NCBI RefSeq assembly: GCF_000427685.1
Contig: NZ_KE386573.1
Coordinates: forward strand, 1,472,938 to 1,536,937
Direction: 5' to 3'
Length of the DNA: 64,000 bases
From: Haloplanus natans DSM 17983
GTDB lineage: Archaea > Halobacteriota > Halobacteria > Halobacteriales > Haloferacaceae
Shown: positions 1-64,000 of the stretch, in pieces
How the letters are laid out: each line of letters begins with the position of its first letter
Numbering within the stretch: position 1 is the stretch's first letter
Program-made: the position numbers and the translations under genes
The notes under the pieces: model-generated
What the model saw: the letters and a program-made list of their open reading frames with translations, nothing else
What the model was told of the DNA's origin: nothing
The model's database searches: none

Positions 1-16
1 AGGAGCGGTACGATAG

Positions 17-27
17 TTAGGTAAAAG
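17..27 (+). promoter_or_regulatory. TATA-like promoter of the men cluster
   Basis: The sequence TTAGGTAAAAG lies about 25-35 nt before the menF ATG, the usual spacing for haloarchaeal TATA boxes of nearly leaderless messages. A GGAGG-like stretch at 42-48 also sits just before the ATG, so a short leader with a ribosome binding site is possible. Confidence 0.45.
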
Positions 28-51
28 AGTGCGGCGCCCCGAGGAGGGGTA

Positions 52-1395
52 ATGGGTGTACCGCGAAGTGACGAGACGGGAACACGTCTCGTCAGTCGGT
101 CGGTCCGGGTGTCGATCCCGACGCTCCGGGCCGTTCTCGACGCCATGCCCGCCCCGCGAACGTTCTGGACCGCCCCCGACGAGGCGACGGCCGTCGCCGG
201 AGGTGCCGCCGCCACGCTCACCGCCAACGGCCGTGATCGGTTCGGGGCGATCAAGGAGGGCATCGACCGGGTGTTGCGCTCCGGTGACGTTCACGCCGGC
301 ACCGAGGCCGCCTGTCCCCGCCTGTTCGGCGGCTTCGCCTTCCACGACGAGGGGACCGACGACGCCACCTGGGCGGGCTTTCCCGGCGCGCAGTTCGTCC
401 TCCCGCGGGTGCAGGTCACCGACACCGACCGCGGGACGTGGCTGACCGTTAACGCCGTCGGCCCGGACGCGACTGCCGAGGCGGTCGAGGACCGTCTCGA
501 CGCCGAACGGGAGCGCTTCGAGACGCTCGACGATCCCGCCCCCACGCCGGCTCCCGAAATCGTCTCCCGGACGCGCACGACCCCGCGGGAGTCGTGGCGT
601 CGCTCCGTCGAGGCCGCCGTCTCCCGCATCCACGCCGGCGACCTGCGGAAAGTCGTCCTCGCGCAGGCGCTTGCAGTGACGCTCGACCACCCCCTCTCGG
701 TTCCCGACGTACTCGCCCGACTCGGCGAAACCTACCCCGACTGCTATCGCTTCCTCGTCGAACCGACCGCGGGGAGCCCCGACCGCCCGGCCTTCTTCGG
801 CGCGACGCCGGAGCGACTGGTCACCCGCCACGGCCGCACGGTGACGACGGACGCGCTGGCGGGCACCACCGGCCGCGGCGACACGCCCGCCGAGGACGAC
901 TGGCTCGCGGAGGAACTGCTCGGCGACGAGAAAAACTGTCACGAACACGAACTCGTCGCGGAGACGATCCGCGAACAGCTCGCCCCCTTTGCGTCGTCGA
1001 TCTCCGCCGGCCAGCGCCGGGTCCGCCGGCTGGCGACGGTCCAGCATCTCTTCACTCCCATCACCGCCACCCTCGACAGCGACACGCACGTCCTCGATCT
1101 GGTCGAGGCGCTCCACCCGACACCCGCCGTCGGTGGCCTCCCGCCGGAGCGTGCGCTCGCGACCATCCGCGAGACGGAGCCGTTCGATCGGGGCTGGTAC
1201 GCCGCCCCGGTCGGCTGGATCGACGCCGCCGGCAACGGCACCTTCGCCGTCGCCATCCGCTCGGCGCTCGCCCGCGGGGGCGAGACCACCCTCTTTGCCG
1301 GCGTCGGCGTCGTCGCCGACTCCGATCCCGACCGCGAGTGGGACGAGGTACAGCTCAAATACCGGCCGATCCTCGACGAACTCGAACGCCGATGA
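52..1395 (+). CDS. menF: Isochorismate synthase MenF
   Basis: Converts chorismate to isochorismate, the entry step of menaquinone synthesis. The 447-residue protein has the chorismate-binding fold in its C-terminal two thirds, with recognisable stretches GATPERLVTRHGR, DALAGTTGRG, HELVAETIREQL, HPTPAVGGLPPE and GWIDAAGNGTFAVAIRS in the order seen in MenF/EntC proteins. The ATG at 52 follows a GGAGG-like sequence and a TATA-like box. Its TGA overlaps the menD ATG in an ATGA junction, so the two are co-transcribed and probably translationally coupled. The neighbours (menD, menB, menA, menC) favour MenF over a salicylate or siderophore isochorismate synthase. Confidence 0.93.
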   Translation: MGVPRSDETGTRLVSRSVRVSIPTLRAVLDAMPAPRTFWTAPDEATAVAGGAAATLTANGRDRFGAIKEGIDRVLRSGDVHAGTEAACPRLFGGFAFHDEGTDDATWAGFPGAQFVLPRVQVTDTDRGTWLTVNAVGPDATAEAVEDRLDAERERFETLDDPAPTPAPEIVSRTRTTPRESWRRSVEAAVSRIHAGDLRKVVLAQALAVTLDHPLSVPDVLARLGETYPDCYRFLVEPTAGSPDRPAFFGATPERLVTRHGRTVTTDALAGTTGRGDTPAEDDWLAEELLGDEKNCHEHELVAETIREQLAPFASSISAGQRRVRRLATVQHLFTPITATLDSDTHVLDLVEALHPTPAVGGLPPERALATIRETEPFDRGWYAAPVGWIDAAGNGTFAVAIRSALARGGETTLFAGVGVVADSDPDREWDEVQLKYRPILDELERR

Positions 1396-3158
1396 GCGCG
1401 CCCAACCGAAACGTCCTCTGGGGGCGGGCGCTGGTCGACGAACTCGCGCGCGGTGGCGTCGGGGCCGTCGTCGTCTCGCCCGGGAGTCGGTCGACGCCGC
1501 TGGTCACGGCCGTCGAGGAACACGACGACCTGCACGTCTTCTCGGTCCTCGACGAGCGGTCGGCCGCCTACTTCGCGCTCGGGCGTGCCCGGCGTACCGG
1601 CGAGGTGACGCCGCTGATCTGTACCTCCGGTACCGCGGCCGCGAACTACCACCCCGCCGTGATCGAAGCGGACCGCGGCCGCGTTCCCCTGCTTCTCCTC
1701 ACCGCCGACCGGCCGCCCGAACTCCGCGACAGCGGCGCGAACCAGACCGTCGATCAGGAGAAGCTGTACGGCGACGCCGTCCGATGGTACGCCGACCTTC
1801 CCGAACCCGAGGCCGACGAGCGGAAACTCCGCTCGCTCCGGACGACCGTCGGTCGCGCGCTCGCGGACGCGACGGGGACGCCCTCGGGACCGGTTCACCT
1901 CAACTGCCCGTTCCGCAAGCCGCTCGAACCGACGCCCGTCCCCGGCGACGTGCCCGCTGATCTCGACTCCCTCGCCGTCGCCGGCCGCGACGGCGGCCGA
2001 CCGTTCGTGACGACGACGGCGGGTGTCCCACGGCTCGACCGGGCCGACCTCGGGCGGGTGGCCGAGGCGCTCTCCGTCGAGCGTGGGCTCATCGTCGCCG
2101 GTCCCGCCGATCCGCCGGGCGTCGACGCGCAGGCTCTGGCCGCCCTCGCCCACGCCACCGGCTTCCCCATCGTCGCGGACCCGCTCTCCGGCCTGCGCTT
2201 CGGCGGCCACACCCGCGTGACGACCACCGTCGGCGGCTACGACGGCTACCTCGATCCGCGCGTGACCGACAGCTGGCCCGATCCCGAAGTCGTGCTCCGA
2301 ATCGGGGGCTCTCCCACCTCCAAACGCCTCCGGAACTACCTCGCACGAGTCGACGCCCGGGGATTCGTCGTCGATCCCGCGGGCGAGTGGCGCGAGGCGT
2401 CGTTCCGGGCGACCGACCTGGTCGTCGCCGATCCCTCGCGGCTGGCGGCCCGCCTCGCCGAAGTCGTGAGCGGTGCCGGCGACCCGGACTGGCGCGAGCG
2501 CTGGGCGACCGCCGACCGGACCCACCGCGATGTCGTCGCCGACGCGACCGACGACGGCGCGGGCGGCTACTTCGAGGGCGCGATCCTCGCCGACGTGGCC
2601 GACCTCGCACCCGAACCCGCGACGCTCGTCGTCTCGAACTCGAACCCCGTCCGCGACGCCGACCGCTACATGGCACCCACCGACGCCGGCTACACCGTCC
2701 TCGGCAACCGCGGCGCGTCGGGCATCGACGGCGTCGTCTCGACCGCCCTCGGCGCCGGCAGTGCCACGACCGACCACCTCTCGCTCGTGATCGGTGACCT
2801 CGCCTACTACCACGACGGCAACGGTCTCCTGTCCGCGCTCCGATGTGGCGTCGACGCCACCATCGTCCTGATCGACAACGACGGCGGCGGCATCTTCCAT
2901 CGCCTCCCCATCGAGTCGTTCGACCCGCCCTTCACCGAGGCGTTCCGGACGCCACACGGCCTCGATTTCGAACCCACGGCCGACTTCTACGACCTCGGCT
3001 ACGCCGCCGTCGAGGACCGCGCGGGCTTTCGCGACGCCTACGCCGAGTCGGTCGCGAGCGACGGAACGGACGTGATCGACGTCCGCACGGACGGCGAGGC
3101 GAGTCAGCGCACCCGTGAGCGACTGGTCGAGGAGACGGTCGCAGAACTGGCGGAGTAG
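1392..3158 (+). CDS. menD: 2-succinyl-5-enolpyruvyl-6-hydroxy-3-cyclohexene-1-carboxylate synthase MenD
   Basis: Thiamine-diphosphate enzyme joining isochorismate and 2-oxoglutarate (with decarboxylation) to SEPHCHC. The start at 1392 gives a 588-residue protein beginning MSAPNRNVLWGRALVDEL; the same frame is open further upstream only as an antisense-like shadow of menF. Typical MenD elements are visible: VVSPGSRSTPL near the N-terminus, TSGTAAANYHPAVIEA, LTADRPPELRDSGANQTVDQ (substrate and cofactor contacts), and in the C-terminal ThDP domain LVIGDLAYYHDGNGLL followed by DNDGGGIFHRLP. The length matches the family. It overlaps menF by 4 nt and is followed after 40 nt by a small membrane protein gene. 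Confidence 0.95.
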   Translation: MSAPNRNVLWGRALVDELARGGVGAVVVSPGSRSTPLVTAVEEHDDLHVFSVLDERSAAYFALGRARRTGEVTPLICTSGTAAANYHPAVIEADRGRVPLLLLTADRPPELRDSGANQTVDQEKLYGDAVRWYADLPEPEADERKLRSLRTTVGRALADATGTPSGPVHLNCPFRKPLEPTPVPGDVPADLDSLAVAGRDGGRPFVTTTAGVPRLDRADLGRVAEALSVERGLIVAGPADPPGVDAQALAALAHATGFPIVADPLSGLRFGGHTRVTTTVGGYDGYLDPRVTDSWPDPEVVLRIGGSPTSKRLRNYLARVDARGFVVDPAGEWREASFRATDLVVADPSRLAARLAEVVSGAGDPDWRERWATADRTHRDVVADATDDGAGGYFEGAILADVADLAPEPATLVVSNSNPVRDADRYMAPTDAGYTVLGNRGASGIDGVVSTALGAGSATTDHLSLVIGDLAYYHDGNGLLSALRCGVDATIVLIDNDGGGIFHRLPIESFDPPFTEAFRTPHGLDFEPTADFYDLGYAAVEDRAGFRDAYAESVASDGTDVIDVRTDGEASQRTRERLVEETVAELAE

Positions 3159-3198
3159 TCGCCGGGATTTATTGACTCCCGGCGACCTGCCCGAGACG

Positions 3199-3543
3199 AT
3201 GCCCTCCACCTACTGGGAACGGGTCGGCGTCGTCCTCGCCGCCCTCGTTCTCGGCTACGCCGTCGTCGTCGCACAGAACGTCCTCATCGGCGTCCTCCTC
3301 GCGGCCGTCGTCTACCTGCTCGCGTGGTTGATGCACCGCCTCTCTCCCGGCCGTCCGCTCGACAACATGAGCCGAGAGCGGACGGTCGTGGCCGGCGTCA
3401 TCTCCCTCGTCGCCGTCGCCTACTCGGTGCTGATCGCGGCGAACGTCCTCCTCGGCGTCGTCGTCGCGGCGGTGGTGGTGTTCGTCGCGTGGGTTACCAG
3501 CCCCCGCGGTCCGGTCGCGCGGTGGCTAGACCAGCGGGCGTGA
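3199..3543 (+). CDS. Small membrane protein with two similar halves
   Basis: A 114-residue protein that is mostly hydrophobic, probably four membrane segments. The first half (ERVGVVLAALVLGYAVVVAQ, then NVLIGVLLAAVVYLLAW) resembles the second (ERTVVAGVISLVAVAYSVLI, then ANVLLGVVVAAVVVFVAW), so it looks like an internally duplicated two-helix unit. The ATG at 3199 was chosen over an upstream in-frame GTG at 3115, which would lie inside menD and give a non-hydrophobic extension. It sits between menD and menB in the same direction. No function is recognised; the position suggests only co-expression with menaquinone genes. Confidence 0.75.
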   Translation: MPSTYWERVGVVLAALVLGYAVVVAQNVLIGVLLAAVVYLLAWLMHRLSPGRPLDNMSRERTVVAGVISLVAVAYSVLIAANVLLGVVVAAVVVFVAWVTSPRGPVARWLDQRA

Positions 3544-3589
3544 CGCCGCGACGTGAATCTTTTTGCGCGCGCCGCACCCGTCTCCGGGT

Positions 3590-4516
3590 ATGGTTTCCGA
3601 GATCTTCGATCCCAGCCGGTGGACGGCCGTCACCGACGACTTCGACGACGTGACCTACCACCGCGCCGACGACGTGCCCGCCGTTCGCATCGCCATCGAC
3701 CGTCCGGCGGTGCGCAACGCCTTTCGCCCGAAAACCGTCGACGAACTCTACGCGGCGCTGGATCACGCCCGCCAGCAGGCTGACGTGGGAGCGGTCCTCC
3801 TGACCGGCAACGGCCCGTCGCCGAAAGACGGCGGGTGGGCCTTCTCGGCCGGCGGCGACCAGGCCATCCGCGGCGAGTCGGGGTACGAGTACCGCGACGA
3901 CGGAAGCGAGGATGCGGCCGACGGTGACGGCGTGGAGACGGGCGACACCGACACCCCGACCGTCGGCCGCCTCCACATCCTCGAAGTCCAGCGACTCATC
4001 CGCTTCATGCCGAAACCCGTCGTCGCCGTCGTCCCCGGGTGGGCCGTCGGCGGCGGCCACTCCCTGCACGTCATCTGTGATCTGACGCTCGCGAGCGAGG
4101 AGCACGCGAAGTTCCTCCAGACCGACCCCGACGTGGCCTCCTTCGACGGCGGCTTTGGCTCCGCCTACCTCGCCCGACAGGTCGGACAGAAGAAGGCCCG
4201 CGAAATCTTCTTTCTCGGCAAGACCTACGACGCCGCCGAGGCGGTCGACATGGGGATGGCGAACGAGGCGGTGCCCCACGAGGAGTTGGAGACCGTGGCA
4301 CTGGAGTGGGCCGAGACGATGACGGGCAAGAGTCCGACAGCGATGCGGATGCTCAAATACGCGTTCAACCTCGCCGACGACGGGATGGTGGGCCAGCAGG
4401 TGTTTTCCGGCGAGGCGACCCGGCTGGCGTACATGACCGACGAGGCGAGCGAGGGACGGGACGCATTCCTCGACGGGCGGAACCCGGACTTCTCGGACGT
4501 GCCGTGGCACTACTGA
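3590..4516 (+). CDS. menB: 1,4-dihydroxy-2-naphthoyl-CoA synthase MenB
   Basis: Crotonase-family enzyme closing the second ring of the naphthoquinone from o-succinylbenzoyl-CoA. The 308-residue protein shows the family's signature pieces: RPAVRNAFRPKTVDEL, the loop GWAFSAGGDQAIRGE, PVVAVVPGWAVGGGHSLHV (oxyanion hole), TDPDVASFDGGFGSAYLAR, and a C-terminus ending NPDFSDVPWHY like other MenB proteins. An acidic insert of about 20 residues, rich in Asp and Gly, follows GYEYRDDGS and is typical of haloarchaeal adaptation. The ATG at 3590 lies about 27 nt after CTTTTTGCGC, a TATA-like box, suggesting its own leaderless promoter inside the cluster. Confidence 0.95.
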   Translation: MVSEIFDPSRWTAVTDDFDDVTYHRADDVPAVRIAIDRPAVRNAFRPKTVDELYAALDHARQQADVGAVLLTGNGPSPKDGGWAFSAGGDQAIRGESGYEYRDDGSEDAADGDGVETGDTDTPTVGRLHILEVQRLIRFMPKPVVAVVPGWAVGGGHSLHVICDLTLASEEHAKFLQTDPDVASFDGGFGSAYLARQVGQKKAREIFFLGKTYDAAEAVDMGMANEAVPHEELETVALEWAETMTGKSPTAMRMLKYAFNLADDGMVGQQVFSGEATRLAYMTDEASEGRDAFLDGRNPDFSDVPWHY

Positions 4517-4702
4517 TCGGGGTCATCGTAACTGTCCATAGATTCCCGCCGGACCGCCTCGGCGAGGATCGCTGATGACTTCGGATACTCCCTCTGATGT
4601 CGGGCCGGCACGTAGAGACGGGACGCCGAACGGCCACTCGACCGAGGACGGAAGGGGAGGGCGTATATGTCCGGACGACAAACTCGATACACGTGGTAAC
4701 CG

Positions 4703-5194
4703 ATGAATCCTAATCGTGTCGATTTTCTGGTCGATCTCGCGTACGGCCTCGTTATTCTGTTGTCCGTCGCGCTCATCCTCCTCGTCGGCACCGGCGTCGG
4801 CGTCGCGTTCGGCATCGGAACGCTGGTCTCGTACGCGATTCACGTCGTGTGGAAGATGGCGCGGTTCGACCCCGAGTGGATGACCGAGGAAGTGACCGAA
4901 AAAGTCGAGGAGACGATCACCGAGGAGGTGACCGAAGAGGTGACCGAGAGCGTCGAGCAGACGGTCGCGGAGGAGGTGACCGAAGAGGTGACCGAGAAGG
5001 TCGAACAGACGGTGACCGAGGAGGTCACCGAGAATGTCGAGCGGACCATCACCGACGAGATGAACGACATCATCGAGCAGTTGGAGGAAGTGAACCAGCG
5101 CGTCGACCGACGACCCCGCAGCGACGAACTCGACGAGATGCAGCGCGAGCTGACGACGGACAAAGACGGGAACGAGGACGAGGCGAAGCGATGA
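4703..5194 (+). CDS. Membrane-anchored protein with TEEV coiled-coil repeats
   Basis: A 163-residue protein: one or two N-terminal membrane helices (about residues 10-45), then a long, very acidic helical region (about 58-125) built from TEEVTE / KVEQTV / SVEQTV units, then a charged tail rich in Asp and Arg. The repeats are in register with a 48-nt DNA tandem repeat. The design is that of a short membrane anchor holding a cytoplasmic coiled-coil rod, so oligomerisation or scaffolding is likely, but no family function is known to me. GCGTATATGTCC about 30-40 nt before the ATG is a plausible promoter. It lies between menB and a phosphate transporter. Confidence 0.75.
   Translation: MNPNRVDFLVDLAYGLVILLSVALILLVGTGVGVAFGIGTLVSYAIHVVWKMARFDPEWMTEEVTEKVEETITEEVTEEVTESVEQTVAEEVTEEVTEKVEQTVTEEVTENVERTITDEMNDIIEQLEEVNQRVDRRPRSDELDEMQRELTTDKDGNEDEAKR
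4922..5017 (+). repeat. Two tandem 48-bp coding repeats
   Basis: Units 4922-4969 and 4970-5017 both run GAGGAGGTGACCGAAGAGGT onward and differ at only a few positions; a shorter related unit follows at 5018. They encode EEVTEEVTESVEQTVA and EEVTEEVTEKVEQTVT. Because 48 is a multiple of three, slippage would change rod length without breaking the frame. Confidence 0.8.
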
Positions 5195-5240
5195 GGGGAA
5201 TCACGGCCACCGACCGACAGCGGGCCTGCGATAGCCACAC

Positions 5241-6416
5241 ATGATCGGTGGCCTCCTGCTCGTCGGCTTCGGCGTCGCGCTGTTCGTCGGGTTCAACATC
5301 GGTGGCTCGAACACCGGCCCGGCGTTCGGCCCGGCCGTCGGCGCTGGCGTCATCTCGAAGCTCTTCGCGGGGGCGCTCATGTCCGTCTTCTTTTTCGTCG
5401 GTGCGTGGACTATCGGCCGACGGGTCGTCAACACCCTCGGCCGTGACCTGGTGACCGACCCCGGCGTGTTCACCATCGAGACGAGCATCGTCGTCCTCTT
5501 TTTCATCGGCGGCGCGCTCTTCATCGGCAACTACGCGGGCGTCCCGGCGTCCACGTCGATGACGGCCGTCGGCGCCATCGCCGGCCTCGGCGTCGCCGCC
5601 GGCGAACTCAACTGGGCGGTCATGGGCGAAATCGCCGTCTGGTGGATCGTCGCTCCCCTCGTCGGATTCTGGGTCTCCGGGGTCGTCGGCCGCTACTTCT
5701 ACCCGACGATCAACCGCTGGATCGCCATCGAGCAGACCGACGGCTCGCTCCTCTCCCTCGATCGATCGGGAGCGATCCCGCGGCCCACCGCCGGCCCGAA
5801 CTCCACCCGTCGCGAAATCGTCGGGACGGTGGTGGTCATCAGCATCGGCTGTCTGATGGCCTTCTCCTCCGGCACCTCGAACATCGCCAACGCCATCGCG
5901 CCGCTGTACGGCGCCGGCGTCGATCTGAACCTCCTGATCCTGCTCGGCTGTGGCGCCGTCACGGTCGGCGCCTTCACTATTGCCCGACGCACCCTCGACA
6001 CCCTCGGCAACGACATCACGGATCTCCCGCTCACTGCCGCCATCGTCGTCGCCATCATCTCCTCGGGCATCGTCATCGGCCTCTCCGCCATCGGCATCCC
6101 TGCCTCCTTCGTCATCATCGCCACCATGTCCATCGTCGGACTCGGCTGGGGGCGGGCCACCCGCTCGACCACCGTCTCCGAGGGCGTGCGCGGCGAGAAG
6201 ACGCCGAACGTCTCCGTCGGCGCGCTGACCACCGAGGACCCCGGCGAGGAGGCTCCCGACATCGGCGAGGAGGACCCCGAAGACACGCCCAGCGCCGCCG
6301 ACCTGTTCAACCCCGAGACGACGGGGCGGGTCGTCCTCATGCAGAACGTCGTCCCTCTTCTCTCGACGGTGGGCGCGTACGCGACCTTTCGGCTCCTGTT
6401 CGCGTTCGTGTGGTGA
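5241..6416 (+). CDS. pit: PiT-family inorganic phosphate permease
   Basis: Low-affinity phosphate transporter in the cytoplasmic membrane, probably cation-coupled. The 391-residue protein has the two PiT repeats: GFNIGGSNTGPAFGPAVGAG near residue 20 and SIGCLMAFSSGTSNIANAIAP near residue 205, each at the start of a block of hydrophobic helices. A hydrophilic acidic loop (EDPGEEAPDIGEEDPEDTP) lies before the last membrane segments. It sits between a coiled-coil membrane gene and menA with short gaps, so it may be read with the men genes although it has no step in that pathway. Confidence 0.9.
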   Translation: MIGGLLLVGFGVALFVGFNIGGSNTGPAFGPAVGAGVISKLFAGALMSVFFFVGAWTIGRRVVNTLGRDLVTDPGVFTIETSIVVLFFIGGALFIGNYAGVPASTSMTAVGAIAGLGVAAGELNWAVMGEIAVWWIVAPLVGFWVSGVVGRYFYPTINRWIAIEQTDGSLLSLDRSGAIPRPTAGPNSTRREIVGTVVVISIGCLMAFSSGTSNIANAIAPLYGAGVDLNLLILLGCGAVTVGAFTIARRTLDTLGNDITDLPLTAAIVVAIISSGIVIGLSAIGIPASFVIIATMSIVGLGWGRATRSTTVSEGVRGEKTPNVSVGALTTEDPGEEAPDIGEEDPEDTPSAADLFNPETTGRVVLMQNVVPLLSTVGAYATFRLLFAFVW

Positions 6417-6462
6417 CGACGGATCGGGGGGCTTTACGCCCTAGAACCCCGACCCGTAGCTA

Positions 6463-7401
6463 ATGAGCACGGAGGTCAGTCGCTCGAAGGCGTGGCTGAT
6501 GGCCGCCCGACCGCAGACGCTCCCGGCCACCGTCGCACCCGTCGCCGTCGGCACCGGTCTCGCCGTCGGCCGCGGCGTCGACCATCCGCTCGCCGCGCTT
6601 GCGGCCTTCGTCGGCGCCGCTCTCATCCAGATCGGCACCAACTTCGCCAACGACTACTACGACGCCGTGAAAGGCGCCGACACCGAGGACCGGGAGGGGT
6701 TCACCCGCGTCACGCAGTCGGGACTCATCGCCCCCGAGTCGGTGAAACGCGCCACCTATCTCACGTTCGCCGCCGCCATCGTCGTCGGCACGACGCTCGT
6801 CTACGTCGGCGGCCTCCCCATCCTCGTGATCGGTCTCCTTTCGGTTGCCGCCGGCCTCGCCTACACCGGCGGTCCCTATCCGCTCGGCTACCACGGCCTC
6901 GGCGACCTCTTCGTCTTCGTCTTCTTCGGCGTCGTCGCCGTCTCCGGCACCTACTACGTACAGGCGGCGGCCGTCCTCGCCGGGCCGTTCCCACTCGCTA
7001 TTCCGCCGGGGACGCTCCCGTCGGTCGCTCTCGTTGCCAGTCTTCCCGTCGCCGCCCTCTCGACGAACATCTTGGTCGTGAACAACGTCCGCGACATGGA
7101 GACCGACGCCGAGACGGGCAAGCGAACCCTCGCCGTCCGAATCGGCTACCGCTGGAGTCGCGTCCAGTACGTCGCCCTGCTTGCACTCGCCTATCTCGTC
7201 CCCGTTGCCCTGTGGTTCGTCGGTCCCGCGTCGCCCGCCGTACTTCTTCCGCTGTTGACGATTCCGCTCGCCGTCGCCGTCTCCCGCACCGTCTGCACCC
7301 GGACTTCGGGCGAGGCGCTCAACCCCGCGCTCGAACGCACCGGCAAACTGCTCGCGGCCCACGCGCTCTGTTTCGCCGTGGGCCTCGCGGTCGGCGTCTG
7401 A
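6463..7401 (+). CDS. menA: 1,4-dihydroxy-2-naphthoate polyprenyltransferase MenA
   Basis: Membrane UbiA-family enzyme that attaches the isoprenoid chain to dihydroxynaphthoate. The 312-residue protein has about eight hydrophobic segments and the two Asp-rich motifs that bind the prenyl diphosphate through magnesium: [18 protein letters not shown] (about residues 64-80) and [16 protein letters not shown] (about 207-222). The N-terminal [20 protein letters not shown] is typical of MenA. A TATA-like CTTTACGCC lies around -30 from the ATG. Its TGA and the menC ATG share one base. Confidence 0.94.
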
Positions 7402-8474
7402 TGGATCGACGCGAATTCTCGCTGGCGCTCGCCCGACCGCTCGGCACCGCGAAAGGGACGATCCACCGGCGCGAGGGCGTCCTCGTCCGCGTCGACGCCG
7501 ACGGCATCCTCGGCGTCGGCGAGGCGACGCCGTTGCCTGGCTGGACCGAATCGCTCGCGGACTGTCGGGCGGCGCTCGACGCGGTGAGTGACCGTGACGC
7601 CGCCCTCCGCACCGCCCTCGACGCCGACCCCCGCGACCCCCTCGCCGAAACGCCGTCGGCGGTGACTGCCGCCCTCGACGACGCGCCCGCGGCCCGCCAC
7701 GCGGTCGAATCGGCGGTGCTCGACGCGCGGGGCCGCCGCGACGACCGTCCGCTCGCGACGCTTCTCGCCGCCGACCCGGCGACGGGCGTCCCCGTCAACG
7801 CCACGCTCGGCGACGGCTCCGTCGCGGAGACGGTCGACGCCGCTCGCGCCGCCGTCGACGACGGCTTCGACTGTCTGAAACTGAAAGTCGGTGCCGGCGA
7901 CCTGGACCGCGACGTGGCGCGTCTGCGGGCGGTCCGGGAGGCGGTCGGTCCCGACGTGACCCTCCGCGCCGACGCCAACGCCGCGTGGGACCGCGAGACG
8001 GCCAGCGAGGCCGTCGACGCCGTCGCGTCGCTCGATTGCTCCTATCTCGAACAGCCGCTCGCGGCCGACGACCTCGACGGGCACGCCGCGCTCCGGGGAC
8101 GAGGGGTGGATATCGCCCTCGACGAGACGCTGGCGACGACGGCCGTCGCGGACGTACTCGCCGCGGACGCCGCCGACGTGCTGATCCTGAAGCCGATGGC
8201 GCTCGGCGGGCCGGCGCGGGCCCACGCCGTCGCCCGGCGTGCCCGTGCGGCGGGGGTTGTGCCCGTCGTCACCACTACGATCGACGCCGCGCCGGCGCGG
8301 ACGGCGGCCGTCCACGTCGCAAGCGCGATTCCCGACGTGCGCCCCTGCGGGCTGGCGACTGGCGACGCTCTGGACGGGGATTTGGCCCCCGATCCGGCGC
8401 CCGTCGAGGGCGGGGTCGTGGCCGTTCCCGTCGGTCCGGGCGTCGCGGGCGACGCCTTCGACACCCTGTTTTGA
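7401..8474 (+). CDS. menC: o-succinylbenzoate synthase MenC
   Basis: Enolase-superfamily dehydratase making o-succinylbenzoate. The 357-residue protein contains the catalytic KLKVGAG motif (about residues 157-163), metal ligands in LRADANAAW, YLEQPL and ALDETL, and the second lysine in ILKPMALGG, in the order expected for MenC. The start overlaps the menA stop by one base. Its TGA stop is fused to the left end of an 82-bp palindrome. In many haloarchaea menE (the CoA ligase) is close to these genes, but the next gene here is an unrelated DUF3592-like protein. Confidence 0.93.
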   Translation: MDRREFSLALARPLGTAKGTIHRREGVLVRVDADGILGVGEATPLPGWTESLADCRAALDAVSDRDAALRTALDADPRDPLAETPSAVTAALDDAPAARHAVESAVLDARGRRDDRPLATLLAADPATGVPVNATLGDGSVAETVDAARAAVDDGFDCLKLKVGAGDLDRDVARLRAVREAVGPDVTLRADANAAWDRETASEAVDAVASLDCSYLEQPLAADDLDGHAALRGRGVDIALDETLATTAVADVLAADAADVLILKPMALGGPARAHAVARRARAAGVVPVVTTTIDAAPARTAAVHVASAIPDVRPCGLATGDALDGDLAPDPAPVEGGVVAVPVGPGVAGDAFDTLF

Positions 8475-8555
8475 TAGTGTTTATTGTAACTGGTTACCGG
8501 TGAGTCGCCAAGACGATCCGGCGAGCCACCGGTAATGACTTACAATAAACACTAT
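8474..8555. repeat. 82-bp palindromic repeat, copy A
   Basis: Perfect 16-bp outer arms ATAGTGTTTATTGTAA (8474-8489) and TTACAATAAACACTAT (8540-8555) enclose a 16-bp inner stem (14 of 16 pairs) and a 10-base loop AAGACGATCC. The spacing is 16-4-16-10-16-4-16. The first base is the last base of the menC stop TGA. The right side abuts the end of a convergent gene, so it lies between two converging genes, where a hairpin could also end transcripts of both. Confidence 0.92.
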
Positions 8556-8572
8556 GAGACCTGCGTGCGAAC

Positions 8573-9112
8573 TCACATCCCACGCAGCGAAAGCACCCCG
8601 CTCCCGAACCCAACGAGGACGAGTCCCACGACCGCGAAGAGCCCACCGAACGCCCCGGGAATCGCGAGCGCAATCAGCGGCGTGGTCCGTTTTACGAGGA
8701 AGCCGTTGGACGGTTCGCTGGGCGGATAGTACGCCCTCACGGTCGCGTTCTCGGGATAGTCAGCGAGGAACGCCTCGGCCGCAGACTGGTTGTCCACTCG
8801 TACGTTCGTCCCGGTCTCAGCGGTCCCCGGCGGCGTGACGTGCCCGCTCTCGTACGTCGTCCCGTCGACGGTGTAGCGGAACGTGACTCGAACTGACCAG
8901 TAGGGGTCGGGCGACTCTTCGCGATCCATTCCGCCACCGAGTTCGCGCGTCGCGTTCGTCGAGAGCACCGTCGCATCGACCGGTTTCGCGCTGGTGACGT
9001 ACTCGTTCGTCTGGAGTTCGTTAGCTATCGGGAGGCCGCCGAAACCGATACCGGCCAGGAAAAAAACGAGGCCGGCGACGCTCACGATCACTCGGAGGAC
9101 AGTTCTCATCAC
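8573..9112 (-). CDS. DUF3592-type membrane protein
   Basis: A 179-residue protein with one N-terminal membrane helix, an extracytoplasmic domain (about residues 35-140) and one or two C-terminal membrane helices. The middle part, with VDATVLSTNATRE, WSVRVTFRYTVDGTTYESGHV and ATVRAYYPPSEPSNGFL, follows the DUF3592 pattern (beta-rich domain ending in a YDPxxPxxS-like motif). The start could be either of two adjacent ATG codons. No function is known for the family. It converges on menC across repeat A. Confidence 0.75.
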   Translation of the reverse strand: MMRTVLRVIVSVAGLVFFLAGIGFGGLPIANELQTNEYVTSAKPVDATVLSTNATRELGGGMDREESPDPYWSVRVTFRYTVDGTTYESGHVTPPGTAETGTNVRVDNQSAAEAFLADYPENATVRAYYPPSEPSNGFLVKRTTPLIALAIPGAFGGLFAVVGLVLVGFGSGVLSLRGM

Positions 9113-9228
9113 CGGGAAGGGACACGGGAGCTACTGTAAAACTACTCCCGGCGAGTCGTACTGGAACCCGTAGCACACCTGATTCGGACGACCGTCGGAG
9201 CTATACGAATCGCCTCCCTAACGCCCCC

Positions 9229-9330
9229 ATGTCGACTGGACGGATGCTCTACGTGCTCGCGCTGTTTGCCGTCCTCGTGTTCTCGGCCGGCTTCGTCGTC
9301 ATCTGGGCGCTGTCGTACGGACCGCTCTAA
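9229..9330 (+). CDS. 33-residue single-helix membrane peptide
   Basis: The frame reads MSTGRMLYVLALFAVLVFSA followed by GFVVIWALSYGPL and stop. A short polar N-terminus and one membrane helix make it look like a real small membrane protein. The stop overlaps by 4 nt the stop of the gene on the other strand, a compact convergent arrangement common in this genome. Function unknown. Confidence 0.55.
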   Translation: MSTGRMLYVLALFAVLVFSAGFVVIWALSYGPL

Positions 9331-10166
9331 TCCTCGTCCCCGTGGGTGACGCCCTCCTGTCGGTCGGCCTGCAGTCGCCGGATCGTCGCCGCGGCGTTGC
9401 TCGCGTCGTAGCCGAAGTAGACGCCGTCGGCGTACGCCTCCGCCACTTCCGTCGCGTGTGCGAGGGCGTCGATGTCCACCTCGACGGCGTAGAGTTCGAT
9501 CCCGAGGCGGGTGTCGAGGCCGGCCAGTCGGCTCTCGAACCCCTTCACGATGGTTTCGAGCCAGTAGGTCGTCCCGTACGCGGTGTCGTAGATGGGGACG
9601 ACGAACTCCTCGACCATCGGGGCGAGGGCCTCGATGTCGACGCCGCTTCGCGCGCGGAGGTGGCCGGGGTAGGGGTCGGGATACAGGGTGAGAGACAGGT
9701 CGCCGGGGACCCGCTCTCGGATCGTCGACACGAAGTCGGTGACGACCGACGCGCGCCAGTCCTCGCGATCCGTGAACTCGCTCTCGGCGAAGCGGCGGTC
9801 ACACCGCTCACACCGGCAGTAGCCGTCGCGGGGAAAGCCCACGTCGTCGAGGCGGAGGTCGCCCCGTTCGGCGACACAGTCGTCGACGATTTCGAGCAAC
9901 CCCTCGCGGTAGCGGTCGTGGGTCGGACAGACGGACGACCAGTCGAAGTAGGGGCGCTCCCGCGTCGCCGGGCGGCCCTCGGCGTCGACGGCGGCGAGGC
10001 TCGGATCGTCGCCGACGGCGGCGTTGTCGCCGAACAGAGACACCATGTTGACGCCCGTCGAGAGCGGCGCCGCGGCACGGCCGGTCACGTCTTTCACCTC
10101 GTAGAACCCCCGGTCGAACGCCGACCACTCCAGTTCCTCGGCGTTGCGGGTGACGACACCGTACAT
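9327..10166 (-). CDS. Uncharacterised haloarchaeal protein, possible TIM-barrel hydrolase
   Basis: A 279-residue soluble protein without signal peptide or membrane segment. A cysteine cluster CRCERCDRRF (about residues 117-126) could bind zinc. Stretches such as SLTLYPDPYPGHL, EALAPMVEEFVVPIYDTAYG and LGIELYAVEVDIDALAHATE have the alternating strand-helix character of (beta/alpha)8 glycoside-hydrolase-like proteins, and YADGVYFGYDASNAAATIR near the end fits a final barrel strand and helix. No catalytic pair can be assigned with confidence, so the fold is an inference. Confidence 0.65.
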   Translation of the reverse strand: MYGVVTRNAEELEWSAFDRGFYEVKDVTGRAAAPLSTGVNMVSLFGDNAAVGDDPSLAAVDAEGRPATRERPYFDWSSVCPTHDRYREGLLEIVDDCVAERGDLRLDDVGFPRDGYCRCERCDRRFAESEFTDREDWRASVVTDFVSTIRERVPGDLSLTLYPDPYPGHLRARSGVDIEALAPMVEEFVVPIYDTAYGTTYWLETIVKGFESRLAGLDTRLGIELYAVEVDIDALAHATEVAEAYADGVYFGYDASNAAATIRRLQADRQEGVTHGDED

Positions 10167-10208
10167 ACTCGGCGGGTAGAGTCGGGCGGGGGTAAGTGAT
10201 TCGGATGG

Positions 10209-10682
10209 TTAGGGTTCGGGCGGCGGCGGCCCGTCTCGTGACACCTCGTCGGTGCCCGTGAGGCGCCACAGCCCCACCGCGGCGATCGCTCCGATGCCGA
10301 GGGCGACAGCGAGGAACGTCCCGCCGGAGCCCACGTTGTCTACCGAGATGACGGAGAACCCGTAGTAGCGGCCACGATAGCGGACGTAGTCGTACGACGC
10401 GAGCCGTTCCGTGTCGGTGTCCGCTGGCAGACGAGCGGTTCTATCGTCGCCGTCGAACGCGCCGCCGTCACCGCCGTCGAACGCCCGTTGGAACGCGTCC
10501 TGCGTCGCTGGCAGGAGATCCTCGAACGCGACGACGCTCGCGCCCTCGGGGACCGAAGCCCGCGGCTCCTCGTCGAGGGAGACGGTGAGGCCGCCGGGCG
10601 ACGGGTCGATGGACCCGGATGCGACGAGGAGTCCGAGTCCCACCAGTAAGAGGGCGAGTTGGCCCACGGTGGCTCGGTTCAC
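10209..10682 (-). CDS. Uncharacterised membrane-anchored protein
   Basis: A 157-residue protein with an N-terminal hydrophobic helix (about residues 7-25), an acidic extracytoplasmic segment with ATQDAFQRAFDGG and DYVRYRGRYYGFSVISVD, a second helix (about 122-142) and a proline-rich tail. The layout, two helices around a small external domain, recurs in haloarchaea, but no function is known. Its upstream side borders the MITE-like element at 10734. Confidence 0.7.
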   Translation of the reverse strand: MNRATVGQLALLLVGLGLLVASGSIDPSPGGLTVSLDEEPRASVPEGASVVAFEDLLPATQDAFQRAFDGGDGGAFDGDDRTARLPADTDTERLASYDYVRYRGRYYGFSVISVDNVGSGGTFLAVALGIGAIAAVGLWRLTGTDEVSRDGPPPPEP

Positions 10683-10733
10683 GGCAGCGAAAGGACCACG
10701 GACGCGTATATGGTTTGTGACCGGTGCGTGAGG

Positions 10734-11050
10734 TAGTGTTCAGATAAGCTGGAGAAATTGGGACCACCTCGAAAGCCCCGCCTCGCTGGAGTCGGGGGCC
10801 TTGCTGCGCGCGCTCCCTCCGGTCGCGTGCTTGTGTCGGCCGCCTTCCTCCAGCGAGGCGCCCCTTTCAGTCCCACCCGAGTCGGCTGGCCAATCGGCCG
10901 CCGCCGGGCGGGACTGAAAGGGGCCGTCGTCTCGGCATACCCGGACGATGCAAGCACCGCAACGGAGTGAGGAGCGCAGCGGGTCCCGGGAGCCGAGACG
11001 ACGGGGGCTTTCGAGGTGTTCTCAATCCAAGCCCTCTAATCTGAACAGTA
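10734..11050. mobile_element. 317-bp MITE-like multi-hairpin element
   Basis: Terminal inverted repeats TAGTGTTCAGATAAG (10734-10748) and CTAATCTGAACAGTA (11036-11050) match at 13 of 15 positions. The element is flanked by a perfect 10-bp direct repeat CGGTGCGTGA (10722-10731 and 11052-11061), as expected of a target-site duplication. Inside is a nested set of stems: CCACCTCGAAAGCCCC (10764-10779) with its complement at 11004-11018; 10781-10791 with 10848-10858; 10861-10878 with 10906-10923; 10924-10936 with 10992-11004. It holds no open frame that resembles a protein. This is a non-autonomous element; its parent transposase is not in the window. Confidence 0.75.
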
Positions 11051-11145
11051 TCGGTGCGTGACGCCGACGCTCTCGGCGTGGCGGCGGAAGAATGGAGTCA
11101 CGGGGCGGGGCGGCCTGCGAGTCGACGACTGTCGCGCCGTCGCGG

Positions 11146-11250
11146 CTACTCCTCGACGTCGACTTCCACCGGCTCCTTGTCGCCGGACATGAGGACGTAG
11201 CCGATTGCGATCAGTGCGAGCACTAGGATGAACTTCGTCTTCCCTGACAT
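11146..11250 (-). CDS. 34-residue membrane peptide
   Basis: The frame reads MSGKTKFILVLALIAIGYVL then MSGDKEPVEVDVEE and stop: a lysine-containing start, one membrane helix and an acidic tail. Peptides of this MSGKTK...EPVEV type are familiar from haloarchaeal genomes, usually unannotated or hypothetical. It is upstream of nothing on its strand except the MITE-like element, and 21 nt from the pyrI stop. Function unknown. Confidence 0.6.
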   Translation of the reverse strand: MSGKTKFILVLALIAIGYVLMSGDKEPVEVDVEE

Positions 11251-11271
11251 ACCCTTTCGTTGGACCACCGG

Positions 11272-11757
11272 TCACAAAGCGGTTTCGCCCGCCCCACGGG
11301 TGTCGATGTGTTCGGCCACGTCGCCCTCGCGGATGATGGTGTCGCAGTACGTACACCTGACGCCGTCTTCGAGCACCTCGAACGCCGTTTGGACGGGTTC
11401 GTCGGCGTTCGTGATGCAGTTGTGGTTGGGACAGACGAGGATGCCCGTCACCGACGCCGTCCGCTCCACGCGGTTCTTATCGACCACCTCGAAATCCCGG
11501 ATGATGTTGATGGTCGCCTCCGGGGCGATCAGGGAGAGTACGTCCACCTCGGACTGGCTGAGTTCCCGGCCCTCGACTTTGACCACGTCCTTTCGCCCCA
11601 GTTTGTCGCTGGGGACGTTCATGCCGATGCTGACGCTCTCGCCGCCACTGCCGTCGATGCCGAGGATGGCGAGGACGTTGAGCGCCTGACCGCCGGTGAC
11701 GTGGTCGATTACGGTGCCGTCGCGAATCTTGCTGACGCGGAGTTCCTTGTCGGTCAT
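11272..11757 (-). CDS. pyrI: Aspartate carbamoyltransferase regulatory subunit PyrI
   Basis: Regulatory chain of aspartate transcarbamoylase; binds nucleotide effectors and zinc. The 161-residue protein starts [20 protein letters not shown], as PyrI proteins do, has the effector-domain core NVLAILGI and [20 protein letters not shown], and ends with the zinc domain CPNHNCITN...CTYCDTII (four cysteines). The first codons overlap the pyrB stop by 4 nt, so catalytic and regulatory chains are made from one message. Confidence 0.96.
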
Positions 11758-12668
11758 TGCTCGCCTCCAAGCAGGATATCGAGCAGCGCCATCCGGACGG
11801 GCACGCCGTTGTGGGCCTGCTCGAAGTATTTCGCGCGCGTCGTCTCGTCCACCTCGGGCGCGATTTCGTCGACGCGCGGGAGCGGGTGCATCACGGTCAG
11901 GTCGTCGGACGCGTCCGCAAGCACCTCGTTGTTGATGCGGTACTCGCCGGCGACTTCGCGGTACTCCCGTTCCTCCGGGAAGCGCTCGCGTTGGATGCGG
12001 GTGACATAGAGCACGTCGAGTTCGGGGAGCACCTCCTCGAGGTCGGTGTGTTCGCGCACCTGCGCGCCCGCTTCGTGCAGGTCGTAGCGCACGTTCCGGG
12101 GCAGGCGCAGGCTCTCGGGGCTGATGAACTGCTGGCGCACGTCGAAGTTGGTGAGCGCGTGGGCCAGCGAGTGCACCGTCCGTCCGTACTTCAGATCGCC
12201 CATGATCCCGACGGTGATGTCGTCTAGCCCCGCGGTCTCGCGGATGGTGTAGAGATCGAGCAGCGTCTGACTCGGGTGTTGCCCGGCGCCGTCACCCGCA
12301 TTGACCAGCGGCACGCCGACGAACTCCGAGGCGAGTTTCGCCGACCCCTCGCTCGGATGCCGGAGGACGATGGCGTCGGCGTACCCCTCGACGACCCGCA
12401 TCGTGTCCGCGAGGCTCTCGCCTTTCTTGACCGACGAGGATTCGACCGAGCCCATATCGATCGTTTCGCCGCCGAGGCGTTTCATCGCCGACTCGAAGCT
12501 CATCTTCGTCCGCGTGCTCGGCTCGAAAAAGCAGAGCGCGAGGACGCGGCCGTCGTGGCGACCACGGACGAGGTCGGGGTCGGCATCGACCGCCGCCGCG
12601 TGGTCGAGCACCGCCTCGATGTCGTCCCGTGAGAGGTGGGCCGCACTGATGAGGTGGTCCTGCAACAT
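11754..12668 (-). CDS. pyrB: Aspartate carbamoyltransferase catalytic subunit PyrB
   Basis: Joins carbamoyl phosphate and aspartate in the pyrimidine pathway. The 304-residue protein has the carbamoyl-phosphate motif [13 protein letters not shown], the loop [12 protein letters not shown], the HPSEGSA segment, [19 protein letters not shown] and the aspartate-binding HPLPRVDEI. Length and motif order match the archaeal family. It is the first gene of the pyrB-pyrI pair. Confidence 0.97.
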
Positions 12669-12713
12669 TACGTGTGTGAGCCACCCGTGGCGTCTTCAAT
12701 CCCTCGGGACCGA

Positions 12714-13967
12714 TCAGGGCCAGTTCCCGCCGTCGTCGAACGCGTCCGCCACCCGCTCGATGGCGACGACGTAGGCCGCCGTCCGGAAGTTCGGCACGTC
12801 GGACGCCTCGAACGTCCGGACGAGGCGGTCGAACGCCTCCGTGATGATCCGTTCGAGTTCGTCGTTGACGCGCGCTTCGGTCCACGAGAACCGCTGGCGG
12901 TTCTGCACCCACTCGAAATAGGAGACGGTGACGCCGCCCGCGTTCGCCAACACGTCGGGGAAGACGTAGACGTCGCGCTCGGTGAGCACGTCGTCGGCGT
13001 TCGGCGTCAGCGGGCCGTTGGCCGCCTCGACGATCACGTCGGCCCGCACGTCGCGGGCGATATCGGCCGTGACCGCGTTTTCGAGTGCCGCCGGCACCAG
13101 CAGATCCACGTCCGCCGTCAACAGTTCCTCGTTCGTCAGTTCCTCGTCCGCGCCCTCGTAGCCGACGACCGACCCCGCCTCGCGTTTGTGCGCCTTGACC
13201 GCCGCCGTATCGAGGCCGTCGCCACAGTAGACGCCGCCCCGCGAGTCGCTGACTGCGACGACCGTCGCGCCGATATCCTCCAGCAACCTCGCGGCGACCG
13301 ATCCGGCGTTGCCGTATCCCTGCACCGCGACCGTCGCGCCCTCGATGCCGCGGTCGAGGTAGTCGAAGGCCTCGCGCGCGGTGAGCATCACGGATCGGCC
13401 GGTCGCCTCGACCCGGCCGGCACTCCCCCCGGAGGACGGCGCCTTCCCCGTGACGACGCCGGGTTCGGTCGTCCGCTCCAGCGTCTCGTAGGTGTCCTTG
13501 ATCCAGTTCATCTCCCGTTGCCCCGTGTTCACGTCGGGCGCCGGTATGTCGCGGTCCGAGCCGATGATCGGCCGGAGTTCGACCGCGAACGCGCGCGTGA
13601 TCCGTTCGAGTTCGTCCGCGGAGTAGTCGCGGGGATCGAACGCGATGCCACCCTTCGCGCCGCCGTAGGGGATGTCGACGACGGCGCATTTGTACACCAT
13701 CCAGCCCGAGAGCGCCTTCACCTCGTCGCGGGTGACGTTCGGGTGATAGCGGATGCCCCCCTTGTACGGCCCCCGGTCGCCGTTGAACTGCGAGCGGTAG
13801 GCGCGAAACTGCTCGATCGAGCCGTCGTCCATGTCGACCGAGAGCGTCGTCGACAGCACCCGCTCCGGTCGTTTGAGCCGCTCGATCACGTCGTCGTCGA
13901 CCTCGGAGTAGGCGGCCGCATCGTCGATCTGTTCCTGAAGACTCTCGAACGGGTTGATGTCCGCCAT
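12714..13967 (-). CDS. gdhB: Glu/Leu/Phe/Val-family glutamate dehydrogenase
   Basis: Interconverts glutamate and 2-oxoglutarate plus ammonia with a nicotinamide cofactor. The 417-residue protein has substrate-domain motifs [18 protein letters not shown] and [17 protein letters not shown] (catalytic lysine), [20 protein letters not shown], and a Rossmann domain with [17 protein letters not shown]. The acidic residue after the last strand (SDSRGG) leaves cofactor preference open. Several gdh paralogues are normal in haloarchaea, so the suffix B is only a guess. Confidence 0.92.
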
Positions 13968-14013
13968 TCCTGTACTGGTTCCCCCTCCGGGAATACAGAC
14001 TTTTCGACACCGA

Positions 14014-14844
14014 TCACCCGTCGTCGGGTACCCGATCCAGGATGCGCTCGGCGCGCGCGATCAGCGGCGCGTCGATCATCTCGCCGTCCACCGCGAAGAC
14101 GCCGCGGCCCTCGCGGTCCGCGTCCTCCCGCGCCGTCAGTACCCGCTCTGCCCACGCCACCTCGTCGGGGTCGGGCGCGAGGGCGTCGTGGACCACCGCT
14201 ACCTGTCCCGGGTGGACGACCATCTTTCCGTCGTAGCCGAGCGTCGCCGCGAACCGGGTTTCCTCGCGCAACCCCTCGTGGTCGTCGAGATCCGTATACA
14301 CCGTGTCCACGGCCTCGACGCCTCCCGCTCGCGCCGCCACCACGACGCGTTCGCGGGCGTAGAGCACCTCGGTCCCCTCGCCGGTCCGGGTGGCGCCGAG
14401 GTCGGCCGCGAGGTCCTCCGCGCCGAAACAGAGCGCGTCGACGGCGGGCGTCGCCGCCACCTCGCGGGCGTCGAGGACGCCCGTCGCCGTCTCGATCAGG
14501 GCGAGGATGGGGATCGACAGGCCGCGGGCGTCGAGGGCCTCGGCCACCCGCGGCACCGTCTCGGCGTCCGCCTTCGGGACCATCACCGCGTCGAGGCGGT
14601 CGGCGCCCGCGAGGGCGTCGAGATCCGTCGCGGGGTCGGCGTCGACCCGGACCGCCACCTCGGCCTCGGGATCGAACGACCCGTCGGCGAGGAGGTCGGC
14701 GACGGCCGTACGGGCCTCCGCTTTCCGGGGCGGCGCCACGGCGTCCTCGAGGTCAAAGACGACGGTGTCGGCGCCGGTCGATGGCGCCTTCCGGCACATA
14801 TCGGGGCGGTCGCCGGGCGAGAACAGGACGGTTCGGCGGGTCAT
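14014..14844 (-). CDS. CitE-like citramalyl-CoA / malyl-CoA lyase
   Basis: HpcH/HpaI aldolase family, (beta/alpha)8 enzyme that cleaves or forms acyl-CoA C-C bonds with magnesium. The 276-residue protein begins [18 protein letters not shown], and has [18 protein letters not shown] (metal and CoA region), [43 protein letters not shown] and [13 protein letters not shown], all typical of stand-alone CitE-type lyases. No citrate lyase alpha or gamma subunit gene is nearby, so a role in malyl-CoA, citramalyl-CoA or beta-methylmalyl-CoA chemistry (as in the haloarchaeal methylaspartate cycle) is more likely than citrate cleavage. Confidence 0.85.
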
Positions 14845-14917
14845 GGCGAATCGAGGGCCGCCGGGGAGATGAAAGTTGGTAGCGTCCGAACCCCCCGTTC
14901 GATCGGGTGGGCGCCGC

Positions 14918-15313
14918 TCAAGCGGACAGAGCGAGGCCGACAGCCACGACGTTCACGACCGACGCGAACGTCCACGGAAGCGCGAGGCCGGCGGGAACCA
15001 GTCCACGGTAGTCCGCGGGCATGACCGTCCAGCCGACGACGGCGACGGCGACGGCCCCGACTTTCAGGAGTGCAAGCGCGCCGACGACGCCCACGTCGGC
15101 GATGAGGCCGGCGGCGACGGGATTGACCTCGGTCAGGCCGAGACGGAGGCCGTAGACGGTGAGGGCGCTGTCGGCGACGAGGCTCGCCAGCGCGGCGACC
15201 CAGAGCCACCCGGCGTACGTCGTCGTCAGGGGGGCGATGGCATCGAGTCCGCCACCGTGGACGGCGATCCAGGTCGTCTCCCGTGATCGGGACTCCGCCG
15301 TATCGGTCGACAT
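14918..15313 (-). CDS. DUF5658-like membrane protein
   Basis: A 131-residue protein with about four membrane helices. The segment WLWVAALASLVADSALTVYG followed by LRLGLTEVNPVAAGLI carries the Asp...GL...E-x-NP pattern of DUF5658 proteins. The ATG at 15313 was preferred to one 14 codons upstream because the extension would be polar and unlike the family. Function unknown. Confidence 0.75.
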   Translation of the reverse strand: MSTDTAESRSRETTWIAVHGGGLDAIAPLTTTYAGWLWVAALASLVADSALTVYGLRLGLTEVNPVAAGLIADVGVVGALALLKVGAVAVAVVGWTVMPADYRGLVPAGLALPWTFASVVNVVAVGLALSA

Positions 15314-15407
15314 ACACTTAGGATGGACGACGACCCCCGTGAGTATACGCCGCATACGCGAGTAAATGACCGATTATCGGGGCGAAATCGCGGACAGAAA
15401 GGCCCGG

Positions 15408-16250
15408 TCAGTCGAGCGCGGCGTCCAACCGGTCGATCAGCCCCTCGTTGCCGAGATACACCGGCGTTCGTTGGTGGAGCCCGTCCGGTTCGATGTCCAG
15501 CACCGACCCCGCCCCGTCCGAACTCCGGCCGCCGGCGCACTCGATTACGTAGCCGACGGGGTTACACTCGAACTGGAGGCGGAGTTTCCCCTCGGGCGCC
15601 GACCGGAGCGCCGGGTAGGCGAACACGCCGCCGTAGGTGAGCACTTGGTTCACGTCGCCGATCATCGCCCCGCCGTACCGGAGTTTCAGCTCCGACTCTA
15701 TCTCGTCGACGTAGGCGGCGAAGTCGTCGGGCCAGTCGGGGACGCGCCCGCCGAAGCCGTACACCGTCGGGTCGTCGGGCAGGGTTACGTCCTCGTTCAG
15801 CACGGTCGGCTCGCCGTCCTCGATCAGATACTCGGTCACCGAGCCATCGCGGGCGAAGGCCATCGTCGTGATCGGACCGTAGAGGACGTAGCCCGCGGCG
15901 ACCAACTCGCGGCCGCTCGCCGGGAGTGGAGCGTCGTAGACGCCGACGATGGTGCCCATGACGTTGTTGGGTTCGAGATTCGAGGAGCCGTCGAGCGGGT
16001 CGACGGCGACTGCGTAGCCCTCGCCCGTGTCCACGACACCCCCGCGTTCCTCGCTGGCGTAGGCACCGACGCCGTCGACGCCGCCCAGCCGCGTTTCGAG
16101 CAGTTCGTCGGCGTACTCGTCGGCCGCCAGACGGCGCTCGCCGGAAGGGTTCTTTGCGTCCGCCTTCTCGCGGCGACCGGGGAGCCCCGTCCGAATCTCG
16201 GGGGCCGCGCCCGCGACGGCCGCACGGATCGCGGCGACGGTGTCGGTCAT
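15408..16250 (-). CDS. fbp: Fructose-1,6-bisphosphatase
   Basis: Inositol-phosphatase-fold enzyme of gluconeogenesis. The 280-residue protein contains ASEERGG and [20 protein letters not shown], the metal-binding DPLDGSSN motif of class I FBPases, plus [10 protein letters not shown] and [12 protein letters not shown] near the substrate site. The ATG at 16250 shares one base with the stop of the aldolase gene upstream, so the pair is an operon giving fructose 6-phosphate from triose phosphates. Confidence 0.92.
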
Positions 16251-17062
16251 CAGTCGCTCGCTTCGAGACCCGCGGTGGCCGACAGCGCCTCGTCGACCGT
16301 GGCGTCGTCGAAGATGACCGCCTCGAGCCCGTCGAGGATCGCCTCGGGGTTCTCGCGCTGGAAGACGTTGCGCCCGACCGCCAGGCCGGAGGCGCCGGCG
16401 TCCATCGCCTCGCGCACCGTCGAGAGGAACGCCTCGTCGCTCGTCTTCGACCCGCCGCTCATGACCACTCGCATGTCGCCCGCGCTCCGGACGGCCCAGT
16501 CCATCGCGTCCGCCGAGCCGGGGTATTTCACCTTCGCGATGTCGGCGCCGAGTTCGAGACCGAGACGGGTGGCGTAGGCGATGGTGTCCGGGCTCGTGTC
16601 GTCTTTCAGCCCCTGTCCGCGCGGGTAGGACCACATCACGACGCCCATATCGTGTTCGCGGGCTTTCTCCTGGGCCTGCCGGAACTCCTCGGCCATCTCG
16701 ACTTCGTTGTTCGAGCCGCCATAGAGCGTGAAGCCGATGGCGTCGGCGCCGACCTCGGCCGCGTAGTCGACCGACCAGTTGACCGCGGAGTCGGGTTCGC
16801 CCATCCAGAGGTTGCTCGTCCCGTTGAGCTTCGCCAGGAGTGTCACGTCGTCCTCGTAGGACGGGTAGTACGCCTCGGCGACGCCTTTCTGGACGGCGAC
16901 GGCGGTCACCGCGTCGTGGGTCCCCACGTCGAACACCGTCGACGGGTCGGTCGTCTCCGGCACCGGTTCGAAGTCGACCGGCCCGTGTTCGAGGCCGTGA
17001 TCGTACGCGAGAATCAACGCCTTGCCGTCGCGAGTGATCGCGTCGTCAGCACCGGGAATCAT
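16250..17062 (-). CDS. fba: Archaeal class I fructose-bisphosphate aldolase (DhnA type)
   Basis: A 270-residue Schiff-base aldolase of the archaeal DhnA family. Visible elements are [18 protein letters not shown] near the N-terminus, [35 protein letters not shown] (catalytic Lys in KVKYPG) and [12 protein letters not shown] with AVGRNVFQ (phosphate binding). The start at 17062 is 25-35 nt after a CACACATAAAG box; longer in-frame starts lack family similarity. Paralogues of this family make 2-amino-3,7-dideoxyheptulosonate for aromatic amino acids, but the one-base overlap with fbp argues for sugar metabolism. Confidence 0.85.
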
Positions 17063-17381
17063 GTGTGTAGACCTACCGGCGAAATCACACATAAAGCGTG
17101 TGGTCGGCGGCGGACGGTCGTCACATCGACTCGCCGCAATCAAAAACAGGACGCAGGTGGCGACCGAGGATTGAAACACGTCCACGGCTCGAGCAGAACT
17201 ACCGACCGTGGTCGTTTCCCTCCTGGTCGCCGTCACCACGAACGGCCGTGCCCTCGAAATCGAGGCGACGTGCGATACACCGGAGCAACAGTCACGTACC
17301 TACGGCTAGGCGGCCATCGGCGAGACGATAGTCGAGCGGCCGGCGTGGCTGTCGCGAGCGTGCGACGCGGAGGGTCGACGC
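17063..17381. other. Intergenic stretch upstream of fba
   Basis: About 320 nt without a convincing gene. The right-to-left promoter of fba-fbp (ATAAAG around 17090) lies at the low end. No strong palindrome, TATA pair or repeat was seen in the rest. Confidence 0.5.
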
Positions 17382-17786
17382 TCAGTCCGGACGCCCGGCG
17401 AGGTATTCGTTGATCGCCTCGATGATGTCGCCGACGAGCGTGTTCTGGTCGACGAAGTGGTCCCTGTCGATGGCGATTTCGAGCCCCTCGCCCTCGGCGA
17501 CGGCGAAGTTCATCTCGACGGCGTTCTCGAACACGTCGATCCGACAGTCGAAGTCGCCGTGCATCTGCTTGAAGAGGTTGTTGATATACTCCTTCTCCAG
17601 CGTTTCGAGCCTGAGCTCGTCGATTGCGCGCTCGATGTTTCGCTCGTCGTACGTTTGGCGTACGTCGGAACGGAGATAGTGAATCGTGTGGGCGTCGCGC
17701 GTGTAGCCGATGATCGAACGGAGGCTGTCGTCCGTCTGTGCACGGATCACCGACTCGATTCGTTCGCCGAACTCGGTCGAATCCAT
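17382..17786 (-). CDS. Conserved haloarchaeal protein of unknown function
   Basis: A 134-residue soluble, acidic protein: helical N-terminal half (EFGERIESVIRAQTDDSLRS, then ERNIERAIDELRLETLEKEY) and a C-terminal part with FENAVEMNFAVAEGEGLEIAIDRDH. No membrane segment or metal motif. It resembles a group of small haloarchaeal proteins often found near signalling or stress genes; I cannot assign a function. Confidence 0.65.
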   Translation of the reverse strand: MDSTEFGERIESVIRAQTDDSLRSIIGYTRDAHTIHYLRSDVRQTYDERNIERAIDELRLETLEKEYINNLFKQMHGDFDCRIDVFENAVEMNFAVAEGEGLEIAIDRDHFVDQNTLVGDIIEAINEYLAGRPD

Positions 17787-17845
17787 GAGGGCCGATCACT
17801 GGTGATCGGCGGACGTGAATAAAGCTTTGTGCCCGGGCGGCCACC

Positions 17846-18307
17846 TCACCAGTCGAACTCGCGGTGAACGTCCCGACCCTCGTCGTTCAGCACGGGGCCG
17901 ACCACCTCGGTCACGCCGTCCAGAATCGTCGCCGATCGAACGGTCGGCTCCCGGCCGGTGAACGTCGCCACTTCCTCGCCGCTCACGCTGTAGACGACCC
18001 GCCCGAGACCGGCGGTCCGCATCCCGCCGGCGCACATCGGACACGGCTCCGTGCTCGTGTACATGACCGTCTCGGCGCGCTCTTCGGGGTCGTACCCCTG
18101 ACACGCGCGGTACGCGAGGTGGAGTTCGGGGTGGCGCCGCAGGTCGTCTTCGGTGTTGATGCGGTTCGACTCGCGCATGATGACGGCGTCGTCGCGGACG
18201 AGCACGGAGCCGAACGGCTCGTCGCCGCGGGCGGCGGCCTCGTGGGCCAGGGAGAAGGCCTCGCGCATGTGTGAGGCGTGATCGAAGTCGTCGAGATCGG
18301 TTGTCAT
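17846..18307 (-). CDS. Zinc-dependent nucleoside/nucleobase deaminase
   Basis: Cytidine-deaminase-fold hydrolase. The 153-residue protein has the zinc motif HPELHLAYRA (His and catalytic Glu in HPE) and PCPMCAGGM (PCxxC), with FGSVLVRDD and STEPCPMC as in guanine deaminase/tRNA-adenosine-deaminase-like proteins. Length is as expected. The start at 18307 was preferred to a codon 10 residues upstream. Substrate (guanine, cytosine or another base) cannot be told. Its upstream region contains repeat B, shared with the divergent hbd gene. Confidence 0.85.
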   Translation of the reverse strand: MTTDLDDFDHASHMREAFSLAHEAAARGDEPFGSVLVRDDAVIMRESNRINTEDDLRRHPELHLAYRACQGYDPEERAETVMYTSTEPCPMCAGGMRTAGLGRVVYSVSGEEVATFTGREPTVRSATILDGVTEVVGPVLNDEGRDVHREFDW

Positions 18308-18335
18308 GGCTGGAGCACCGACCCGGGGGAGTATC

Positions 18336-18417
18336 ATAGTGTTTATTGTAACTGTTTACCGGTGGTTCGCCGACCCGTTCTGGCGAACCATCGGTACTGA
18401 CTTACAATGATCACTAT
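18336..18417. repeat. 82-bp palindromic repeat, copy B
   Basis: Left outer arm ATAGTGTTTATTGTAA (18336-18351) is identical to copy A; the right arm TTACAATGATCACTAT (18402-18417) has two changes. The inner 16-bp stem pairs at 15 of 16 positions including one G-T pair, with loop GACCCGTTCT. It lies between two divergent genes, so unlike copy A it cannot be acting only as a terminator. Confidence 0.9.
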
Positions 18418-18471
18418 CAGTCGGTCGGATCGGGCGCTACCCTTACAACCAATGACCGCACAGGAACTGGC

Positions 18472-19332
18472 ATGCGAGGATTCGATCAGATCGACACCGT
18501 CGGGGTCGTCGGCGCCGGGACGATGGGTAGCGGAATCGCGCAGGTGGCCGCCACGGCCGGCTACGACGTGGTGATGCGCGACATCGAGGACGAACTCGTC
18601 GCCGACGGCTTCGACCGCATCGACGACAGCCTCTCCCGATTCGTCGAGAAGGAGCAGCTCTCGCGCGAGGAGGCCGACGCGGCCGTCTCCCGGATCACCG
18701 GCACGACCGACCTCGACGACCTCGGGGACTGCGACTACGTCATCGAGGCCGCGGTGGAGAACATGGACATCAAACAGGAGATCTTCGCGGATCTGGACGC
18801 CGCCGTCGACGACGACGTGATCCTCGCGACCAACACCTCCACGCTCTCGATCACGACCATCGCGTCCGCGACCGAGCGCCCGGAACTCGTCGTCGGCCTC
18901 CACTTCATGAACCCCGCCCCGATCATGGAGGGCCTCGAACTCGTCGTGGGCGAGAAGACGAGCGACGACGCCGTCGAGTGCTCGCACACGCTCGCCGAGG
19001 ACCTCGGCAAGACGACGTGGGAGTCCGACGACAAACCCGGCTTCGTCGTCAACCGGGTGCTGATGCCGTGGATCAACGAGGGCATCCGCGCCTACGACGA
19101 GGGCGTCGCCAGCAAGGCCGACATGGACGCGGGGCTAAAACTCGGCACGAACGTCCCGATGGGGCCGCTTGAACTCGCCGACCACATCGGCCTCGACGTC
19201 TGTCTCGACGCCAGCCAGACGCTCGCCGACGAACTCGGCGACCGCTACAAGCCGCCGTACCTGCTCAAGCGGAAGGTCGACGCCGGTGATCTGGGTCGGA
19301 AGACGGGGACGGGCTTCTACGAGTACGACTGA
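18472..19332 (+). CDS. hbd: 3-hydroxyacyl-CoA dehydrogenase
   Basis: NAD-dependent oxidation of 3-hydroxyacyl-CoA (or 3-hydroxybutyryl-CoA). The 286-residue protein has the Rossmann motif VGAGTMGSGIAQVAA, VIEAAVENMDIKQEIFADLD, NTSTLSITTIA, the catalytic-His segment GLHFMNPAPIMEGLELV, NRVLMPWINEG and the C-terminal DHIGLDVCLD and GRKTGTGFYEY. Single-domain length places it with butyryl-type Hbd proteins rather than with bifunctional FadB. Confidence 0.93.
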   Translation: MRGFDQIDTVGVVGAGTMGSGIAQVAATAGYDVVMRDIEDELVADGFDRIDDSLSRFVEKEQLSREEADAAVSRITGTTDLDDLGDCDYVIEAAVENMDIKQEIFADLDAAVDDDVILATNTSTLSITTIASATERPELVVGLHFMNPAPIMEGLELVVGEKTSDDAVECSHTLAEDLGKTTWESDDKPGFVVNRVLMPWINEGIRAYDEGVASKADMDAGLKLGTNVPMGPLELADHIGLDVCLDASQTLADELGDRYKPPYLLKRKVDAGDLGRKTGTGFYEYD

Positions 19333-19379
19333 CGTCGTCACACGGGTTCTTTTTACGCGTCCCGCCCGCAGGGTCACCG

Positions 19380-20114
19380 ATGGAAGTCGCCATCCTCACC
19401 GTCGGCGACGAGGTGCTCGCGGGCGATACGCAGAACACGAACGCGACGTGGCTCGCGAGCCAGTTGACCGACGCCGGCGCGACGGTTACCCGCATCCTCA
19501 CCATCCCCGACGACCGCGCGCTGATCCGCGAGACCGTCGAGGAGTGGCGCGAGACTTTCGACGCCGTCATCGTCACCGGCGGCCTCGGCGGCACTCACGA
19601 CGACGTGACGGCGGACGCCATCGCGGAGGCCTTCGGCCGCGAACTCGTCGTCCACCCCGCCGTCCGAGAGGACGTGATCGAAACCGTGGCGGCCTACCGA
19701 AATCGGAATCCGGATCTCGTGGAGGCCCACGACCTGGACATCGACGTGGACGCGTGGGCGGCCCTGCCGGAAGGGAGCCGTCCCCTCGTAAATCCCGAAG
19801 GCCTGTGTCCCGGCTGCGTCCTCGGAACCGTCTACGTTTTCCCCGGCGTCCCGGCGGAGATGCAGGCGCTTTTCGACCTTGTCGCGGGCGAGTTCGACGG
19901 CGACGCCGTGTCGGCGACGCTCTACACCCCCCAGCCGGAGGGGTCGATGGTCGAGGCCATCGCGGGAGTTCGCGACCGATTCGACGTGACCGTCGGCAGC
20001 TACCCCAGTACCGAGGCGCGCAACCGAATCAAGCTGACCGGCACCGACCCCGCCGCCGTCGACGCGGCCGCCGACTGGCTCCGCGACCGGATCGAGGTCG
20101 TTGCCGGACCCTGA
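19380..20114 (+). CDS. CinA-type molybdopterin-binding domain protein
   Basis: A 244-residue protein carrying the MoCF-biosynthesis/CinA N-terminal domain: MEVAILTVGDEVLAGDTQNT, then FDAVIVTGGLGGTHDDVTADAIAEAFGREL and FPGVPAEMQALFDLV. The C-terminal nicotinamide-nucleotide amidase domain of full CinA is absent, as in most archaeal members. Real molybdopterin binding is not established; related domains have ADP-ribose or NMN hydrolase activity. The TGA is the start of repeat D. Confidence 0.85.
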   Translation: MEVAILTVGDEVLAGDTQNTNATWLASQLTDAGATVTRILTIPDDRALIRETVEEWRETFDAVIVTGGLGGTHDDVTADAIAEAFGRELVVHPAVREDVIETVAAYRNRNPDLVEAHDLDIDVDAWAALPEGSRPLVNPEGLCPGCVLGTVYVFPGVPAEMQALFDLVAGEFDGDAVSATLYTPQPEGSMVEAIAGVRDRFDVTVGSYPSTEARNRIKLTGTDPAAVDAAADWLRDRIEVVAGP

Positions 20115-20195
20115 TACCGCGTGTGGTAACCGTGTCCCGGCGGGTCGCCAGGACGGGTCGGCGACCCACCGGGACTGATACCGTCCGCTGTAACT
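20114..20195. repeat. Divergent palindromic repeat, copy D
   Basis: The inner stem GTCCCGGCGGGTCGCC (20134-20149), a 10-base loop and GGCGACCCACCGGGAC (20160-20175) keep the size of copies A-C but with many base changes; 15 of 16 positions still pair. The left arm ATACCGCGTGTGGTAA (20114-20129) begins on the stop codon of the upstream gene. The right outer arm is missing; instead a second left-arm-like sequence ATACCGTCCGCTGTAAC follows at about 20178. Confidence 0.75.
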
Positions 20196-20296
20196 CGATC
20201 GAGACAGTACGACTCACGACACACCGTCCGGCTCCCTATCACGAGTGATTCTGTGAGCCGTGCGTTTAACCCCCCACCTGCCCTCGCTCCGACCGG

Positions 20297-21187
20297 ATGA
20301 TCCAGGTCGAAGGCCTCCGCAAGACCTACGGCGACTTTCCCGCCGTCGTCGGCAGCACGTTCGACGTGGACCGCGGCGAGATTTTCGGGATCGTCGGGCC
20401 GAACGGCGCGGGCAAGACGACGACGCTGAAGATGATCGCCGGCCTCGTCGACCCGAGCGCGGGGTCAGCTACCGTCGCCGGCTTCGACGCCAGCGACCCC
20501 GAGATGCGCCGGTGCTTGGGCTTTCTCCCCGAGGAGTCGCCGCTCTACGAGGATATGACCGCCCGCTCATATCTCGACTTCTTCGCCGACCTCTACGACG
20601 TGCCCGCGGACGCGGCGACCGAACGGATCGAGGGGACGCTCGACCGTCTCGAACTCGACCACCGCGATCGGCGCCTCGGCGACGTGTCCAAGGGCATGAA
20701 ACGCAAGGTCGCCATCGCGCGGTCGCTGGTGAACGACCCCGACGTGTTGATCTACGACGAACCCGCGAGCGGACTCGACCCGCTGACGACCAACTACGTC
20801 CTCGAGTTCGTGCGCGAACTCAGCGACGCGGGCAAGACCGTCCTCTTCAGCGCGCACAACCTCTATCACGTCGAGTCGGTCTGTGATCGCGTCGCCATCA
20901 TGAACCGGGGCGATATCGTCGCCCGCGGCACCGTCCCCGAGATTCGCGAGGAGTACGGCACCACCGACTACCGCGTGTTCACCTCCGTCCCCGTCGACGG
21001 CGCGGAACCGGCGGGCGACCGCCACGTCGTCACCGTCGCGGACATGGACGCGGTCGAAGGGGTTCGTGATCGGGCGGCCGCCGCCGGGGGCGAGGTGGTC
21101 GACATCCGAACCCGGGAGCCGAGCCTCGAGGACATCTTCCTCGACCTGGCGGCGGACGCTGACCCGGACCCACGAGGTGGGGCGTGA
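20297..21187 (+). CDS. ABC transporter ATP-binding protein
   Basis: ATPase subunit of an ABC-2 type exporter. The 296-residue protein has Walker A GPNGAGKTTT, Q-loop region GFLPEESPLYEDMTARSYL, signature LGDVSKGMKRKVAIARSLV, Walker B VLIYDEPASGLDPLT and H-loop LFSAHNLYHVESV, followed by an 80-residue C-terminal extension common in NatA/CcmA-like exporters. It overlaps the next gene by GTGA and forms a three-gene operon with two permeases. Confidence 0.95.
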   Translation: MIQVEGLRKTYGDFPAVVGSTFDVDRGEIFGIVGPNGAGKTTTLKMIAGLVDPSAGSATVAGFDASDPEMRRCLGFLPEESPLYEDMTARSYLDFFADLYDVPADAATERIEGTLDRLELDHRDRRLGDVSKGMKRKVAIARSLVNDPDVLIYDEPASGLDPLTTNYVLEFVRELSDAGKTVLFSAHNLYHVESVCDRVAIMNRGDIVARGTVPEIREEYGTTDYRVFTSVPVDGAEPAGDRHVVTVADMDAVEGVRDRAAAAGGEVVDIRTREPSLEDIFLDLAADADPDPRGGA

Positions 21188-23064
21188 GCGGCCGGCTCGA
21201 CCGACTCCGCGACGGCCTGCGGTCCGTCGCTCGCATCGCCCGCTGGGAGACGGGTCGGAGCGTCGGCGTCGTCGACCGCCGGACGGCGACCCTCGGACTC
21301 GTTGCCCTGCTTCTCGCTGGCGCCGTCGGCGGCGCGGCAATGGCGACGGGCGGCGTCGCCCTCGACCGTGACGTGTATCGAATCGGTATCGACGACGACA
21401 GCCGGTACTACGACGTGGTGCAGGAGAGTCCCGCGCTCGCGGCGCGGGCGCCCGACGTGAACCGGCTGGGACGCGGTATCGAAGTCGTCGTCCGCGACGA
21501 CCGCTTCTACGTCGCCGACTCGACGAAAGCACGCGCGGCGCTGTCGACGTTCCGGAGCGCCGTCCGCCGTCACAACCTCGCCCGGATGCGCGAGGAGTCC
21601 AACGGGTCGGCCGCGTTTCCGGTCGTCGTGACGCTCCGGTACGCCGACCGAACGCGCGGGGACACCGTCGTGTCGGGTGGCACCGACGGCGGGAACGGGG
21701 GCGGGGACGACGCCGGTGGTGTGAGCGGTGCGAGCGGTGCGGGCGGCGCGGGTGGTGCGGGCGGCGCCGACGACGGGTCCGGGACCGACGGCGGCCTCGA
21801 CGGCAGCGGTGCCGGCGGCGTCGACGCCGCGGGCGGATCGACCGGCGACGGGCCGCTTGGCGTCCCCGGCCTCGGCGGCGCCGCGGGCGGCCTCCTCGGT
21901 GGGAGGACCTCCGGATCGCCCGCCGACATCTCCCCACCCTTTCCCTTCGGGGCGCTGGTCCTCGCGTTCGTCTTTTTCGTCCCCATGAACTTCGTCATCC
22001 AGCCCTACGGATCGAGCATCCTGAACGAACGGATCAACCGTCGGGGCGAACTCCTGCTCGTCGCGCCCGTCTCGCCGGCGGCCATCGTCGCCGGCAAGAC
22101 CCTGCCCTACCTCGCGACGCTCGTCGGGATCACCGCCGTCGTCGCCCTCGCCATCGGCGGCGGGCCGGTCAGCGTCGCGGCCGTCGCCCCCATCGCGACG
22201 CTCTATCTCGCCGCCACCTTCGTCGGCGCCATGTTCGCCCGCTCGTTCAAGGAACTCACGTTCGTCACCGTCTCCATCTCCGTGTTCCTCACCTCCTACG
22301 CCTTCGTCCCCGCCATCTTCACCAACGTCACGCCAATCGCGCTCATCTCGCCGCTGACACTCGTCGTTCAGGATCTGCAGGGAGCGGGCGTGACGGCCGC
22401 CGAGTACGTCTTCTCGACCGGCCCCTTCTACGTCGGCTCCGCAGTCTGCTTTCTCCTCGGCGTCGGCATCTACCGCGAGGAGGATATGTTCACCCAGCGG
22501 CCCGTCCCGCTGAAGTTCCTCGACGCGCTCAACAGCCGGATCAGTGGACGGCGGTCGATGGCGGTCCTGAGCGCGCTTTCGATCCCCTTCGTCTTCATCG
22601 CCGAACTCCTCGCCATCGCCGTCCTCTTCGTTCTCCCCGTCGAGGTGTCGGTGCCGCTCCTGTTGGTCGCCGTCGCGGCGGTGGAGGAGGTGGCCAAGAG
22701 CGTCCACGTCTACGCGGGCTTTCGGGGTCCCTTCGCCGGCCAGCGCGGGTGGCGGACGGCGCTCGTCCTCGGCGCTCTCTCGGGACTCGGCTTCTTCCTC
22801 GGCGAGAAACTGACCGCCATCGTCCAGTTCGTCGGGCTCCCGAACCTCACGCTCGGGCGCGCGGCCTTCTCCTCTGCCGGCGTCGCGACGACGCCCGCCC
22901 TCGGCCTCCTGTTCCTGCTCGCTCCCCTCGCCCTCCACGCGACGACGACGAGCATCGCGTCGCTCGGGGCGACCCGCGGCCGAACGAGCTATCTGGCGGC
23001 GCTCGTCCCCGCTATTGCCGTCCACGCGGCCTACAACCTCGCGGTGGTGAGTCAGCTTGGCTGA
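21184..23064 (+). CDS. ABC-2 permease fused to a PrsW-like intramembrane protease domain
   Basis: A 626-residue membrane protein. Residues 1-165: first helix and an external domain; about 168-241: low-complexity Gly/Ser/Asp linker; about 255-440: ABC-2 permease helices (NFVIQPYGSSILNERINRRG, ELLLVAPVSPAAIVAGKT); about 455-626: second hydrophobic block with AAVEEVAKS (about 501), GFFLGEK (about 536), LHATTTS (about 586) and VHAAYNL (about 614), the Glu-Glu/Glu/His/His pattern of PrsW-type proteases. GTG start overlaps the ATPase gene. Its stop overlaps the next gene. The protease part may process or sense an envelope protein; that activity is inferred. Confidence 0.8.
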   Translation: MSGRLDRLRDGLRSVARIARWETGRSVGVVDRRTATLGLVALLLAGAVGGAAMATGGVALDRDVYRIGIDDDSRYYDVVQESPALAARAPDVNRLGRGIEVVVRDDRFYVADSTKARAALSTFRSAVRRHNLARMREESNGSAAFPVVVTLRYADRTRGDTVVSGGTDGGNGGGDDAGGVSGASGAGGAGGAGGADDGSGTDGGLDGSGAGGVDAAGGSTGDGPLGVPGLGGAAGGLLGGRTSGSPADISPPFPFGALVLAFVFFVPMNFVIQPYGSSILNERINRRGELLLVAPVSPAAIVAGKTLPYLATLVGITAVVALAIGGGPVSVAAVAPIATLYLAATFVGAMFARSFKELTFVTVSISVFLTSYAFVPAIFTNVTPIALISPLTLVVQDLQGAGVTAAEYVFSTGPFYVGSAVCFLLGVGIYREEDMFTQRPVPLKFLDALNSRISGRRSMAVLSALSIPFVFIAELLAIAVLFVLPVEVSVPLLLVAVAAVEEVAKSVHVYAGFRGPFAGQRGWRTALVLGALSGLGFFLGEKLTAIVQFVGLPNLTLGRAAFSSAGVATTPALGLLFLLAPLALHATTTSIASLGATRGRTSYLAALVPAIAVHAAYNLAVVSQLG

Positions 23065-24103
23065 TCCGCGATTGACCATCGCCCGACGGGAGCTCTCCGT
23101 CCTCCGGTCCGAGAAGACCATCGTCCTCGCCTTGCTCATCCAACTGTTCATCGCCGCCTTCTCCTCGTTTCTCGTCGTTGGTCTCGTCTCGCTGTACGAT
23201 CCGGGGAGCGTCGAGGGCTACGAGACCACGGTGGGTGTCACCGGCGACGCCGCCGACGACCTGTTGCGCGTGGTCGACGATCAGCCGTCGATGGCGGGGG
23301 TGAGCTACGCCTCGCAGTCGTCGGCGCGGGCGGCCTTCGAGCGCGGGGAGGTGGACGCCGTCCTTCTCGCGGATCGGCGGGCTGGCCGGGTGTTCGTGAC
23401 GGCGACGGTGCCCGACGGGTCGGTCCGAACGACGGTCATCGTCGTCCAGTTGCGGAACGCGCTGTCGACGTTCGAACGGGTGGAACGCGACGCGCGCGGA
23501 CCGTATCTGTCGGCGACGCCGCTCGAACTCCCGCCGCGGACGGGGTCGACGCCGTACTACGGCTTCAGCTACACCGTCCTGTTGCCCCTGCTGTGCTTTC
23601 TTCCCGTCTTCATCAGCGGGTCGATGGTCGTCGACTCGGTGACCGAGGAGGTGGAGCGTGGGACGCTCGAACTCCTCCGGGTCGCCCCCGTCACCACCGT
23701 CGACATCGTCGACGGCAAGGTGTGGGCGGCGGCGGCGCTCGCTCCCGGTCAGGCCGGCCTCTGGCTGCTCCTCCTCGATTTCAACGGGACGACCGTCGGT
23801 CACCCACTCGCGCTCCTCTCGGTGGTCGGCGCGCTCGCCCTCTTGGTGGTGACACTCGGCGCCACCATCGCCCTCCTCTCGCCGGATCGGCGCGCGGCGC
23901 AGTTCCTCTATGCCGTCGGTGTCCTCGTCGCCTTCGGCGGGACGACGCTCCTGCCGTACAACCCGGTCAACACCGTCGCGCGCCTCGCCGTCGACAGCGT
24001 TGGGTCGACCTACCCGGCACTCGTCGCGGGCTATGTCGCCCTCGGCGTCGGCGCCTACCTCCTGCTCCGGCGGGCGGTACCGAAGGTCGGGTTAGGGGGC
24101 TGA
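23057..24103 (+). CDS. ABC-2 type permease
   Basis: Second membrane subunit of the exporter, 348 residues. TTG start (TTG GCT GAT CCG) overlaps the previous stop by 8 nt and is supported by the conserved opening RLTIARRELSVLRSEKTIVL. An N-terminal helix, an external domain of about 140 residues, and six C-terminal helices with VTEEVERGTLELLRVAPVTT and GKVWAAAALAPGQ fit the family. The end overlaps the convergent kinase gene by 12 nt. Confidence 0.88.
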   Translation: MADPRLTIARRELSVLRSEKTIVLALLIQLFIAAFSSFLVVGLVSLYDPGSVEGYETTVGVTGDAADDLLRVVDDQPSMAGVSYASQSSARAAFERGEVDAVLLADRRAGRVFVTATVPDGSVRTTVIVVQLRNALSTFERVERDARGPYLSATPLELPPRTGSTPYYGFSYTVLLPLLCFLPVFISGSMVVDSVTEEVERGTLELLRVAPVTTVDIVDGKVWAAAALAPGQAGLWLLLLDFNGTTVGHPLALLSVVGALALLVVTLGATIALLSPDRRAAQFLYAVGVLVAFGGTTLLPYNPVNTVARLAVDSVGSTYPALVAGYVALGVGAYLLLRRAVPKVGLGG

Positions 24104-25780
24104 GCGGTCGACGCCCGTCCGATCGCCCGCCGTGTCTACGTCCACGTCGTCGACGACGATTCGAACGCCGGCCCGGAACGCCGGATCGAGTTCCATCGTC
24201 CAGCCGTGGGCCCGGGCGATGGTTTGCATCGTCGGAAACAGCGTCCCCGTCTCGGCGGACGGCACGGGATCACCGTACTCGAAAGCGCGGTCGATCGACT
24301 CCTCCGGAAGCGGTTCGCCGTCGACGGTGATGACGATACGCCTCGCCTCCGCGTGAACGGCGACAGAATCGGCCCCGTACAGGTCGGCGAACTCGAAGGC
24401 TTTGGCGAACAGCCCATCTAGCCGGCCTCGATCCGCCACGATGGTCGCCTCGCCGTCGACGGTCAGCGAGAGGTCCTCGGGGGCGATACCGTCGAACGCG
24501 CGCTCGGCGGCCTGCCGCAAGTCGCAGTCGTCGACCCGCTCTACCGTCTGTCCGTACTTGGCGAGCGCCCACAGATCGGTGACGATCCGATCCATTCGCG
24601 CGTGCGCTTCGTCGACCCGGCGGTACGCTTCCATCGCCGCGTCGTCGTCGAGCGCCTGGCTGCTGGCGACGGTCTCGAAGTAGCCGTTGGCGACGGTCAG
24701 CGTGTTCCGCAACTCGTGTGTGATGGCTGCAGCCAGGTCGTCGAACTGGTCGTTCCGGCGTTCGAGTTCCCGCCGTTGTCGTTCGACTCGCGTCACGTCC
24801 GTGCAGATGATCGCGCGTCCGACCTCGACGGTCCCGCTCACGAGTGGGGTGCTGTTCACGAAGTAGTACCGCCTCGAACGCCGGCGCTCGTCGTCGACCG
24901 CGAGGATGTCCTCGTGGTCCACCACCGCATCGGCGAGGTCGGGGACGACCGCCGACAGTTGCTCGCCGGTCGCCCCGTCGAGTGCGGGGAACCGCTCGAT
25001 TGCCCGCCGGTTGACGTCCCTGATCGTCGACGCCTCGTCGATCAGGACGACCACCTCGTCGACCGCGTCCATCACCTGTGTTCGCCAGAACGGGGGCACT
25101 GCCACGAAGTCGTCGTCGACGACGTAGAGCACGCCGACCGCGAACACGGCGACGCCGAGGGGTTCGTAGTGGAGGGTGAGTAGGCCGTCGTCGCCGAAGC
25201 TGAGCAGGTAGAGACCGACCGGGAGGGCGGTCACGGCGACGAGTCCACCGAGCACGCTCACGTCCAGTTTCGACTCGCTCAACATCTCGTAGAGCAAATA
25301 AAAGCCGATCGCCGACAGCGTGTACGAGAGCGCCGTGACGATCCAGTGCACCGTTCCGAGTTGCATCACGGCGTGGGGAAACGGGGCGGTCGCCGTCGAC
25401 GTGGTGAAATACAAGTGATGCAGCGGGTTGGTGAGCTTTACGGCAACGATCGCGAGATAGACCGCGAGGGCGCTTTGCCGGATCACCGGCTGCCGGTGGT
25501 AGCTGTGGCCGGTGTATGCCGAACAGAAGTACAGCCACGCCCCGATGGTCGCCAGACCGACGACCAGTCCGACGAGATAAAAGCCCGCCTGCACGTCCGG
25601 CGCGAGCGGCAGCAGCCGACCGACGTGGGTGGCCGCCCAGGCGCCGGTGAGTCCGAGCAGTCCGGCGAGTCCGCGTCGCGTATCCGGATCGGAGATCCGC
25701 GAGATCCGACGAAGACCGGCGACACAGGCCACCGCGGCGACGACGAACGATGTCAGGTAGGCAACACGAAGGCAGTCCAT
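24092..25780 (-). CDS. 7TM-PAS histidine kinase with a degenerate ATPase domain
   Basis: A 562-residue membrane sensor. Residues 1-225 contain seven membrane helices (histidine-kinase 7TM region with GAWLYFCSAYTGH), about 235-335 a PAS domain (VDEVVVLIDEASTIRDVNRR to FVNSTPLVSG), then a HisKA domain with AAAITHELRNTLTVANGY (phospho-acceptor His about 355). The HATPase part is short and altered: the N-box position reads LFAKAFEFADLYG without the usual Asn, and the G1 region reads VDGEPLPEESI without DxGxG. It may bind ATP poorly or serve as a histidine-phosphotransfer partner. No response regulator is adjacent. Confidence 0.85.
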   Translation of the reverse strand: MDCLRVAYLTSFVVAAVACVAGLRRISRISDPDTRRGLAGLLGLTGAWAATHVGRLLPLAPDVQAGFYLVGLVVGLATIGAWLYFCSAYTGHSYHRQPVIRQSALAVYLAIVAVKLTNPLHHLYFTTSTATAPFPHAVMQLGTVHWIVTALSYTLSAIGFYLLYEMLSESKLDVSVLGGLVAVTALPVGLYLLSFGDDGLLTLHYEPLGVAVFAVGVLYVVDDDFVAVPPFWRTQVMDAVDEVVVLIDEASTIRDVNRRAIERFPALDGATGEQLSAVVPDLADAVVDHEDILAVDDERRRSRRYYFVNSTPLVSGTVEVGRAIICTDVTRVERQRRELERRNDQFDDLAAAITHELRNTLTVANGYFETVASSQALDDDAAMEAYRRVDEAHARMDRIVTDLWALAKYGQTVERVDDCDLRQAAERAFDGIAPEDLSLTVDGEATIVADRGRLDGLFAKAFEFADLYGADSVAVHAEARRIVITVDGEPLPEESIDRAFEYGDPVPSAETGTLFPTMQTIARAHGWTMELDPAFRAGVRIVVDDVDVDTAGDRTGVDRSAP

Positions 25781-25918
25781 CGATTACGTGGACTGAAGAG
25801 TGTCGTCGAAATAAATCCGCGCCCAGTTACGACCGCGTGGGAGAGCGGGGCGCCGTCGACACGATCCGAACGCCGTCGTCCCCGAAACACACTCAAGGCC
25901 GGCGGTGAAGCCACACGT

Positions 25919-26209
25919 ATGGGACTTGGAAGTACGGCGAAGAAGCTCCAGCAGATCGCCGACATGGCCGAGGACGTGTACGCGCGGCTGAACCAGCTTC
26001 GCGAACAGGTCAACGAGACGCGGGCGACCGTCGACGAGACGAAAGCGCGGGTCGACGACATGGACCACGAACTGGCCGAACAGCGGGCGCTCGTCGAGGC
26101 CCTCGCGGAGAAACAGGGGATCGACGTCGAGGCGATCACCGCCGAGGTTCACGTCACGGACGCCGAGTCGACCGCGGGTGACGCCGACGAGTCGACGACC
26201 GACGCGTAG
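25919..26209 (+). CDS. DUF5798-like coiled-coil protein
   Basis: A 96-residue, mostly helical acidic protein: MGLGSTAKKLQQIADMAEDV, LNQLREQVNETRATVDETKARVDD, then EQRALVEALAEKQGIDVE and an acidic Thr/Ser tail. The opening and the ALAEKQGIDVE segment match the haloarchaeal DUF5798 family. The ATG at 25919 follows a CACACGT sequence; upstream in-frame sequence overlaps the divergent kinase region and has no similarity. Function unknown; heptad pattern suggests oligomers. Confidence 0.75.
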   Translation: MGLGSTAKKLQQIADMAEDVYARLNQLREQVNETRATVDETKARVDDMDHELAEQRALVEALAEKQGIDVEAITAEVHVTDAESTAGDADESTTDA

Positions 26210-26269
26210 CCCACGGTCGCTGTCCGTCACTGCACGCCCGCTGGACGACGTGTGCCCGGGCGTCCGAAC

Positions 26270-26689
26270 CTACGACAGCCGGCCGTGTTCGACCTTGAGA
26301 CACCGATCCTGAACGACGGCTAGCCCGGCGTCGCGGGCGCGCGCGGTCGCCTCGTCGTCACGGATGCCCAACTGGAGCCAGATTCCCCGAACGTCGTCGT
26401 GGCGCTGGACCCGCTTCAGCACCGCGTCGACGATGGTGCTGACCTCCTCGCTCGGCCGAAACACGTCGACCAAGTCGACGCGTTCGGACACGTCACCGAG
26501 GCTGTCGTAGGCCCGTCGCCCGAGCACCTCCTCGCGGTTCGGATTGATCGGGACGACGTCGTAGCCCTGGTCTTGGAGGTAGGCGGGCACGTCGTGGGCG
26601 GCCTTCCCCGGCGTCCCGGAACAGCCGACGACGGCGATAGTTTCGACGTCGAGCAGGTCGCGCATCTCGGCCTCGGTGGCGTCGGTCAT
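26270..26689 (-). CDS. CoA-binding domain protein (YccU-like)
   Basis: A 139-residue Rossmann-fold protein with IAVVGCSGTPGKAAHDVPAYL, DVVPINPNREEVLGRRAYDS, VDVFRPSEEVSTIVDAVL and GIWLQLGIRDDEA, the standard order for single-domain CoA-binding proteins related to succinyl-CoA synthetase alpha. Biochemical role in the cell is unknown. It overlaps the following ATPase gene by 4 nt, so the two are co-expressed. Confidence 0.88.
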   Translation of the reverse strand: MTDATEAEMRDLLDVETIAVVGCSGTPGKAAHDVPAYLQDQGYDVVPINPNREEVLGRRAYDSLGDVSERVDLVDVFRPSEEVSTIVDAVLKRVQRHDDVRGIWLQLGIRDDEATARARDAGLAVVQDRCLKVEHGRLS

Positions 26690-27297
26690 ACGTCGGGCAG
26701 GTTCGCGGTCGGCTCGCCGTCCTCGTGGGTTTCGATAACGCCGTCGAACAGCTGTTTGAGGGTGTTCATCGTCTTGTCGTCGTGGGCGGAGGAGTCGATG
26801 GCGTAGAGACCGAGGCCGTCGACGCTCTGGACGCGGCCGGTGAACACGTGGAGGAATCGGAACACCGTCTGGAGGTCGGAGTACATCAGGAGCGTCGACA
26901 GCGAGTCGAGAAACACGCGGTTGCGCTCGATGGACTGGCGCTCGTAGAACTCCTCCAGAATCTCGGAGAACTTGATCCCGACGCCGGTCATGTCGACCGG
27001 CGAGGAGGTGTAGCGAACCCGGGCGTCGTCGTGGGTCTCGCTCATCCCCTGCTGTCGGGTGACGCAGTCGACGACGGCGACAGGCCGGTCGACGTAGTCG
27101 ACCCGACCGTCCAGCGCCTCGAACACCCGCTTGGCGCCGTCGGTGTTGCTGACGACGATGGCGCCTTCGCCGTTGCGGACGCCCGCGGCGAGCATGTCGA
27201 ACGCGAGCCGTTTCTTACCGGTGAGGGCGGGGCCGGAGAGCAGCAGGTTCGACCCCGGCTCGATCTCGACATCTAGCGGCGGACCAAGGTCATACAT
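26686..27297 (-). CDS. RecA/KaiC-like ATPase domain protein with altered P-loop
   Basis: A 203-residue protein with the core of the RecA/KaiC fold. The nucleotide loop reads SGPALTGKKRLAFDML rather than the canonical GxxGxGKT, followed by GEGAIVVSNTDGAKRVFEAL, and a Walker B-like strand NRVFLDSLSTLLMYSD. Haloarchaea have many such DUF7504-like proteins, usually paired with sensor kinases or regulators; here the large PAS kinase is divergently transcribed next door. The start at 27297 was chosen over one 18 codons upstream because MYDLGPPLDVEIEPGSNLLL is the family-like opening. Confidence 0.75.
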   Translation of the reverse strand: MYDLGPPLDVEIEPGSNLLLSGPALTGKKRLAFDMLAAGVRNGEGAIVVSNTDGAKRVFEALDGRVDYVDRPVAVVDCVTRQQGMSETHDDARVRYTSSPVDMTGVGIKFSEILEEFYERQSIERNRVFLDSLSTLLMYSDLQTVFRFLHVFTGRVQSVDGLGLYAIDSSAHDDKTMNTLKQLFDGVIETHEDGEPTANLPDV

Positions 27298-27540
27298 CAC
27301 CAACCCTCGCAGGGGCGAACTGACGGGAGACACTCTCCCTGCGAACGACACGACTCACCGGAGATCATGAGATAGTAGAATCATATGGTGAGCCGGTAAT
27401 ATTCTTTTTGATTGCGCAGAATCGAGGGATGACGCGCCGACATTCTGGACGCCACCGTTCGGCCTCCGGCGACACCGATCCGACCGACCCCGTCGGGACG
27501 CCACATTTACCATAGTCGGTCGCTTCGATGTGGATACCGA

Positions 27541-30500
27541 ATGACGTTCGCCGTAGCCGAGTCGGATATCGAGGTTCTCCTGGTCGAACCGACCGGGGAG
27601 GACACACTGGGACTCGGTGAGCAACTCGCCGAGGCCAACGAATCGCTGACGATCCACTCGGTGACGGATATCGGGCGGGCACGGGCGGTGTTGCGCGACA
27701 CCGTGGTCGACTGTGCCGTCTGTGTTCACGACCCACCCTCGATCGACGGACTGGCGGTGCTCTCGGCGATCCGCGAGCGAACTCCGGAACTGCCGGTCTT
27801 GCTGGCCGTCGACACCGAGTGCTCCGCTCGGAGCGTACTCGATACGGGCGCGACCGACGTGGTGTCGCTAATCGACGGCCGGATCGACCGGGACATCGTC
27901 ACGAACCGGATCGAAAACGCCGTCGCCGGGAGCCGCGACCGGGGCAAGTTCGAGCAGGTGTTCGAGCAGGCAACCGATGGGATCGCGATCCACGACCCCG
28001 GGACCGGGGCCGTCCTCGAGTCGAACGCCCGACTCGCCGAACTGCTCGGCTACGATCCCGACGACCCGGAGTCGGTCGGGATCGAGGAATTCGCGGCCGG
28101 CACGGAACCGTACACGGTGGCCGAAGCCCGCAATCGGATCCGGAACGCCGTGGCCGACGGGCCGGCGACCTTCGAGTGGCTGATGGACGACGGCGACGAG
28201 CCGACCTGGGTCGAGATCAGCCTCAAACCCGCGACGATTGTGGGTCGGGACTGTGTGCTCTCGTTCGTCCGGAACGTCGCGGACCGGAAAGAACAGGAAC
28301 GTCTCCTCCGGGACCGCCAGCGACAGTTCGAAGCCGTCTTCGACCACCCGGCGTCGTTCACGACCGTCCTCGACACCGCCGGCCGGGTCAGGCGGGTGAA
28401 TCGGCCGGCGCTCGACCTAATCGACGCGGTCGAGGGCGACATCGAGGGGCGCCCGTTTCCGGAGACTCCCTGGTGGGCCGGCGACACGGACGGCCGCCGG
28501 CGGATTCGGGAGGCGATCGACACCGCGGCGGCCGGCGAGTCGACACGACTCGAGATCGAGGTGTGCGGCGCGGCCCAAGAACACGTCGTCGACCTCTCCT
28601 TCCAGCCCGTCTCCGACGGCGACGACACCGCGGTCGACAGCATCATCGCCGTCGGCTACGACATCACGGAACGGAAGCGACGTGAACGGGCGTTGCGCGA
28701 GAGCCGCGAGGCGCTGGAACGGCTCCACCGGATCACCGCCGATCCGGACCGCTCCTTCGAGGACCAGATCGACGACCTGCTAGCCTTTGGCTGTTCGTAT
28801 CTCGGCACGAGCGGCGCCTTCCTCTCCCGGATCGACGAGGCGACGGATCACTTCGAGATCGTACGGAGCCACGGCAATCACCCGTCCGTCCAGCCCGGCG
28901 TCGAGACCGACCTCGGTTCGACGTACTGTCGACACACCATCGCCGCTGACGAGGACGACACGATGACGGTCGCCGACGCCGCCGAGGAGATGGCGGACGA
29001 TCCGGCCTACGACGCCCACGGTCTCGGCTGTTACGCCGGGGGCGAGGTCCACATCGACGGCGAACTGTACGGCACGCTCTGTTTCGTCGACCCCGACGCC
29101 CGCGAGGCGCCCTTCTCGACGACCGAGACGACGGTGATCAACGTGATCCGCCAGTGGTTGCAGTACGAACTCGAACGGGACGACTACCGGCGCGAGATCG
29201 AGGAGACCCGGGATCGACTCGAACGCATCCTCGAACGCGTCGACGACGGCTTCTTCGCCCTCGACGACGACTGGCGGATCACGTACGCCAACGAGGAGGG
29301 GGCGACGGTACTCCGCGGTGCGATGGGGGCGAACTACGACATCGAGAGCCTGCTCGGACGACGCCTCTGGGACGAGATTCCGGAAGCGGTCGATACGCCC
29401 TTCTATCGGCATTACACCGAGGCGATGGAGACACAGGAGCCGATCGCCTTCGAGGCCTTTTTCGAGCCGATGGGGCGGTGGTTCGACGTCAACACCTACC
29501 CGGACGAAGACGGCATCTCGGTCTACTTCAAGGATATCACCAACCGGAAGCAGCGCGAGCGCATCCTCGATGACCTGCTCGAGACGACCCAGGAGTTCGT
29601 CCAGTCACGGACGGAGCGCGAACTCGCCGACCTCGTCGTCGAGGCGACGGTCGACGTGCTTGGCTACGATTCGAATATCGTCCGCCTCCACGACGCCGAC
29701 GAGGGGACGCTTCCCCCGGCCGCCCTCTCCGATGCCGGCGCCGAACGACTCGCTACCCCGCCGATGTACGACGCCGACGAGGGGATCGCCGGTCAGGTGT
29801 TCCAGTCGGGCGAGTCGCTCCTCGTCGACGATCTGACGGCGGAGACCGAGGCGGACTACGGCCCCTTCCGGTCGGCCATCGTCCTCCCCTTGGGCGAACA
29901 CGGCACCCTCGGTATCGGCTCGCAGGAGCCGAACGACTTCGACCACGAGGACGTCGCACTCGCGGAACTCCTGGCGACGACGGCGCGTGTCGCCCTCGAC
30001 CGTATCGACCGCGAGACGACGCTTCGGCGGTTCCGGCGCGTCGTCGAACACGTCGAGGAGATGGTCCTCCTGCTCGATCCGGACGGCGAGTTCACCTTCG
30101 TCACGGAGCCGTTCGCCGACTTCCTCGGCTACGACCGGGACGAACTCGACGAACGAGCGTTCGAAACCGTCGTCTCGGCGCCGGAACGGGAGCGGTTCGC
30201 CGAGACGCTGGCGGCGCTCGACGACCGGTCCGGCGAACGAACCGTCACCTTCGAGACGACGCTCGTGACGGCGAGCAGCGACGACCGGCCGGTCGAACTC
30301 GCGCTCTCGACGTTTCCCGACGAGGTGGAGGAGTCGGGCATCGTCGGGACGGTCACCGACATCCACGAACTCACCGAGACCCGCGCCCAGCTCGAAGTCG
30401 AGCGCGACCGCTTCCGACATCTCTTCGAGAACCTGCCGGACCCGGTGGTCGAAGTCGAGATCCGGGACGGGGTGGCGGTGGTCCAGCACGTCAACCCGGC

Positions 30501-31422
30501 GTTCGCCGAGGTGTTCGGCTACGACCCCGACGCCATCCGAGGGCGCGCACTCGACGAGTTGATCGTCCCCGCCGAGGAGTCGGGGGCCGCGTCGCCCGTC
30601 GAGATCGGTGACGAGACGAGCGTGGAAGCCCAGCGCGAGACGCCCGACGGCCGCCGTGACTTCCTGATCCGCGGGATTCCGTACCACCGGGACGCCACCC
30701 AGTACGGATTCGGCATCTACACCGACATCACCGACCAGAAAGAGCGCGAGCGATATCTACAGGTTCTCAACCGAGTGTTGCGGCACAACCTCCGCAACGA
30801 CCTGAACGTCATCATGCTCTCGGCGGAGTGGCTGGTCGACCGTCTCGACGGTGAACTCGCCGCCCAGGCGCGAACCCTCCGCGACAACGCGAACGAACTC
30901 GCCGGGTTGAGCGAGAAGGCAAAGGAGATAGAGCGGATGATCGGCCGGCGGGGCGAGGCGACCAGCCCCGTCGACGTGGTGCCAGTCCTGCACCGGCTCA
31001 CCGAGAGGTATCGCGAGCGCTACCCCGAAATCGACCTGTCGCTCGACCTGCCGGACTCGCTCCGGGTGCACGCCGACGACGACATCACCAGGGTGTTCGA
31101 GGAACTCGTCGAGAACGCTGTCGTCCACAACGACGGGCCGTCGCCGACCATCCACATCGATGCGTCGACGAACGACGACTGGGTCACCGTCCGCCTCCAC
31201 GACGACGCCAGCGGCATCCCGGACGACGAGTGGCGGGTCGTCACGGGCGAACGGGAGATCACACAGCTCACCCACAGCAGTGGGCTCGGCCTGTGGCTCG
31301 TCCGGTGGGTGATCGACTCCTACGGCGGGGAGGTGCGGCGCCGAGGGACGGACGACGGGACGACGATCGAACTCCGCCTCAGATCGGCGGCACCCGAACG
31401 GCTGCCCCTCGACGGCGCGTGA
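27541..31422 (+). CDS. Large multi-PAS/GAF sensor histidine kinase
   Basis: A 1293-residue soluble kinase. Order: receiver-like domain (about 15-125), PAS (about 135-250), PAS (about 255-380), GAF (about 395-545), PAS (about 555-670), GAF (about 680-820), PAS (about 825-945), PAS (about 950-1070), HisKA with NRVLRHNLRNDLNVIML (His 1082) and HATPase with EELVENAVVHND, DASGIPDDEW and SGLGLWLVRWVIDSYGG. Core kinase motifs look intact. In the receiver the phospho-acceptor position reads CVHDPPSIDG, apparently without the acidic residue. No membrane helix, so the signal is cytoplasmic (redox, light or ligand through PAS/GAF). A TTTACCATAG box precedes the ATG. Confidence 0.92.
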   Translation: MTFAVAESDIEVLLVEPTGEDTLGLGEQLAEANESLTIHSVTDIGRARAVLRDTVVDCAVCVHDPPSIDGLAVLSAIRERTPELPVLLAVDTECSARSVLDTGATDVVSLIDGRIDRDIVTNRIENAVAGSRDRGKFEQVFEQATDGIAIHDPGTGAVLESNARLAELLGYDPDDPESVGIEEFAAGTEPYTVAEARNRIRNAVADGPATFEWLMDDGDEPTWVEISLKPATIVGRDCVLSFVRNVADRKEQERLLRDRQRQFEAVFDHPASFTTVLDTAGRVRRVNRPALDLIDAVEGDIEGRPFPETPWWAGDTDGRRRIREAIDTAAAGESTRLEIEVCGAAQEHVVDLSFQPVSDGDDTAVDSIIAVGYDITERKRRERALRESREALERLHRITADPDRSFEDQIDDLLAFGCSYLGTSGAFLSRIDEATDHFEIVRSHGNHPSVQPGVETDLGSTYCRHTIAADEDDTMTVADAAEEMADDPAYDAHGLGCYAGGEVHIDGELYGTLCFVDPDAREAPFSTTETTVINVIRQWLQYELERDDYRREIEETRDRLERILERVDDGFFALDDDWRITYANEEGATVLRGAMGANYDIESLLGRRLWDEIPEAVDTPFYRHYTEAMETQEPIAFEAFFEPMGRWFDVNTYPDEDGISVYFKDITNRKQRERILDDLLETTQEFVQSRTERELADLVVEATVDVLGYDSNIVRLHDADEGTLPPAALSDAGAERLATPPMYDADEGIAGQVFQSGESLLVDDLTAETEADYGPFRSAIVLPLGEHGTLGIGSQEPNDFDHEDVALAELLATTARVALDRIDRETTLRRFRRVVEHVEEMVLLLDPDGEFTFVTEPFADFLGYDRDELDERAFETVVSAPERERFAETLAALDDRSGERTVTFETTLVTASSDDRPVELALSTFPDEVEESGIVGTVTDIHELTETRAQLEVERDRFRHLFENLPDPVVEVEIRDGVAVVQHVNPAFAEVFGYDPDAIRGRALDELIVPAEESGAASPVEIGDETSVEAQRETPDGRRDFLIRGIPYHRDATQYGFGIYTDITDQKERERYLQVLNRVLRHNLRNDLNVIMLSAEWLVDRLDGELAAQARTLRDNANELAGLSEKAKEIERMIGRRGEATSPVDVVPVLHRLTERYRERYPEIDLSLDLPDSLRVHADDDITRVFEELVENAVVHNDGPSPTIHIDASTNDDWVTVRLHDDASGIPDDEWRVVTGEREITQLTHSSGLGLWLVRWVIDSYGGEVRRRGTDDGTTIELRLRSAAPERLPLDGA

Positions 31423-31500
31423 GCGGGGGGTGCGCCCGGGCGCGACCGGCGCATCCAGCCCGAGGTTTTAACGGGTCTCGGTCGCTCGTTCGGATCGCGT

Positions 31501-31788
31501 ATGGACGACTACCTCATCCTCCGCGAACTGCCCGAACCGATCAGCCGTGACGACCTCCACGACGCCGCCGAGAAGTCGGGCGAGACGCTCGACGAACTCC
31601 GTGACGAAGGCGTCGACATCCGCTGGGTCGACTCCGAGGTGCTGACCAACGACGACGGCGACGTGACCGGGACGTTCTGTCACTATCAGGCCGAGAGCGA
31701 AGACGCAGTGCGCGAACACGCCGACCGCGCGGGCCTGCCGGCGACGCGAATCGATCAGCAGGGCGAACCCCTCGCCGGTGAGGACTGA
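31501..31788 (+). CDS. DUF4242-like small protein
   Basis: A 95-residue protein with LILRELPEPISRDDLHDAAE, DIRWVDSEVLTNDDGDVTGTFCHYQAESEDAVREHADRAG, the ferredoxin-like fold pattern of DUF4242 proteins; some relatives bind nickel through His residues. A TATA-like GGTTTTAACG lies about 35 nt before the ATG. The TGA begins a repeat-like motif TGATACGGATTAT. Function unknown. Confidence 0.75.
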   Translation: MDDYLILRELPEPISRDDLHDAAEKSGETLDELRDEGVDIRWVDSEVLTNDDGDVTGTFCHYQAESEDAVREHADRAGLPATRIDQQGEPLAGED

Positions 31789-31832
31789 TACGGATTATCG
31801 TCACTGTTCATCGGTTCGGTTTCGCCCGAATC
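31786..31832. repeat. Degenerate half of the palindromic repeat (copy E)
   Basis: TGATACGGATTATCGTCACTG begins on the stop codon of the DUF4242-like gene and follows the left arm and CTGT spacer of copies A and B. A short hairpin TTCGG...CCGAA (within 31813-31830) replaces the long inner stem, and no right outer arm is present. It shares TGATACGGATTAT with the copy at 48554. Confidence 0.5.
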
Positions 31833-31889
31833 GGAGACAACGGCCAGTCGAGGATCGCTGGACCTCCGCTGGCTACGACACTCCCTATG

Positions 31890-31971
31890 ATAGTGTTTAT
31901 TGTAAATCATTACCGGTGGATCGCCAAGACGGTCCGGCGACCAACCGGTACCCAGTTACGATAAACGCTAT
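31890..31971. repeat. 82-bp palindromic repeat, copy C
   Basis: Left arm ATAGTGTTTATTGTAA (31890-31905) identical to A and B; right arm TTACGATAAACGCTAT (31956-31971) differs only by changes that give G-T pairs in the stem. Inner stem pairs at 13 of 16 positions, loop AAGACGGTCC. It lies between the DUF4242-like gene and lysW; together with copy E it fills most of a 320-nt gap. Confidence 0.9.
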
Positions 31972-32110
31972 GAGCGTGGCTCCGTGTGCCGGCGGTCGCC
32001 ACCCGCATCGTCGGTACTGACCGACAGCGGCCCCTACGAGGGCGCAACGATCCGCCTTCGGCGCCGAAAGGCATCCTTCAAGTCCCCCCACAACAAAACT
32101 GTGGCCGACT

Positions 32111-32275
32111 ATGCCCGAGTGCGTCGAATGTGGGGCCGAGGTAACCCTACACGAGGATCTGGAAGTTGGAGAGATCGTCGACTGTGGAACCTGCGGTGCC
32201 GAACTCGAAGTGATCAGTGTCGATCCGGTGGAACTGGACGCCGCCCCCGAACTCGAAGAGGACTGGGGCGAGTAA
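32111..32275 (+). CDS. lysW: LysW-type amino-group carrier protein
   Basis: A 54-residue protein: MPECVECGAEVTLHEDLEVG, DCGTCGAELEVISVDPVE, ending APELEEDWGE. Two CxxC pairs form the zinc site and the C-terminal EDWGE is the hallmark of LysW, whose terminal Glu is joined to glutamate or 2-aminoadipate by ArgX/LysX during arginine or lysine synthesis. Family length is matched exactly. None of the partner genes (argX/lysX, argB/lysZ, argC/lysY, argD/lysJ, argE/lysK) is nearby, which is unusual. It could be a second copy or the only copy moved away. Start codon is the only one that gives the conserved N-terminus. Confidence 0.9.
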   Translation: MPECVECGAEVTLHEDLEVGEIVDCGTCGAELEVISVDPVELDAAPELEEDWGE

Positions 32276-32596
32276 CGACCCCACTCGTTCTATCGCCTGT
32301 ACCCCGTCAGCGCCGCCGCTCGGTCGACGACGTATCGAACTCGTTACAGGTGTGCCTCCGAGAACACGTCGTCGATAAAAGACCTGCCGCAGGCGTTCGG
32401 GGACCGAAAGTACCCCTACCAACTGCCCCCGAATCCCTGCGTCTCGTTACGAAACCCGGTCTGTAATAATATATATCTTGTGTCAGACGCAAGTCGGACG
32501 TGCCGGTTCGACCGGGTGAACGGCTCACACACGGTCGAACTGGGGCTGTCGGAATCGGAGTAAAGAGTTTTGCCGGGGTCGCCCGTACGCCGCGAC
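32276..32596. other. Intergenic region with two promoter-like boxes
   Basis: About 320 nt between lysW and ferredoxin. TAAAGAGTTTTGCC (32561-32574) is 25-35 nt before the ferredoxin ATG and is its likely promoter. A much stronger A/T box TAATAATATATATC (32464-32477) lies 120 nt upstream with no ORF after it, so it could start a small RNA or a long leader. No convincing coding frame was found. Confidence 0.45.
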
Positions 32597-32920
32597 ATGA
32601 CCGACTACACCGTCGAGTTCGTGGGCACCGGCGAGACGATTCAGGTGCCCGAGACACGAACGATTCTGTCGGCGTGTCTCGACGCCGGCATCGCCCAAGA
32701 GTACTCCTGTCGCGTCGGGATGTGTCTCGCGTGCTCGGCCGAGATTATCGAGGGCGAGGTGACTCAGCCGGCCGCACGGGCGCTGACCGAGGACGAGGCC
32801 GCGTCGTACGCCCTGACCTGCATGGCCCGCCCGCAGAGCGACCTCAAACTCCACCGCGGCAAGTATCCGCCGAGCATCGAGGACGCGAAGGCGGCGGCCA
32901 CCGCCGCGGACGACGATTGA
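32597..32920 (+). CDS. fdx: [2Fe-2S] ferredoxin, plant type
   Basis: A 107-residue electron carrier with the CxxxxCxxC...C cluster pattern: SCRVGMCLACSAEIIEGEV and, later, LTCMARPQSDL. DYTVEFVGTGETIQVPE and ILSACLDAGI form the beta-grasp start. It lacks the N-terminal acidic insertion of the main halobacterial ferredoxin, so it is a smaller, specialised type. Its TGA overlaps the ATG of the ferritin-like gene, suggesting the two proteins work together in electron transfer. Confidence 0.92.
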   Translation: MTDYTVEFVGTGETIQVPETRTILSACLDAGIAQEYSCRVGMCLACSAEIIEGEVTQPAARALTEDEAASYALTCMARPQSDLKLHRGKYPPSIEDAKAAATAADDD

Positions 32921-33528
32921 TGGACGCCGACGGTCTCCGGGCGGCGGTCGAAGCCGAACACGCCGACGCGCTCTCCCTGCTCGGCTCGCCGGAGCTACTG
33001 GTGGCGCTCTCCGGCGACGACGACCCCGATCCGGCTGCGCTGTTGGGCGCCGCCGCCGACAGCGAGTACGCCGCCCGGGAGACGTTTCGCGAGTGGGCGG
33101 CCGATGCGGCCGACCCCGACCTCCACGAGACGTTCGCCGCGGTGGCCGACCAGGAGGCGGACCACCTCCGGCGGGTTCGTGCCGCGATGGACGACCCCAG
33201 CGATGGGGGCGCCGAACGCGCCGGCCCGATGCACGCCTACCTCCGGGGTCGCGAGGAACCGATCCAGCAAGTCGCCGCCGGGATGGTCGGCCGGACGCTG
33301 GTAAGCCTGCGCACCCACGAACGCCTGCTCGAGTTCTTCGCGGCCGACCCCGATCGCGCCGCGCTCTTTCGTGACCTGCGCGACGAGACGGCGGCCTGTC
33401 TCGACGACGGCCTCGCGACTCTCGACGCCCGGGCCGAGGGCGACGACTGGGCGGCGGCCGAGGCCGTCGCCGGCTACACCGTCCGTCTCGCGGCCGACGA
33501 CCTTCGGGACGCCCTGCGGGACCGATAG
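32920..33528 (+). CDS. Ferritin-like/rubrerythrin-type protein
   Basis: A 202-residue, wholly helical, acidic protein. Helices with EAEHADALSLLGS, AAADSEYAARETFREWA, AVADQEADHLRRVRAAM and TLVSLRTHERLLEFF resemble the four-helix bundle of ferritin-like proteins; ExxH-like pairs occur in EAEH and DQEADH. It has no C-terminal rubredoxin domain. Direct overlap with a ferredoxin gene supports a diiron or oxidative-stress role, but the full diiron ligand set is not clear by eye. Confidence 0.7.
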   Translation: MDADGLRAAVEAEHADALSLLGSPELLVALSGDDDPDPAALLGAAADSEYAARETFREWAADAADPDLHETFAAVADQEADHLRRVRAAMDDPSDGGAERAGPMHAYLRGREEPIQQVAAGMVGRTLVSLRTHERLLEFFAADPDRAALFRDLRDETAACLDDGLATLDARAEGDDWAAAEAVAGYTVRLAADDLRDALRDR

Positions 33529-33621
33529 ACCGTCTGGCACTGCGTCAGAACCCGTTCGGCGCTGTGTGCACGCCGCGCATTGCCGTGGTACCTTTTTTGA
33601 TGTCGCACCCCTGTTCGTGGT

Positions 33622-34722
33622 ATGAAGTCACGACACACACGGCGTGGGATGCTGGCGCTCGGCGTGGGTGTCACCGGCGCGCTGGCGGGCTGTCTCGGCG
33701 GCCTGGGTCCGGGATCTACGTCACCCTCCCCGACGCCGTCCCGGAGTGCCGACGCCCGGGTGGCGCCCCCGGCCGCCGACCGCGCCCCGGTCGTCCCACA
33801 CGACGCGGGCCGCCTCCGCGAGGCGACGGTTTCGGGTGGGGTGCCCAAGGACGGCATCCCAGCCGTCGACGACCCAACCGTCGTCGACGCCGACGCCGCG
33901 ACCTTCCTGCGCGACGACGACCTGGTGTTCGGCGTCGTCGCCGGCGGGACGGTCCGGGCCTACCCACGGAAGATCCTCGTCCACCACGAAATCGTCAACG
34001 ACCGCCTTGACGGGACGCCGGTGAGTGTTACCTACTGCCCGCTCACCGGCACGATCCTGGGATTCGAGCGCGGGGAGACCACCTTCGGCGTCTCCGGGAA
34101 TCTCGTCAACAGCAACCTCATCATGTACGACCGCGCGACCGACAGCCGGTGGCCACAGGTGCTCGCGACGGCTATCGACGGCTCACTCGCCGGGCAGGCG
34201 CTCCGGGAGTTCGACCTCGTCTGGACCTCCTGGGGTCGGTGGCGACGCCGCCATCCCGACACCGAAGTGCTCTCCGAGGAGACCGGCTACGTCCGTAACT
34301 ACGGCGTCGATCCGTACGGCTCCTACGCCCCGAAGCGCGGCTACTACGCCCGCCAGGCCACCATGTTCGACCCGCTCGTGACCGACGACCGCCTCGAGCC
34401 AAAGACCGTCGTCCTCGGCGTCCGTACCGGGACGGGCGCGACGGCGGTCCAGATGGCGTGGCTCGCGAGGGAGGGCGTCGTCGACACCGCCGTCGGCGAC
34501 GACCGCTTCGTCTTCGTCCACGACCCGGCGCTCGATTCCGGCTACGCCTACCGCGCCCCGGCCGGAGCGACCGCCGAGGCGACGGGTGACGGCGCCCTCG
34601 TCGTCGACGGCGAGCGCTACGCCCCCGGTTCCCTCCCGTTCGACCGCGCCCACGGCGTCGAGGCGATGTGGTTCGCGTGGGCGGGCTTTTACCCCAACAC
34701 CGAGCTCCATGCCTATCCCTGA
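33622..34722 (+). CDS. DUF3179-domain lipoprotein
   Basis: A 366-residue exported protein. Twin-Arg-like start RHTRRGMLALGVGVTGALAG followed by the lipobox LAGC (Cys 24) predicts a Tat lipoprotein. A Thr/Ser/Pro linker follows, then the DUF3179 domain with PRKILVHHEIVND, VTYCPLTGTILGFER, FGVSGNLVNSNLIMYDR and FVHDPA. The conserved HHE...TYCPLTGT residues could form a metal or thiol site. TATA-like CTTTTTTGATG lies about 30 nt upstream. Its end overlaps the next gene by 14 nt. Confidence 0.85.
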   Translation: MKSRHTRRGMLALGVGVTGALAGCLGGLGPGSTSPSPTPSRSADARVAPPAADRAPVVPHDAGRLREATVSGGVPKDGIPAVDDPTVVDADAATFLRDDDLVFGVVAGGTVRAYPRKILVHHEIVNDRLDGTPVSVTYCPLTGTILGFERGETTFGVSGNLVNSNLIMYDRATDSRWPQVLATAIDGSLAGQALREFDLVWTSWGRWRRRHPDTEVLSEETGYVRNYGVDPYGSYAPKRGYYARQATMFDPLVTDDRLEPKTVVLGVRTGTGATAVQMAWLAREGVVDTAVGDDRFVFVHDPALDSGYAYRAPAGATAEATGDGALVVDGERYAPGSLPFDRAHGVEAMWFAWAGFYPNTELHAYP

Positions 34723-35290
34723 TCGTCGCCGTCGGACGGTCCGGACGGTGACCGCCGCCCTCCGGCGCCGCGACGGGCGGGCGGCGTTTCTGGTCGGTGT
34801 CGCCGGCTACCTCCCGCTCTATCTCGCCGCTATCGGCCACCTCGCGCTCGGCGGCCGGGGGTGGGCCGTGCGCGTCGTCGACGACCCGTTCACCCGGGCG
34901 CTCCGCCGCACGCGGCCGTTCTCGTTCGAACCCGTCGCCCGGGTCGTCGCCGAGCCGATCAGCCTCCTCGTCTCGCCGCTGGACGTGACCGTGGCGTTCG
35001 TCCTCGCCGTACTGGTGGGGGCAAACCTCGCCGTCGCCGTGGTGGTGTGGCGGTCGCCGGCGACCTGTGGCGTCGGGGAGTCCGCCGGCCTGCTAGCGGG
35101 CGTTCCCGCGCTCCTCACGGGCGCGGCCTGCTGTGGGTCGGCGGCGCTGTTTGCCGTCGGCGTGAGCGCGAGCGGGGCGCTCCTGACCGTCGTCGGGTAC
35201 GCGACGCCGGCGACGGCGCTGTTGCTCGGTGGCAGCCTGGTTCTCGCCGCCCGGTCGCTCGACGCGAACGCGGTCAGGAGCGGCGGCTGA
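34709..35290 (+). CDS. Multi-pass membrane protein next to DUF3179 gene
   Basis: A 193-residue protein with about five hydrophobic segments and a Arg-rich start (MPIPDRRRRTVRTV). TGAACCGSAALFAVGVSASG includes a Cys pair at the end of a helix, a possible metal or redox site. The start inside the previous gene implies translational coupling. The pairing with a DUF3179 protein recurs in haloarchaea, so a joint envelope function is likely but unknown. Confidence 0.7.
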   Translation: MPIPDRRRRTVRTVTAALRRRDGRAAFLVGVAGYLPLYLAAIGHLALGGRGWAVRVVDDPFTRALRRTRPFSFEPVARVVAEPISLLVSPLDVTVAFVLAVLVGANLAVAVVVWRSPATCGVGESAGLLAGVPALLTGAACCGSAALFAVGVSASGALLTVVGYATPATALLLGGSLVLAARSLDANAVRSGG

Positions 35291-35879
35291 CTTCCGGCGG
35301 CTCGCTGGCGGCGTCGAGCCCCGACGAGCGGTAGTTGTGGATGGTCGCCGAGATGGCAAAGAGGCCGACGACGAACGTCAGCCAGAGGAGTGGCGAGACG
35401 GCGCGAAACGGCGGGAGTTCGAGCCAGACGGCGGCGACGATGCCGACGGCCACCGCCGAGAGGCCGAGGTAGTACTGGTCCCACGACAGCTGCTCCTCGC
35501 CGACGACTTCGAGGTAGATGTCCATCTCGCCGACGACGTTGGTGGGATGGACCCGGCCGCTCTCGCGGTCGAAACTGATCAGCCCAGTCCGCTCCAGTTT
35601 GGGGAGGTGTGACTGCTGGAGCGCCGTGTAGACGCGTTTTCGCTCCGTCGGTGTCACCTCGGGAACGGTGCAGTCGTTCTCCCAGGCGGCGATCTGTTCG
35701 GCGAGCGAGCCGATGGTCGCCGCATCGTCGTCGAGCAGGGCGTACAGCGCGTACCGACGCCGGCGATTCGACAGGATATCGAACACTTCCTGTTCCGTCG
35801 GCTCCGTGGGGCGATCCGTCTCCTCTGCCGACGTGTCGGGATCGCTTGGCGGCGCCGTCCCCGTCTGGTTACTCATCAC
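35274..35879 (-). CDS. Membrane-bound winged-helix protein (DUF7344-like)
   Basis: A 201-residue protein: acidic disordered N-terminus, winged-helix domain (about 27-120) with EVFDILSNRRRRYALYALLD, ERKRVYTALQQSHLPKLERTGLISFD, then two membrane helices (about 137-185). The domain order is that of haloarchaeal DUF7344 proteins, probably DNA-binding regulators tethered to the membrane. It converges on the preceding gene with a 17-nt overlap. Confidence 0.8.
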   Translation of the reverse strand: MMSNQTGTAPPSDPDTSAEETDRPTEPTEQEVFDILSNRRRRYALYALLDDDAATIGSLAEQIAAWENDCTVPEVTPTERKRVYTALQQSHLPKLERTGLISFDRESGRVHPTNVVGEMDIYLEVVGEEQLSWDQYYLGLSAVAVGIVAAVWLELPPFRAVSPLLWLTFVVGLFAISATIHNYRSSGLDAASEPPEVSRRS

Positions 35880-35999
35880 TCAGTGGATGCAGATAGGCGG
35901 ACTACCAGCATCTTAAAACTCGCGGCCGAATTATCCGGGATGATACATACCGCGCCGACGAACCACAAGACACGAGGCACTCGACGGCCTGTGGCACGT

Positions 36000-36362
36000 A
36001 TGAGCAACTACCTCGTCGCTATGGAGGCGGCCTGGCTGGTACGTGACGTCCAAGATGTCGACGACGCCATCGGCGTCGCAGTCAGCGAAGCGGGCAAGCG
36101 CCTCAACCAACAGGACAAGGAGTACGTCGAAGTCGAAGTCGGCGTCACTCCGTGTCCGGCCTGTGGCGAACCGTTCGACTCCGCCTTCATCGCCGCCAAC
36201 ACCGCCCTCGTCGGCCTCCTTCTCGAAATCGACGTGTTCAACGCCGACGGGGAGAACCACGCCACCCGCATCGCGAAAAGCGAAGTCGGAGGCGCCCTCC
36301 GCGACGTGCCGCTGTCGGTCATCGACGTCGTCGAAACCGAGGACGAGGACGACGCGTCCTGA
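36000..36362 (+). CDS. DUF555 (UPF0212) family protein
   Basis: A 120-residue protein conserved across Euryarchaeota: MSNYLVAMEAAWLVRDVQDV, DAIGVAVSEAGKRLN, VEVGVTPCPACGEPFDSAFI and DVPLSVIDVVE. CPACGEP is half of a zinc site, so it may bind metal as a dimer. The ATG at 36000 gives the family N-terminus. The TGA is followed by the recurring TGATACG motif. Function unknown. Confidence 0.85.
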   Translation: MSNYLVAMEAAWLVRDVQDVDDAIGVAVSEAGKRLNQQDKEYVEVEVGVTPCPACGEPFDSAFIAANTALVGLLLEIDVFNADGENHATRIAKSEVGGALRDVPLSVIDVVETEDEDDAS

Positions 36363-36374
36363 TACGACGGCCCG

Positions 36375-36539
36375 TCACTCCTCTCGCGTCTTCAGCCACT
36401 CGTCGAGCAGCGTCCTGATCGCCGCGGCACGGTTGTCCCGGTGGTCCGAGAAGGCGATGTCGTCGACTTCGTCGAGCGTCTCCGCGTCCAGTTCGATTGT
36501 TACCGTCTCCATCCCGGCGAATCCGTCTCCCTCGTCCAT
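36375..36539 (-). CDS. Ribbon-helix-helix (CopG-like) DNA-binding protein
   Basis: A 54-residue protein whose end METVTIELDAETLDEVDDIAF, then RDNRAAAIRTLLDEWLKTREE is a complete ribbon-helix-helix: one strand and two helices with the turn at the Asp-Asn/Arg region. The start at 36539 (MDEGDGFAG) is about 27 nt after CTATTTGTAGG on this strand, a good TATA box for a leaderless message; a longer frame to 36596 would run past that promoter. Likely an autoregulator or small regulator; targets unknown. Confidence 0.75.
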   Translation of the reverse strand: MDEGDGFAGMETVTIELDAETLDEVDDIAFSDHRDNRAAAIRTLLDEWLKTREE

Positions 36540-36660
36540 GGAGTGGATGTCACGCGTGAGGCCTACAAATAGCTCCGTCAGACGGTCGTCCGGCACGCGT
36601 GTGACTCCGTTCGGTCCCCGTATCGATACGGCTTTGTCGCCGGCCGCCCGCCGGGACGAC

Positions 36661-37083
36661 GTGACCAGTCCCGCCCCCCATCACTTCGGTGTCACCGTGG
36701 CCGACCTCGACCGCGCGGTCGAGTTCTATCGGGAGACGTTCGATCTCGGTCCAGCCGAGCGGTTCAGCGTCTCCGGCGAGGCGTTCGCCGACGGTGTCGG
36801 CGTCGACGACGCGACGGGCCGGTTCGCTCACTTCGTCTTCGACGGCGCCCGGATCGAACTCGTCGAGTACGACCCCGACGGACCGGATGCGACCGGCACG
36901 GCCGTAAACCAGCCCGGCGCGAAACATCTGGGCCTCGCCGTCGACGACCTGGACGCGTTCTACGCCGACCTCGATCCGAGCGTCGAGACGGTGAGCGAGC
37001 CCCGGACGACCGAGAGTGGCACGCGAATCCTGTTCGTCCGCGATCCGGAGGGGAACCTCGTCGAGGTGCTGGAAACCGGCTAA
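36661..37083 (+). CDS. VOC (glyoxalase/bleomycin-resistance) family protein
   Basis: A 140-residue protein of two beta-alpha-beta-beta-beta halves: HHFGVTVADLDRAVEFYRET and KHLGLAVDDLDAFYADLDP, with FDGARIELVEYD and RILFVRDPEGNLVEVLE. Metal ligands His 7 or 8, Glu in IELVE, His in KHLG and Glu in LVEVLE fit methylmalonyl-CoA epimerase or glyoxalase-like proteins; which substrate cannot be told. GTG start at 36661 is the only start that avoids a long unrelated extension. Confidence 0.85.
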   Translation: MTSPAPHHFGVTVADLDRAVEFYRETFDLGPAERFSVSGEAFADGVGVDDATGRFAHFVFDGARIELVEYDPDGPDATGTAVNQPGAKHLGLAVDDLDAFYADLDPSVETVSEPRTTESGTRILFVRDPEGNLVEVLETG

Positions 37084-37244
37084 CCGGCCACAAGGTATAT
37101 TCTCCCGAGACGGTAACTTCTCGGCGGACCCACGAGTAATCGGTCCGGTACCCACATGTGCATACGACGCGGGTCACACCTGCGACGAGCCAACCCGTCG
37201 GATCGCGTCGGTCGGCCGGCCGCGCCAATGGGAGGGCCGAGCCG

Positions 37245-37517
37245 ATGATCGACACCGCGGGCGTGTCGTGGAGCGAGGAGCGTGGCGCATACATCACCCG
37301 GTTCGACGACGAGGACGGCGACTACTCGCCGAGCGTCGCCGTCGCCGAGGCGGTGGCGTCGGCGCTCGAGGACTGCGAGCGACCGCTGTTCGACTACGTC
37401 GATCCCGACGCGTTGGACGCTCTGGTCGCCGGGTCCTCGGAGACGACAGTGTCGTTCGAGGTCGAGTCGACGACCGTGACCGTCCACGGCGACGGCCGCG
37501 TGCTCGTCCGTATCTAA
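37245..37517 (+). CDS. HalOD1 output-domain protein
   Basis: A 90-residue stand-alone HalOD1 domain: SEERGAYITRFDDEDGDYSP, VAVAEAVASALEDCERPLFDYVD, TTVSFEVESTTVTVHGDGRV. This domain is the common C-terminal output of haloarchaeal response regulators, also found alone. It may act in signalling by protein contact. Its stop overlaps the convergent SnoaL-like gene by 4 nt. Confidence 0.8.
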   Translation: MIDTAGVSWSEERGAYITRFDDEDGDYSPSVAVAEAVASALEDCERPLFDYVDPDALDALVAGSSETTVSFEVESTTVTVHGDGRVLVRI

Positions 37518-37861
37518 GCCTTCGGCTCGATCTTGCCGGCGAACGTCTGCCGGGTGATCACGTCGTCCTCGACGACGAACGTGTCCGTACAGAACTCGTA
37601 GTCGTTGTCCGGAGTCGCTCCGTGCCAGACGATGTAGGCGTACTCGTCTTCGACCGTCTTCCGGTCGAGTTCGATCGTCGATCCGTCCTGCGAGAACTCC
37701 TCGAACAGCCCGGCGAATAGCTCTTCGATTTCGTCGAGTCCCCGGAAGGTGCCCATGTTGGTGATGATGACGGAGTCGTCGGTGTAGTCGACGAGGCATT
37801 CGTCGAGGTCCTGTGCGGTGAACGCGTCGAGGTGGTGGTCCAGTACGGATTCGGTCGTCAT
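37514..37861 (-). CDS. SnoaL/NTF2-like protein
   Basis: A 115-residue cone-shaped NTF2-fold protein: LDHHLDAFTAQDLDECLVDYT, DDSVIITNMGTFRGLDEIEEL, DEYAYIVWHGATPDNDYEFCTDTFVVEDDVIT. This fits the nuclear-transport-factor-2/SnoaL superfamily, which includes isomerases, cyclases and non-catalytic binders. Substrate unknown. The start at 37861 removes a 28-residue unrelated extension. Confidence 0.8.
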   Translation of the reverse strand: MTTESVLDHHLDAFTAQDLDECLVDYTDDSVIITNMGTFRGLDEIEELFAGLFEEFSQDGSTIELDRKTVEDEYAYIVWHGATPDNDYEFCTDTFVVEDDVITRQTFAGKIEPKA

Positions 37862-37919
37862 GGCTACACGCTCCGTTTCGCCCACACTATGATGAACGTT
37901 ACCCGACCGAACGGGGTCG

Positions 37920-38027
37920 CTACGCACCGAAATAGAGGATGGCATACGCTAGCACCGCCGCGAGCAGGAGAAACGCCATCAGATACTCGAACAGGCCGTC
38001 GGGCGTGGTGCTGGAAGGCAAGTTCAT
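37920..38027 (-). CDS. 35-residue single-helix membrane peptide
   Basis: The frame reads MNLPSSTTPDGLFEYLMAFL then LLAAVLAYAILYFGA and stop. It has a polar 15-residue start and one membrane helix with a short C-terminus. Codon choice and hydrophobic profile are protein-like. It lies 58 nt upstream of the SnoaL-like gene on the same strand. Function unknown. Confidence 0.5.
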   Translation of the reverse strand: MNLPSSTTPDGLFEYLMAFLLLAAVLAYAILYFGA

Positions 38028-38144
38028 GCCCGTGTTATACGGTGTCGCGGATTAAGAGCGTACCGCCCGTCTCACCGCTGGAATTATCAACGGCGAGACC
38101 ACGGCCACAAGCGCTAACTGCTCGCTTCGTCTCGTCACGACCGA

Positions 38145-39428
38145 ATGTCCGTTACGCGACGGGGCGTCCTCGCGGCGGTTGCACTCGCCCAGTCGAACCT
38201 GCTCGGCGGCTGTTTCGGCGGCGGAGCCGACGGGACACGAGCCAGCAGTGGGTCGACTGGCGACTCCGAACCCACCGCGACGGCGACGCCCGAACCCACG
38301 ACCGACGCACCGACGGCGACGGCGACGGCGACACCCGTCGCCAACGCCGAGATGGCCGCCGCGACGGCGAACGTCCTCTCGGAGTTCGAGTGGTTCGAGG
38401 CCGAGTACAACCCGGCGATCACCCAGTTCCGGGTGCAGGCCAATCGGGTTCTCACCGTCTTCACCGAACTCGCGGCGGCGGAGACCCGAACCGAATCGGA
38501 CGTGGCGGCGGTCCGTGAGGCGACGACGGAACTCGCCGAGTTCGTGCAGTCGGCCCTCGTTCCGCATTTCGCGGTCGATCCGGCGCTTCGAATCCCGGAC
38601 AACGTCTACGTCCGCGACTTCGAACGCGGTGTCAGACGTGGTGACCGACAGTTCCAGGACGCCGCCATCTCCCGCGCACAGTCGTTTTACAGACGCGTCA
38701 CGACCAAGGAGTACGTCTCGAACGAACTGTCGCGTCGCCCCGTCTACGGCCCGCTGTACGACATGCTGGTGCCGGGCGGGGCGAGCGACCGTATCGTCGC
38801 GCTCGTGAGCGAGGACGACGACTTCCAGACGCTGGCACATCCCGACATCGACGAATCGACGGCCGGCGACGGTATCGACCAGCACACCCACGAGTTCCCG
38901 AGCGGTCACCGCGTCTTCACCCACGCCCACAGCCACCCGACGAGCCATCCCGTCCGCGACCATACGAACGAACCGCGGCTGAACGAACTCTACGCCTACG
39001 GAGACGATGGCGTGGCCCTCCTCGAAGACACGACGTCCTACCGCGAGCGACTCGACGACTTCGAACCCGCGTTGACCGGCCTGTTCGAGCCGGTCAAATC
39101 CAGCGGCCGGACGACCGGCGTGACCCTCATGTTCGGCACGGCCAACGCCGGTTGGGACTCGTCGCCGGTGTACGTCGAGGCGTTCGACTCCGTCGACGCG
39201 GCGCGGGCGGCGACCGAACCGACCGACACAATCGGCTCCGAGGGCGTCGTGTCGTTCGCCGGGCGGAAATGGGAGCGCGTCTTCTACGACGCTGCCGGGA
39301 CGACCATCTACGCCTACCGCCTGCGAGCCGGATCGGCCGTCGTCACCGCCCTCCCCTCCAACGTGCCGTGGGAGCGACGCCCGGAGTGGGCGTCGGGTCT
39401 GGCCGGCACCTGGCTCGCGGCCGAGTGA
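38145..39428 (+). CDS. Tat lipoprotein with a His-rich segment
   Basis: A 427-residue exported protein: SVTRRGVLAAVALAQSNLLGG with lipobox LGGC, a Thr/Ala/Pro linker, a helical region (about 70-180) and a unique segment QHTHEFPSGHRVFTHAHSHP followed by TSHPVRDH, with nine His residues in 30 positions. The C-terminal half (about 300-427) forms a mixed alpha/beta domain. The His cluster suggests binding of zinc, nickel, copper or iron outside the cell. No transporter gene is adjacent, so this is inference only. Confidence 0.75.
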   Translation: MSVTRRGVLAAVALAQSNLLGGCFGGGADGTRASSGSTGDSEPTATATPEPTTDAPTATATATPVANAEMAAATANVLSEFEWFEAEYNPAITQFRVQANRVLTVFTELAAAETRTESDVAAVREATTELAEFVQSALVPHFAVDPALRIPDNVYVRDFERGVRRGDRQFQDAAISRAQSFYRRVTTKEYVSNELSRRPVYGPLYDMLVPGGASDRIVALVSEDDDFQTLAHPDIDESTAGDGIDQHTHEFPSGHRVFTHAHSHPTSHPVRDHTNEPRLNELYAYGDDGVALLEDTTSYRERLDDFEPALTGLFEPVKSSGRTTGVTLMFGTANAGWDSSPVYVEAFDSVDAARAATEPTDTIGSEGVVSFAGRKWERVFYDAAGTTIYAYRLRAGSAVVTALPSNVPWERRPEWASGLAGTWLAAE

Positions 39429-39496
39429 GCGGCGTTCGGTCACGAATTTTTGCACGCCTCGGTACCTTTTATCAAACGACATGCCGTGACGTGGGT

Positions 39497-41767
39497 ATGG
39501 GACTCGACGAAGACGCACTCGACTACCACCGGCGCGATCCGCCGGGGAAAGTCGCTATCGAGACGACGAAACCGACCAGTACGCAACGCGACCTGAGCCT
39601 GGCCTACTCGCCCGGCGTCGCCGCGCCCTGTCGCGCCATCGCGGACGACCCGAGCGACGCCTACACCTACACCTCGAAGGGGAATCTGGTGGGCATGGTG
39701 TCGAACGGTTCGGCCGTCCTCGGCCTCGGCGACATCGGCGCACAGGCCTCGAAACCCGTCATCGAGGGGAAAGGCGTCCTGCTCAAGCGCTTCGCCGACA
39801 TCGACGTCTTCGACTTCGAACTCGACACCGACGACCCCGACGCCATCGTCGAGGCCGTCTCGCTGACCGAACCCTCCTTCGGCGGCATCCACGTCGAGGA
39901 CATCAAGGCGCCCGAATGTTTCGAAATCGAGGAGCGCCTGCGGGAGCGGATGGACGTTCCGGTCTATCACGACGACCAGCACGGCACCGCCATCGTCTCC
40001 GGGGCGGCCCTGCTCAACGCCGCCGACATCGTCGAGAAGGACCTCGACGATCTGGAGGTGGCCTTCGCGGGTGCCGGCGCGAGCGCCATCGCCACCGCCG
40101 ACTTCTACGTCTCGCTGGGCGTCCCCCGCGAGAACGTCACGCTCGTCGATAGCGAGGGCATCGTCACGACCGCTCGCGCCGACGCGGGCGACGTGAACGA
40201 TTACAAGGCGGCGTTCGCACAGGACTGCCCCGACGGCGACCTGACCGACGCCATCGAGGGAGCGGACGCCTTCGTCGGCCTCGCGGTCGGTGACCTCGTC
40301 GATCAGGAGATGGTGGCGTCGATGGCGCGGGACCCCATCGTCTTCGCGATGGCGAATCCGACCCCCGAAATCGGCTACCACGAGGCCCGGGCGGCCCGCG
40401 ACGACACCGTCATCGCCGCCACCGGGCGGTCGGACTTCCCGAACCAGGTGAACAACGTCCTCTGTTTTCCCTTCATGTTCCGGGGCGCCCTCGACGTGCG
40501 CGCCACCGAGATCAACGAGGAGATGAAAGTCGCCGCGGCCCGCGCCCTCGCCGCCCTCGCCCGGACGGACGTGCCCGACGCGGTGGCGAAAGCCTACGGC
40601 GACGAACCCCTCCAGTACGGCCCGGAGTATCTGATTCCCAAGGCGCTCGACCCGCGGGTGCTGTTCGAGGTGGCGCCCGCCGTCGCCGAGGCGGCCGTCG
40701 AGAGCGGCGTTGCCCGCCTCGACCGTGACCTCGACGCTTACGTCGAGGAACTGGAGGCACGACTGGGGAAGGACCGCGAGATGATGCGGATCGTCCTCAA
40801 CAAGGCGAAGACGGACCCCAAGCGCGTCGCCCTCGCCGAGGGGACGGACGCGACGACCATCCGCGCCGCGTCGCGGATGGTCGAGGAGGGAATCGCCCGT
40901 CCGGTTCTGCTCGGTGATCGCGAGACCATCGAGGCTCGGGTGACCGACCTCGGCCTCGATTTCGACCCCGCCGTCGTCGACCCCGCCGAAGCCGACCGCC
41001 TCGATTCCTACGCCGACCACCTCTACGAGGCGCGCCGGCGCAAGGGGATCACCCGCGTCGAGGCCGAGGACCTCGTCCGCACCCACCCCGACTACTTCGG
41101 GAGCGTGATGGTCGAGATGGGCGACGCCGACGCCCTCCTCACCGGCCTCACCCACCACTACCCCTCGGCGCTTCGCCCACCCCTGCAGGTCATCGGCACC
41201 GCCGAGGACGCCGACTACGCCGCCGGCGTCTACATGCTCGCCTTCCGCAACCGGGTGCTCTTCGTCGCGGACACGACGGTGAATCAGGACCCTGGTGCGG
41301 CAGAGTTGGCCGAAATCGGCCGGCACACGGGCGAGTTAGCCCGCCGGTTCAACGTCGACCCCCGCGCCGCGTTCCTCTCGTATTCGAACTTCGGGAGCGT
41401 CGACAACCCGGGGACGCGCAAACCCCGCCGGGCCGCCGAGTTGCTCCGCGACGACCCCGCGGTCGATTTCCCGGTCGACGGGGAGATGCAGGCAGACACC
41501 GCCGTCGTCGAGGATATCCTGACTGGGACGTACGACTTCGCCGATCTGGAGGAGCCGGCGAACGTGTTGATCTTCCCGAATCTGGAGGCGGGCAACATCG
41601 GCTACAAACTCCTGCAACGGCTCGGCGGCGCCGACGCCATCGGCCCGATGCTCGTCGGCATGGACAAACCCGTTCACGTCCTCCAGCGTGGCGACGAGGT
41701 AAACGACATCGTCAACCTCGCGGGCGTGGCCGTCGTCGACGCCCAGGAACGCGACGACGAGGCGTAG
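39497..41767 (+). CDS. maeB: NADP-dependent malic enzyme MaeB with phosphotransacetylase-like domain
   Basis: Oxidative decarboxylation of malate to pyruvate. The 756-residue protein has the malic-enzyme domains (about 1-425: QRDLSLAYSPGVAAPCRAI, MVSNGSAVLGLGDIGAQASKPVIEGKG, PVYHDDQHGTAIVSGAALLN, AFAGAGASAIA, GRSDFPNQVNNVLCFPFMFRGAL) fused to a phosphate acetyltransferase-like domain (about 430-756: RVALAEGTDATTIRAA, FLSYSNFGS, GEMQADTAV). In related proteins the second domain binds acetyl-CoA as an inhibitor. TATA-like CTTTTATCA sits around -30 from 39497. Confidence 0.95.
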   Translation: MGLDEDALDYHRRDPPGKVAIETTKPTSTQRDLSLAYSPGVAAPCRAIADDPSDAYTYTSKGNLVGMVSNGSAVLGLGDIGAQASKPVIEGKGVLLKRFADIDVFDFELDTDDPDAIVEAVSLTEPSFGGIHVEDIKAPECFEIEERLRERMDVPVYHDDQHGTAIVSGAALLNAADIVEKDLDDLEVAFAGAGASAIATADFYVSLGVPRENVTLVDSEGIVTTARADAGDVNDYKAAFAQDCPDGDLTDAIEGADAFVGLAVGDLVDQEMVASMARDPIVFAMANPTPEIGYHEARAARDDTVIAATGRSDFPNQVNNVLCFPFMFRGALDVRATEINEEMKVAAARALAALARTDVPDAVAKAYGDEPLQYGPEYLIPKALDPRVLFEVAPAVAEAAVESGVARLDRDLDAYVEELEARLGKDREMMRIVLNKAKTDPKRVALAEGTDATTIRAASRMVEEGIARPVLLGDRETIEARVTDLGLDFDPAVVDPAEADRLDSYADHLYEARRRKGITRVEAEDLVRTHPDYFGSVMVEMGDADALLTGLTHHYPSALRPPLQVIGTAEDADYAAGVYMLAFRNRVLFVADTTVNQDPGAAELAEIGRHTGELARRFNVDPRAAFLSYSNFGSVDNPGTRKPRRAAELLRDDPAVDFPVDGEMQADTAVVEDILTGTYDFADLEEPANVLIFPNLEAGNIGYKLLQRLGGADAIGPMLVGMDKPVHVLQRGDEVNDIVNLAGVAVVDAQERDDEA

Positions 41768-41790
41768 CGTCGCTCGTACCGCCGGCAGTC

Positions 41791-42228
41791 TCACTCCTCG
41801 CCGCCGATGTTGACCACGAACACCGGGACGGTGGCGTTCTCGACGACCCGATCCGTGACGCTCCCGAGGTGAGCGAGGCGGTCGCGGCCGGTCCGACCGT
41901 GTGTCCCCATCGCGATCACGTCGATGTTGGCCTCCTCGGCGTAGTCGAGAATCGTCTTGTACGGGATGCCCTCGCGGACGCTGGTCACGGCGTCGACGCC
42001 GGCCGCCTCGGCCGTCTCGGCGACGGCCGCGACGGCCCCCTCACCACGATCGATCAACTGCTCGATCAGGTCCTCGCGGTCCTCGTCGGCCGCGAGTTCA
42101 AACCGCCGGTCGACCACGTACAGCGCGTGCACCGTCGCGTCGTGGTTGCGCGCCATCTCGACGGCGTGTTCGAGCGTCCGGTCGACCCCCTCGCTCCCGT
42201 CGGTCGGGACGAGTATCGCGTCGTACAT
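41791..42228 (-). CDS. UspA-family universal stress protein
   Basis: A 145-residue Rossmann-like protein: YDAILVPTDGSEGVDRTLEH, HALYVVDRRFEL, VTSVREGIPYKTILDYAEE, and the nucleotide motif GTHGRTGRDRLAHLGSVTDRVV with VPVFVVN. The G-x2-G-x9-GS motif indicates ATP binding. It converges on maeB with 23 nt between stops. Physiological role not known. Confidence 0.93.
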   Translation of the reverse strand: MYDAILVPTDGSEGVDRTLEHAVEMARNHDATVHALYVVDRRFELAADEDREDLIEQLIDRGEGAVAAVAETAEAAGVDAVTSVREGIPYKTILDYAEEANIDVIAMGTHGRTGRDRLAHLGSVTDRVVENATVPVFVVNIGGEE

Positions 42229-42317
42229 GAGCGCCCGTTGGCCCCCGAGTCACTTCAAACGATACGCCCCGAGACGGCCGTAACGTACATCACGGTTCCC
42301 GTCACTGGTGTGAACGT

Positions 42318-42473
42318 ATGCCGAGCTGTCAGAACTGTGGCTCGTTCGTCACCGACGACTACGTCCGAGTGTTCGCCCCGACCGGCATGACCGAACCGCG
42401 CGTCTGTCCGAACTGTGAGGATCTCGTCCGCGACGGCGGGGACGTTCGACAGGCACGCGCGAGACGCACCTGA
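42318..42473 (+). CDS. Small zinc-ribbon protein
   Basis: A 51-residue protein: MPSCQNCGSFVTDDYVRVFA, EPRVCPNCEDLVRD and a basic tail. Two CxxC pairs 31 residues apart form a zinc ribbon; this type (DUF7563-like) is widespread in haloarchaea. The basic tail RQARARRT could contact nucleic acid. It is 27 nt upstream of dphB on the same strand. Confidence 0.8.
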   Translation: MPSCQNCGSFVTDDYVRVFAPTGMTEPRVCPNCEDLVRDGGDVRQARARRT

Positions 42474-42500
42474 TTTATTGCCCCGCGCCCCACGGCCCGT

Positions 42501-43295
42501 ATGCTCACTTTCGTCGGCCTCGGACTCTACGACGAGCGGTCGATCACGGTCGAGGGGCGTGACGCCCTCCGGGCGGCCGACCGGGTGTTCGCCGAATTCT
42601 ACACCAGCCGTCTCGTCGGCACGGACGTGTCGGCGCTCGAATCCCACCACGGGATCGATATCGACGTCCGTGACCGTGCGGGCGTCGAGCAACACCCCGA
42701 ACCGATCCTCGACGCCGCCGAGCGCGAAGATGTCGTCTTCCTCACCGCCGGCGACACCATGATCTCGACGACTCACGTCGACCTCCGTCTGCGCGCCATC
42801 GACCGCGGGGTCGACACCCGGGTGATCCACGGCATCTCGGCCGCTCAGGCCGCGAGCGGTCTCACCGGGCTTCAGAACTACCGCTTCGGGAAGGCCGTCA
42901 CCCTCCCCTTTCCGCGGGCTCACGGCGGGGATGGAGTGCCCGCGTCCGTCGTCGAGAGCGTCGAGACAAACCGTGAGCGTGGCCTCCACACCCTCGTCTA
43001 TCTCGACATCAAGGTCGACGACGGCCGCGGGACCGACGCCGGGGAGACGTACATGACCGCCGACGTGGCCGCCGATCTACTGACGACGGTGTGGCCCGAC
43101 CGCCTCGCCGTCGCCGTTGCCCGTGCGGGGAGTCCCGACCCCGTCGTCGTCGCGGACCGCCTCTCGGCGCTCGCGACCCGCGAGTTCGGCGACCCGCTTC
43201 ACCTGCTGGTTCTTCCGGGCGACCTCCACCACGTCGAGGCGGATGCACTCCGGACGCTCGGCGGGGCGCCGGCCGACCTACTGCCGGAGTCGTGA
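42501..43295 (+). CDS. dphB: Diphthine synthase DphB
   Basis: SAM-dependent methyltransferase making diphthine on elongation factor 2. The 264-residue protein has MLTFVGLGLYDERSITVEGR, AEFYTSRL, VFLTAGDTMISTTHVDLRLRA, VIHGISAAQAASGLTGLQNYRFG and YLDIKVDD, matching DphB over the full length. CTGATTTATTGCCC about 27 nt before the ATG is a good TATA box. Confidence 0.95.
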   Translation: MLTFVGLGLYDERSITVEGRDALRAADRVFAEFYTSRLVGTDVSALESHHGIDIDVRDRAGVEQHPEPILDAAEREDVVFLTAGDTMISTTHVDLRLRAIDRGVDTRVIHGISAAQAASGLTGLQNYRFGKAVTLPFPRAHGGDGVPASVVESVETNRERGLHTLVYLDIKVDDGRGTDAGETYMTADVAADLLTTVWPDRLAVAVARAGSPDPVVVADRLSALATREFGDPLHLLVLPGDLHHVEADALRTLGGAPADLLPES

Positions 43296-43385
43296 TCAGA
43301 GTGCGAACGCCAAGGCGATGCCGATCAGCAGGCCGAGAAGGAGGATCAGTACTCCCCAGAGCATGAACCGATCGGCGCCGTCCAT
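43296..43385 (-). CDS. 29-residue single-helix membrane peptide
   Basis: The frame reads MDGADRFMLWGVLILLLGLL then IGIALAFAL and stop: a short acidic start and one hydrophobic helix reaching the end. Its stop directly abuts the dphB stop on the other strand. Probably real because the helix is uninterrupted and the gap is otherwise unexplained, but very short. Confidence 0.45.
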   Translation of the reverse strand: MDGADRFMLWGVLILLLGLLIGIALAFAL

Positions 43386-43762
43386 ACGGTCAGTAGGTGC
43401 GGCGGGCAGTTGACGCTAACGATGATCGGCCGGCGACGCTCGGCCTACCCGTCCCGACGGGCGACGAACTACGGCCGAACTCCGGTGTGTGCATTCATCT
43501 CAGAAATAGCGGGATAGTTCAACATAGTCAAATTAATATGGTCAAGAACGAGACGATAGTGCAGAAAACGATCCGGAAAATGGCATAAAAATTTAAATAC
43601 AACCCAGCAAATATCGATCACGAGGGGACGGCCGGGGTCGGCAGGCACTGCGGTTGGGTGACGCCCGCCGATGCGACATGCCAGATCAGGAACACGCACC
43701 CTGCCCACGAAAGCATTGTGGCCGTCTCCCGTCCAGTACTGCCACGCCGACGCCCCGACCCG
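43386..43762. other. Gene-free region with an A/T-rich island
   Basis: No convincing gene in 377 nt. 43495-43620 is markedly A/T-rich against the local background and contains ATTAATATGG, AAAAATTTAAATACAACC (43586-43603, a strong TATA-like box on either strand) and CAAATATCG. The small frames in it have no protein character. It could hold the promoter of an untranslated RNA or be a remnant of foreign DNA; artA ends at 43763 and reads toward it. Confidence 0.4.
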
Positions 43763-44707
43763 TCAGTCGGCTCCGGGGCCGATCTCACTCCGGTCGGGCA
43801 GATCCAGCGCCTCGCGGAGGTCGTACTCCTCGCGTGTGACGATGTAGAGCACGTCTTCGACGATGGTGAGGAGTTCGGGGAGTTCCCGGACTACGAGGTA
43901 GGTGACGCCGACGAGGGCGACGACGGCCAGTACCTGACTGATCACCCGATCCGAGAGGTAAAAGGAGACCTTGTAGGGGTCGGTGCCGCCGAACAGAAAG
44001 AGCACCTCGTCGACGAACCACTGCATATACTGCTTGCCGAACATCAGCCCGATGAACGTCGTCCGGGCGATGTTGAGGACGTAGATGACCGGAACGGCGA
44101 TGGCGAGAGCACGGAGCTTCCGCCCCAGGGGCGCCTCGACGGCGGCGATCAGGCCGACGAAGATGGCGATGCTCCCCAGCCCCGTACAGGCGAGGATGAT
44201 CGAAAAGAGGATGATGTGCCCGCCGTCGGTGACGAATTTGAACGTGTTGAGATAGCCCTGGTCGCCCTCGACGAGCGTCGGGGTGTAGCCGAGCAGTTCC
44301 ATCGCCCACTCGGTCTGGGCCGTGGTGTGTGAGATGAGGACGTGACGGGGCGAGGGCAGCGAGAGGCCGCCGACCGTGAGCGCCGGAATCGTCTCGAAGG
44401 GGAGGTAGACGACGCCCATGACCGCGATGGCCCGCGAGAGGACGAACAACGAGTCACGGCCCCGATAGAGCAGGTAGCCGACGTACAGCGAGGCAGGGAC
44501 GGCCGCGAGCGAGAGAAACCCCTCGACGAAGCTCTTCTGGACGAACGCGAAGTGGGGGACGAGGGCGGCCCAGAAGGCCGCGAAGACGCCCCACGCCGAT
44601 ATCATCACCGTGCGTGCGTACTCGCTCTCTCGCCACCGGAGGAGCGTGCCGACGAGAAAGAGCGCGACGACGGCCCATGCCAGGGCGTCGGTGAGAGGGC
44701 CAGCCAT
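43763..44707 (-). CDS. artA: Archaeosortase A
   Basis: Membrane transpeptidase that removes the C-terminal PGF-CTERM signal of surface proteins such as the S-layer glycoprotein and links them to lipid. The 314-residue protein has about eight helices, the catalytic cysteine in IILACTGLGSIAIF, the arginine in VLNIARTTFIGLMFG and the second conserved basic residue in LSDRVISQV. The start at 44707 (MAGPLTDALAW) is preferred to one four codons upstream. No PGF-CTERM substrate is encoded in the window. Confidence 0.93.
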   Translation of the reverse strand: MAGPLTDALAWAVVALFLVGTLLRWRESEYARTVMISAWGVFAAFWAALVPHFAFVQKSFVEGFLSLAAVPASLYVGYLLYRGRDSLFVLSRAIAVMGVVYLPFETIPALTVGGLSLPSPRHVLISHTTAQTEWAMELLGYTPTLVEGDQGYLNTFKFVTDGGHIILFSIILACTGLGSIAIFVGLIAAVEAPLGRKLRALAIAVPVIYVLNIARTTFIGLMFGKQYMQWFVDEVLFLFGGTDPYKVSFYLSDRVISQVLAVVALVGVTYLVVRELPELLTIVEDVLYIVTREEYDLREALDLPDRSEIGPGAD

Positions 44708-44797
44708 TGACCGACACAACGGTCCCGACCGATAAATTCCTTGTCGTTCGTACTGTCGGCCGTGAGTCAGTAGCTCGAAGCGGGACGGCCGACGGTA

Positions 44798-45889
44798 TCA
44801 GCGCACGCTGATCGACACGTCGGACATGCCACCCATGAGGCCCCCGAAAGCCGTCTCGTATCCCTCGTGACGCGCGGTTTGGGGCTGTACGTCGACCGAG
44901 AGGGTGAGTCCGTCGCCCGACTCGACGCCGTCGACGACCGCGCCGTAGTGGTAGCCGAGCCCCGGATCGAGCGTCCGGTCGAAGGCGCCCTCGTACACCG
45001 TCTCGCCGTCGCGCGTGAGCGTGCCCGACAGCGCCATGGCCGGAATCACCATCCGGTTGTACTGGGTGCGCGCCGAGACGGCAAGGTAGGTGCCCTGCAG
45101 TGTCCCCGATCCCTCGCCTTCGATCCCCGCCGGCGGCGACTCCAGCGCGGTCACGACGAGGCGGGCGCCGTTGCTCGTCCCCGACCCCAGCACGGTCCCC
45201 GGGAGGTTGGACTCCAGCGGGGCGAAGGAGTCGGGCAGCACCTCCATCGGCATCGGTTCGACGGCGCCCGGCGTCGCCACCGCCTCGTCGAACTGCTCGA
45301 ACGACAGTTCGTTTTTCGCCGCCTCGCTGTACTCGAACGGGATTTCGACGGTCGCGGGCTCGGCGAAGCGCCCGGCGAACGCGCCGGTCCGTCGGGTCGA
45401 CACCGCGCCGACGCTCAGCCGGACGTCGTAGGTGCCGTCGCCGTCGAGGCCGAAGTTCGCGCCGTAATGAAAGCCCATCGGCTGGGAGAGCATGGGGTAG
45501 ATAGCCTCCTGGGAGACGAGCGAGCCGTCGCGGTACACTTCGAGCGAGAGCCCGGTGTCGGGGATGACCGTCATCGTCTCGGGGTCCCAGACGCTCGCCA
45601 TCAGGTGGACGGCGTCGTCGCTCTCTATTTTCGTCAGCGAGACGGAGTCGCCGTTGACGTTCCAGAATCGGTGGGGGTAGCTGTACATCAGCCCGACGGC
45701 GTAGTCGCCACCCGTGCCCGTCCCGATCATCGACATCCCCTCGACGTGGCTCGGGTGGTAGATCCCGTCCGGGCGGTTCTCGGGAACCGGTGGGACACCG
45801 GCCGCCCGCGTCTCGATCAGGCTGGAACAGCCGGCGAGCGAGAGCGACCCTGCGAGGGCGCCCGTCCGAAGCAGTGCACGGCGCTTCAT
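44798..45889 (-). CDS. Iron-transport-type (Tp34/P19-like) lipoprotein
   Basis: A 363-residue lipoprotein: KRRALLRTGALAGSLSLAGC gives a Tat-like signal with lipobox LAGC. The first domain contains YHPSHVEGMSMIG, VGLMYSYPHRFW, HLMASVWD and SQPMGFHYGANFGLDGDGTYDVRLSVG, the Met/His-rich pattern of periplasmic iron (or copper) carriers of the Tp34/P19 family; a second similar beta domain follows with LGYHYGAVVDGV. The next gene on the strand encodes a DyP-like protein, so the pair resembles parts of an EfeO/EfeB-type iron uptake system without a permease next to it. Confidence 0.8.
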   Translation of the reverse strand: MKRRALLRTGALAGSLSLAGCSSLIETRAAGVPPVPENRPDGIYHPSHVEGMSMIGTGTGGDYAVGLMYSYPHRFWNVNGDSVSLTKIESDDAVHLMASVWDPETMTVIPDTGLSLEVYRDGSLVSQEAIYPMLSQPMGFHYGANFGLDGDGTYDVRLSVGAVSTRRTGAFAGRFAEPATVEIPFEYSEAAKNELSFEQFDEAVATPGAVEPMPMEVLPDSFAPLESNLPGTVLGSGTSNGARLVVTALESPPAGIEGEGSGTLQGTYLAVSARTQYNRMVIPAMALSGTLTRDGETVYEGAFDRTLDPGLGYHYGAVVDGVESGDGLTLSVDVQPQTARHEGYETAFGGLMGGMSDVSISVR

Positions 45890-45943
45890 ACCCCGGCTCG
45901 GGGCTCGCGGTCAAAACCGATTCTGGTCCGGTCGTCGAACGGG

Positions 45944-47239
45944 CTACCCGGGACGGGGAGTCGGGAGGACCCGATGGCGCCGCGGCGGGACGAGGAAGTT
46001 CCCCCGCCGGCGCACGAAGATGTACTCCAGAATCCCGTTGTTGACCCGCTGTCGAACCGCAGGCGTCACCGCAGTCAGGTCCGTCCCGTTCATCGCTCGG
46101 CGGACCGCCTCGAACTCCGAGATGTGCCGCTGGAGGGAGGGGAAGTGGAGACTCGCCACCTTCTGATCCGACCCGATGTCGTCGGTCGACTCGAAGTGAC
46201 GGCGCAACAGGCGGACGTTGCCGTCGGCGTCCCGGTTCGCTCGCGCGGCCTTCTGGGCGTGGCCTACCCGACCGTACTCCCGGGCATCGGCCTCGATGTC
46301 GTCGACGAACTGATCGATCCCGCTCTCGGAGCCGAGGTTGTCGCCGACACCCTTGACCAACCCCTCCGCGGCGTGGCCGGGGCTGAACATCTCCATCACG
46401 CGCTCCTCGTGGGACTGCTCGTCGTACCAGTCGGCGAGTCGCTGCCGGAGGTTGGCGATGACTTTCGTCGTCCCGCCGGCGAAGGGCCCGTCGTCGATGG
46501 TGACGTAGTCCTCGGTGGCCTGGTTCCCGCGGAAGCCGGCCGCAAAGCCCATAAACAGCGGCGACGCCTCCGGGACGGGCTTCGAATCGGGGATGCCCGC
46601 CGCGTCCTGGTGCTGGGCCGGTAACCCCGCGCCGACGAAGCCGGTCCGCCGCGAGTCGACGGTCAGTGCGTCGGTCAGCGGCGGCACCGTGACGCCGTTG
46701 GCGTCCGCCCGTTCCCCGCGCAGCGCGCGGTCGGCTTCGAGGACGGCGTCGGCACGGTCGCTTGCCAGATGGAGCACTGCGTCTTGACGGTCGAAAGTCG
46801 GGGATTCGAACGGTGAGAGCGCCCGCGGCTCGGGGAGGTCGACCCCGTCGGGGAGCGACTCTTCGAAGCGGTCGAAGTACGCCGGGGAGTAGGCGATGGA
46901 GTAAAGTAGCCCCTCGTGGCTCCACGCGTACGCCCGGTCCAGCGCGTCGAGCGTCGCGGCGAGGGCGTCCCGGTCGTCAGCCGACGGTGGCCCGTCGGCG
47001 TCGAGGGTGAGATAGAGCAGGATCTGGTGACTCGGCAACTGCGAGTTGCCGTGCTCGTCGTGGCGGACGTACTCGCGCCAGGCGTGCTGTCGGGTGGGTT
47101 TGTCGTTCGGGTCGCCGGCCGGGACCGGCTCGTCGCTCGTCCGGTCGAGACAGGCACTCAGCGCGCTCGCCCCACCGAGCGCGACGGCGGCTTTCAGTAC
47201 GGCACGGCGCGAACGGTCGATGTCGCCGTCGAGCGGCAT
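45944..47239 (-). CDS. Tat-exported DyP-peroxidase-like protein
   Basis: A 431-residue protein with a Tat start SRRAVLKAAVALGGASALSA and a Cys after it (SACLDR). The later part resembles dye-decolorising peroxidases/EfeB: FMGFAAGFRGNQATEDYVTI at the GFxDG position, GGTTKVIANLRQRLADWYDE, GHAQKAARANRD at the heme-ligand position and a final ASLHFPSLQRHISEFEAVRR. The usual GxxDG acid is not evident and QKAAR replaces the HxxxxNPR form, so peroxidase activity is doubtful. The location next to a Tp34-like lipoprotein supports an iron-related function. Confidence 0.7.
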   Translation of the reverse strand: MPLDGDIDRSRRAVLKAAVALGGASALSACLDRTSDEPVPAGDPNDKPTRQHAWREYVRHDEHGNSQLPSHQILLYLTLDADGPPSADDRDALAATLDALDRAYAWSHEGLLYSIAYSPAYFDRFEESLPDGVDLPEPRALSPFESPTFDRQDAVLHLASDRADAVLEADRALRGERADANGVTVPPLTDALTVDSRRTGFVGAGLPAQHQDAAGIPDSKPVPEASPLFMGFAAGFRGNQATEDYVTIDDGPFAGGTTKVIANLRQRLADWYDEQSHEERVMEMFSPGHAAEGLVKGVGDNLGSESGIDQFVDDIEADAREYGRVGHAQKAARANRDADGNVRLLRRHFESTDDIGSDQKVASLHFPSLQRHISEFEAVRRAMNGTDLTAVTPAVRQRVNNGILEYIFVRRRGNFLVPPRRHRVLPTPRPG

Positions 47240-47295
47240 TTCCCGGCTCTTGGACCCTCGAAGTCAAGCGGGTTGTGGTTCGGCTCTCGAACCAC

Positions 47296-47808
47296 TCACT
47301 CGGTCACGAGGCTATCGACCAGGCGGGTGAAGCGATCGACCAGCCGCTCGGGAACCGACGGCTCGACCAGCCGGAGCAGTTCGGCGGTGTCGTCCGGGCG
47401 GGCGAGCGCGAGGGTCACGCGGCGGCGCTCGTCGCGCCGTTTCTCGACGAGGTTCTGCTCGATCAGGTGGTCGAGATGCCACTCCAGCGTGCTTCGGGCG
47501 ATGCCGAGGTCGTCAGCGACGGGCGTGGGCGCGCTCGGACCCTCCTCGACCAGGTAGAGCAACACGTCACGGGCCGTCTCGCGGCGCAACACTGCAACGG
47601 CGCCGCGTTCCCAGTCGTCGTACTCCGGCGTGAAGTAGTGGGTCCGACCGTACAGCGACTCGGAAACCACGTCGTCCGCACGCCGGAGTTTCTTGAGGTG
47701 GTACTGGAGCTGTCCGGTCGCGAGGTCGAGTTCGCGGGCGAGTTGGTTGAAGTGGATGCCCGGGTGCTCCGAGACGTGTCGGTGGATGCGCTCGCGCTGG
47801 GCCGTCAC
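47296..47808 (-). CDS. Two-winged-helix transcription regulator
   Basis: A 170-residue regulator with two tandem winged helices: GIHFNQLARELDLATGQLQY then HLKKLRRADDVVSESLYGRT, and APTPVADDLGIARSTLEWHL then DHLIEQNLVEKRRDERRRVT. This is a common haloarchaeal design. GTG start overlaps the stop of the membrane protein gene upstream in GTGA, so the membrane protein and regulator are made together. Targets unknown. Confidence 0.85.
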   Translation of the reverse strand: MTAQRERIHRHVSEHPGIHFNQLARELDLATGQLQYHLKKLRRADDVVSESLYGRTHYFTPEYDDWERGAVAVLRRETARDVLLYLVEEGPSAPTPVADDLGIARSTLEWHLDHLIEQNLVEKRRDERRRVTLALARPDDTAELLRLVEPSVPERLVDRFTRLVDSLVTE

Positions 47809-48131
47809 GACGCCGGCACCTCCCGTCGAACGGTCCGGGCGTAGTACACCGCGGCGACGACGAGGGCGACGAGCACCACGTCGAGGCCGTGTTCGAAGAA
47901 GTGGTGGTTGGTCGGGGAGAGCATCCCGAGCGCGCTGACACCCACCACGGCCGAGCGTCCGAGCAGCGCTGCGAAGGCGGCGACGAGCAGGAAGTACGGG
48001 CGCGAGCGCCGCCGGACGAAGGCGGCGAACGCGAGCCCGAGCAACACTGCCGTCCCCAGTGCGGCGAGGCTCACGACGGCGAGCAAGCCCAGCGATGTCA
48101 CGCCGACGACGGCGTGTAGCGGAACGATCAT
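47805..48131 (-). CDS. Three-helix membrane protein (DUF7471-like)
   Basis: A 108-residue protein with three hydrophobic helices, HAVVGVTSLGLLAVVSLAALG, RRRSRPYFLLVAAF and HHFFEHGLDVVLVALVVAAVYY. The His residues in HH...EH could contact metal or heme. Partner of the downstream winged-helix regulator by translational coupling; such pairs suggest a membrane sensor and its regulator, an inference. Confidence 0.75.
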   Translation of the reverse strand: MIVPLHAVVGVTSLGLLAVVSLAALGTAVLLGLAFAAFVRRRSRPYFLLVAAFAALLGRSAVVGVSALGMLSPTNHHFFEHGLDVVLVALVVAAVYYARTVRREVPAS

Positions 48132-48247
48132 ACGCGGCGTTCGTGGGCAGCGTACCTGAACGCTTCGGCGACGTGGCCGTCACTCGGCACCTGGCGTCGA
48201 GAGAAGTTGTGCGTGGGTGATGTCCTGGAAGGGAATCACCTGCATCT

Positions 48248-48301
48248 TCCGGCGCTCACGTTCGTTCGCGCCGATGCGATGCGTGGGACCGGATTTGAAC
48301 C
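48248..48301. repeat. 54-bp duplicate of the tRNA-Leu 3' end
   Basis: 48248-48301 equals 48352-48405 at 53 of 54 positions (only 48270 G versus 48374 A). The second copy covers the T-loop, acceptor strand and discriminator of tRNA-Leu (48384-48405) plus 32 bp beyond the tRNA 3' end. The first copy carries the same 22 tRNA bases but no rest of the tRNA. Offset 104 bp. Confidence 0.9.
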
Positions 48302-48383
48302 ACGGTCGAACGCTCGTGCGTTCTCCCTGATTCGAACCCTGCCGTGCACCGTCCGGCGCTCACGTTCGTTCGCACCGATGCGA

Positions 48384-48468
48384 TGCGTGGGACCGGATTT
48401 GAACCGGCGGACCTCTACAGGACAGCGCCCTCAACGCTGCGCCGTTGGCCTGGCTTGGCTACCCACGC
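48384..48468 (-). tRNA. tRNA-Leu(GAG)
   Basis: On the minus strand the 85-nt sequence starts GCGTGGGTAGCCAAGCCAGG and ends with T-arm CGGTTCAAATCCG and acceptor CCCACGC plus A. The acceptor stem GCGTGGG/CCCACGC pairs fully, the anticodon stem CAGCG/CGCTG holds loop TTGAGGG with anticodon GAG, and the long variable arm (TCCTGTAGAGGTCC) is class II, as for leucine. No intron. It reads CUC and CUU codons. CCA is not encoded. Confidence 0.95.
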
Positions 48469-48553
48469 TCGCGGGGGTTTTCTTGTACGCACTCATTCGT
48501 TGACGGGGGTATTTGAAATGGCTTTCCTTTTCCCCGCCGTCGATCACGTGGTC

Positions 48554-48580
48554 TGATACGGATTATAACGAACCGTATGA
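48554..48580. repeat. Short palindrome related to the 82-bp repeat (copy K)
   Basis: TGATACGGATTATAACGAAC followed by CGTATGA: ATACGG (48556-48561) pairs with CCGTAT (48573-48578). The first 13 bases are identical to copy E at 31786. Here no stop codon of an annotated gene is used; it lies 70 nt before the DUF420 gene. Confidence 0.5.
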
Positions 48581-48652
48581 CACGGTGTGGGCACCGATCG
48601 GGTGTCGGTTAGACTCGCCGTTGTTTTGTGGATCGCCCGCCGAGAGTGAGGT

Positions 48653-49213
48653 ATGCTCCCCGACACACGCAACCGTGTCCCGGAACTCACGGCCGTCCTC
48701 TCGCTCGTGTCGCTGGCGCTCGTGTTCGGCGCGGCCCTCGGCGCCGTCCCGCGTGGCGCCATCCCGCGTGCGCCCGACGCGGTACTGTCGGCCATCCCCC
48801 ACGTCAACGCCGTCATCAGCACGCTCGCCGTCGTGACCATCCTGGCCGGCGTCGTCTTCGCCCGCCGACGCGAGTTCGACAAACACCGCGTCATGATGCT
48901 CTCGTCCGCCGCGCTCTTTGCCGTCTTCCTCGTCCTCTATCTCTACAAGGTGGCGCTCGAAGGGCCGGCCGAGTTCCCCGGCCCCGACGCGATCTACCGG
49001 CAAGTGTACCTCCCGCTTCTCGCCATCCACATACTCCTCGCTATCGTCTGTCTCCCCCTCCTCTACTACGTGTTGTTGCTGGCGGCGACCCGCCCCGTCT
49101 CGGCGCTCGTCGACACCGCCCACGCCCGCGTGGGGCGGGTGGCGGCGAGCCTCTGGGTGATCTCTTTCGTCCTCGGAAATGTGGTCTACGCGCTGTTGTA
49201 CGTGGTGTACTAG
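48653..49213 (+). CDS. DUF420 membrane protein
   Basis: A 186-residue protein with five to six membrane helices: HVNAVISTLAVVTILAGVVF, RREFDKHRVMMLSSAALFAV, and HILLAIVCLPLLYYVLLLAA. The conserved His residues in IPHVNA, DKHRVMM and AIHILLA are typical of DUF420, a family with heme-copper-oxidase-like neighbourhoods. It opens the group of genes around nitrite reductase, so a role in copper or heme assembly is possible. Its end overlaps the convergent gene by 4 nt. Confidence 0.85.
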   Translation: MLPDTRNRVPELTAVLSLVSLALVFGAALGAVPRGAIPRAPDAVLSAIPHVNAVISTLAVVTILAGVVFARRREFDKHRVMMLSSAALFAVFLVLYLYKVALEGPAEFPGPDAIYRQVYLPLLAIHILLAIVCLPLLYYVLLLAATRPVSALVDTAHARVGRVAASLWVISFVLGNVVYALLYVVY

Positions 49214-49485
49214 TCGGCGTACAGGGAGTAGACGATGACTCCGAAGCCGACGAGGGTGAGCGCGCTTTCGATAACCACCGACTGCGCGAGCGATAGCGAC
49301 GTGAACTGGTGGCCAACGCCCGCGAGGAGAGCGCCGACGGTGACCAGTCCGAAGCCGATAGCGAGCGCCCGGAGCGACCGCGCCCCGGTCCGTCGGTGTG
49401 CCTTGAACGAAAGGAAGGTGATGAGACTCCCCAGAAAGAGCGTCCCGGTCTTAACCGCGACGAGAGCGATGTCGAGGTGACTCAT
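49210..49485 (-). CDS. Small membrane protein (DUF7521-like)
   Basis: A 91-residue protein with three hydrophobic helices and the basic loop SFKAHRRTGARSLRA. It begins 4 nt inside the end of the regulator gene upstream, giving a regulator-membrane pair like the one at 47296-48131 in reversed order. Family common in haloarchaea near winged-helix genes; function unknown. Confidence 0.75.
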   Translation of the reverse strand: MSHLDIALVAVKTGTLFLGSLITFLSFKAHRRTGARSLRALAIGFGLVTVGALLAGVGHQFTSLSLAQSVVIESALTLVGFGVIVYSLYAD

Positions 49486-49859
49486 GTCTCCTTGCGCACC
49501 TCCCCCCACAGCGACGCGAGTCGTTCGTCCGCGCTCCGGGCCGGACGGCCGACCGACACGTCCAGGCTTCCCTCCTCGGTCAGTCCGATTTCGACCTGCT
49601 CGAAGTCGACCCGATACCGGGTCGCGTGGTGACCGTCGGATCGGATCTCCGTGCCCTCCGCGAGCAGCGACGCCTCCGTCAGTAGGTCCAGTTTTCGGTA
49701 GGTCGTAGACATGGGAATCTCACACTCCTCCGACACCTCGCTCGCCGTCATCGGTTCGTCGAGGTGCTGGATAATGGTCCGGCAGTCGGGGTCGTCGAGC
49801 GCGTCGAGAACCGACTGCAGGTCGGGCGGATCGTCGCCCGACAACGGATCGCGCACCAT
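49482..49859 (-). CDS. Winged-helix (ArsR-like) transcription regulator
   Basis: A 125-residue regulator: LQSVLDALDDPDCRTIIQHL, EPMTASEVSEECEIPMSTTYRKLDLLTEASL. The Cys residues in DPDCRT and SEECEI could sense redox or metal, a weak hint. The start at 49859 is preferred to 49883. It is divergent from the beta-grasp gene at 49984, with the CGAA-N4-TTCG site between them, so it may be regulated by that site or control the same promoter. Confidence 0.85.
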   Translation of the reverse strand: MVRDPLSGDDPPDLQSVLDALDDPDCRTIIQHLDEPMTASEVSEECEIPMSTTYRKLDLLTEASLLAEGTEIRSDGHHATRYRVDFEQVEIGLTEEGSLDVSVGRPARSADERLASLWGEVRKET

Positions 49860-49930
49860 ACGCCACCTCACCGAGGCAGTCACTTATACTACGCGTTGGC
49901 GAGTTCTGCGGCCGGACGCTCGTCGGGGAC

Positions 49931-49942
49931 CGAACATGTTCG
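49931..49942. promoter_or_regulatory. CGAA-N4-TTCG operator (NarO-like)
   Basis: CGAACATGTTCG is a perfect inverted repeat matching the CGAA-N4-TTCG motif reported for the haloarchaeal anaerobic regulator NarO. It ends just before ACATAGCTTTTCGG, a TATA-like box whose spacing to the ATG at 49984 (about 30 nt) fits a leaderless start. Placement directly upstream of TATA is that expected for an activator. Confidence 0.6.
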
Positions 49943-49983
49943 CACATAGCTTTTCGGATGATCCCGGCCTATCGTAAGATGTC

Positions 49984-50388
49984 ATGAGCACGACAGCCGA
50001 ATCCGAATCCACGACCGACAGGACGACCACGACGGTCCATCTGCGCGCGACGGGACACGTCCGGGACGCGATGGAGCAGCCCCACCAGGAGTTCACGTTC
50101 GAGGGCGACACCCTGCGTGATCTCCTTGAAGCTTTTTTCGAGGAGCGACCGGATCTCGCGGAGATGCTGATCGCCGAGACGGAGGCGGAGGCGACGACCG
50201 ACGGGTGGGCCAAACCCCCCGAGAACCTGCCCGGCACCTGGCACAAGAACCCCGAGGGCGAACAGACGAAACCCTACGCTCGGGTGTTGGTCAACGGGAA
50301 GTTCAACGAAGTCCTCGACGGCTTCGACACGAAAATCGATGACGGCGACCGCGTGAGCTTCGTCTATCCTTTCATTTTCTGTTGCTGA
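49984..50388 (+). CDS. Beta-grasp (MoaD/ThiS-like) protein ending Phe-Cys-Cys
   Basis: A 134-residue protein with a Thr-rich start, then TVHLRATGHVRDAMEQPHQE, EFTFEGDTLRDLLEAFFEERPDLAEML, an insert of about 35 residues with WAKPPENLPGTWHKNPEGE, then YARVLVNGKFNEVLDGFDTKIDDGDRVSFVYPFIFCC. The YARVLVNG and DGDRVSFVYPF parts are the MoaD/ThiS fold, but the C-terminal Gly-Gly used for thiocarboxylate formation is replaced by Cys-Cys. It lies between a NarO-like site and nirK, so it may handle copper or sulfur for denitrification enzymes. The TGA starts TGATACTG. Confidence 0.8.
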   Translation: MSTTAESESTTDRTTTTVHLRATGHVRDAMEQPHQEFTFEGDTLRDLLEAFFEERPDLAEMLIAETEAEATTDGWAKPPENLPGTWHKNPEGEQTKPYARVLVNGKFNEVLDGFDTKIDDGDRVSFVYPFIFCC

Positions 50389-50538
50389 TACTGTCGGCTG
50401 TTGGCCGACCGAGCCTCGTCTCCTCGGGGTGGCGAGCCGTTCGAAACAGTCCGAGACGACCCGCCGGTCGGACCGCGTGCTATCGATCCCTCCGTCGGCC
50501 GTGGGCTTTCGGTCCGGTTTCGCTTTTTACGTGTCACT

Positions 50539-50550
50539 CGAACCAGTTCG
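50539..50550. promoter_or_regulatory. Second CGAA-N4-TTCG site, upstream of nirK
   Basis: CGAACCAGTTCG matches the NarO motif. It lies 80-91 nt before the nirK ATG, just after a TATA-like CGCTTTTTACG (50521-50531). In that position it would overlap the start region of that promoter, so either a downstream promoter (for example around TTCATACGG at 50587) is the regulated one or the site acts differently. Confidence 0.5.
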
Positions 50551-50629
50551 CCCTCGAAACCACCGCCAAGGAATCGGCTGGGCGGTTCATACGGCTCGCT
50601 CCCGACGATTCAGGTAGAGGTGACAGCCA

Positions 50630-51745
50630 ATGTTCGATACGACCCGACGCCGGGTGATGCAGGCACTCGGCATCGGTGGGACGGCGGCGGTGGCAGGGTG
50701 CAGCGTGGAGGCCCCGACGGCCTCTGAAACGACGACGGAGCGGCGACAGGTCGAGCAAACGTCGACGCCGACGGTCGACCAGGTGGCGGCCGATCCGACC
50801 GACATTCCCGATCCGATCGATCGGAGTCAGCCGACGACCCACGAGGTGACGCTCACGATGGAGGAGGTGACCGCCGAAATCGAGCCCGGAGTCACCTTCG
50901 ACTTCATGACCTTCGGCGGTCAGGTCCCCGGCCCGATGATCCGCGTTCGGCAGGGCGACACGGTCGATCTGACCGTCGAGAACTCCGAGGGGAACGCCCT
51001 CCCACACAACGTGGACCTTCACGCCGTCTACGGAACCGGCGGCGGGTCCGTGGCGACGACTGCCGCGCCCGGGCAGCAAAACGCCATGACGTTTCAGGCG
51101 ACCTATCCGGGCGCGTTCATCTACCACTGTGCCGTGCCGAACCTCGATATGCACATCAGTGCCGGTATGTTCGGCATGATCCTCGTCGAGCCGAAAGGCG
51201 GGTTGCCGGCGGTGGACCGCGAACTCTACTTCGGCCAACACGAGGTGTACACCGACGGCGAAGTCGGTCAAGAGGGTAAGCACAGCTTCGACATCGAATC
51301 GATGAAAAACGAGAACCCGACGTACGTCCTCCTGAACGGGGAGAAGTACGCGTGGGCGGCTGCCAACCGCGGTCCCCTCGAAGTCCAGCAGGGCGACCGC
51401 GTCCGGGTGTTCATGGTCGACGGCGGCCCGAACTACTCCAGCAACTTCCACCCCATCGGCAACGTCTGGAAGCGGGCCTACCGCGACGGCGGCGTTCCCG
51501 AGGACGGGGACTTCGACGCCTACGCCGACAAGAACATCCAGACGGTGAAGGTGCCGCCGGGAAGCTGCATGATCGGCGAGATGGACACGCCGGTCCCCGA
51601 GCGGATCAAACTCGTCGACCACGCGCTCAGCCGCGTCGCGCGGCGGGGGATGCTCGCCGAAGTCGACGTCCTCGGCGAGGAGCGCGAGGAAATCTTCGAC
51701 CCCGACGCCGGCGGAACGAGTCACGAGGGGCCGCAGTACGCCTGA
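50630..51745 (+). CDS. nirK: Copper-containing nitrite reductase NirK
   Basis: Reduces nitrite to nitric oxide outside the membrane. The 371-residue protein has a Tat-type lipoprotein start TRRRVMQALGIGGTAAVAGC, then two cupredoxin domains: LPHNVDLHAVYG, AFIYHCAVPNLDMHISAGMFGMILVEP (type 1 copper His, Cys, His, Met and type 2 His) and the second domain with SSNFHPIGNVWKRA supplying the type 2 His. KGGLPAVDRELYFGQHEVYT links the domains. Length matches haloarchaeal NirK. No nor or nos genes are in the window. Confidence 0.95.
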   Translation: MFDTTRRRVMQALGIGGTAAVAGCSVEAPTASETTTERRQVEQTSTPTVDQVAADPTDIPDPIDRSQPTTHEVTLTMEEVTAEIEPGVTFDFMTFGGQVPGPMIRVRQGDTVDLTVENSEGNALPHNVDLHAVYGTGGGSVATTAAPGQQNAMTFQATYPGAFIYHCAVPNLDMHISAGMFGMILVEPKGGLPAVDRELYFGQHEVYTDGEVGQEGKHSFDIESMKNENPTYVLLNGEKYAWAAANRGPLEVQQGDRVRVFMVDGGPNYSSNFHPIGNVWKRAYRDGGVPEDGDFDAYADKNIQTVKVPPGSCMIGEMDTPVPERIKLVDHALSRVARRGMLAEVDVLGEEREEIFDPDAGGTSHEGPQYA

Positions 51746-51799
51746 TCGGTCGGTCGGCGTTCCCGGCCCGTTATGTTCGTGGGCGCCGAGGGTTCGGGC

Positions 51800-52447
51800 A
51801 TGCCCACGGCCCGACTCGCGGTCACACTCCCCGCGGACATCTGGATCGCGGATCTCTCGACGCGGTACCCGGACGCAACCTTTCGCGTGCTGGCAGCGCT
51901 TCCCGACGCGGACACCGGCGTCGGCCTGGTCGAAATCGTCGCATCCGACGTGGACGACGTGCTCGCTCGCCTCGACGGGACCGACGGCGTCCGGGTGTTC
52001 GAGACCCTCTACCGTGGCGACGACCGGGCGCTCGTGCAGTTCGAGACCGACGATCCCCTGTTGCTCATGTCGATTCGGAACTCGCGGGCGCCGTTCGAAC
52101 CGCCGGTCACCATCGTCGACGGCGTGGCCGACATCGAACTCACCGCCCCGCGCGAGCGGCTGTCGTCGCTCACCGACCAGTTCCGGGCGCTCGGTCTCCA
52201 GTTCGACGTCCGCTCCATCCGCACCACCATCGACTCGGAGTCGGTGGTGAGCGACGGTCAGCGACGACTGATCGAGACGGCCGTCGCGGAGGGGTACTAC
52301 GACACGCCCCGGGCCTGTACGCTGACGGAACTCGCCGAGCAGCTCGGGATCGCAAAATCGACAGCGAGTGAACGCCTGCACCGTGCAGAGGGGGCGATCA
52401 TCCGGGCGTTCGTCGCCGACGGTGCGGCGGGAAGCGAACGGCGCTAG
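51800..52447 (+). CDS. HTH-10 (bacterio-opsin activator type) regulator
   Basis: A 215-residue regulator: N-terminal sensor-like domain (MPTARLAVTLPADIWIADLS, LYRGDDRALVQFETDDPLLL) and C-terminal HTH-10 with QRRLIETAVAEGYYDTPRAC, LAEQLGIAKSTASERLHRAE. No Cys cluster of the NarO/DmsR kind is present. ATG at 51800 lies about 27 nt after CGTTATGTTC, a TATA-like box; the longer frame from 51773 would begin inside it. Its position right after nirK suggests local control of denitrification genes. Confidence 0.85.
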   Translation: MPTARLAVTLPADIWIADLSTRYPDATFRVLAALPDADTGVGLVEIVASDVDDVLARLDGTDGVRVFETLYRGDDRALVQFETDDPLLLMSIRNSRAPFEPPVTIVDGVADIELTAPRERLSSLTDQFRALGLQFDVRSIRTTIDSESVVSDGQRRLIETAVAEGYYDTPRACTLTELAEQLGIAKSTASERLHRAEGAIIRAFVADGAAGSERR

Positions 52448-53196
52448 TCCTCGTGACTCGGCTCGCCGTGTTCGGCGCCCGCCTCCGACGGCGGCCCACC
52501 GGTCTTATCACGGAGTAACAACACGAGACCGAAGACGATGGGGGAGAGAAATGCCGCGACGAGGGAGCCACCGACCACCAACGACATGGTCACACCGCCC
52601 TGATTGAGGCCGCCGCTGCTGCCGTCGCCCTCGCTCCCGCCGCTGCCGCTGCTACCGGTTTCACCACCACTCCCACTGCCACCGCCACCACCGCCACCGC
52701 TCCCGGCGACGACTTCGGCACCGTCGGGAACGGCGTCGCCGACGACGACGACGCCTTTCATCCCGAGCGCCTTGTGGGGTTGGCAGAAGTACTTGACGGC
52801 GCCACTGGACTCGAACGTGTGTTCGAACGTGAAGCCCGCTTCCTGCTTCAGTTCGCTGGAGAAGTTACCGGAGTCGGCCGCGACGTTGTGGACGCCGCCC
52901 TCGCCCGTCCACTCCCAGACGACGGTCGTTCCGGGATCGACCTGGATGGCCGCCGGGCCGAAGCCGAACGCGCCCTGATTGGCCTCGACACCGACTTCGA
53001 CGGTCACTTCGCCCGACCCCGTGTGGTCGTGGACGCCGTCGTAGTTGCTCACGTCACTCATCCAGCCACCGAACGGCCCGGACTGTGCCACCGCCGTTCC
53101 GGCCGCCCCCGTACCCACGAGTCCAGCCCCGACGGCACCGGCACCGGCCCGTAGCAGCCGTCGCCGTCCCAGCCGAGCGTCGCGTTCCTCGCTCAT
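52444..53196 (-). CDS. hcy: Halocyanin-type blue copper protein with membrane anchor
   Basis: Electron donor, probably for NirK. The 250-residue protein has a Tat signal (GRRRLLRAGAGAVGAGLVGT), one cupredoxin domain with NYDGVHDHTGSGEVTVEVG, VVWEWTGEGGVHNVAADSG and YFCQPHKALGMKG (copper His, Cys, His, Met), a Gly/Ser linker, and a C-terminal membrane helix (VVGGSLVAAFLSPIVFGLVL) with a charged cytoplasmic tail. Anchoring is by this helix, not by a lipobox. Stop overlaps the HTH-10 gene by 4 nt. TCAAAAATATTGCC upstream is a TATA-like box. Confidence 0.92.
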   Translation of the reverse strand: MSEERDARLGRRRLLRAGAGAVGAGLVGTGAAGTAVAQSGPFGGWMSDVSNYDGVHDHTGSGEVTVEVGVEANQGAFGFGPAAIQVDPGTTVVWEWTGEGGVHNVAADSGNFSSELKQEAGFTFEHTFESSGAVKYFCQPHKALGMKGVVVVGDAVPDGAEVVAGSGGGGGGGSGSGGETGSSGSGGSEGDGSSGGLNQGGVTMSLVVGGSLVAAFLSPIVFGLVLLLRDKTGGPPSEAGAEHGEPSHED

Positions 53197-53281
53197 TGTC
53201 GCTTGGCCGTACACACGACCCCCTCAAAAATATTGCCGGTTTCGCGTCCACTTGCCGCTTTATCGGTCATCCGGCCGACGG

Positions 53282-54760
53282 TTAGTCGTCCGCTGGCGCC
53301 GATTCGCTCCCGACGACGGGCCGGGACACGTCACGGTCGGTCGACTCCCCCTCGATGTCGTAGGGGTACTCGCCGGTGACACAGCCGAGACAGAGGTCGC
53401 CTTTCGTTCGCCCGAGTACGTTCGCGATGGCGTCGATGGAGAGATAAGAGAGGCTGTCGGCGCCGATGACTTCCCGGATATCCTCGATGCTCTTGTCGGC
53501 GGCGATGAGTTCGTCCCGGCTGGCCATGTCGATGCCCATGTAACACGGCGCGACGATGGGTGGCGCGCCGATGCGGACGTGCACTTCCTCGGCGCCGGCA
53601 TCGCGGATCAGATCGACTAACTGTGTCGAGGTGGTGCCGCGGACGATGCTGTCGTCGATGATGGTCACCGTCTTGTCCTCGACGGTGCTTCTGATCGGGT
53701 TGAGCTTCAGGCGGACGGCGCGTTCGCGTTCGTCCTGTGTCGGCATGATGAACGTCCGGCCGACGTACCGATTTTTCATCAGCCCTTCGGCGAACTCCAC
53801 GTCGGCGCCGTCGGCGTTGGCGGCCTCGGCGTAGCCGGAGGCAAAGGAGCGCCCGGAGTCGGGGACGGGCATCACCACGTCCGTATCGATGCCGCTCTCG
53901 GCCCAGAGTTTGCCCCCGAGTTCGCGGCGGGCGTCGTAGACGAGTTCGTCGTCGATGACCGAGTCCGGGCGGGCGAAGTAGACGTGTTCGAAAAAGCAGT
54001 GGGCCGTCGCGTCGCGCTCCACGAGTTGATAGGAGTCGAAGCCGCTTCCGTCGGGTTCGAGGACGACCAGTTCTCCCGGCGCTACGTCGCGGACGAGGTC
54101 GCCGTCGAGCGTGTCGATGGCCGCCGACTCCGAGGCCAGCACGTAGCCGTCGTCGAGTTTCCCGATACAGAGCGGCCGATTCCCCTCCGGATCACGCACC
54201 CCGAGGACGGCCTCGTCGTGCATGATCGTCAGCGCGTAGGAGCCGTGAATGCGGCTCATCGTTCGTTTGACCGCGCGCACGAGGTCCTCTTCCAGGAGGT
54301 TGCGCGCGAGGTCGTGGGCGATCACTTCGGTGTCGCCGTTGGAAGTGAAGGCGTGACCGAGCCCCTCCAGTTCCGAGCGAATCTCCGCGGCGTTGACGAG
54401 GTTGCCGTTGTGTGCGAGGCCGAGCGACCCGGACTTGAACGAGACGGAAAACGGCTGGGCGCAGGAGGCGTTGACGCCCCCGGAAGTGGGGTATCGGACG
54501 TGCCCGATACCCGTCTGGCCGTTCAACTGGTCCAGTGCGTCGGCGTCGAACGCGTCGCCGACCAGGCCCATCTCGACGTGGCTGTGTTGCTGGAATCCGT
54601 CGTGTGTTACGATACCTGCCGACTCCTGTCCCCGGTGCTGGAGCGCGTACAGGGAGTAATACAGGGGGCGCGCGGCGTCGCGGTCGGACAGCGAAACCCC
54701 CACGACGCCACACTTCTCGGTCATCCCGTTCGGGGTACGGTGATCCCGCCCGTGTGCCAT
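53282..54760 (-). CDS. purF: Amidophosphoribosyltransferase PurF
   Basis: First step of purine synthesis: transfers glutamine ammonia to PRPP. The class II glutaminase domain starts at KCGVVGVSLSDRDAARPLYY (catalytic Cys) with LQHRGQESAGIVT and LAHNGNLVN; the PRTase motif is VTIIDDSIVRGTTSTQLV, and GIDMASRDELIA follows. Cysteines of the CLGCVTGEYPYDI tail and others could bind a cluster as in Bacillus-type PurF. A TATA-like box centred at about 54787 is 27 nt before 54760, giving a 16-residue propeptide before the Cys; an alternative start is 54724 (MTEKCGVVG). Confidence 0.95.
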   Translation of the reverse strand: MAHGRDHRTPNGMTEKCGVVGVSLSDRDAARPLYYSLYALQHRGQESAGIVTHDGFQQHSHVEMGLVGDAFDADALDQLNGQTGIGHVRYPTSGGVNASCAQPFSVSFKSGSLGLAHNGNLVNAAEIRSELEGLGHAFTSNGDTEVIAHDLARNLLEEDLVRAVKRTMSRIHGSYALTIMHDEAVLGVRDPEGNRPLCIGKLDDGYVLASESAAIDTLDGDLVRDVAPGELVVLEPDGSGFDSYQLVERDATAHCFFEHVYFARPDSVIDDELVYDARRELGGKLWAESGIDTDVVMPVPDSGRSFASGYAEAANADGADVEFAEGLMKNRYVGRTFIMPTQDERERAVRLKLNPIRSTVEDKTVTIIDDSIVRGTTSTQLVDLIRDAGAEEVHVRIGAPPIVAPCYMGIDMASRDELIAADKSIEDIREVIGADSLSYLSIDAIANVLGRTKGDLCLGCVTGEYPYDIEGESTDRDVSRPVVGSESAPADD

Positions 54761-54784
54761 GAGCGTTGCTACTGTGCCGTGGGG

Positions 54785-54793
54785 TAAAAAGGC
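54785..54793 (-). promoter_or_regulatory. TATA-like box of purF
   Basis: On the minus strand the sequence reads CCTTTTTAC around 54785-54793, about 27 nt before the ATG at 54760. This spacing is what decides the longer purF start. Confidence 0.5.
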
Positions 54794-54967
54794 ACGCTAT
54801 TGCGGTTCGTCCGGCGGTTCGGCATTCCCGCGTCTTGGCGGGTGAGACGCCCCGTCGGCGGTCGATATCGGCGATTCCGTCGACCCGCAGTGGCGACCGA
54901 CCGGTGGACGGTCACAGCGGCCGTACGAAACCGCAGTAAACGAGGAGTCCAACGGAGAGGTGACGCG

Positions 54968-55141
54968 TTATTCGCCGGCCTTGCTCTGCCACTCGTAGTC
55001 CCGGCGCTTGGCGGACTTGCCGAAGCCGCACGACGAGCAGACTTTCTTGCGGACGTGGTAGGATTTCTCACCGCAGCGTCGACATTTGACGTGGGTCGTC
55101 TTGTTCTTCTTTCCCTGACTCGGCGTTCCGGCTCCCGTCAT
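54968..55141 (-). CDS. rpl37e: 50S ribosomal protein L37e
   Basis: A 57-residue zinc-finger ribosomal protein: [57 protein letters not shown]. Two CxxC pairs bind zinc; the K/R-rich sequence and length match archaeal L37e. Its ATG overlaps the LSm stop (ATGA), the conserved archaeal lsm-rpl37e operon. Confidence 0.97.
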
Positions 55142-55371
55142 GTACTTATCGTCACGACGTTGTCGCCGCGTATAATCGTTGTGTTGTCGACCGACTCGAT
55201 CTCGGGTTCGGCGAGGATGCCCTCGCTGACTTCCTCGATCGGTTCGAGCACGACGTTCATATGCTGGTCGTAGCCCGCGAGGAGGCCGTGAAACGCCCGG
55301 CCGTCCTTGAGATGTACCGTCACGTCCTCGTCCAACGAGGCCTCCAGCACGTCGAGGGGTCGTCCGCCCAT
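55138..55371 (-). CDS. lsm: Archaeal Sm-like (LSm) RNA-binding protein
   Basis: A 77-residue Sm-fold protein: [43 protein letters not shown], and the Sm2 motif [10 protein letters not shown]. Forms a heptameric ring that binds U-rich RNA. The start at 55371 gives the standard length; upstream GTAGGAATAATAAACG holds its TATA box on the minus strand. Confidence 0.96.
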
Positions 55372-55452
55372 GCCAACAAAGGCTACGGGTAGGAATAATA
55401 AACGTACCGGACACGCCGTCCGGGGCCGTCGGCCCTTTCGTCGACAGTCTTT

Positions 55453-55481
55453 TGTATATTGCACACTCTTTACAACATACA
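55453..55481. promoter_or_regulatory. Inverted repeat operator candidate before the DUF2892 gene
   Basis: TGTATATTG (55453-55461) and CAACATACA (55473-55481) form an inverted repeat with one mismatch around an 11-base spacer, immediately before the ATG at 55482. The left half includes the TATA-like TTTGTATATT. A protein bound here would cover the promoter and the start codon. Confidence 0.55.
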
Positions 55482-55706
55482 ATGCCCGACACGTGTCACT
55501 TCCAGGTTCGGCGGCTCGGCGGAACGGTCGTGTTGATCGGTCTGGTGCTCGGGGTGCTGGTCAACCAGTGGTTCCTCGCCATTTCGGCGTTCGCCGGCGT
55601 CAATCTCCTCCAGAGCAGTTTCACCGACTCCTGTCCGGCGGAGTATTTCCTCCCCGGTTGTTCGGATGAGGACGGGACGGCGGCGGAGGACCCGGTGGCC
55701 GACTGA
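55482..55706 (+). CDS. DUF2892 membrane protein
   Basis: A 74-residue protein with two membrane helices ([33 protein letters not shown]) and the Cys-containing end [18 protein letters not shown]2892 proteins (YgaP membrane part) often accompany rhodaneses and are induced by sulfide or thiol stress; the two Cys residues at the membrane surface fit such a role. Divergent from lsm, with its own regulated-looking promoter. Confidence 0.85.
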
Positions 55707-55783
55707 CGACCGGATAGCGATGTAATTCCAAAACAAAACTCTGCCCGGTGAGGTGGCACCTCGCCGATGACGGGCCGTCGCCA

Positions 55784-55918
55784 ATGATGGGGCCGCGATG
55801 GTCCTCGCGCTCGGATGACTTCGAGGAAGCGGCCGAGGCACGCGCTAGCGACACCCTTGACCGCGCCCGCGACATCGCCGCGGAGTACGGCGTTGACGTC
55901 GGCACCGACGTGTGGTGA
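55784..55918 (+). pseudogene. Possible remnant of a UspA-type gene
   Basis: A 44-codon frame: FEEAAEARASDTLDRARDIA, AEYGVDVGTDVW then stop. The stretch SDTLDRARDIAAEYGVDVGT looks like the internal helix-strand part of a haloarchaeal UspA protein, but no N-terminal ILVPTDGS strand and no nucleotide motif are present. It sits in a 250-nt gap. It could also be a real small protein of unknown type. Confidence 0.35.
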
Positions 55919-55956
55919 GACGCGGAGTATAAGTCCGTCTCGGCCTTACTCCGGGT

Positions 55957-56256
55957 ATGAGCTACCCCGTCACCTACTACTGCCCGCGGTGTGAGGCCGT
56001 CGTCGAACTCGAACGCGAGGGCTACCTCGCCGACCGCTCGGTGACGCCCTACCCGCTCGAAGGGTGGACGTACGTCGACGCCGACGAGGACGTGGAGTCG
56101 GCCGACGGCGTCCGCTTCGTCTGTGGCGAGGACGGCACCCTCCGAGACGACGAGACCGGCTGTGGCGAGCCCTTCTACCTGAGCTACGTCCGGTTCGAGA
56201 ACGGCGAGGAGGTCGAACCCGTCCCGGAGAGCGAGTACGTCACGATCGGTCGGTAG
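55957..56256 (+). CDS. Zinc-ribbon-like haloarchaeal protein
   Basis: A 99-residue protein: MSYPVTYYCPRCEAVVELER, RFVCGEDGTLRDDETGCGEPFYLSYVRFENGEEVE. CPRC and VCG...GCGEPF could together bind one zinc. Highly acidic elsewhere. The stop is directly followed by the end of rtcB on the opposite strand. Function unknown. Confidence 0.75.
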   Translation: MSYPVTYYCPRCEAVVELEREGYLADRSVTPYPLEGWTYVDADEDVESADGVRFVCGEDGTLRDDETGCGEPFYLSYVRFENGEEVEPVPESEYVTIGR

Positions 56257-59193
56257 CTACCCTTTGATGTTACAGACCGGATACGTCCGGGCCACCTTGT
56301 CGCCGATGCCGAGGGCGTCCGAGACGCGCACCACCTCGTCGACATCCTTGTAGACGCCGGGCGCCTCCTCGGCCACCGTTGCGCCGCTCTGGGCTTTGAC
56401 GTACACCTGGTTTTGCTCCCGGAGTTCGTCCTGTACCGTCTCGCCCCAGTACTCCCGTTTGGCCTGCGTTCGGCTCATCAGCCGTCCGGCGCCGTGGGCC
56501 GTCGAGCCGAACGTGAGGTCCATCGACGCCTCGCCGCCCCGGAGGACGTAGCTCCCCGCACCCATGCTCCCGGGGATGATGATGGGTTGGCCAACGTCCC
56601 GGTACGCGGCGGGGACTTCGGGATGGCCGGCCGGGAACGCCCGCGTCGCCCCCTTGCGGTGGACGTACAGTTCGCGCTCCTCGCGGTCGGCGGTTTCGCC
56701 GCCTCCCACCGGTCGCCCCTGCGGGTCGACCCCCACCGTATGCGTCTCTTTTTTCGCGATGTTGTGGGCCACGTCGTACAGCAGGTGCATATCCATCGAC
56801 TCCCACGAGCGGTCGAAGACGCGTTCGAACACCTGCCGGACCCGGTGCATGATCAACTGGCGGTTCACCCACGCGAAGTTGATGCAGGCACACATCGCGC
56901 CGTAGTACTCCGTGGCCAACTCGGAGCCCGCGGGGGCGGCTGCGAGTTCCTTGTCCGGCAGTTGGTCCAACAGGTCGCCGTGTCGCTTCTCGATTTTTCG
57001 CAGGTAGTCGGTGCAGGTTTGGTGGCCCAGCCCCCGGCTCCCGCAGTGGATGAGGACGACGACCTGGTCGGGTTCGAGGCCGTAGGCGTCGGCCACGTCG
57101 TCGCGGTAGATGTCGGTCACGCGCTGGACTTCGAGGAAGTGGTTGCCGCTTCCGAGACTCCCCAACTGGTTCTTGCCGCGGTCTTTTGCCTTCTGGGAGA
57201 CGGCGCTCGGGTCGGCGTCCGGCCGGTAGCCCTCGTCCTCGCAGTGGGTCAGGTCGTCCGCGACGGCCCACCCCGCTTCGAGTGCCCAGTCGACGCCGCG
57301 GGAGAGGACCGCCTCTACGGTGTCCATATCGCCCTCGACGATGCCGCCCCCGCCGAGCCCCGAGGGGACGTTCGCGAACAGGGCCTCGACGAGTTCCTCC
57401 TCGCGACCCTGCACGTCGTCGTAGGTGAGACTTGTTTTCATCATTCTCACGCCGCAGTTCGACACGACGAATCCGTTCGCGAGAAATGTGTGTGCGTCGT
57501 GGGTCACACCGATGTCGTAGACGGGTTTTTCGCCGACTTCCCGGATCGCCTCGATTTGGACCTCTATGGCACCGTCAGCCCTCACTTCGACGGTTTCGCA
57601 GAACTCCTCGAATCCCGGGAAATCGTCGCCCGGCCGCGGGCGCCCGGTCCGCCCGGTCCAAATGCTTCGCTCGATGAATCGGCCGTTGATGTCGAATCGT
57701 TGCTTGATTGTGGAGACCGTACTTCCGCCATCGGCCAGTGCTTCGGCTTCGTCGGCAATCCGTTCACGTCGAGTGATCTCTCGCTCCTTGGTTCGGAGAT
57801 ACTGGACTGCTTGCATCGCCTTCCGCTGTTTTCCGGGGTGGTATCGGTACCCGACGCGGGTGAAGAAGTTCAGGAGGTTCTCGGTGTCGTTTTTGATCCC
57901 CAGTCGGAAACGAATCGTCGATGACGTGCTGTTCGAATCCGTCTCGAATGCCTCGATTTCGTTCGTCTCGATGCCAATGTCGTCAAGGAACGCTGCCATA
58001 TCTTCCATGAACGCTCGGCCTGCCGACCTCGTGCCGACCGTTCTGGTCTGGGAAACTTTCGGGCAGTAGAGATTCTTATCGTGTTGTGCCGCTGGCGTGT
58101 TCATCTCGGCACCGAAATATGCCGAATAAAAGAGCGCCCGCTGCCAGTCGGTTAGGCGGTGGAGGTAGTCGGGTGTCGTGAATTCTGACTCGACTTTCGG
58201 GCCTTCGAGGACACCGAGTTCCACGAACACGCGGCGCAACGCCTTCGAGGTTGTCTTGAAGCTGTATTCGGTCCGCTCGAACGTCTTCCCGTCGATATCG
58301 TGATCTCGGTCGCGTTCGTAGATTTTCGACGGGGTGAATCCGATTGCACGGATATCTTCCCGAATTTCCGCCAGTTCCTCCGGTTCGCCGTAGAACCACG
58401 TCTGTCCCGGATCGCCGTACGACCCATCCCCGAGCAGGAATCCGACGACTTTCAACAGATGGTTGAACGTCTCGTCGGTCGACCGAAGCGGAAGGAGCCC
58501 TCTGTCTTTCAAGACTTGCCGAATCTGCGGGTTGTCATCCACGAAGTCGTTCTCGGAGAGGACGGTGAACTCGTTCGGGTCTTCGTGTTCGAGTCCTTCG
58601 AACGGCTGGACGTACACCGAGTCGCCCGGCCCCAAGTCCTCGACTGTGACCATCCCTTCCGGCGTCTCGAACTCGTGATCGGCGGTCGCTTCGATCCGCC
58701 TTCCGGTCGCCGTTTCGAGTTCGAACACGGGCTTTGGACCGGATTCGGTGAACAGCCGGATGTCGGACGCGGCCACCTCGTCACCCGTCGCGACGGAAGC
58801 ACGCTCCGTTTCGAATCGTTCTTCGAGCGTTTCGAGCGGTAGCGTACGCCCGAACGAGAGTCGGACCTCCGTGTCACCGGTCAAGCAGTTGATGTCGTAA
58901 CCCACAGAACCGGGCGAGATACAGCCGTCCTCCACGTCCGTCGCCCCTACGCCGCCGACGGGGAAGCCGTAGCCCTGATGGCCGTCGGGCATACAGATGG
59001 CGTGGCCGGTGATCCCCGGCAGATGCGTCGCGTTTCGCAACTGCTGGAGCGTCTTGTCCCCGCCGATTTCCTCCAGCAGCGCCTCGCTCGCCAGCACTCG
59101 CGCGGGAGCGCGCATGTCACCCTCGCGTGGCATCTCCCAGACGAACTCCCGAACCCGTTCGAGTTGGATGCCGTCGAACTCGCGTGTGGTCAT
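56257..59193 (-). CDS. rtcB: tRNA-splicing ligase RtcB containing an intein
   Basis: RNA ligase joining 2',3'-cyclic phosphate and 5'-OH ends, needed for tRNA splicing and repair. The precursor is 978 residues: N-extein 1-102, intein 103-579, C-extein 580-978; the exteins make a protein of about 501 residues, near the family length. Extein motifs: ICMPDGHQGYGFPVGGV, SVGYDIN|CGVRMM, LGSLGSGNHFLEVQ (guanylylation region), LIHCGSRGLGHQ, DVAHNIAKKE and IIIPGSMGAGSYVL. The intein interrupts the metal-binding motif GYDINCG. The archease gene lies upstream on the same strand. Confidence 0.96.
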   Translation of the reverse strand: MTTREFDGIQLERVREFVWEMPREGDMRAPARVLASEALLEEIGGDKTLQQLRNATHLPGITGHAICMPDGHQGYGFPVGGVGATDVEDGCISPGSVGYDINCLTGDTEVRLSFGRTLPLETLEERFETERASVATGDEVAASDIRLFTESGPKPVFELETATGRRIEATADHEFETPEGMVTVEDLGPGDSVYVQPFEGLEHEDPNEFTVLSENDFVDDNPQIRQVLKDRGLLPLRSTDETFNHLLKVVGFLLGDGSYGDPGQTWFYGEPEELAEIREDIRAIGFTPSKIYERDRDHDIDGKTFERTEYSFKTTSKALRRVFVELGVLEGPKVESEFTTPDYLHRLTDWQRALFYSAYFGAEMNTPAAQHDKNLYCPKVSQTRTVGTRSAGRAFMEDMAAFLDDIGIETNEIEAFETDSNSTSSTIRFRLGIKNDTENLLNFFTRVGYRYHPGKQRKAMQAVQYLRTKEREITRRERIADEAEALADGGSTVSTIKQRFDINGRFIERSIWTGRTGRPRPGDDFPGFEEFCETVEVRADGAIEVQIEAIREVGEKPVYDIGVTHDAHTFLANGFVVSNCGVRMMKTSLTYDDVQGREEELVEALFANVPSGLGGGGIVEGDMDTVEAVLSRGVDWALEAGWAVADDLTHCEDEGYRPDADPSAVSQKAKDRGKNQLGSLGSGNHFLEVQRVTDIYRDDVADAYGLEPDQVVVLIHCGSRGLGHQTCTDYLRKIEKRHGDLLDQLPDKELAAAPAGSELATEYYGAMCACINFAWVNRQLIMHRVRQVFERVFDRSWESMDMHLLYDVAHNIAKKETHTVGVDPQGRPVGGGETADREERELYVHRKGATRAFPAGHPEVPAAYRDVGQPIIIPGSMGAGSYVLRGGEASMDLTFGSTAHGAGRLMSRTQAKREYWGETVQDELREQNQVYVKAQSGATVAEEAPGVYKDVDEVVRVSDALGIGDKVARTYPVCNIKG
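57457..58887 (-). other. Intein in RtcB with LAGLIDADG-type endonuclease domain
   Basis: 477 residues. N-terminal splicing block CLTGDTEVRLSFGRTLPLE starts with Cys; block B is IEATADHEFETPEGMVTVED; the C-terminal blocks are KPVYDIGVTHDAHTFLANGF and VVSN, followed by Cys of the C-extein. The penultimate residue is Ser where His is usual. The endonuclease shows KVVGFLLGDGSYG (first motif) and LFYSAYFGAEMN (second, lacking the usual D in the ADG part), so cutting activity may be reduced. Base composition is a little less GC-rich than the flanking exteins, as expected of a horizontally moving element. Confidence 0.93.
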
Positions 59194-59228
59194 ACGCGAA
59201 CCGACGTGACCGACGCGGGAATACGTTA

Positions 59229-59696
59229 CTACACGTCCAGCACGACGTATGCCTCCCAGCCGCCGCCGTCGTCCGCCGACCGGCCCTCACCGGACTGTGC
59301 TCGACTGCTCGGGGACCGTTCCACGCGCTTCTCGACGCGCATCTCGGAGTACGTGACGGCCTTTACATCGCGTGCGGTCACGTCCGAGAAGGGGACGCCC
59401 CGGGTGCTCGCCTTGATCACCCACTCCTCGCCCGTCTCGCGGACGGTGGCCTCGTTGTCGACGGGGAGGACGCCCCGTACGTCGCGCTCGTAGATGAGTT
59501 GGTCGAGGTAATCGAAGAGGAGGGCCTCCAGTCCCTCGGCACGGACGGTGAGGGAGAACCGCTCGCCGGAGTCCGGAATCCGGTCGCAGGTGGCGGCCGC
59601 GAGGCCGTCGGCGACGGCGGCGAACGTCTCGCCGAGGTCGACGCCGGTCGCCGCGACGGCCACGTCGGCCGTATGCGGGCGGAGTTCGTAGCTCAT
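59229..59696 (-). CDS. Archease, activator of RtcB
   Basis: Small protein that speeds RtcB guanylylation and allows multiple turnovers. The 155-residue protein begins MSYELRPHTADVAVAATGVDLGETFAAVADG (archease HTADV/I motif with metal-binding Asp), has ALLFDYLDQLIYERD and KAVTYSEMRVEK, and a final VVLDV strand. A low-complexity insert of about 22 residues (RSPSSRAQSGEGRSADDGGG) precedes the last strand and is longer than usual. It is the gene upstream of rtcB, 35 nt apart. Confidence 0.94.
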   Translation of the reverse strand: MSYELRPHTADVAVAATGVDLGETFAAVADGLAAATCDRIPDSGERFSLTVRAEGLEALLFDYLDQLIYERDVRGVLPVDNEATVRETGEEWVIKASTRGVPFSDVTARDVKAVTYSEMRVEKRVERSPSSRAQSGEGRSADDGGGWEAYVVLDV

Positions 59697-59803
59697 GGCG
59701 TTGGAGACGGGGTGGACGGTGAAAACCGTTGGTCCCGACGAAGCCGGCGACGATGGACGCCGACGGTGAAGTTATATTGCACGGCCGCGTTAGAACTGCG
59801 GTA

Positions 59804-60280
59804 GTGAGCGTCACCGTCGAGAAACGCGTCGATGGCCCCGGCGCGACGGATCACGCCGACGGGGCCTGGAAACTCAAAGAGCGAATCCGTCGGGAGGAGG
59901 GCGTCCTCAAGCAGCGAAAGCGGTTTTTCATGGACGCCTACCGCCGCGCGACGACCCACCTGCTCTATCTCGACGACGACCTGGTCGGGTTCGCGACGGT
60001 TCGACGTGACGGCTACATCCTCTTTCTCGCCGTCTCGCCCGACCGTCGCGGCGAGGGGTTCGGCCGGCGACTCGTCGCCGAGGTGGCCGAAGAACACCGG
60101 ACCGTCACCTGTCACGCCCGGGCGACGAACGAACGGGCGCTCGACTTCTACGAATCCGTCGGCTTCGAGATCAAGCGCCGGATCGACGGCTACTACGAGG
60201 ACAACGGCGACGCGTACTACCTCCGCCTCGGCCCCGACGAACGGCTCCGCGACCGGCTCTCGGAACTGATTCGGCGGTAG
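59804..60280 (+). CDS. GNAT-family N-acetyltransferase
   Basis: A 158-residue acetyl-CoA-dependent transferase with HLLYLDDDLVGFATVRRD, LFLAVSPDRRGEGFGRRLVAEVAEE (acetyl-CoA loop RRGEGFGRRL) and NERALDFYESVGFEIKRRI, resembling RimI-type enzymes. GTG start at 59804 lies 27 nt after GTTATATTGC, a TATA box for a leaderless message; the upstream ATG at 59729 would precede that promoter. Divergent from archease. Substrate unknown. Confidence 0.85.
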   Translation: MSVTVEKRVDGPGATDHADGAWKLKERIRREEGVLKQRKRFFMDAYRRATTHLLYLDDDLVGFATVRRDGYILFLAVSPDRRGEGFGRRLVAEVAEEHRTVTCHARATNERALDFYESVGFEIKRRIDGYYEDNGDAYYLRLGPDERLRDRLSELIRR

Positions 60281-60350
60281 TGCCGTCGGCCGTAACTGCC
60301 GGTACGACGGTGTGGTGTGGCGGCGGCCCGTATCGACGGACGGCCGACGG

Positions 60351-61199
60351 TTAGTGCTCGAACTGCTTCCGGTCGGTGACGACCGTCGAGATCAGATCCA
60401 TCGGCGTCGCGTCGTAGGCGGGGTTCTCGATGGTGACGCCCTCGATTGGCTCGCGGATGACTTCGGTGGGTTCGCGCTCGTCGTTCTCGAAGACGAAGTC
60501 GCTCTCGATGATCTTCGACTCCGAACCGACGACGACGACGGGCACGCCGACGACGTTCGCGGCGGCGACGAGCGGAAAGGTGCCGACGCGGTTGTAGAGC
60601 GTGTCGCCGACGATGCAGGTCATGCCGACGACGACGCGATCACAGCGGTCGAGAATGGTGCCCGCCGCGCTGTCGACGAGGAGGTGTGGGTCGACGCGGT
60701 CCATCTCCGCGAGGCGGCGGGCGGTCTTGCGGCCGAGGTGACGCGGCCGAGCCTCGGTGGCGTAGGCGGTGAGGTGACAGCCCTCGGCGGCGGCCACCTC
60801 GACGGCCTCTAAGACGGTCGTCGAGAAGTCGTGTGTGAGGATGGTTTCGCCGTCCTCGAAGGTGGTCGCGGCGCGGGCGGCCGCCTCGTGTTTGCCCGTC
60901 TCGATCGTCTCGACGATCCGGCCGATCTCCTCGCGGGTCAGGGCTTTCGCCCTCTCGACGGTATCGGCCCCGCCGAGAACGCCGTCGACGACCTCCCGCA
61001 TCGCCTTGTGGAGGGAGGCGTGAGAGGGGTTGGCCCGGCGGAGCGCCCCCGCGTTGCGTTCGAGGTCACGCTCGTAGGCCTCGACGTTCCGGTACTCCCG
61101 GTCGAGGAGTTCGGCGAGCGCCTCGGTCGCCTTGACCGCGACCACCGACGAACTGTGGGTCTGCATCCGGCGAATCTCCTCGATGGTCTCGTCGATCAT
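60351..61199 (-). CDS. Ribose-1,5-bisphosphate isomerase / eIF2B-alpha-like protein
   Basis: A 282-residue member of the initiation-factor 2B/MtnA superfamily: MIDETIEEIRRMQTHSSSVV, LTHDFSTTVLEAVEVA, AYATEARPRHLGRKTARRLA, VVGMTCIVGDTLYNRVGTF, NPAYDATPMDLISTVVTD. RPRHLGR and the Cys/Asp region (MTCIVGD) match archaeal ribose-1,5-bisphosphate isomerases of the AMP phosphorylase pathway, which in haloarchaea serves pentose/nucleoside breakdown. The alternative, a true eIF2B subunit, is less likely in archaea. Confidence 0.85.
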   Translation of the reverse strand: MIDETIEEIRRMQTHSSSVVAVKATEALAELLDREYRNVEAYERDLERNAGALRRANPSHASLHKAMREVVDGVLGGADTVERAKALTREEIGRIVETIETGKHEAAARAATTFEDGETILTHDFSTTVLEAVEVAAAEGCHLTAYATEARPRHLGRKTARRLAEMDRVDPHLLVDSAAGTILDRCDRVVVGMTCIVGDTLYNRVGTFPLVAAANVVGVPVVVVGSESKIIESDFVFENDEREPTEVIREPIEGVTIENPAYDATPMDLISTVVTDRKQFEH

Positions 61200-61236
61200 A
61201 CGGGGAGGTGTCGTGTCGGCGGCAAAGAGGTTCCGG

Positions 61237-61473
61237 CTACGTGTCGACCTGCCGCCGGGCGTACGCGTACGCGAGAAGTGCAGTGACGAACCAGACGACC
61301 GCCCCGACGCGGACGGCGAAGGCGGCGCGGGCGCCCCACGTCGGGAGCGTCGTCGTCGTCGATAGGGCGGCGACGAGGGGCGCACCGGCGACGATGGTGG
61401 CGACGAACGTCACCTGCATCACCCACCCGAAGTCGACGCCGTCGGGATCGGTTCGTTCGACGCGGTGTGGCAC
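61237..61473 (-). CDS. Small membrane protein (DUF5822-like)
   Basis: A 78-residue protein with two membrane helices, VDFGWVMQVTFVATIVAGAP and AAFAVRVGAVVWFVTALLAY, and a basic end AYARRQVDT. The opening RVERTDPDGVDFGWVMQVTF is characteristic of a small haloarchaeal family. Function unknown. It is 37 nt upstream of the isomerase gene. Confidence 0.8.
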   Translation of the reverse strand: MPHRVERTDPDGVDFGWVMQVTFVATIVAGAPLVAALSTTTTLPTWGARAAFAVRVGAVVWFVTALLAYAYARRQVDT

Positions 61474-61512
61474 GCCTCCTGATTCGCAGTCGATCGGGTA
61501 ATGTGTGGCGGT

Positions 61513-62280
61513 TTAGCGGCCGAGGAAGTCGACGAGCGCGTCGTTGAACGCGTCGGGCCGTTCGAGCATGGCTAGGTGGGCCGCGTCGTCGACGGTCGTC
61601 CACTCGGCGTCGGGGATGCGTTCGGCGAGGGCCTCGTGGTACCACGGCGGCGTGAGCGCGTCGTACTCGCCAACGACGGCGAGGGTCGGGACGGTGACAT
61701 CGTCGAGGCGGCCGCGCACGTCGAACGTGTGGGCGGTTCGGAAGTCACGCTCGGTGACGGCCTGCCCCGCCGCGTGGAAGGTCGCGGTCGAGGCCGCCAC
61801 CAGTTCTTCGCCGGGGTCGTGAAAGAGCCGATCCGGGCCGTGGAGGAACTCGATCGCCCGCTCGAAGTCCGTCCGGAGCCACCGGAGCAGGTCGTCGAGG
61901 ACGGCGAGTTTGGCGCCCGTCCCCGCGAGCACGAGTCCCGACGGCTCGAAGTCGCGCTCGAGGGCGATAGAGAGGACGACCGCCCCACCAAGCGAGTTGC
62001 CACACAGGACCCGCGACCCGGTCGCCTCGGCGACGGCGAGAACGTCGTCCGCGTACGCTGACAGGGTCTCGTAGCCGGGTTCGGCCGTCACGTCCTCACT
62101 CTCCCCGTGGCCGCTCAGGTCCACGGTGATCACGGGCCGGTCGTCGGCGAGTCTGGCCTGGGACTTCCAGACTGCGTGCGATCCCCCGCTCCCGTGGACG
62201 AACAGGACGGGGTCGGCCTCGCCGCCGCGGTCGTGCCGGCGGTACGACGTCTTCCGCCCGTGGTGGGTTACGGTCTCCAT
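61513..62280 (-). CDS. Alpha/beta-hydrolase
   Basis: A 255-residue hydrolase: VLFVHGSGGSHAVWK (oxyanion loop), ITVDLSGHGES, nucleophile elbow CGNSLGGAVVL (Ser in GNSLGG), acid in VVGEYDALTPP and catalytic His in DDAAHLAMLE. Complete triad, no signal peptide. Substrate unknown; small esters or haloalkanes are typical of the group. Confidence 0.88.
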   Translation of the reverse strand: METVTHHGRKTSYRRHDRGGEADPVLFVHGSGGSHAVWKSQARLADDRPVITVDLSGHGESEDVTAEPGYETLSAYADDVLAVAEATGSRVLCGNSLGGAVVLSIALERDFEPSGLVLAGTGAKLAVLDDLLRWLRTDFERAIEFLHGPDRLFHDPGEELVAASTATFHAAGQAVTERDFRTAHTFDVRGRLDDVTVPTLAVVGEYDALTPPWYHEALAERIPDAEWTTVDDAAHLAMLERPDAFNDALVDFLGR

Positions 62281-62396
62281 ACGCTCGGTAGCGTGGGGAG
62301 AGATATAAAGCCGACCGACGGCCAGATGGTGACTGTGAACCGCAATGTGGCTTATTTTTGTGGTACCCGCTTGCGTACTGCGATTTGCTGAAGAAA

Positions 62397-62410
62397 GATT
62401 TATATACTTA
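62397..62410 (+). promoter_or_regulatory. Strong TATA-like promoter before the stress-type operon
   Basis: GATTTATATACTTA about 30-42 nt before the ATG at 62439 is an unusually A/T-rich box for this genome, preceded by GAAGAAA (BRE-like purines). Another A/T run, CTTATTTTTG, lies at 62351-62360. The layout resembles haloarchaeal heat-shock promoters. Confidence 0.55.
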
Positions 62411-62438
62411 GATAACTAACTTGGGGTTAGGAATTGAT

Positions 62439-62678
62439 ATGGTGAGACAGCAATACGCTGGTGAGGACGAGCGGTTCGTCCGCCGGTACGACTACGACGA
62501 CGAGTGGGTGATCGCCGCAGACCTGGGCGTCGACGGCGATCGTCTCGACGTCGACGTCGTCGGCGAGACGGCCATCGTCCTTGTCGACGAGGAGACTGCG
62601 ATGGAGTTCGATCTCCCCGGTACGGTCGAAAGTGTTGACACGAACAACGGCGTACTCGTGGTGAGGGGTAGCCAATGA
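62439..62678 (+). CDS. Small Hsp20-like fold protein (DUF7127-like)
   Basis: A 79-residue acidic, beta-rich protein: [50 protein letters not shown], and [17 protein letters not shown], the last part like the NGVLxV strand of alpha-crystallin proteins. Overlaps the CDC48-type gene by 4 nt (ATGA), so a joint role in protein quality control is likely, an inference from position. Short of a full Hsp20 domain. Confidence 0.8.
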
Positions 62679-64000
62679 AACTCGTAGTCAAACCACTGAA
62701 ACAGAAAGACGCCGGCCGCGGACTGGCCGCCATCGACCGCGCCGCGGTCTCGGAGATGGGCCTGGAGGTCGGCGATTATATTCGCATCGAAGGAAAAGAG
62801 GGCACCGCCATCGCGCGCGTCTGGCCCGGTCATCCCGAGGATCAGGGTGCGGGCGTCATTCGCATCGACGGTCAGCTTCGTCAGCAGGCGAACGTCGGCA
62901 TCGACGACCGGGTCGAGGTCGAGAAAGCCGACGTGAAGCCGGCCGAGCGGGTGACGGTCGCGCTCCCCCAGCAGATCGGTATCCGGGGCGACATCGGTCA
63001 CTACCTCCGTGACAAACTCACGGACAAGCCGATCACGAAAGGACAGACCCTCCGCGTCCCGTTCGGGTTCGGCTTCATGAGCGGTCGTCAGAGCCAGGCG
63101 CTCCCGCTGAAGGTGGCCGATACGTCGCCGTCGGGGACCGTCGTCGTCACCGACTCGACCGAGATCACGGTGAGCGAGAAGCCCGCAGAGCAGATCCGCG
63201 AGACCGGCGGCGAGGGCGGAGCCGAGACGCCCGACGTGACCTACGAGGACATCGGCGGCCTCGACCGCGAACTCGAACAGGTCCGCGAGATGATCGAACT
63301 GCCGATGCGCCACCCCGAACTGTTCCGGCGCCTCGGCATCGACCCGCCCAAGGGCGTCCTCCTGCACGGCCCGCCCGGCACGGGGAAGACGCTGATCGCC
63401 AAGGCGGTGGCGAACGAAATCGACGCCCACTTCCACACCATCTCCGGCCCGGAGATCATGTCGAAATACTACGGCGAGAGCGAGGAGCAACTCCGCGACG
63501 CCTTCGAGGAGGCCGAGGAGAACGCCCCCGCCATCGTCTTCATCGACGAGATCGACTCCATCGCGCCCAAGCGGGGCGAGGCCGGCGGTGACGTGGAACG
63601 TCGCGTCGTCGCCCAACTCCTCTCGCTGATGGACGGGCTAGAGGAACGCGGCGAAGTCGTGGTCATCGGCGCGACCAACCGCGTCGACGCTATCGACCCC
63701 GCGCTCCGCCGCGGCGGTCGCTTCGACCGCGAGATCGAAATCGGCGTCCCCGACCGCGACGGGCGCCGCGAGATCCTGCAGGTCCACACCCGTAACATGC
63801 CGCTCACCGACGACGTGGACATCGACGCCTTCGCCGAGTCGACCCACGGCTTCGTCGGTGCCGACATCGAGGGACTCGCCAAGGAGGCCGCGATGAACGC
63901 GCTCCGGCGCATCCGGCCCCAGATCGACCTCGAGGAAGAGGAGATCGACGCCGAGATCCTCGAGAACTTGGAGGTCGACCAGGACGACTTCCAAGAGGCG
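62675..64000 (+). CDS. CDC48/VCP-family AAA+ ATPase, cut by window end
   Basis: 442 residues are visible and the frame is open at the right edge; full family members have about 740. The N-domain (about 1-180: [40 protein letters not shown]) is followed by the first AAA domain with [20 protein letters not shown], Walker A GPPGTGKT (about 232-239), [20 protein letters not shown], Walker [29 protein letters not shown] and arginine finger GGRFDREIE. Unfolds substrates for degradation, probably with the proteasome. Confidence 0.95.

Follow-up and report, generated by a model that had tools for sequence, protein, structure and literature searches.

An element of 321 bp in Haloplanus natans DSM 17983 is very probably a MITE that is mobilised in trans by a DDE transposase of the IS6 family and inserted just upstream of promoters, with an inverted pair of domains as its cargo. 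It lies in the 64,000-nucleotide stretch of DNA analysed here (the window; contig NZ_KE386573.1, positions 1,472,938 to 1,536,937). Its ends, target duplications, further copies, IS6 match, empty locus in relatives, covarying interior and insertion position are all established by sequence comparison.

Limits of the element and its copies

The element and its borders, as judged from ends, stems and comparison of copies, are as follows.

10732..11052, no strand: IS6-type MITE, 321 bp
10723..10731, no strand: target-site duplication on the left, GGTGCGTGA (family range 8-9 bp)
11053..11061, no strand: right target-site duplication GGTGCGTGA
10732..10748, plus strand: left terminal inverted repeat GGTAGTGTTCAGATAAG, the same ends being found on IS6-family elements
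11036..11052, minus strand: right terminal inverted repeat, which reads GATACTGTTCAGATTAG in this orientation

The first-pass annotation had described a recently inserted, non-autonomous element with terminal inverted repeats, no ORF and a perfect 10-bp target duplication. The inverted repeats are indeed present (GGTAGTGTTCAGAT/GATACTGTTCAGAT in the window copy; 87% match between 10734-10748 and 11036-11050), and the ORF list holds no plausible transposase within the element, which is too short to encode one. Ten identical bases, CGGTGCGTGA, do occur at both 10722-10731 and 11052-11061, but they are not all duplicated target. Comparison with other copies places the limits of the MITE about 5 bp beyond TGTTCAG, mostly as GG.., and the target duplications are 8 bp long in most complete copies and 9 bp in a few, including the one in the window. 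For this reason the window copy is best read as an element spanning 10732-11052 with a 9-bp duplication, GGTGCGTGA, as against the canonical 8 bp, the tenth matching flank base being the terminal C of the element itself. The actual value of 8-9 bp is typical of IS6, and comparison across the family copies rules out a 10-bp duplication as the sign of another IS family.

That the insertion is recent agrees with the distribution of the element. The genome of H. natans (3.8 Mb) contains about eight copies bounded by terminal inverted repeats (TIRs) and several fragments, and matches were found in 12 of 12 Haloplanus genomes searched, its own included. Full-length copies measure about 321 or 376 bp, and at least two genera besides Haloplanus have complete copies whose 8-bp duplications are perfect. 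Orthologues of the right flank were recovered from 11 congeners, none of which has the element at this locus; in one of them (L117) a contiguous, pre-insertion-like sequence runs through the insertion point. One further copy in the same genome (L094:589-652; C7:1459890) comprises only 64 bp, little beyond the two ends, within a perfect 9-bp flanking duplication, and represents a minimal mobile form or the product of a core deletion. Next to the window copy, an ORF for a membrane-like product of 34 aa, MSGKTKFILVLALIAIGYVLMSGDKEPVEVDVEE (11147-11251, minus strand), holds a position beside pyrI that is conserved in congeners. A pattern scan of genome contigs matched a single Halapricum contig. 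A viral origin of the element was rejected, there being no match to the pattern in IMG/VR and none in phage records.

Relationship to IS6-family elements

A search for insertion sequences with matching ends led to the IS6 family. The end pattern of the MITE recurs as pairs about 687 bp apart, which bound IS6-family elements of about 697 bp with 8-9-bp duplications; the ends GGTAGTGTTCAGAT are common to both types of element, and the transposase of the longer one scores 207.8 bits against NF033587 (cut-off 125) and also matches PF13610. Outside the ends of about 14-18 bp the two have no common sequence, and haloarchaeal MITEs usually resemble their IS partner at the ends only (PMC3119063). In H. 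natans itself the IS6 copies with MITE-matching ends are broken and the intact IS6 copies have different ends. By its ends, its 8-9-bp duplication and the absence of a transposase gene, the element qualifies as an IS6-family MITE, and from the shared ends we infer that an IS6 transposase mobilises it in trans.

Archaeal IS6 insertion sequences have been described with ends of the form GG...TGTT, an 8-bp duplication, a length of 700-750 bp and a DDE transposase, and Harmer and Hall argued that the archaeal members should form a separate family (PMC7986276, PMC6807381). No description of a target preference was found for them. The archaeal IS6 elements studied here also lie close to promoters, and the MITE has only their ends in common with them.

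Insertion at a fixed distance from promoters

The gene next to the window copy and its promoter are arranged as follows.

10209..10682, minus strand: targeted gene; its 157-aa ORF starts with GTG at 49 bp from the end of the element and matches no Pfam family
10707..10711, minus strand: ATATA, a TATA-like box in the targeted promoter; it precedes the start codon by 25-29 bp

This arrangement, which the first-pass annotation does not mention, recurs across the family. Among 40 TIR-bounded copies from several genera, 23 have an ORF (ATG start, at least 60 codons) beginning 45-51 bp away, with the element on its upstream side, whereas 400 trials in which the insertion was moved at random within 150 bp gave 2.4 +- 1.5 such cases and never more than 7. 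The excess is seen both in Haloplanus (17/29 copies; control windows, mean 1.3 and maximum 5) and in the other genera (6/11; control mean 0.6), the control counts resting on ORF calls as opposed to mapped transcription starts. Start-codon distances among the 29 Haloplanus copies have their mode at 48 bp (nine copies), followed by 49 bp (four copies). The remaining 17 of the 40 copies include some next to genes with GTG starts or leaders and some that are old.

The base composition of the flanks points to the core promoter. An AT peak lies 20-25 bp from one end of the 29 Haloplanus copies, and when the flanks are aligned on the start codon, AT content peaks at -30 to -25 and reaches 69-84% at -30 to -26. 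In leaderless haloarchaeal genes the TATA box is located at about -30 to -26. The elements sit about 15 bp upstream of a TATA-like box. Their orientation relative to the promoter (12 to 7) gives no clear preference, and a bias of this kind was discarded.

Full-length IS6 copies show the same position, albeit more weakly (5/17 against 0.6 in the control), and one IS6 copy with other ends in the H. natans genome lies at 49 bp. In another haloarchaeon, a core repeat for which no link to IS6 ends was found gives no peak at 45-51 bp. The position therefore belongs to the IS6 ends and their transposase and not to the hairpin domain described below.

We propose that a haloarchaeal IS6-family DDE transposase acts in trans by binding the two MITE ends of about 17 bp, and that insertion would take place with a stagger of 8-9 bp, at a point about 15 bp upstream of the TATA box and about 48 bp before a start codon of mostly leaderless type. 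The cue may be promoters occupied by TBP and TFB, or a DNA feature that accompanies them. Transposition itself would be replicative and followed by resolution, as described in the IS6 literature (PMC7986276). Since the element lands where the gene retains its core promoter, insertion would presumably do little harm to the host. The cargo is an inverted pair of hairpin domains of about 112 bp, related to the end domain of a noncoding region that is conserved on haloarchaeal megaplasmids. We are doubtful of the more far-reaching version of this proposal, namely that IS6 transposases read the TBP-TFB complex and insert at its upstream edge, and that the MITE domain derives from an undescribed megaplasmid noncoding RNA.

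The interior is an inverted pair of hairpin domains

Between the ends lie two domains and a central loop.

10765..10877, minus strand: hairpin domain, subfamily II, which reads away from the centre
10878..10906, no strand: central loop between the inverted domains, whose ends pair across it (stem 10860-10879/10905-10924)
10907..11018, plus strand: hairpin domain, subfamily I, GGCGGGACTGAAAGGGGC..GGGGGCTTTCGAGGTG

The interior had been seen as a cloverleaf of four long stems, closer to a structured RNA than to a simple deleted transposon. The stems are real: the window element has three inner stems and one that encloses them, and its predicted RNA folding is far better than that of 100 dinucleotide shuffles on both strands (z of -11.0 and -12.2, no shuffle being as good). 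They are not, however, independent of each other. Matches in other genera span one or the other half of the element, in opposite orientation, and the element thus consists of an end, domain II on the minus strand, the loop, domain I on the plus strand and the second end. On these comparative grounds the four stems are explained by two inverted copies of one domain of about 112 bp with inverted ends GAAAG/CTTTC: the enclosing and the central stem arise from mutual pairing of the two domain ends, and the other two are the hairpins inside each domain. The interior does exceed a deleted transposon, as only the ends are common with IS6 and what lies between is a covarying, structured domain.

When 52 domains of MITEs, plasmids and single copies are aligned, the blocks GGGACTGAAAGGGGC, GCAAGCACCGCA and GGGGCTTTC hardly vary, whereas the stems show compensating changes. 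Over 26 stem pairs 96.7% of the cells are paired, both sides have changed in 18 of the 26, and the covariation score is 0.507 as compared to 0.139 +- 0.011 after shuffling and at most 0.112 after sliding. In the forward orientation of the domain there are 34 G-U pairs against 10 A-C pairs (a constant U-G column left out). This would suit a form that is single-stranded in one orientation, but is only a hint because alignment cells are not independent. Gene conversion between the arms could be another source of the compensating changes. Membership in a known RNA family was rejected: no Rfam covariance model reaches its gathering score in the window, the plasmid loci described below have no Rfam match either, and the weak microRNA scores are due to chance.

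Two observations concern the hairpins of individual copies. In one MITE (L045:1652-1763) the hairpin tip has the reverse orientation to its stem, which recombination between the stem arms would produce. Larger MITE copies (L003, L004, L046, L063, L067 and others) contain, at differing sites, 'twin hairpins' of about 55 bp with two stems of 8-12 bp and mostly 3-base loops; the 11.8 kb of element sequence yielded 19 calls, of which one is probably no real twin, and the 99 kb of flanks yielded none. Second-level insertion into hairpins and template switching are candidate readings of these.

Spread of the domain and a conserved plasmid region

An exact 15-base signature of the domain is found in 155 of 293 genomes and in 52 of the 87 genera of the order, with up to 67 occurrences per genome and none for the reversed control. 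Other families, too, have domain pairs, and in some of these a variant IS6-type end, TGTTTAGTT, is combined with 8-bp duplications. The core repeat at first seemed to favour one strand along the chromosome, but this was a listing artefact, the full list showing mixed strands. One genome (G214; L126-L155) holds 99 matches to the GGGACTGAAAGGGGC block, 57 of them exact. Most of these have another type of inner hairpin, whose loop resembles GTGCGGAGAG, and further downstream a second motif, GGGGGCTTTC; the domain has thus expanded separately in this genome.

In several families there are plasmids on which the domain forms the end of a conserved, highly structured noncoding region that is about 570 bp long and precedes a gene for an OB-fold 'DNA-binding protein / replication factor A'. 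Representative coordinates are these.

L156:2535-3272: conserved plasmid region
L157:2538-3143: conserved plasmid region
L158:2470-3374: conserved plasmid region
pNRC100 146465-147085 (L169:4001-4621): conserved plasmid region

The region was found in 166 haloarchaeal plasmid records, with a coverage of at least 80% in 41 of them; pNRC100 and pNG600 have it with a divergent terminal domain. Its covariation is similar on both strands, and the region may be a large RNA not yet described or a plasmid site that acts in cis. We found no equivalent of a megaplasmid noncoding RNA in the open-access literature.

Alternative explanations

But might the fixed distance to the gene merely reflect selection, insertions elsewhere having been harmful and lost? 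Selection surely contributes, for haloarchaeal genomes are gene-dense, and insertions within genes or between the TATA box and the start codon would be removed. However, selection would permit any site upstream of the TATA box and thus would not by itself create a peak 7 bp wide, yet the distances cluster at 45-51 bp around a mode represented by nine copies. Nor does it sit well with 23 of 40 copies at this position where random local insertion predicts 2.4, or with another haloarchaeon, in which a dispersed hairpin repeat of a different kind has no such peak. We consider it quite improbable that selection is the explanation, and hold to targeted insertion by the IS6 transposase.

The other alternatives concern the interior. 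The strong covariation with invariant blocks, the excess of G-U over A-C pairs in the forward orientation and the related domain within the conserved plasmid region would all suit an element whose main role is that of a structured noncoding RNA gene or a regulatory leader and which is only secondarily mobile. This is nevertheless improbable, as the copies are species-specific insertions, they belong to no Rfam family and the two domains are opposed, so that at most one can be in sense orientation in any transcript. Somewhat less remote, and compatible with transport by IS6 ends, is the idea that the domain is a self-spreading mobile hairpin of the SMR or PATE kind that was captured between them. 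The length of about 112 bp, the inverted GAAAG/CTTTC ends, the dispersed single copies in many genera, the exact occurrence of the signature as often as 67 times in one genome and, in another family, single-domain copies with IS6-like ends speak in its favour. Then again, many single copies appear to be what is left of pairs, and no clean empty site of a single domain lacking IS6 ends came to light; we therefore regard capture as possible and somewhat doubtful. The IS6-mobilised MITE remains the reading that we prefer for the element as a whole.

Comparison with known systems

Hairpin-rich, transposase-free elements that nest in each other are known from Haloquadratum walsbyi. Its PATEs, derived from IS200/IS605, have neither terminal inverted repeats nor target duplications, and its SMRs have no target duplication, SMR-A being about 110 bp long with inverted ends and inserting into palindromes (PMC3119063). 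The window element is likewise haloarchaeal, rich in hairpins, nesting and devoid of a transposase, but it differs from the SMRs by its target duplication and from the PATEs by this and its terminal inverted repeats, which rules out that it is a PATE. Its domain of about 112 bp, on the other hand, resembles SMR-A in length and inverted ends, as judged from the description of SMR-A.

Among IS6-type MITEs, MITEHarch3 is listed in ISfinder (PMC6807381), and two of 227 and 336 bp have been mentioned (PMC7986276). MITEHarch3 is a non-autonomous IS6-type element too, presumably from a halophilic archaeon by its name, and the recorded 336 bp is near the 321-342 bp of the window family. Compared by name and length only, the two may be the same family; neither an inverted hairpin domain nor promoter targeting is described for MITEHarch3 in these two reports.

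Insertion at a fixed distance upstream of promoters is known from bacteria, where TnGBS, ISLre2 and some ISKra4 elements with Mutator-like DDE transposases insert 15-17 bp upstream of the -35 box (PMC3942029). TnGBS-like elements and the window family have this property in common, but the former use sigma-A promoters and a Mutator-like (p-MULT) transposase and the latter archaeal TATA/TFB promoters and an IS6 enzyme (NF033587), with no clear preference for one orientation. The Ty1 and Ty3 retrotransposons are guided to Pol III genes by the TBP-containing promoter complex, and the protein contact has been demonstrated. They differ from the window family in being retrotransposons and in the polymerase concerned, and contact with a TBP complex is in our case only a supposition by analogy.

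Significance

The open-access literature yielded no report of promoter-targeted insertion for IS6 or for archaea, and a fixed insertion position at archaeal promoters would thus be, as far as we could find, the first for an IS6-type transposase and for archaea. The covarying hairpin domain, spread throughout the order, and the conserved plasmid region are candidates for undescribed structured RNA. The insertion positions of the MITEs mark core promoters and leaderless starts in haloarchaeal genomes that lack such annotation. Our findings also raise the question of whether transposases use general transcription factors as a landing guide where promoters resemble eukaryotic ones; if so, reading of TBP-TFB by IS6 transposases would be the archaeal counterpart of the targeting of TFIIIB by Ty1 and Ty3.

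Follow-up and report, generated by a model that had tools for sequence, protein, structure and literature searches.

Many haloarchaea encode a protein that retains the fold of the MoaD/ThiS/SAMP sulfur carriers, has an invariant penultimate cysteine where those carriers have their C-terminal diglycine, and almost always lies behind the palindromic operator of denitrification genes whatever genes surround it. Presence of the gene tracks NO reductase (NorB) and a CGCGG/radical-SAM module, and the copper nitrite reductase NirK adds nothing beyond these. We tentatively read the protein, with a probability of about 0.4, as a carrier or adaptor that would act in the cytoplasm through a single thiol in aid of nitrogen-oxide respiration, under the control of this operator and serving a client in the NO/nitrogen-oxide module. 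The gene was encountered in a stretch of 64,000 nucleotides from Haloplanus natans DSM 17983 (hereafter the window), with the following features.

43763-44719, minus strand: archaeosortase A (TIGR04125, 344.8 bits), a few kb from the nirK cluster
48653..49213, plus strand: DUF420 membrane protein (PF04238)
49482..49883, minus strand: divergent HTH_20 (ArsR-like) regulator (PF12840), with the operator region in common
49931..49942, unstranded: operator CGAACATGTTCG of the denitrification regulon, 41 bases upstream of the ATG, an exact match to CGAAYATDKTYG
49984..50388, plus strand: Cys-tailed MoaD/ThiS/SAMP-like protein, 134 aa, C-terminal PFIFCC, no export signal seen
50368..50385, plus strand: tail residues 129-134 (PFIFCC) of that protein; Pro129, Phe130 and Cys133 invariant in 125/125 distinct homologues
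50539..50550, unstranded: second CGAA-N4-TTCG site CGAACCAGTTCG, 79 bases upstream of the nirK ATG
50630..51745, plus strand: nirK, copper nitrite reductase (TIGR02376, 370.7 bits, cut-off 296.3)
51773..52447, plus strand: HTH_10 (bacterio-opsin-activator type) regulator (PF04967), a candidate NarO-like factor
52444..53214, minus strand: halocyanin, a blue copper electron carrier (TIGR03102, 146.9 bits)

Fold, tail and range of the family

The reading frame at 49984-50388 is confirmed as a real gene with a MoaD/ThiS/SAMP fold; its product ends in DGDRVSFVYPFIFCC, followed by the stop codon. The product scores 24.2 bits against Pfam ThiS (gathering score 22.5) over residues 40-129, in a match interrupted by an insert at about residues 65-95. 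The archaeal moaD_arch model (TIGR01687; 35.7 bits, cut-off 49.5) and the SAMP1 model (NF041918; 31.7 bits, cut-off 60) match it below their cut-offs and are its only NCBIfam matches at E<=0.01. AlphaFold, given 60 sequences, yields a beta-grasp model (mean pLDDT 73.2, pTM 0.66), with low confidence at the tail (pLDDT <50 for residues 130-134) and a poorly modelled insert. Comparison of this model with MoaD, SAMP and Urm1 structures gives Z of 8.5-10.6, about 10 for MoaD and SAMP1, the best alignment being with MoaD 6jbz_B (VIA Z 10.6, 83 residues, 2.0 Å), and Foldseek leads to SAMP1 of Methanosarcina acetivorans (E 2.5e-06). Five other ThiS-family proteins in the same genome exceed the Pfam cut-off; four of them carry a diglycine at or near the C-terminus, and the fifth lacks one there. 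Three ThiS/MoaD proteins of this genome (L217, L218 and L220) end in GGRA, GGA and GGS, and the residues after their diglycine would need to be removed before activation.

Cys133 and the loop residues Thr23, Gly24 and His25 are present in all 125 distinct sequences, while position 134 varies (116 Cys, 6 Leu, 3 Val). Cys22 (Ala in the window protein) occurs in 107 and Cys102 in 53 of the 125, and in two sequences Cys133 is the sole survivor among Cys22, Cys102, Cys133 and Cys134. Given these counts for positions 133 and 134, the cysteine end is not a product of chance. Among 20 further loci, 17 tails have the same form, with Phe now also seen as last residue, and the hydrophobic tail pattern across the family is PF[MIL][FY]C[CLVF]. 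The three exceptions, which have lost the stop codon (L201), are truncated (L204) or end in FMFRC (L205), have operators with no fewer than 3, 2 and 3 mismatches, respectively, and look broken. At L206 the tail is present, the match begins only at residue 48 and the best operator has 3 mismatches.

On a tree of 142 intact rows (leaving out L201, L204, L205 and the additional copies at L129, L133 and L082), the last residue changed between Cys and Leu, Val or Phe at least 8 times and Cys133 not once. A dithiol is therefore not required, and the essential feature appears to be one penultimate cysteine. At two Halorientalis-type loci with nirK as the following gene, L054 and L089, the tail has a single Cys and ends in Leu. 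Cys134 is retained in most lineages, and in these the dithiol could matter. Three loci carry a Cys-tailed and a Cys-less paralogue side by side, the second copies, in tandem or nearby, lacking the FCx tail (FLFAPRS at L129, EPLTC at L133 and FLFAP at L082); two of the three Cys-less copies have a CGAACGGGTTCG site upstream.

The family is matched in 245 of 391 Halobacteria genomes and in 58 of 86 genera. When 392 genomes of the phylum were searched with a profile, 76 matched: 50 lie inside the class, nearly all with full-length matches, and the matches of the 26 outside it are all weak (E 8e-6 to 1e-3), cover only part of the protein and stop before the tail; no full-length relative outside Halobacteria was found among these 392 genomes. 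A scan of named genomes yielded 162 relatives, the best 80 of which are all haloarchaeal, Haloarcula and Natrinema species among them, and a scan of viral contigs gave 23 pattern matches and no relatives. Judged by its features, the family is almost certainly arCOG00539, described by Makarova and Koonin (2010; PMC2948915) as Halobacteria-specific, of beta-grasp fold and ending in a double-cysteine motif; the restriction to the class holds here, as does the CC end in 116 of the 125 distinct sequences. The single sentence that gives the motif there names no function, regulon, neighbours or penultimate-Cys rule. Within the open-licence literature searched, the identifier appears in no further paper, C-terminal or double cysteines in ubiquitin-like archaeal proteins lead only to the 2010 note as relevant, the combination of nirK, haloarchaea and MoaD leads to one paper whose matching passages are silent on this gene, and no report of the gene as a denitrification regulon member was found. 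The fold and, since 2010, the CC end were thus already known. As far as that literature shows, the rule on the penultimate Cys, the nearly universal presence of the operator, the family's uncoupling from NirK and its tie to NorB and the CGCGG/radical-SAM module are new.

Operator and gene neighbourhoods

Denitrification promoters of Haloferax mediterranei are the source of the motif CGAAYATDKTYG; mutating it there changed the nor and nosZ promoters, nosZ being hit hardest by a change of the first base, and had no significant effect on nirK and nar (PMC10062603). A CGAA-X4-TTCG palindrome has been reported at the denitrification genes and ahbD of H. volcanii, whose nirK is said to need it (PMC5746218, citing Hattori 2016), and the operator is common to nirK, nor, nosZ and ahbD in haloarchaea (PMC10062603, PMC5746218, PMC11218638). 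Upstream regions of the Cys-tailed gene were taken from 160 loci, leaving 139 once duplicates, regions that were too short and loci without the gene were set aside. A site with at most one mismatch occurs in 129 of them (57 exact and 72 with one mismatch; five more have two and five have three). Sites of this quality precede 80 of 1086 neighbouring genes, or 19 of 772 after recurrent named clusters are set aside, and occur in 9 of 417 Markov-resampled sequences. An earlier count on an overlapping set gave 115 of 120 homologues, and a stricter pattern at called gene starts gave 39 of 51 homologues versus 59 of 627. The MoaD/ThiS-like fold, the Cys-Cys end in place of diglycine and the NarO-like operator, all of which the initial annotation had read from this DNA, are well supported by these results, and the gene is a putative member of the denitrification (CGAA-N4-TTCG) regulon by virtue of its promoter-proximal site.

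The position of the operator is also constant in the Haloplanus group, with the match starting at -53 in six loci besides the window. The second palindrome, ahead of nirK, is found at a similar place in six of the seven other Haloplanus-group loci in which nirK adjoins the gene (the exception being L094), and it is absent at L033, in genome G135, where nirK does not adjoin. G135 has no strong NirK match, yet it has kept the Cys-tailed gene and its operator. Because the Haloplanus nirK, which in the window starts 241 bases after the stop codon of the Cys-tailed gene, has its own CGAA-N4-TTCG site, the two genes probably form separate transcription units. Three exact copies of the palindrome CGAAYATRTTCG are present in the window's genome. 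One is the operator in the window, one (L176) separates an HTH_10-like regulator from a 764-aa NorB-like gene, both named by sequence likeness, and one falls within a long ORF (L175).

Neighbourhoods were compared over 140 loci sampled from the best-scoring matches (60 stretches, 58 of them with the gene, and 80 named loci), and 20 extra loci that were divergent or differently placed were added. Neighbouring genes were called with a codon-score script, and most clusters were named from family-profile matches of representatives, except 'AOR' and 'NorB', which were named by reading sequences. Within 4 kb of the gene in the 140 loci lie a radical SAM protein (43), an HTH_10 regulator (33), the c9 membrane protein (30), CGCGG (27), NirK (21), a ccoN-like protein (19), c30 (17), DUF420 (14), AOR (14) and NorB (12). 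At least one member of the denitrification set is found in 96 loci, the AOR set in 19 and neither in 35, and NorB is the divergent upstream neighbour, with the intergenic region in common, in 10. The radical SAM representative fits TIGR04053 best among TIGR families, not heme b synthase, and no sulfurtransferase is found among the 18 named recurrent neighbour clusters. Adjacency changed repeatedly on the 142-row tree (NirK 7, CGCGG 11, NorB 6 and c30 6 times) while the operator stayed, which indicates that the gene moves between settings and retains its operator.

A role with AOR and the tungsten cofactor was considered on account of the 14 AOR loci and was rejected, as the AOR-side genes have no operator (AOR 0/13, c28 0/17, c29 0/11, c30 0/2 and the Gly-Gly MoaD neighbour 0/17), so that the adjacency looks incidental. 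The gene's neighbours at Haloarcula/Halorussus loci such as L046, L109 and L127 are a tungsten-type AOR, a MoaD/SAMP with Gly-Gly and a group of small proteins of haloarchaea. The small protein c29 at these loci itself ends in Gly-Gly and resembles arCOG06308 (TBP-like fold) as described in PMC2948915.

About 140 kb from the Cys-tailed gene, the window's genome has a locus (L191, G000:C7 at ~1.664 Mb) with a ccoN-like membrane protein, c7, a TIGR04053-type radical SAM protein, CGCGG, a DUF2249-type protein and several CGAACACGTTCG sites. The locus is a compact unit, and its CGCGG is the strongest companion of the family by presence and absence. A PDB search with the ccoN-like membrane neighbour gave no matches at E<=1.

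Companions across genomes

Across 391 genomes, the gene and NirK occur together in 153, the gene alone in 92, NirK alone in 55 and neither in 91, which gives an odds ratio of 2.75 (p 2e-6) when kinship is ignored; counting 10 genomes with partial NirK as positive changes the figures to 163, 82, 55 and 91. Thus, 92 of the 245 gene-bearing genomes have no NirK over the cut-off, and 55 of the 146 genomes without the gene have one. The genome-level presence totals (245, 208, 127 and 99) agree with the search tallies. In a set of 194 genomes, the corresponding counts are 101, 23, 26 and 44 for CGCGG and 83, 41, 16 and 54 for NorB, with odds ratios, again ignoring kinship, of 7.4 and 6.8. Under the same proviso on kinship, the NirK odds ratios inside the CGCGG strata are 0.82 and 0.95, those for CGCGG inside the NirK strata are 7.4 and 8.6, the NorB odds ratio among CGCGG-positive genomes is 3.6, and a joint logistic model of gene presence (n=194) has coefficients of 1.56 for CGCGG, 1.28 for NorB and -0.38 for NirK. 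Eighteen of the 124 gene-bearing genomes have none of NirK, NorB and CGCGG; two of these, G036 and G048, carry broken copies. The NarG model TIGR01580 hit none of the 194 genomes at E<=1e-100 and is probably unfit for the haloarchaeal enzyme.

These counts separate two parts of what the initial annotation had proposed. Its link to denitrification stands, on the near-constant operator and the tracking of NorB and CGCGG. Its dedicated partner of NirK does not: the cysteine end is the rule across the family but nirK neighbours are not, and we reject a NirK-specific role on the co-occurrence and neighbourhood counts. The proposal had an evident appeal, as a Cu(I) chaperone holding copper between its two terminal thiols would suit a gene that adjoins nirK in the window (and lies within 4 kb of it in 21 of 140 loci) under a common type of operator, and Cu(I) could plausibly be bound by a Cys-Cys end. 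However, besides the genomes in which either gene occurs without the other, G135 included, and the association that vanishes inside the CGCGG strata, the second Cys is Leu at L054 and L089, directly beside nirK. Given the repeated loss and gain of this residue, we also reject a dithiol copper site as the essential feature. NirK has an export signal and none is visible in the Cys-tailed protein; the N-terminus of the window NirK (RRR...AAVAGC) is what we take to be a twin-arginine (Tat) lipoprotein signal. A copper chaperone for NirK is accordingly very improbable and, with lipidation and classical conjugation, among the least supported readings.

A proposed thiol carrier, its rivals and known systems

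We favour a carrier or adaptor because an immovable cysteine on a mobile tail is combined with a fixed loop, the lack of an export signal and constant coregulation. The protein would descend from MoaD/ThiS/SAMP sulfur carriers, with the C-terminal diglycine replaced by the invariant penultimate cysteine and a last residue of Cys, Leu, Val or Phe. Its own CGAA-N4-TTCG operator would switch the gene on with the denitrification genes, and the protein, having no visible export signal, would work in the cytoplasm. There, Cys133 on its flexible hydrophobic tail, beside the Thr-Gly-His loop that ubiquitin topology presumably places near the tail, would reversibly bear a cargo and hand it to a client in the module, which may be NorB, the CGCGG protein or the AhbD/TIGR04053-type radical SAM enzyme. 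Persulfide sulfur is our first guess for the cargo because of the DsrC precedent, a guess that is somewhat unlikely to be right. The fuller picture, in which diglycine chemistry was abandoned and the penultimate-Cys tail adopted for a DsrC-like persulfide relay in a constant regulon member serving the NorB/CGCGG/radical-SAM module, we hold to be rather unlikely. Several points count against a carrier, namely the lack of a sulfurtransferase among the 18 named clusters, the 18 of 124 genomes without any of the three companions, co-occurrence tests that ignore kinship, the retention of Cys134 in most lineages, the Cys-less tandem paralogues, and the poor modelling of the tail and the insert.

Two other readings are serious rivals. 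Cys133 may be nitrosated or oxidised, so that the protein would buffer, sense or repair NO damage; gene presence tracks NorB even among CGCGG-positive genomes, the two genes are divergent from one intergenic region in 10 of 140 loci, and a lone essential Cys near an invariant His would fit. Yet we know of no precedent for such a role in the ubiquitin fold, and the strict PF-x-[FY]-C-x tail suggests docking to a partner rather than bulk reactivity, which makes this reading unlikely. Less probable still is a protein that hands over heme or Fe-porphyrin, liganded by His25 and Cys133, for NorB and for heme synthesis under anaerobic conditions (AhbD/TIGR04053-type). Both residues are invariant, 43 of 140 loci have a TIGR04053/AhbD-type radical SAM gene within 4 kb, and ahbD of Haloferax volcanii, which has the same palindrome, is needed only for anaerobic growth (PMC5746218). 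Against it, the radical SAM representative is not best matched by heme b synthase, no known heme-binding motif was recognised in the Cys-tailed protein, and the genus in which ahbD was tested, Haloferax, is missing from the best 80 of the 162 relatives. The hydrophobic tail would also suit lipid attachment at the Cys end and a membrane-tethered ubiquitin-like adaptor, in parallel to eukaryotic Rab proteins, whose CC ends are prenylated; to our knowledge, however, archaea have no enzyme for prenyl-type CC attachment, and the named neighbour clusters suggest none, so we regard lipidation as highly improbable. Ordinary SAMP/MoaD function after trimming of the tail would be in keeping with the common fold and superfamily, but Gly-Gly is absent from the last ten residues of every homologue tail examined, trimming would remove Cys133, among the most constant residues, and separate Gly-Gly members exist in the genome; this last reading is extremely improbable.

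Diglycine is the defining chemistry of the ubiquitin/MoaD superfamily, and here a fixed cysteine replaces it in a class-wide family. The swap, together with a respiratory operator kept through gene moves, may represent a second way of using the ubiquitin fold. Archaeal denitrification would gain an unstudied component, and the correction of the tempting copper link to NirK points experiments to the NO/radical-SAM side.

Compared with SAMP1, SAMP3 (HVO_2177), MoaD, ThiS and Urm1, the Cys-tailed family has a similar fold (Z ~8.5-10.6) and the conserved VNG...DGDRV core, and in an alignment by eye its Cys pair falls within about one residue of the position of their Gly pair. It differs from them in having no diglycine, in a conserved insert (GW and LPGTW-KNPEGEQT) and in the denitrification operator, and because the diglycine is missing, the usual acyl-adenylate/thiocarboxylate chemistry is not expected. 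The DsrC/TusE proteins have a fold that differs from the ubiquitin-like one. Their likeness to the Cys-tailed protein, by analogy only, lies in an invariant penultimate Cys (125/125 here), a mobile tail and a second Cys that is dispensable in some lineages; the persulfide known there is a guess for the Cys-tailed protein. DsrC is described as persulfurated solely at its penultimate Cys, and its TusE-type relatives as usually missing the second (PMC3397948); the DsrC/TusE profile TIGR03342, as numbered in that source, is not among the NCBIfam matches of the Cys-tailed protein at E<=0.01. With the haloarchaeal denitrification regulon and its NarO-type palindrome, the Cys-tailed gene has in common both the operator sequence and its promoter-proximal place.
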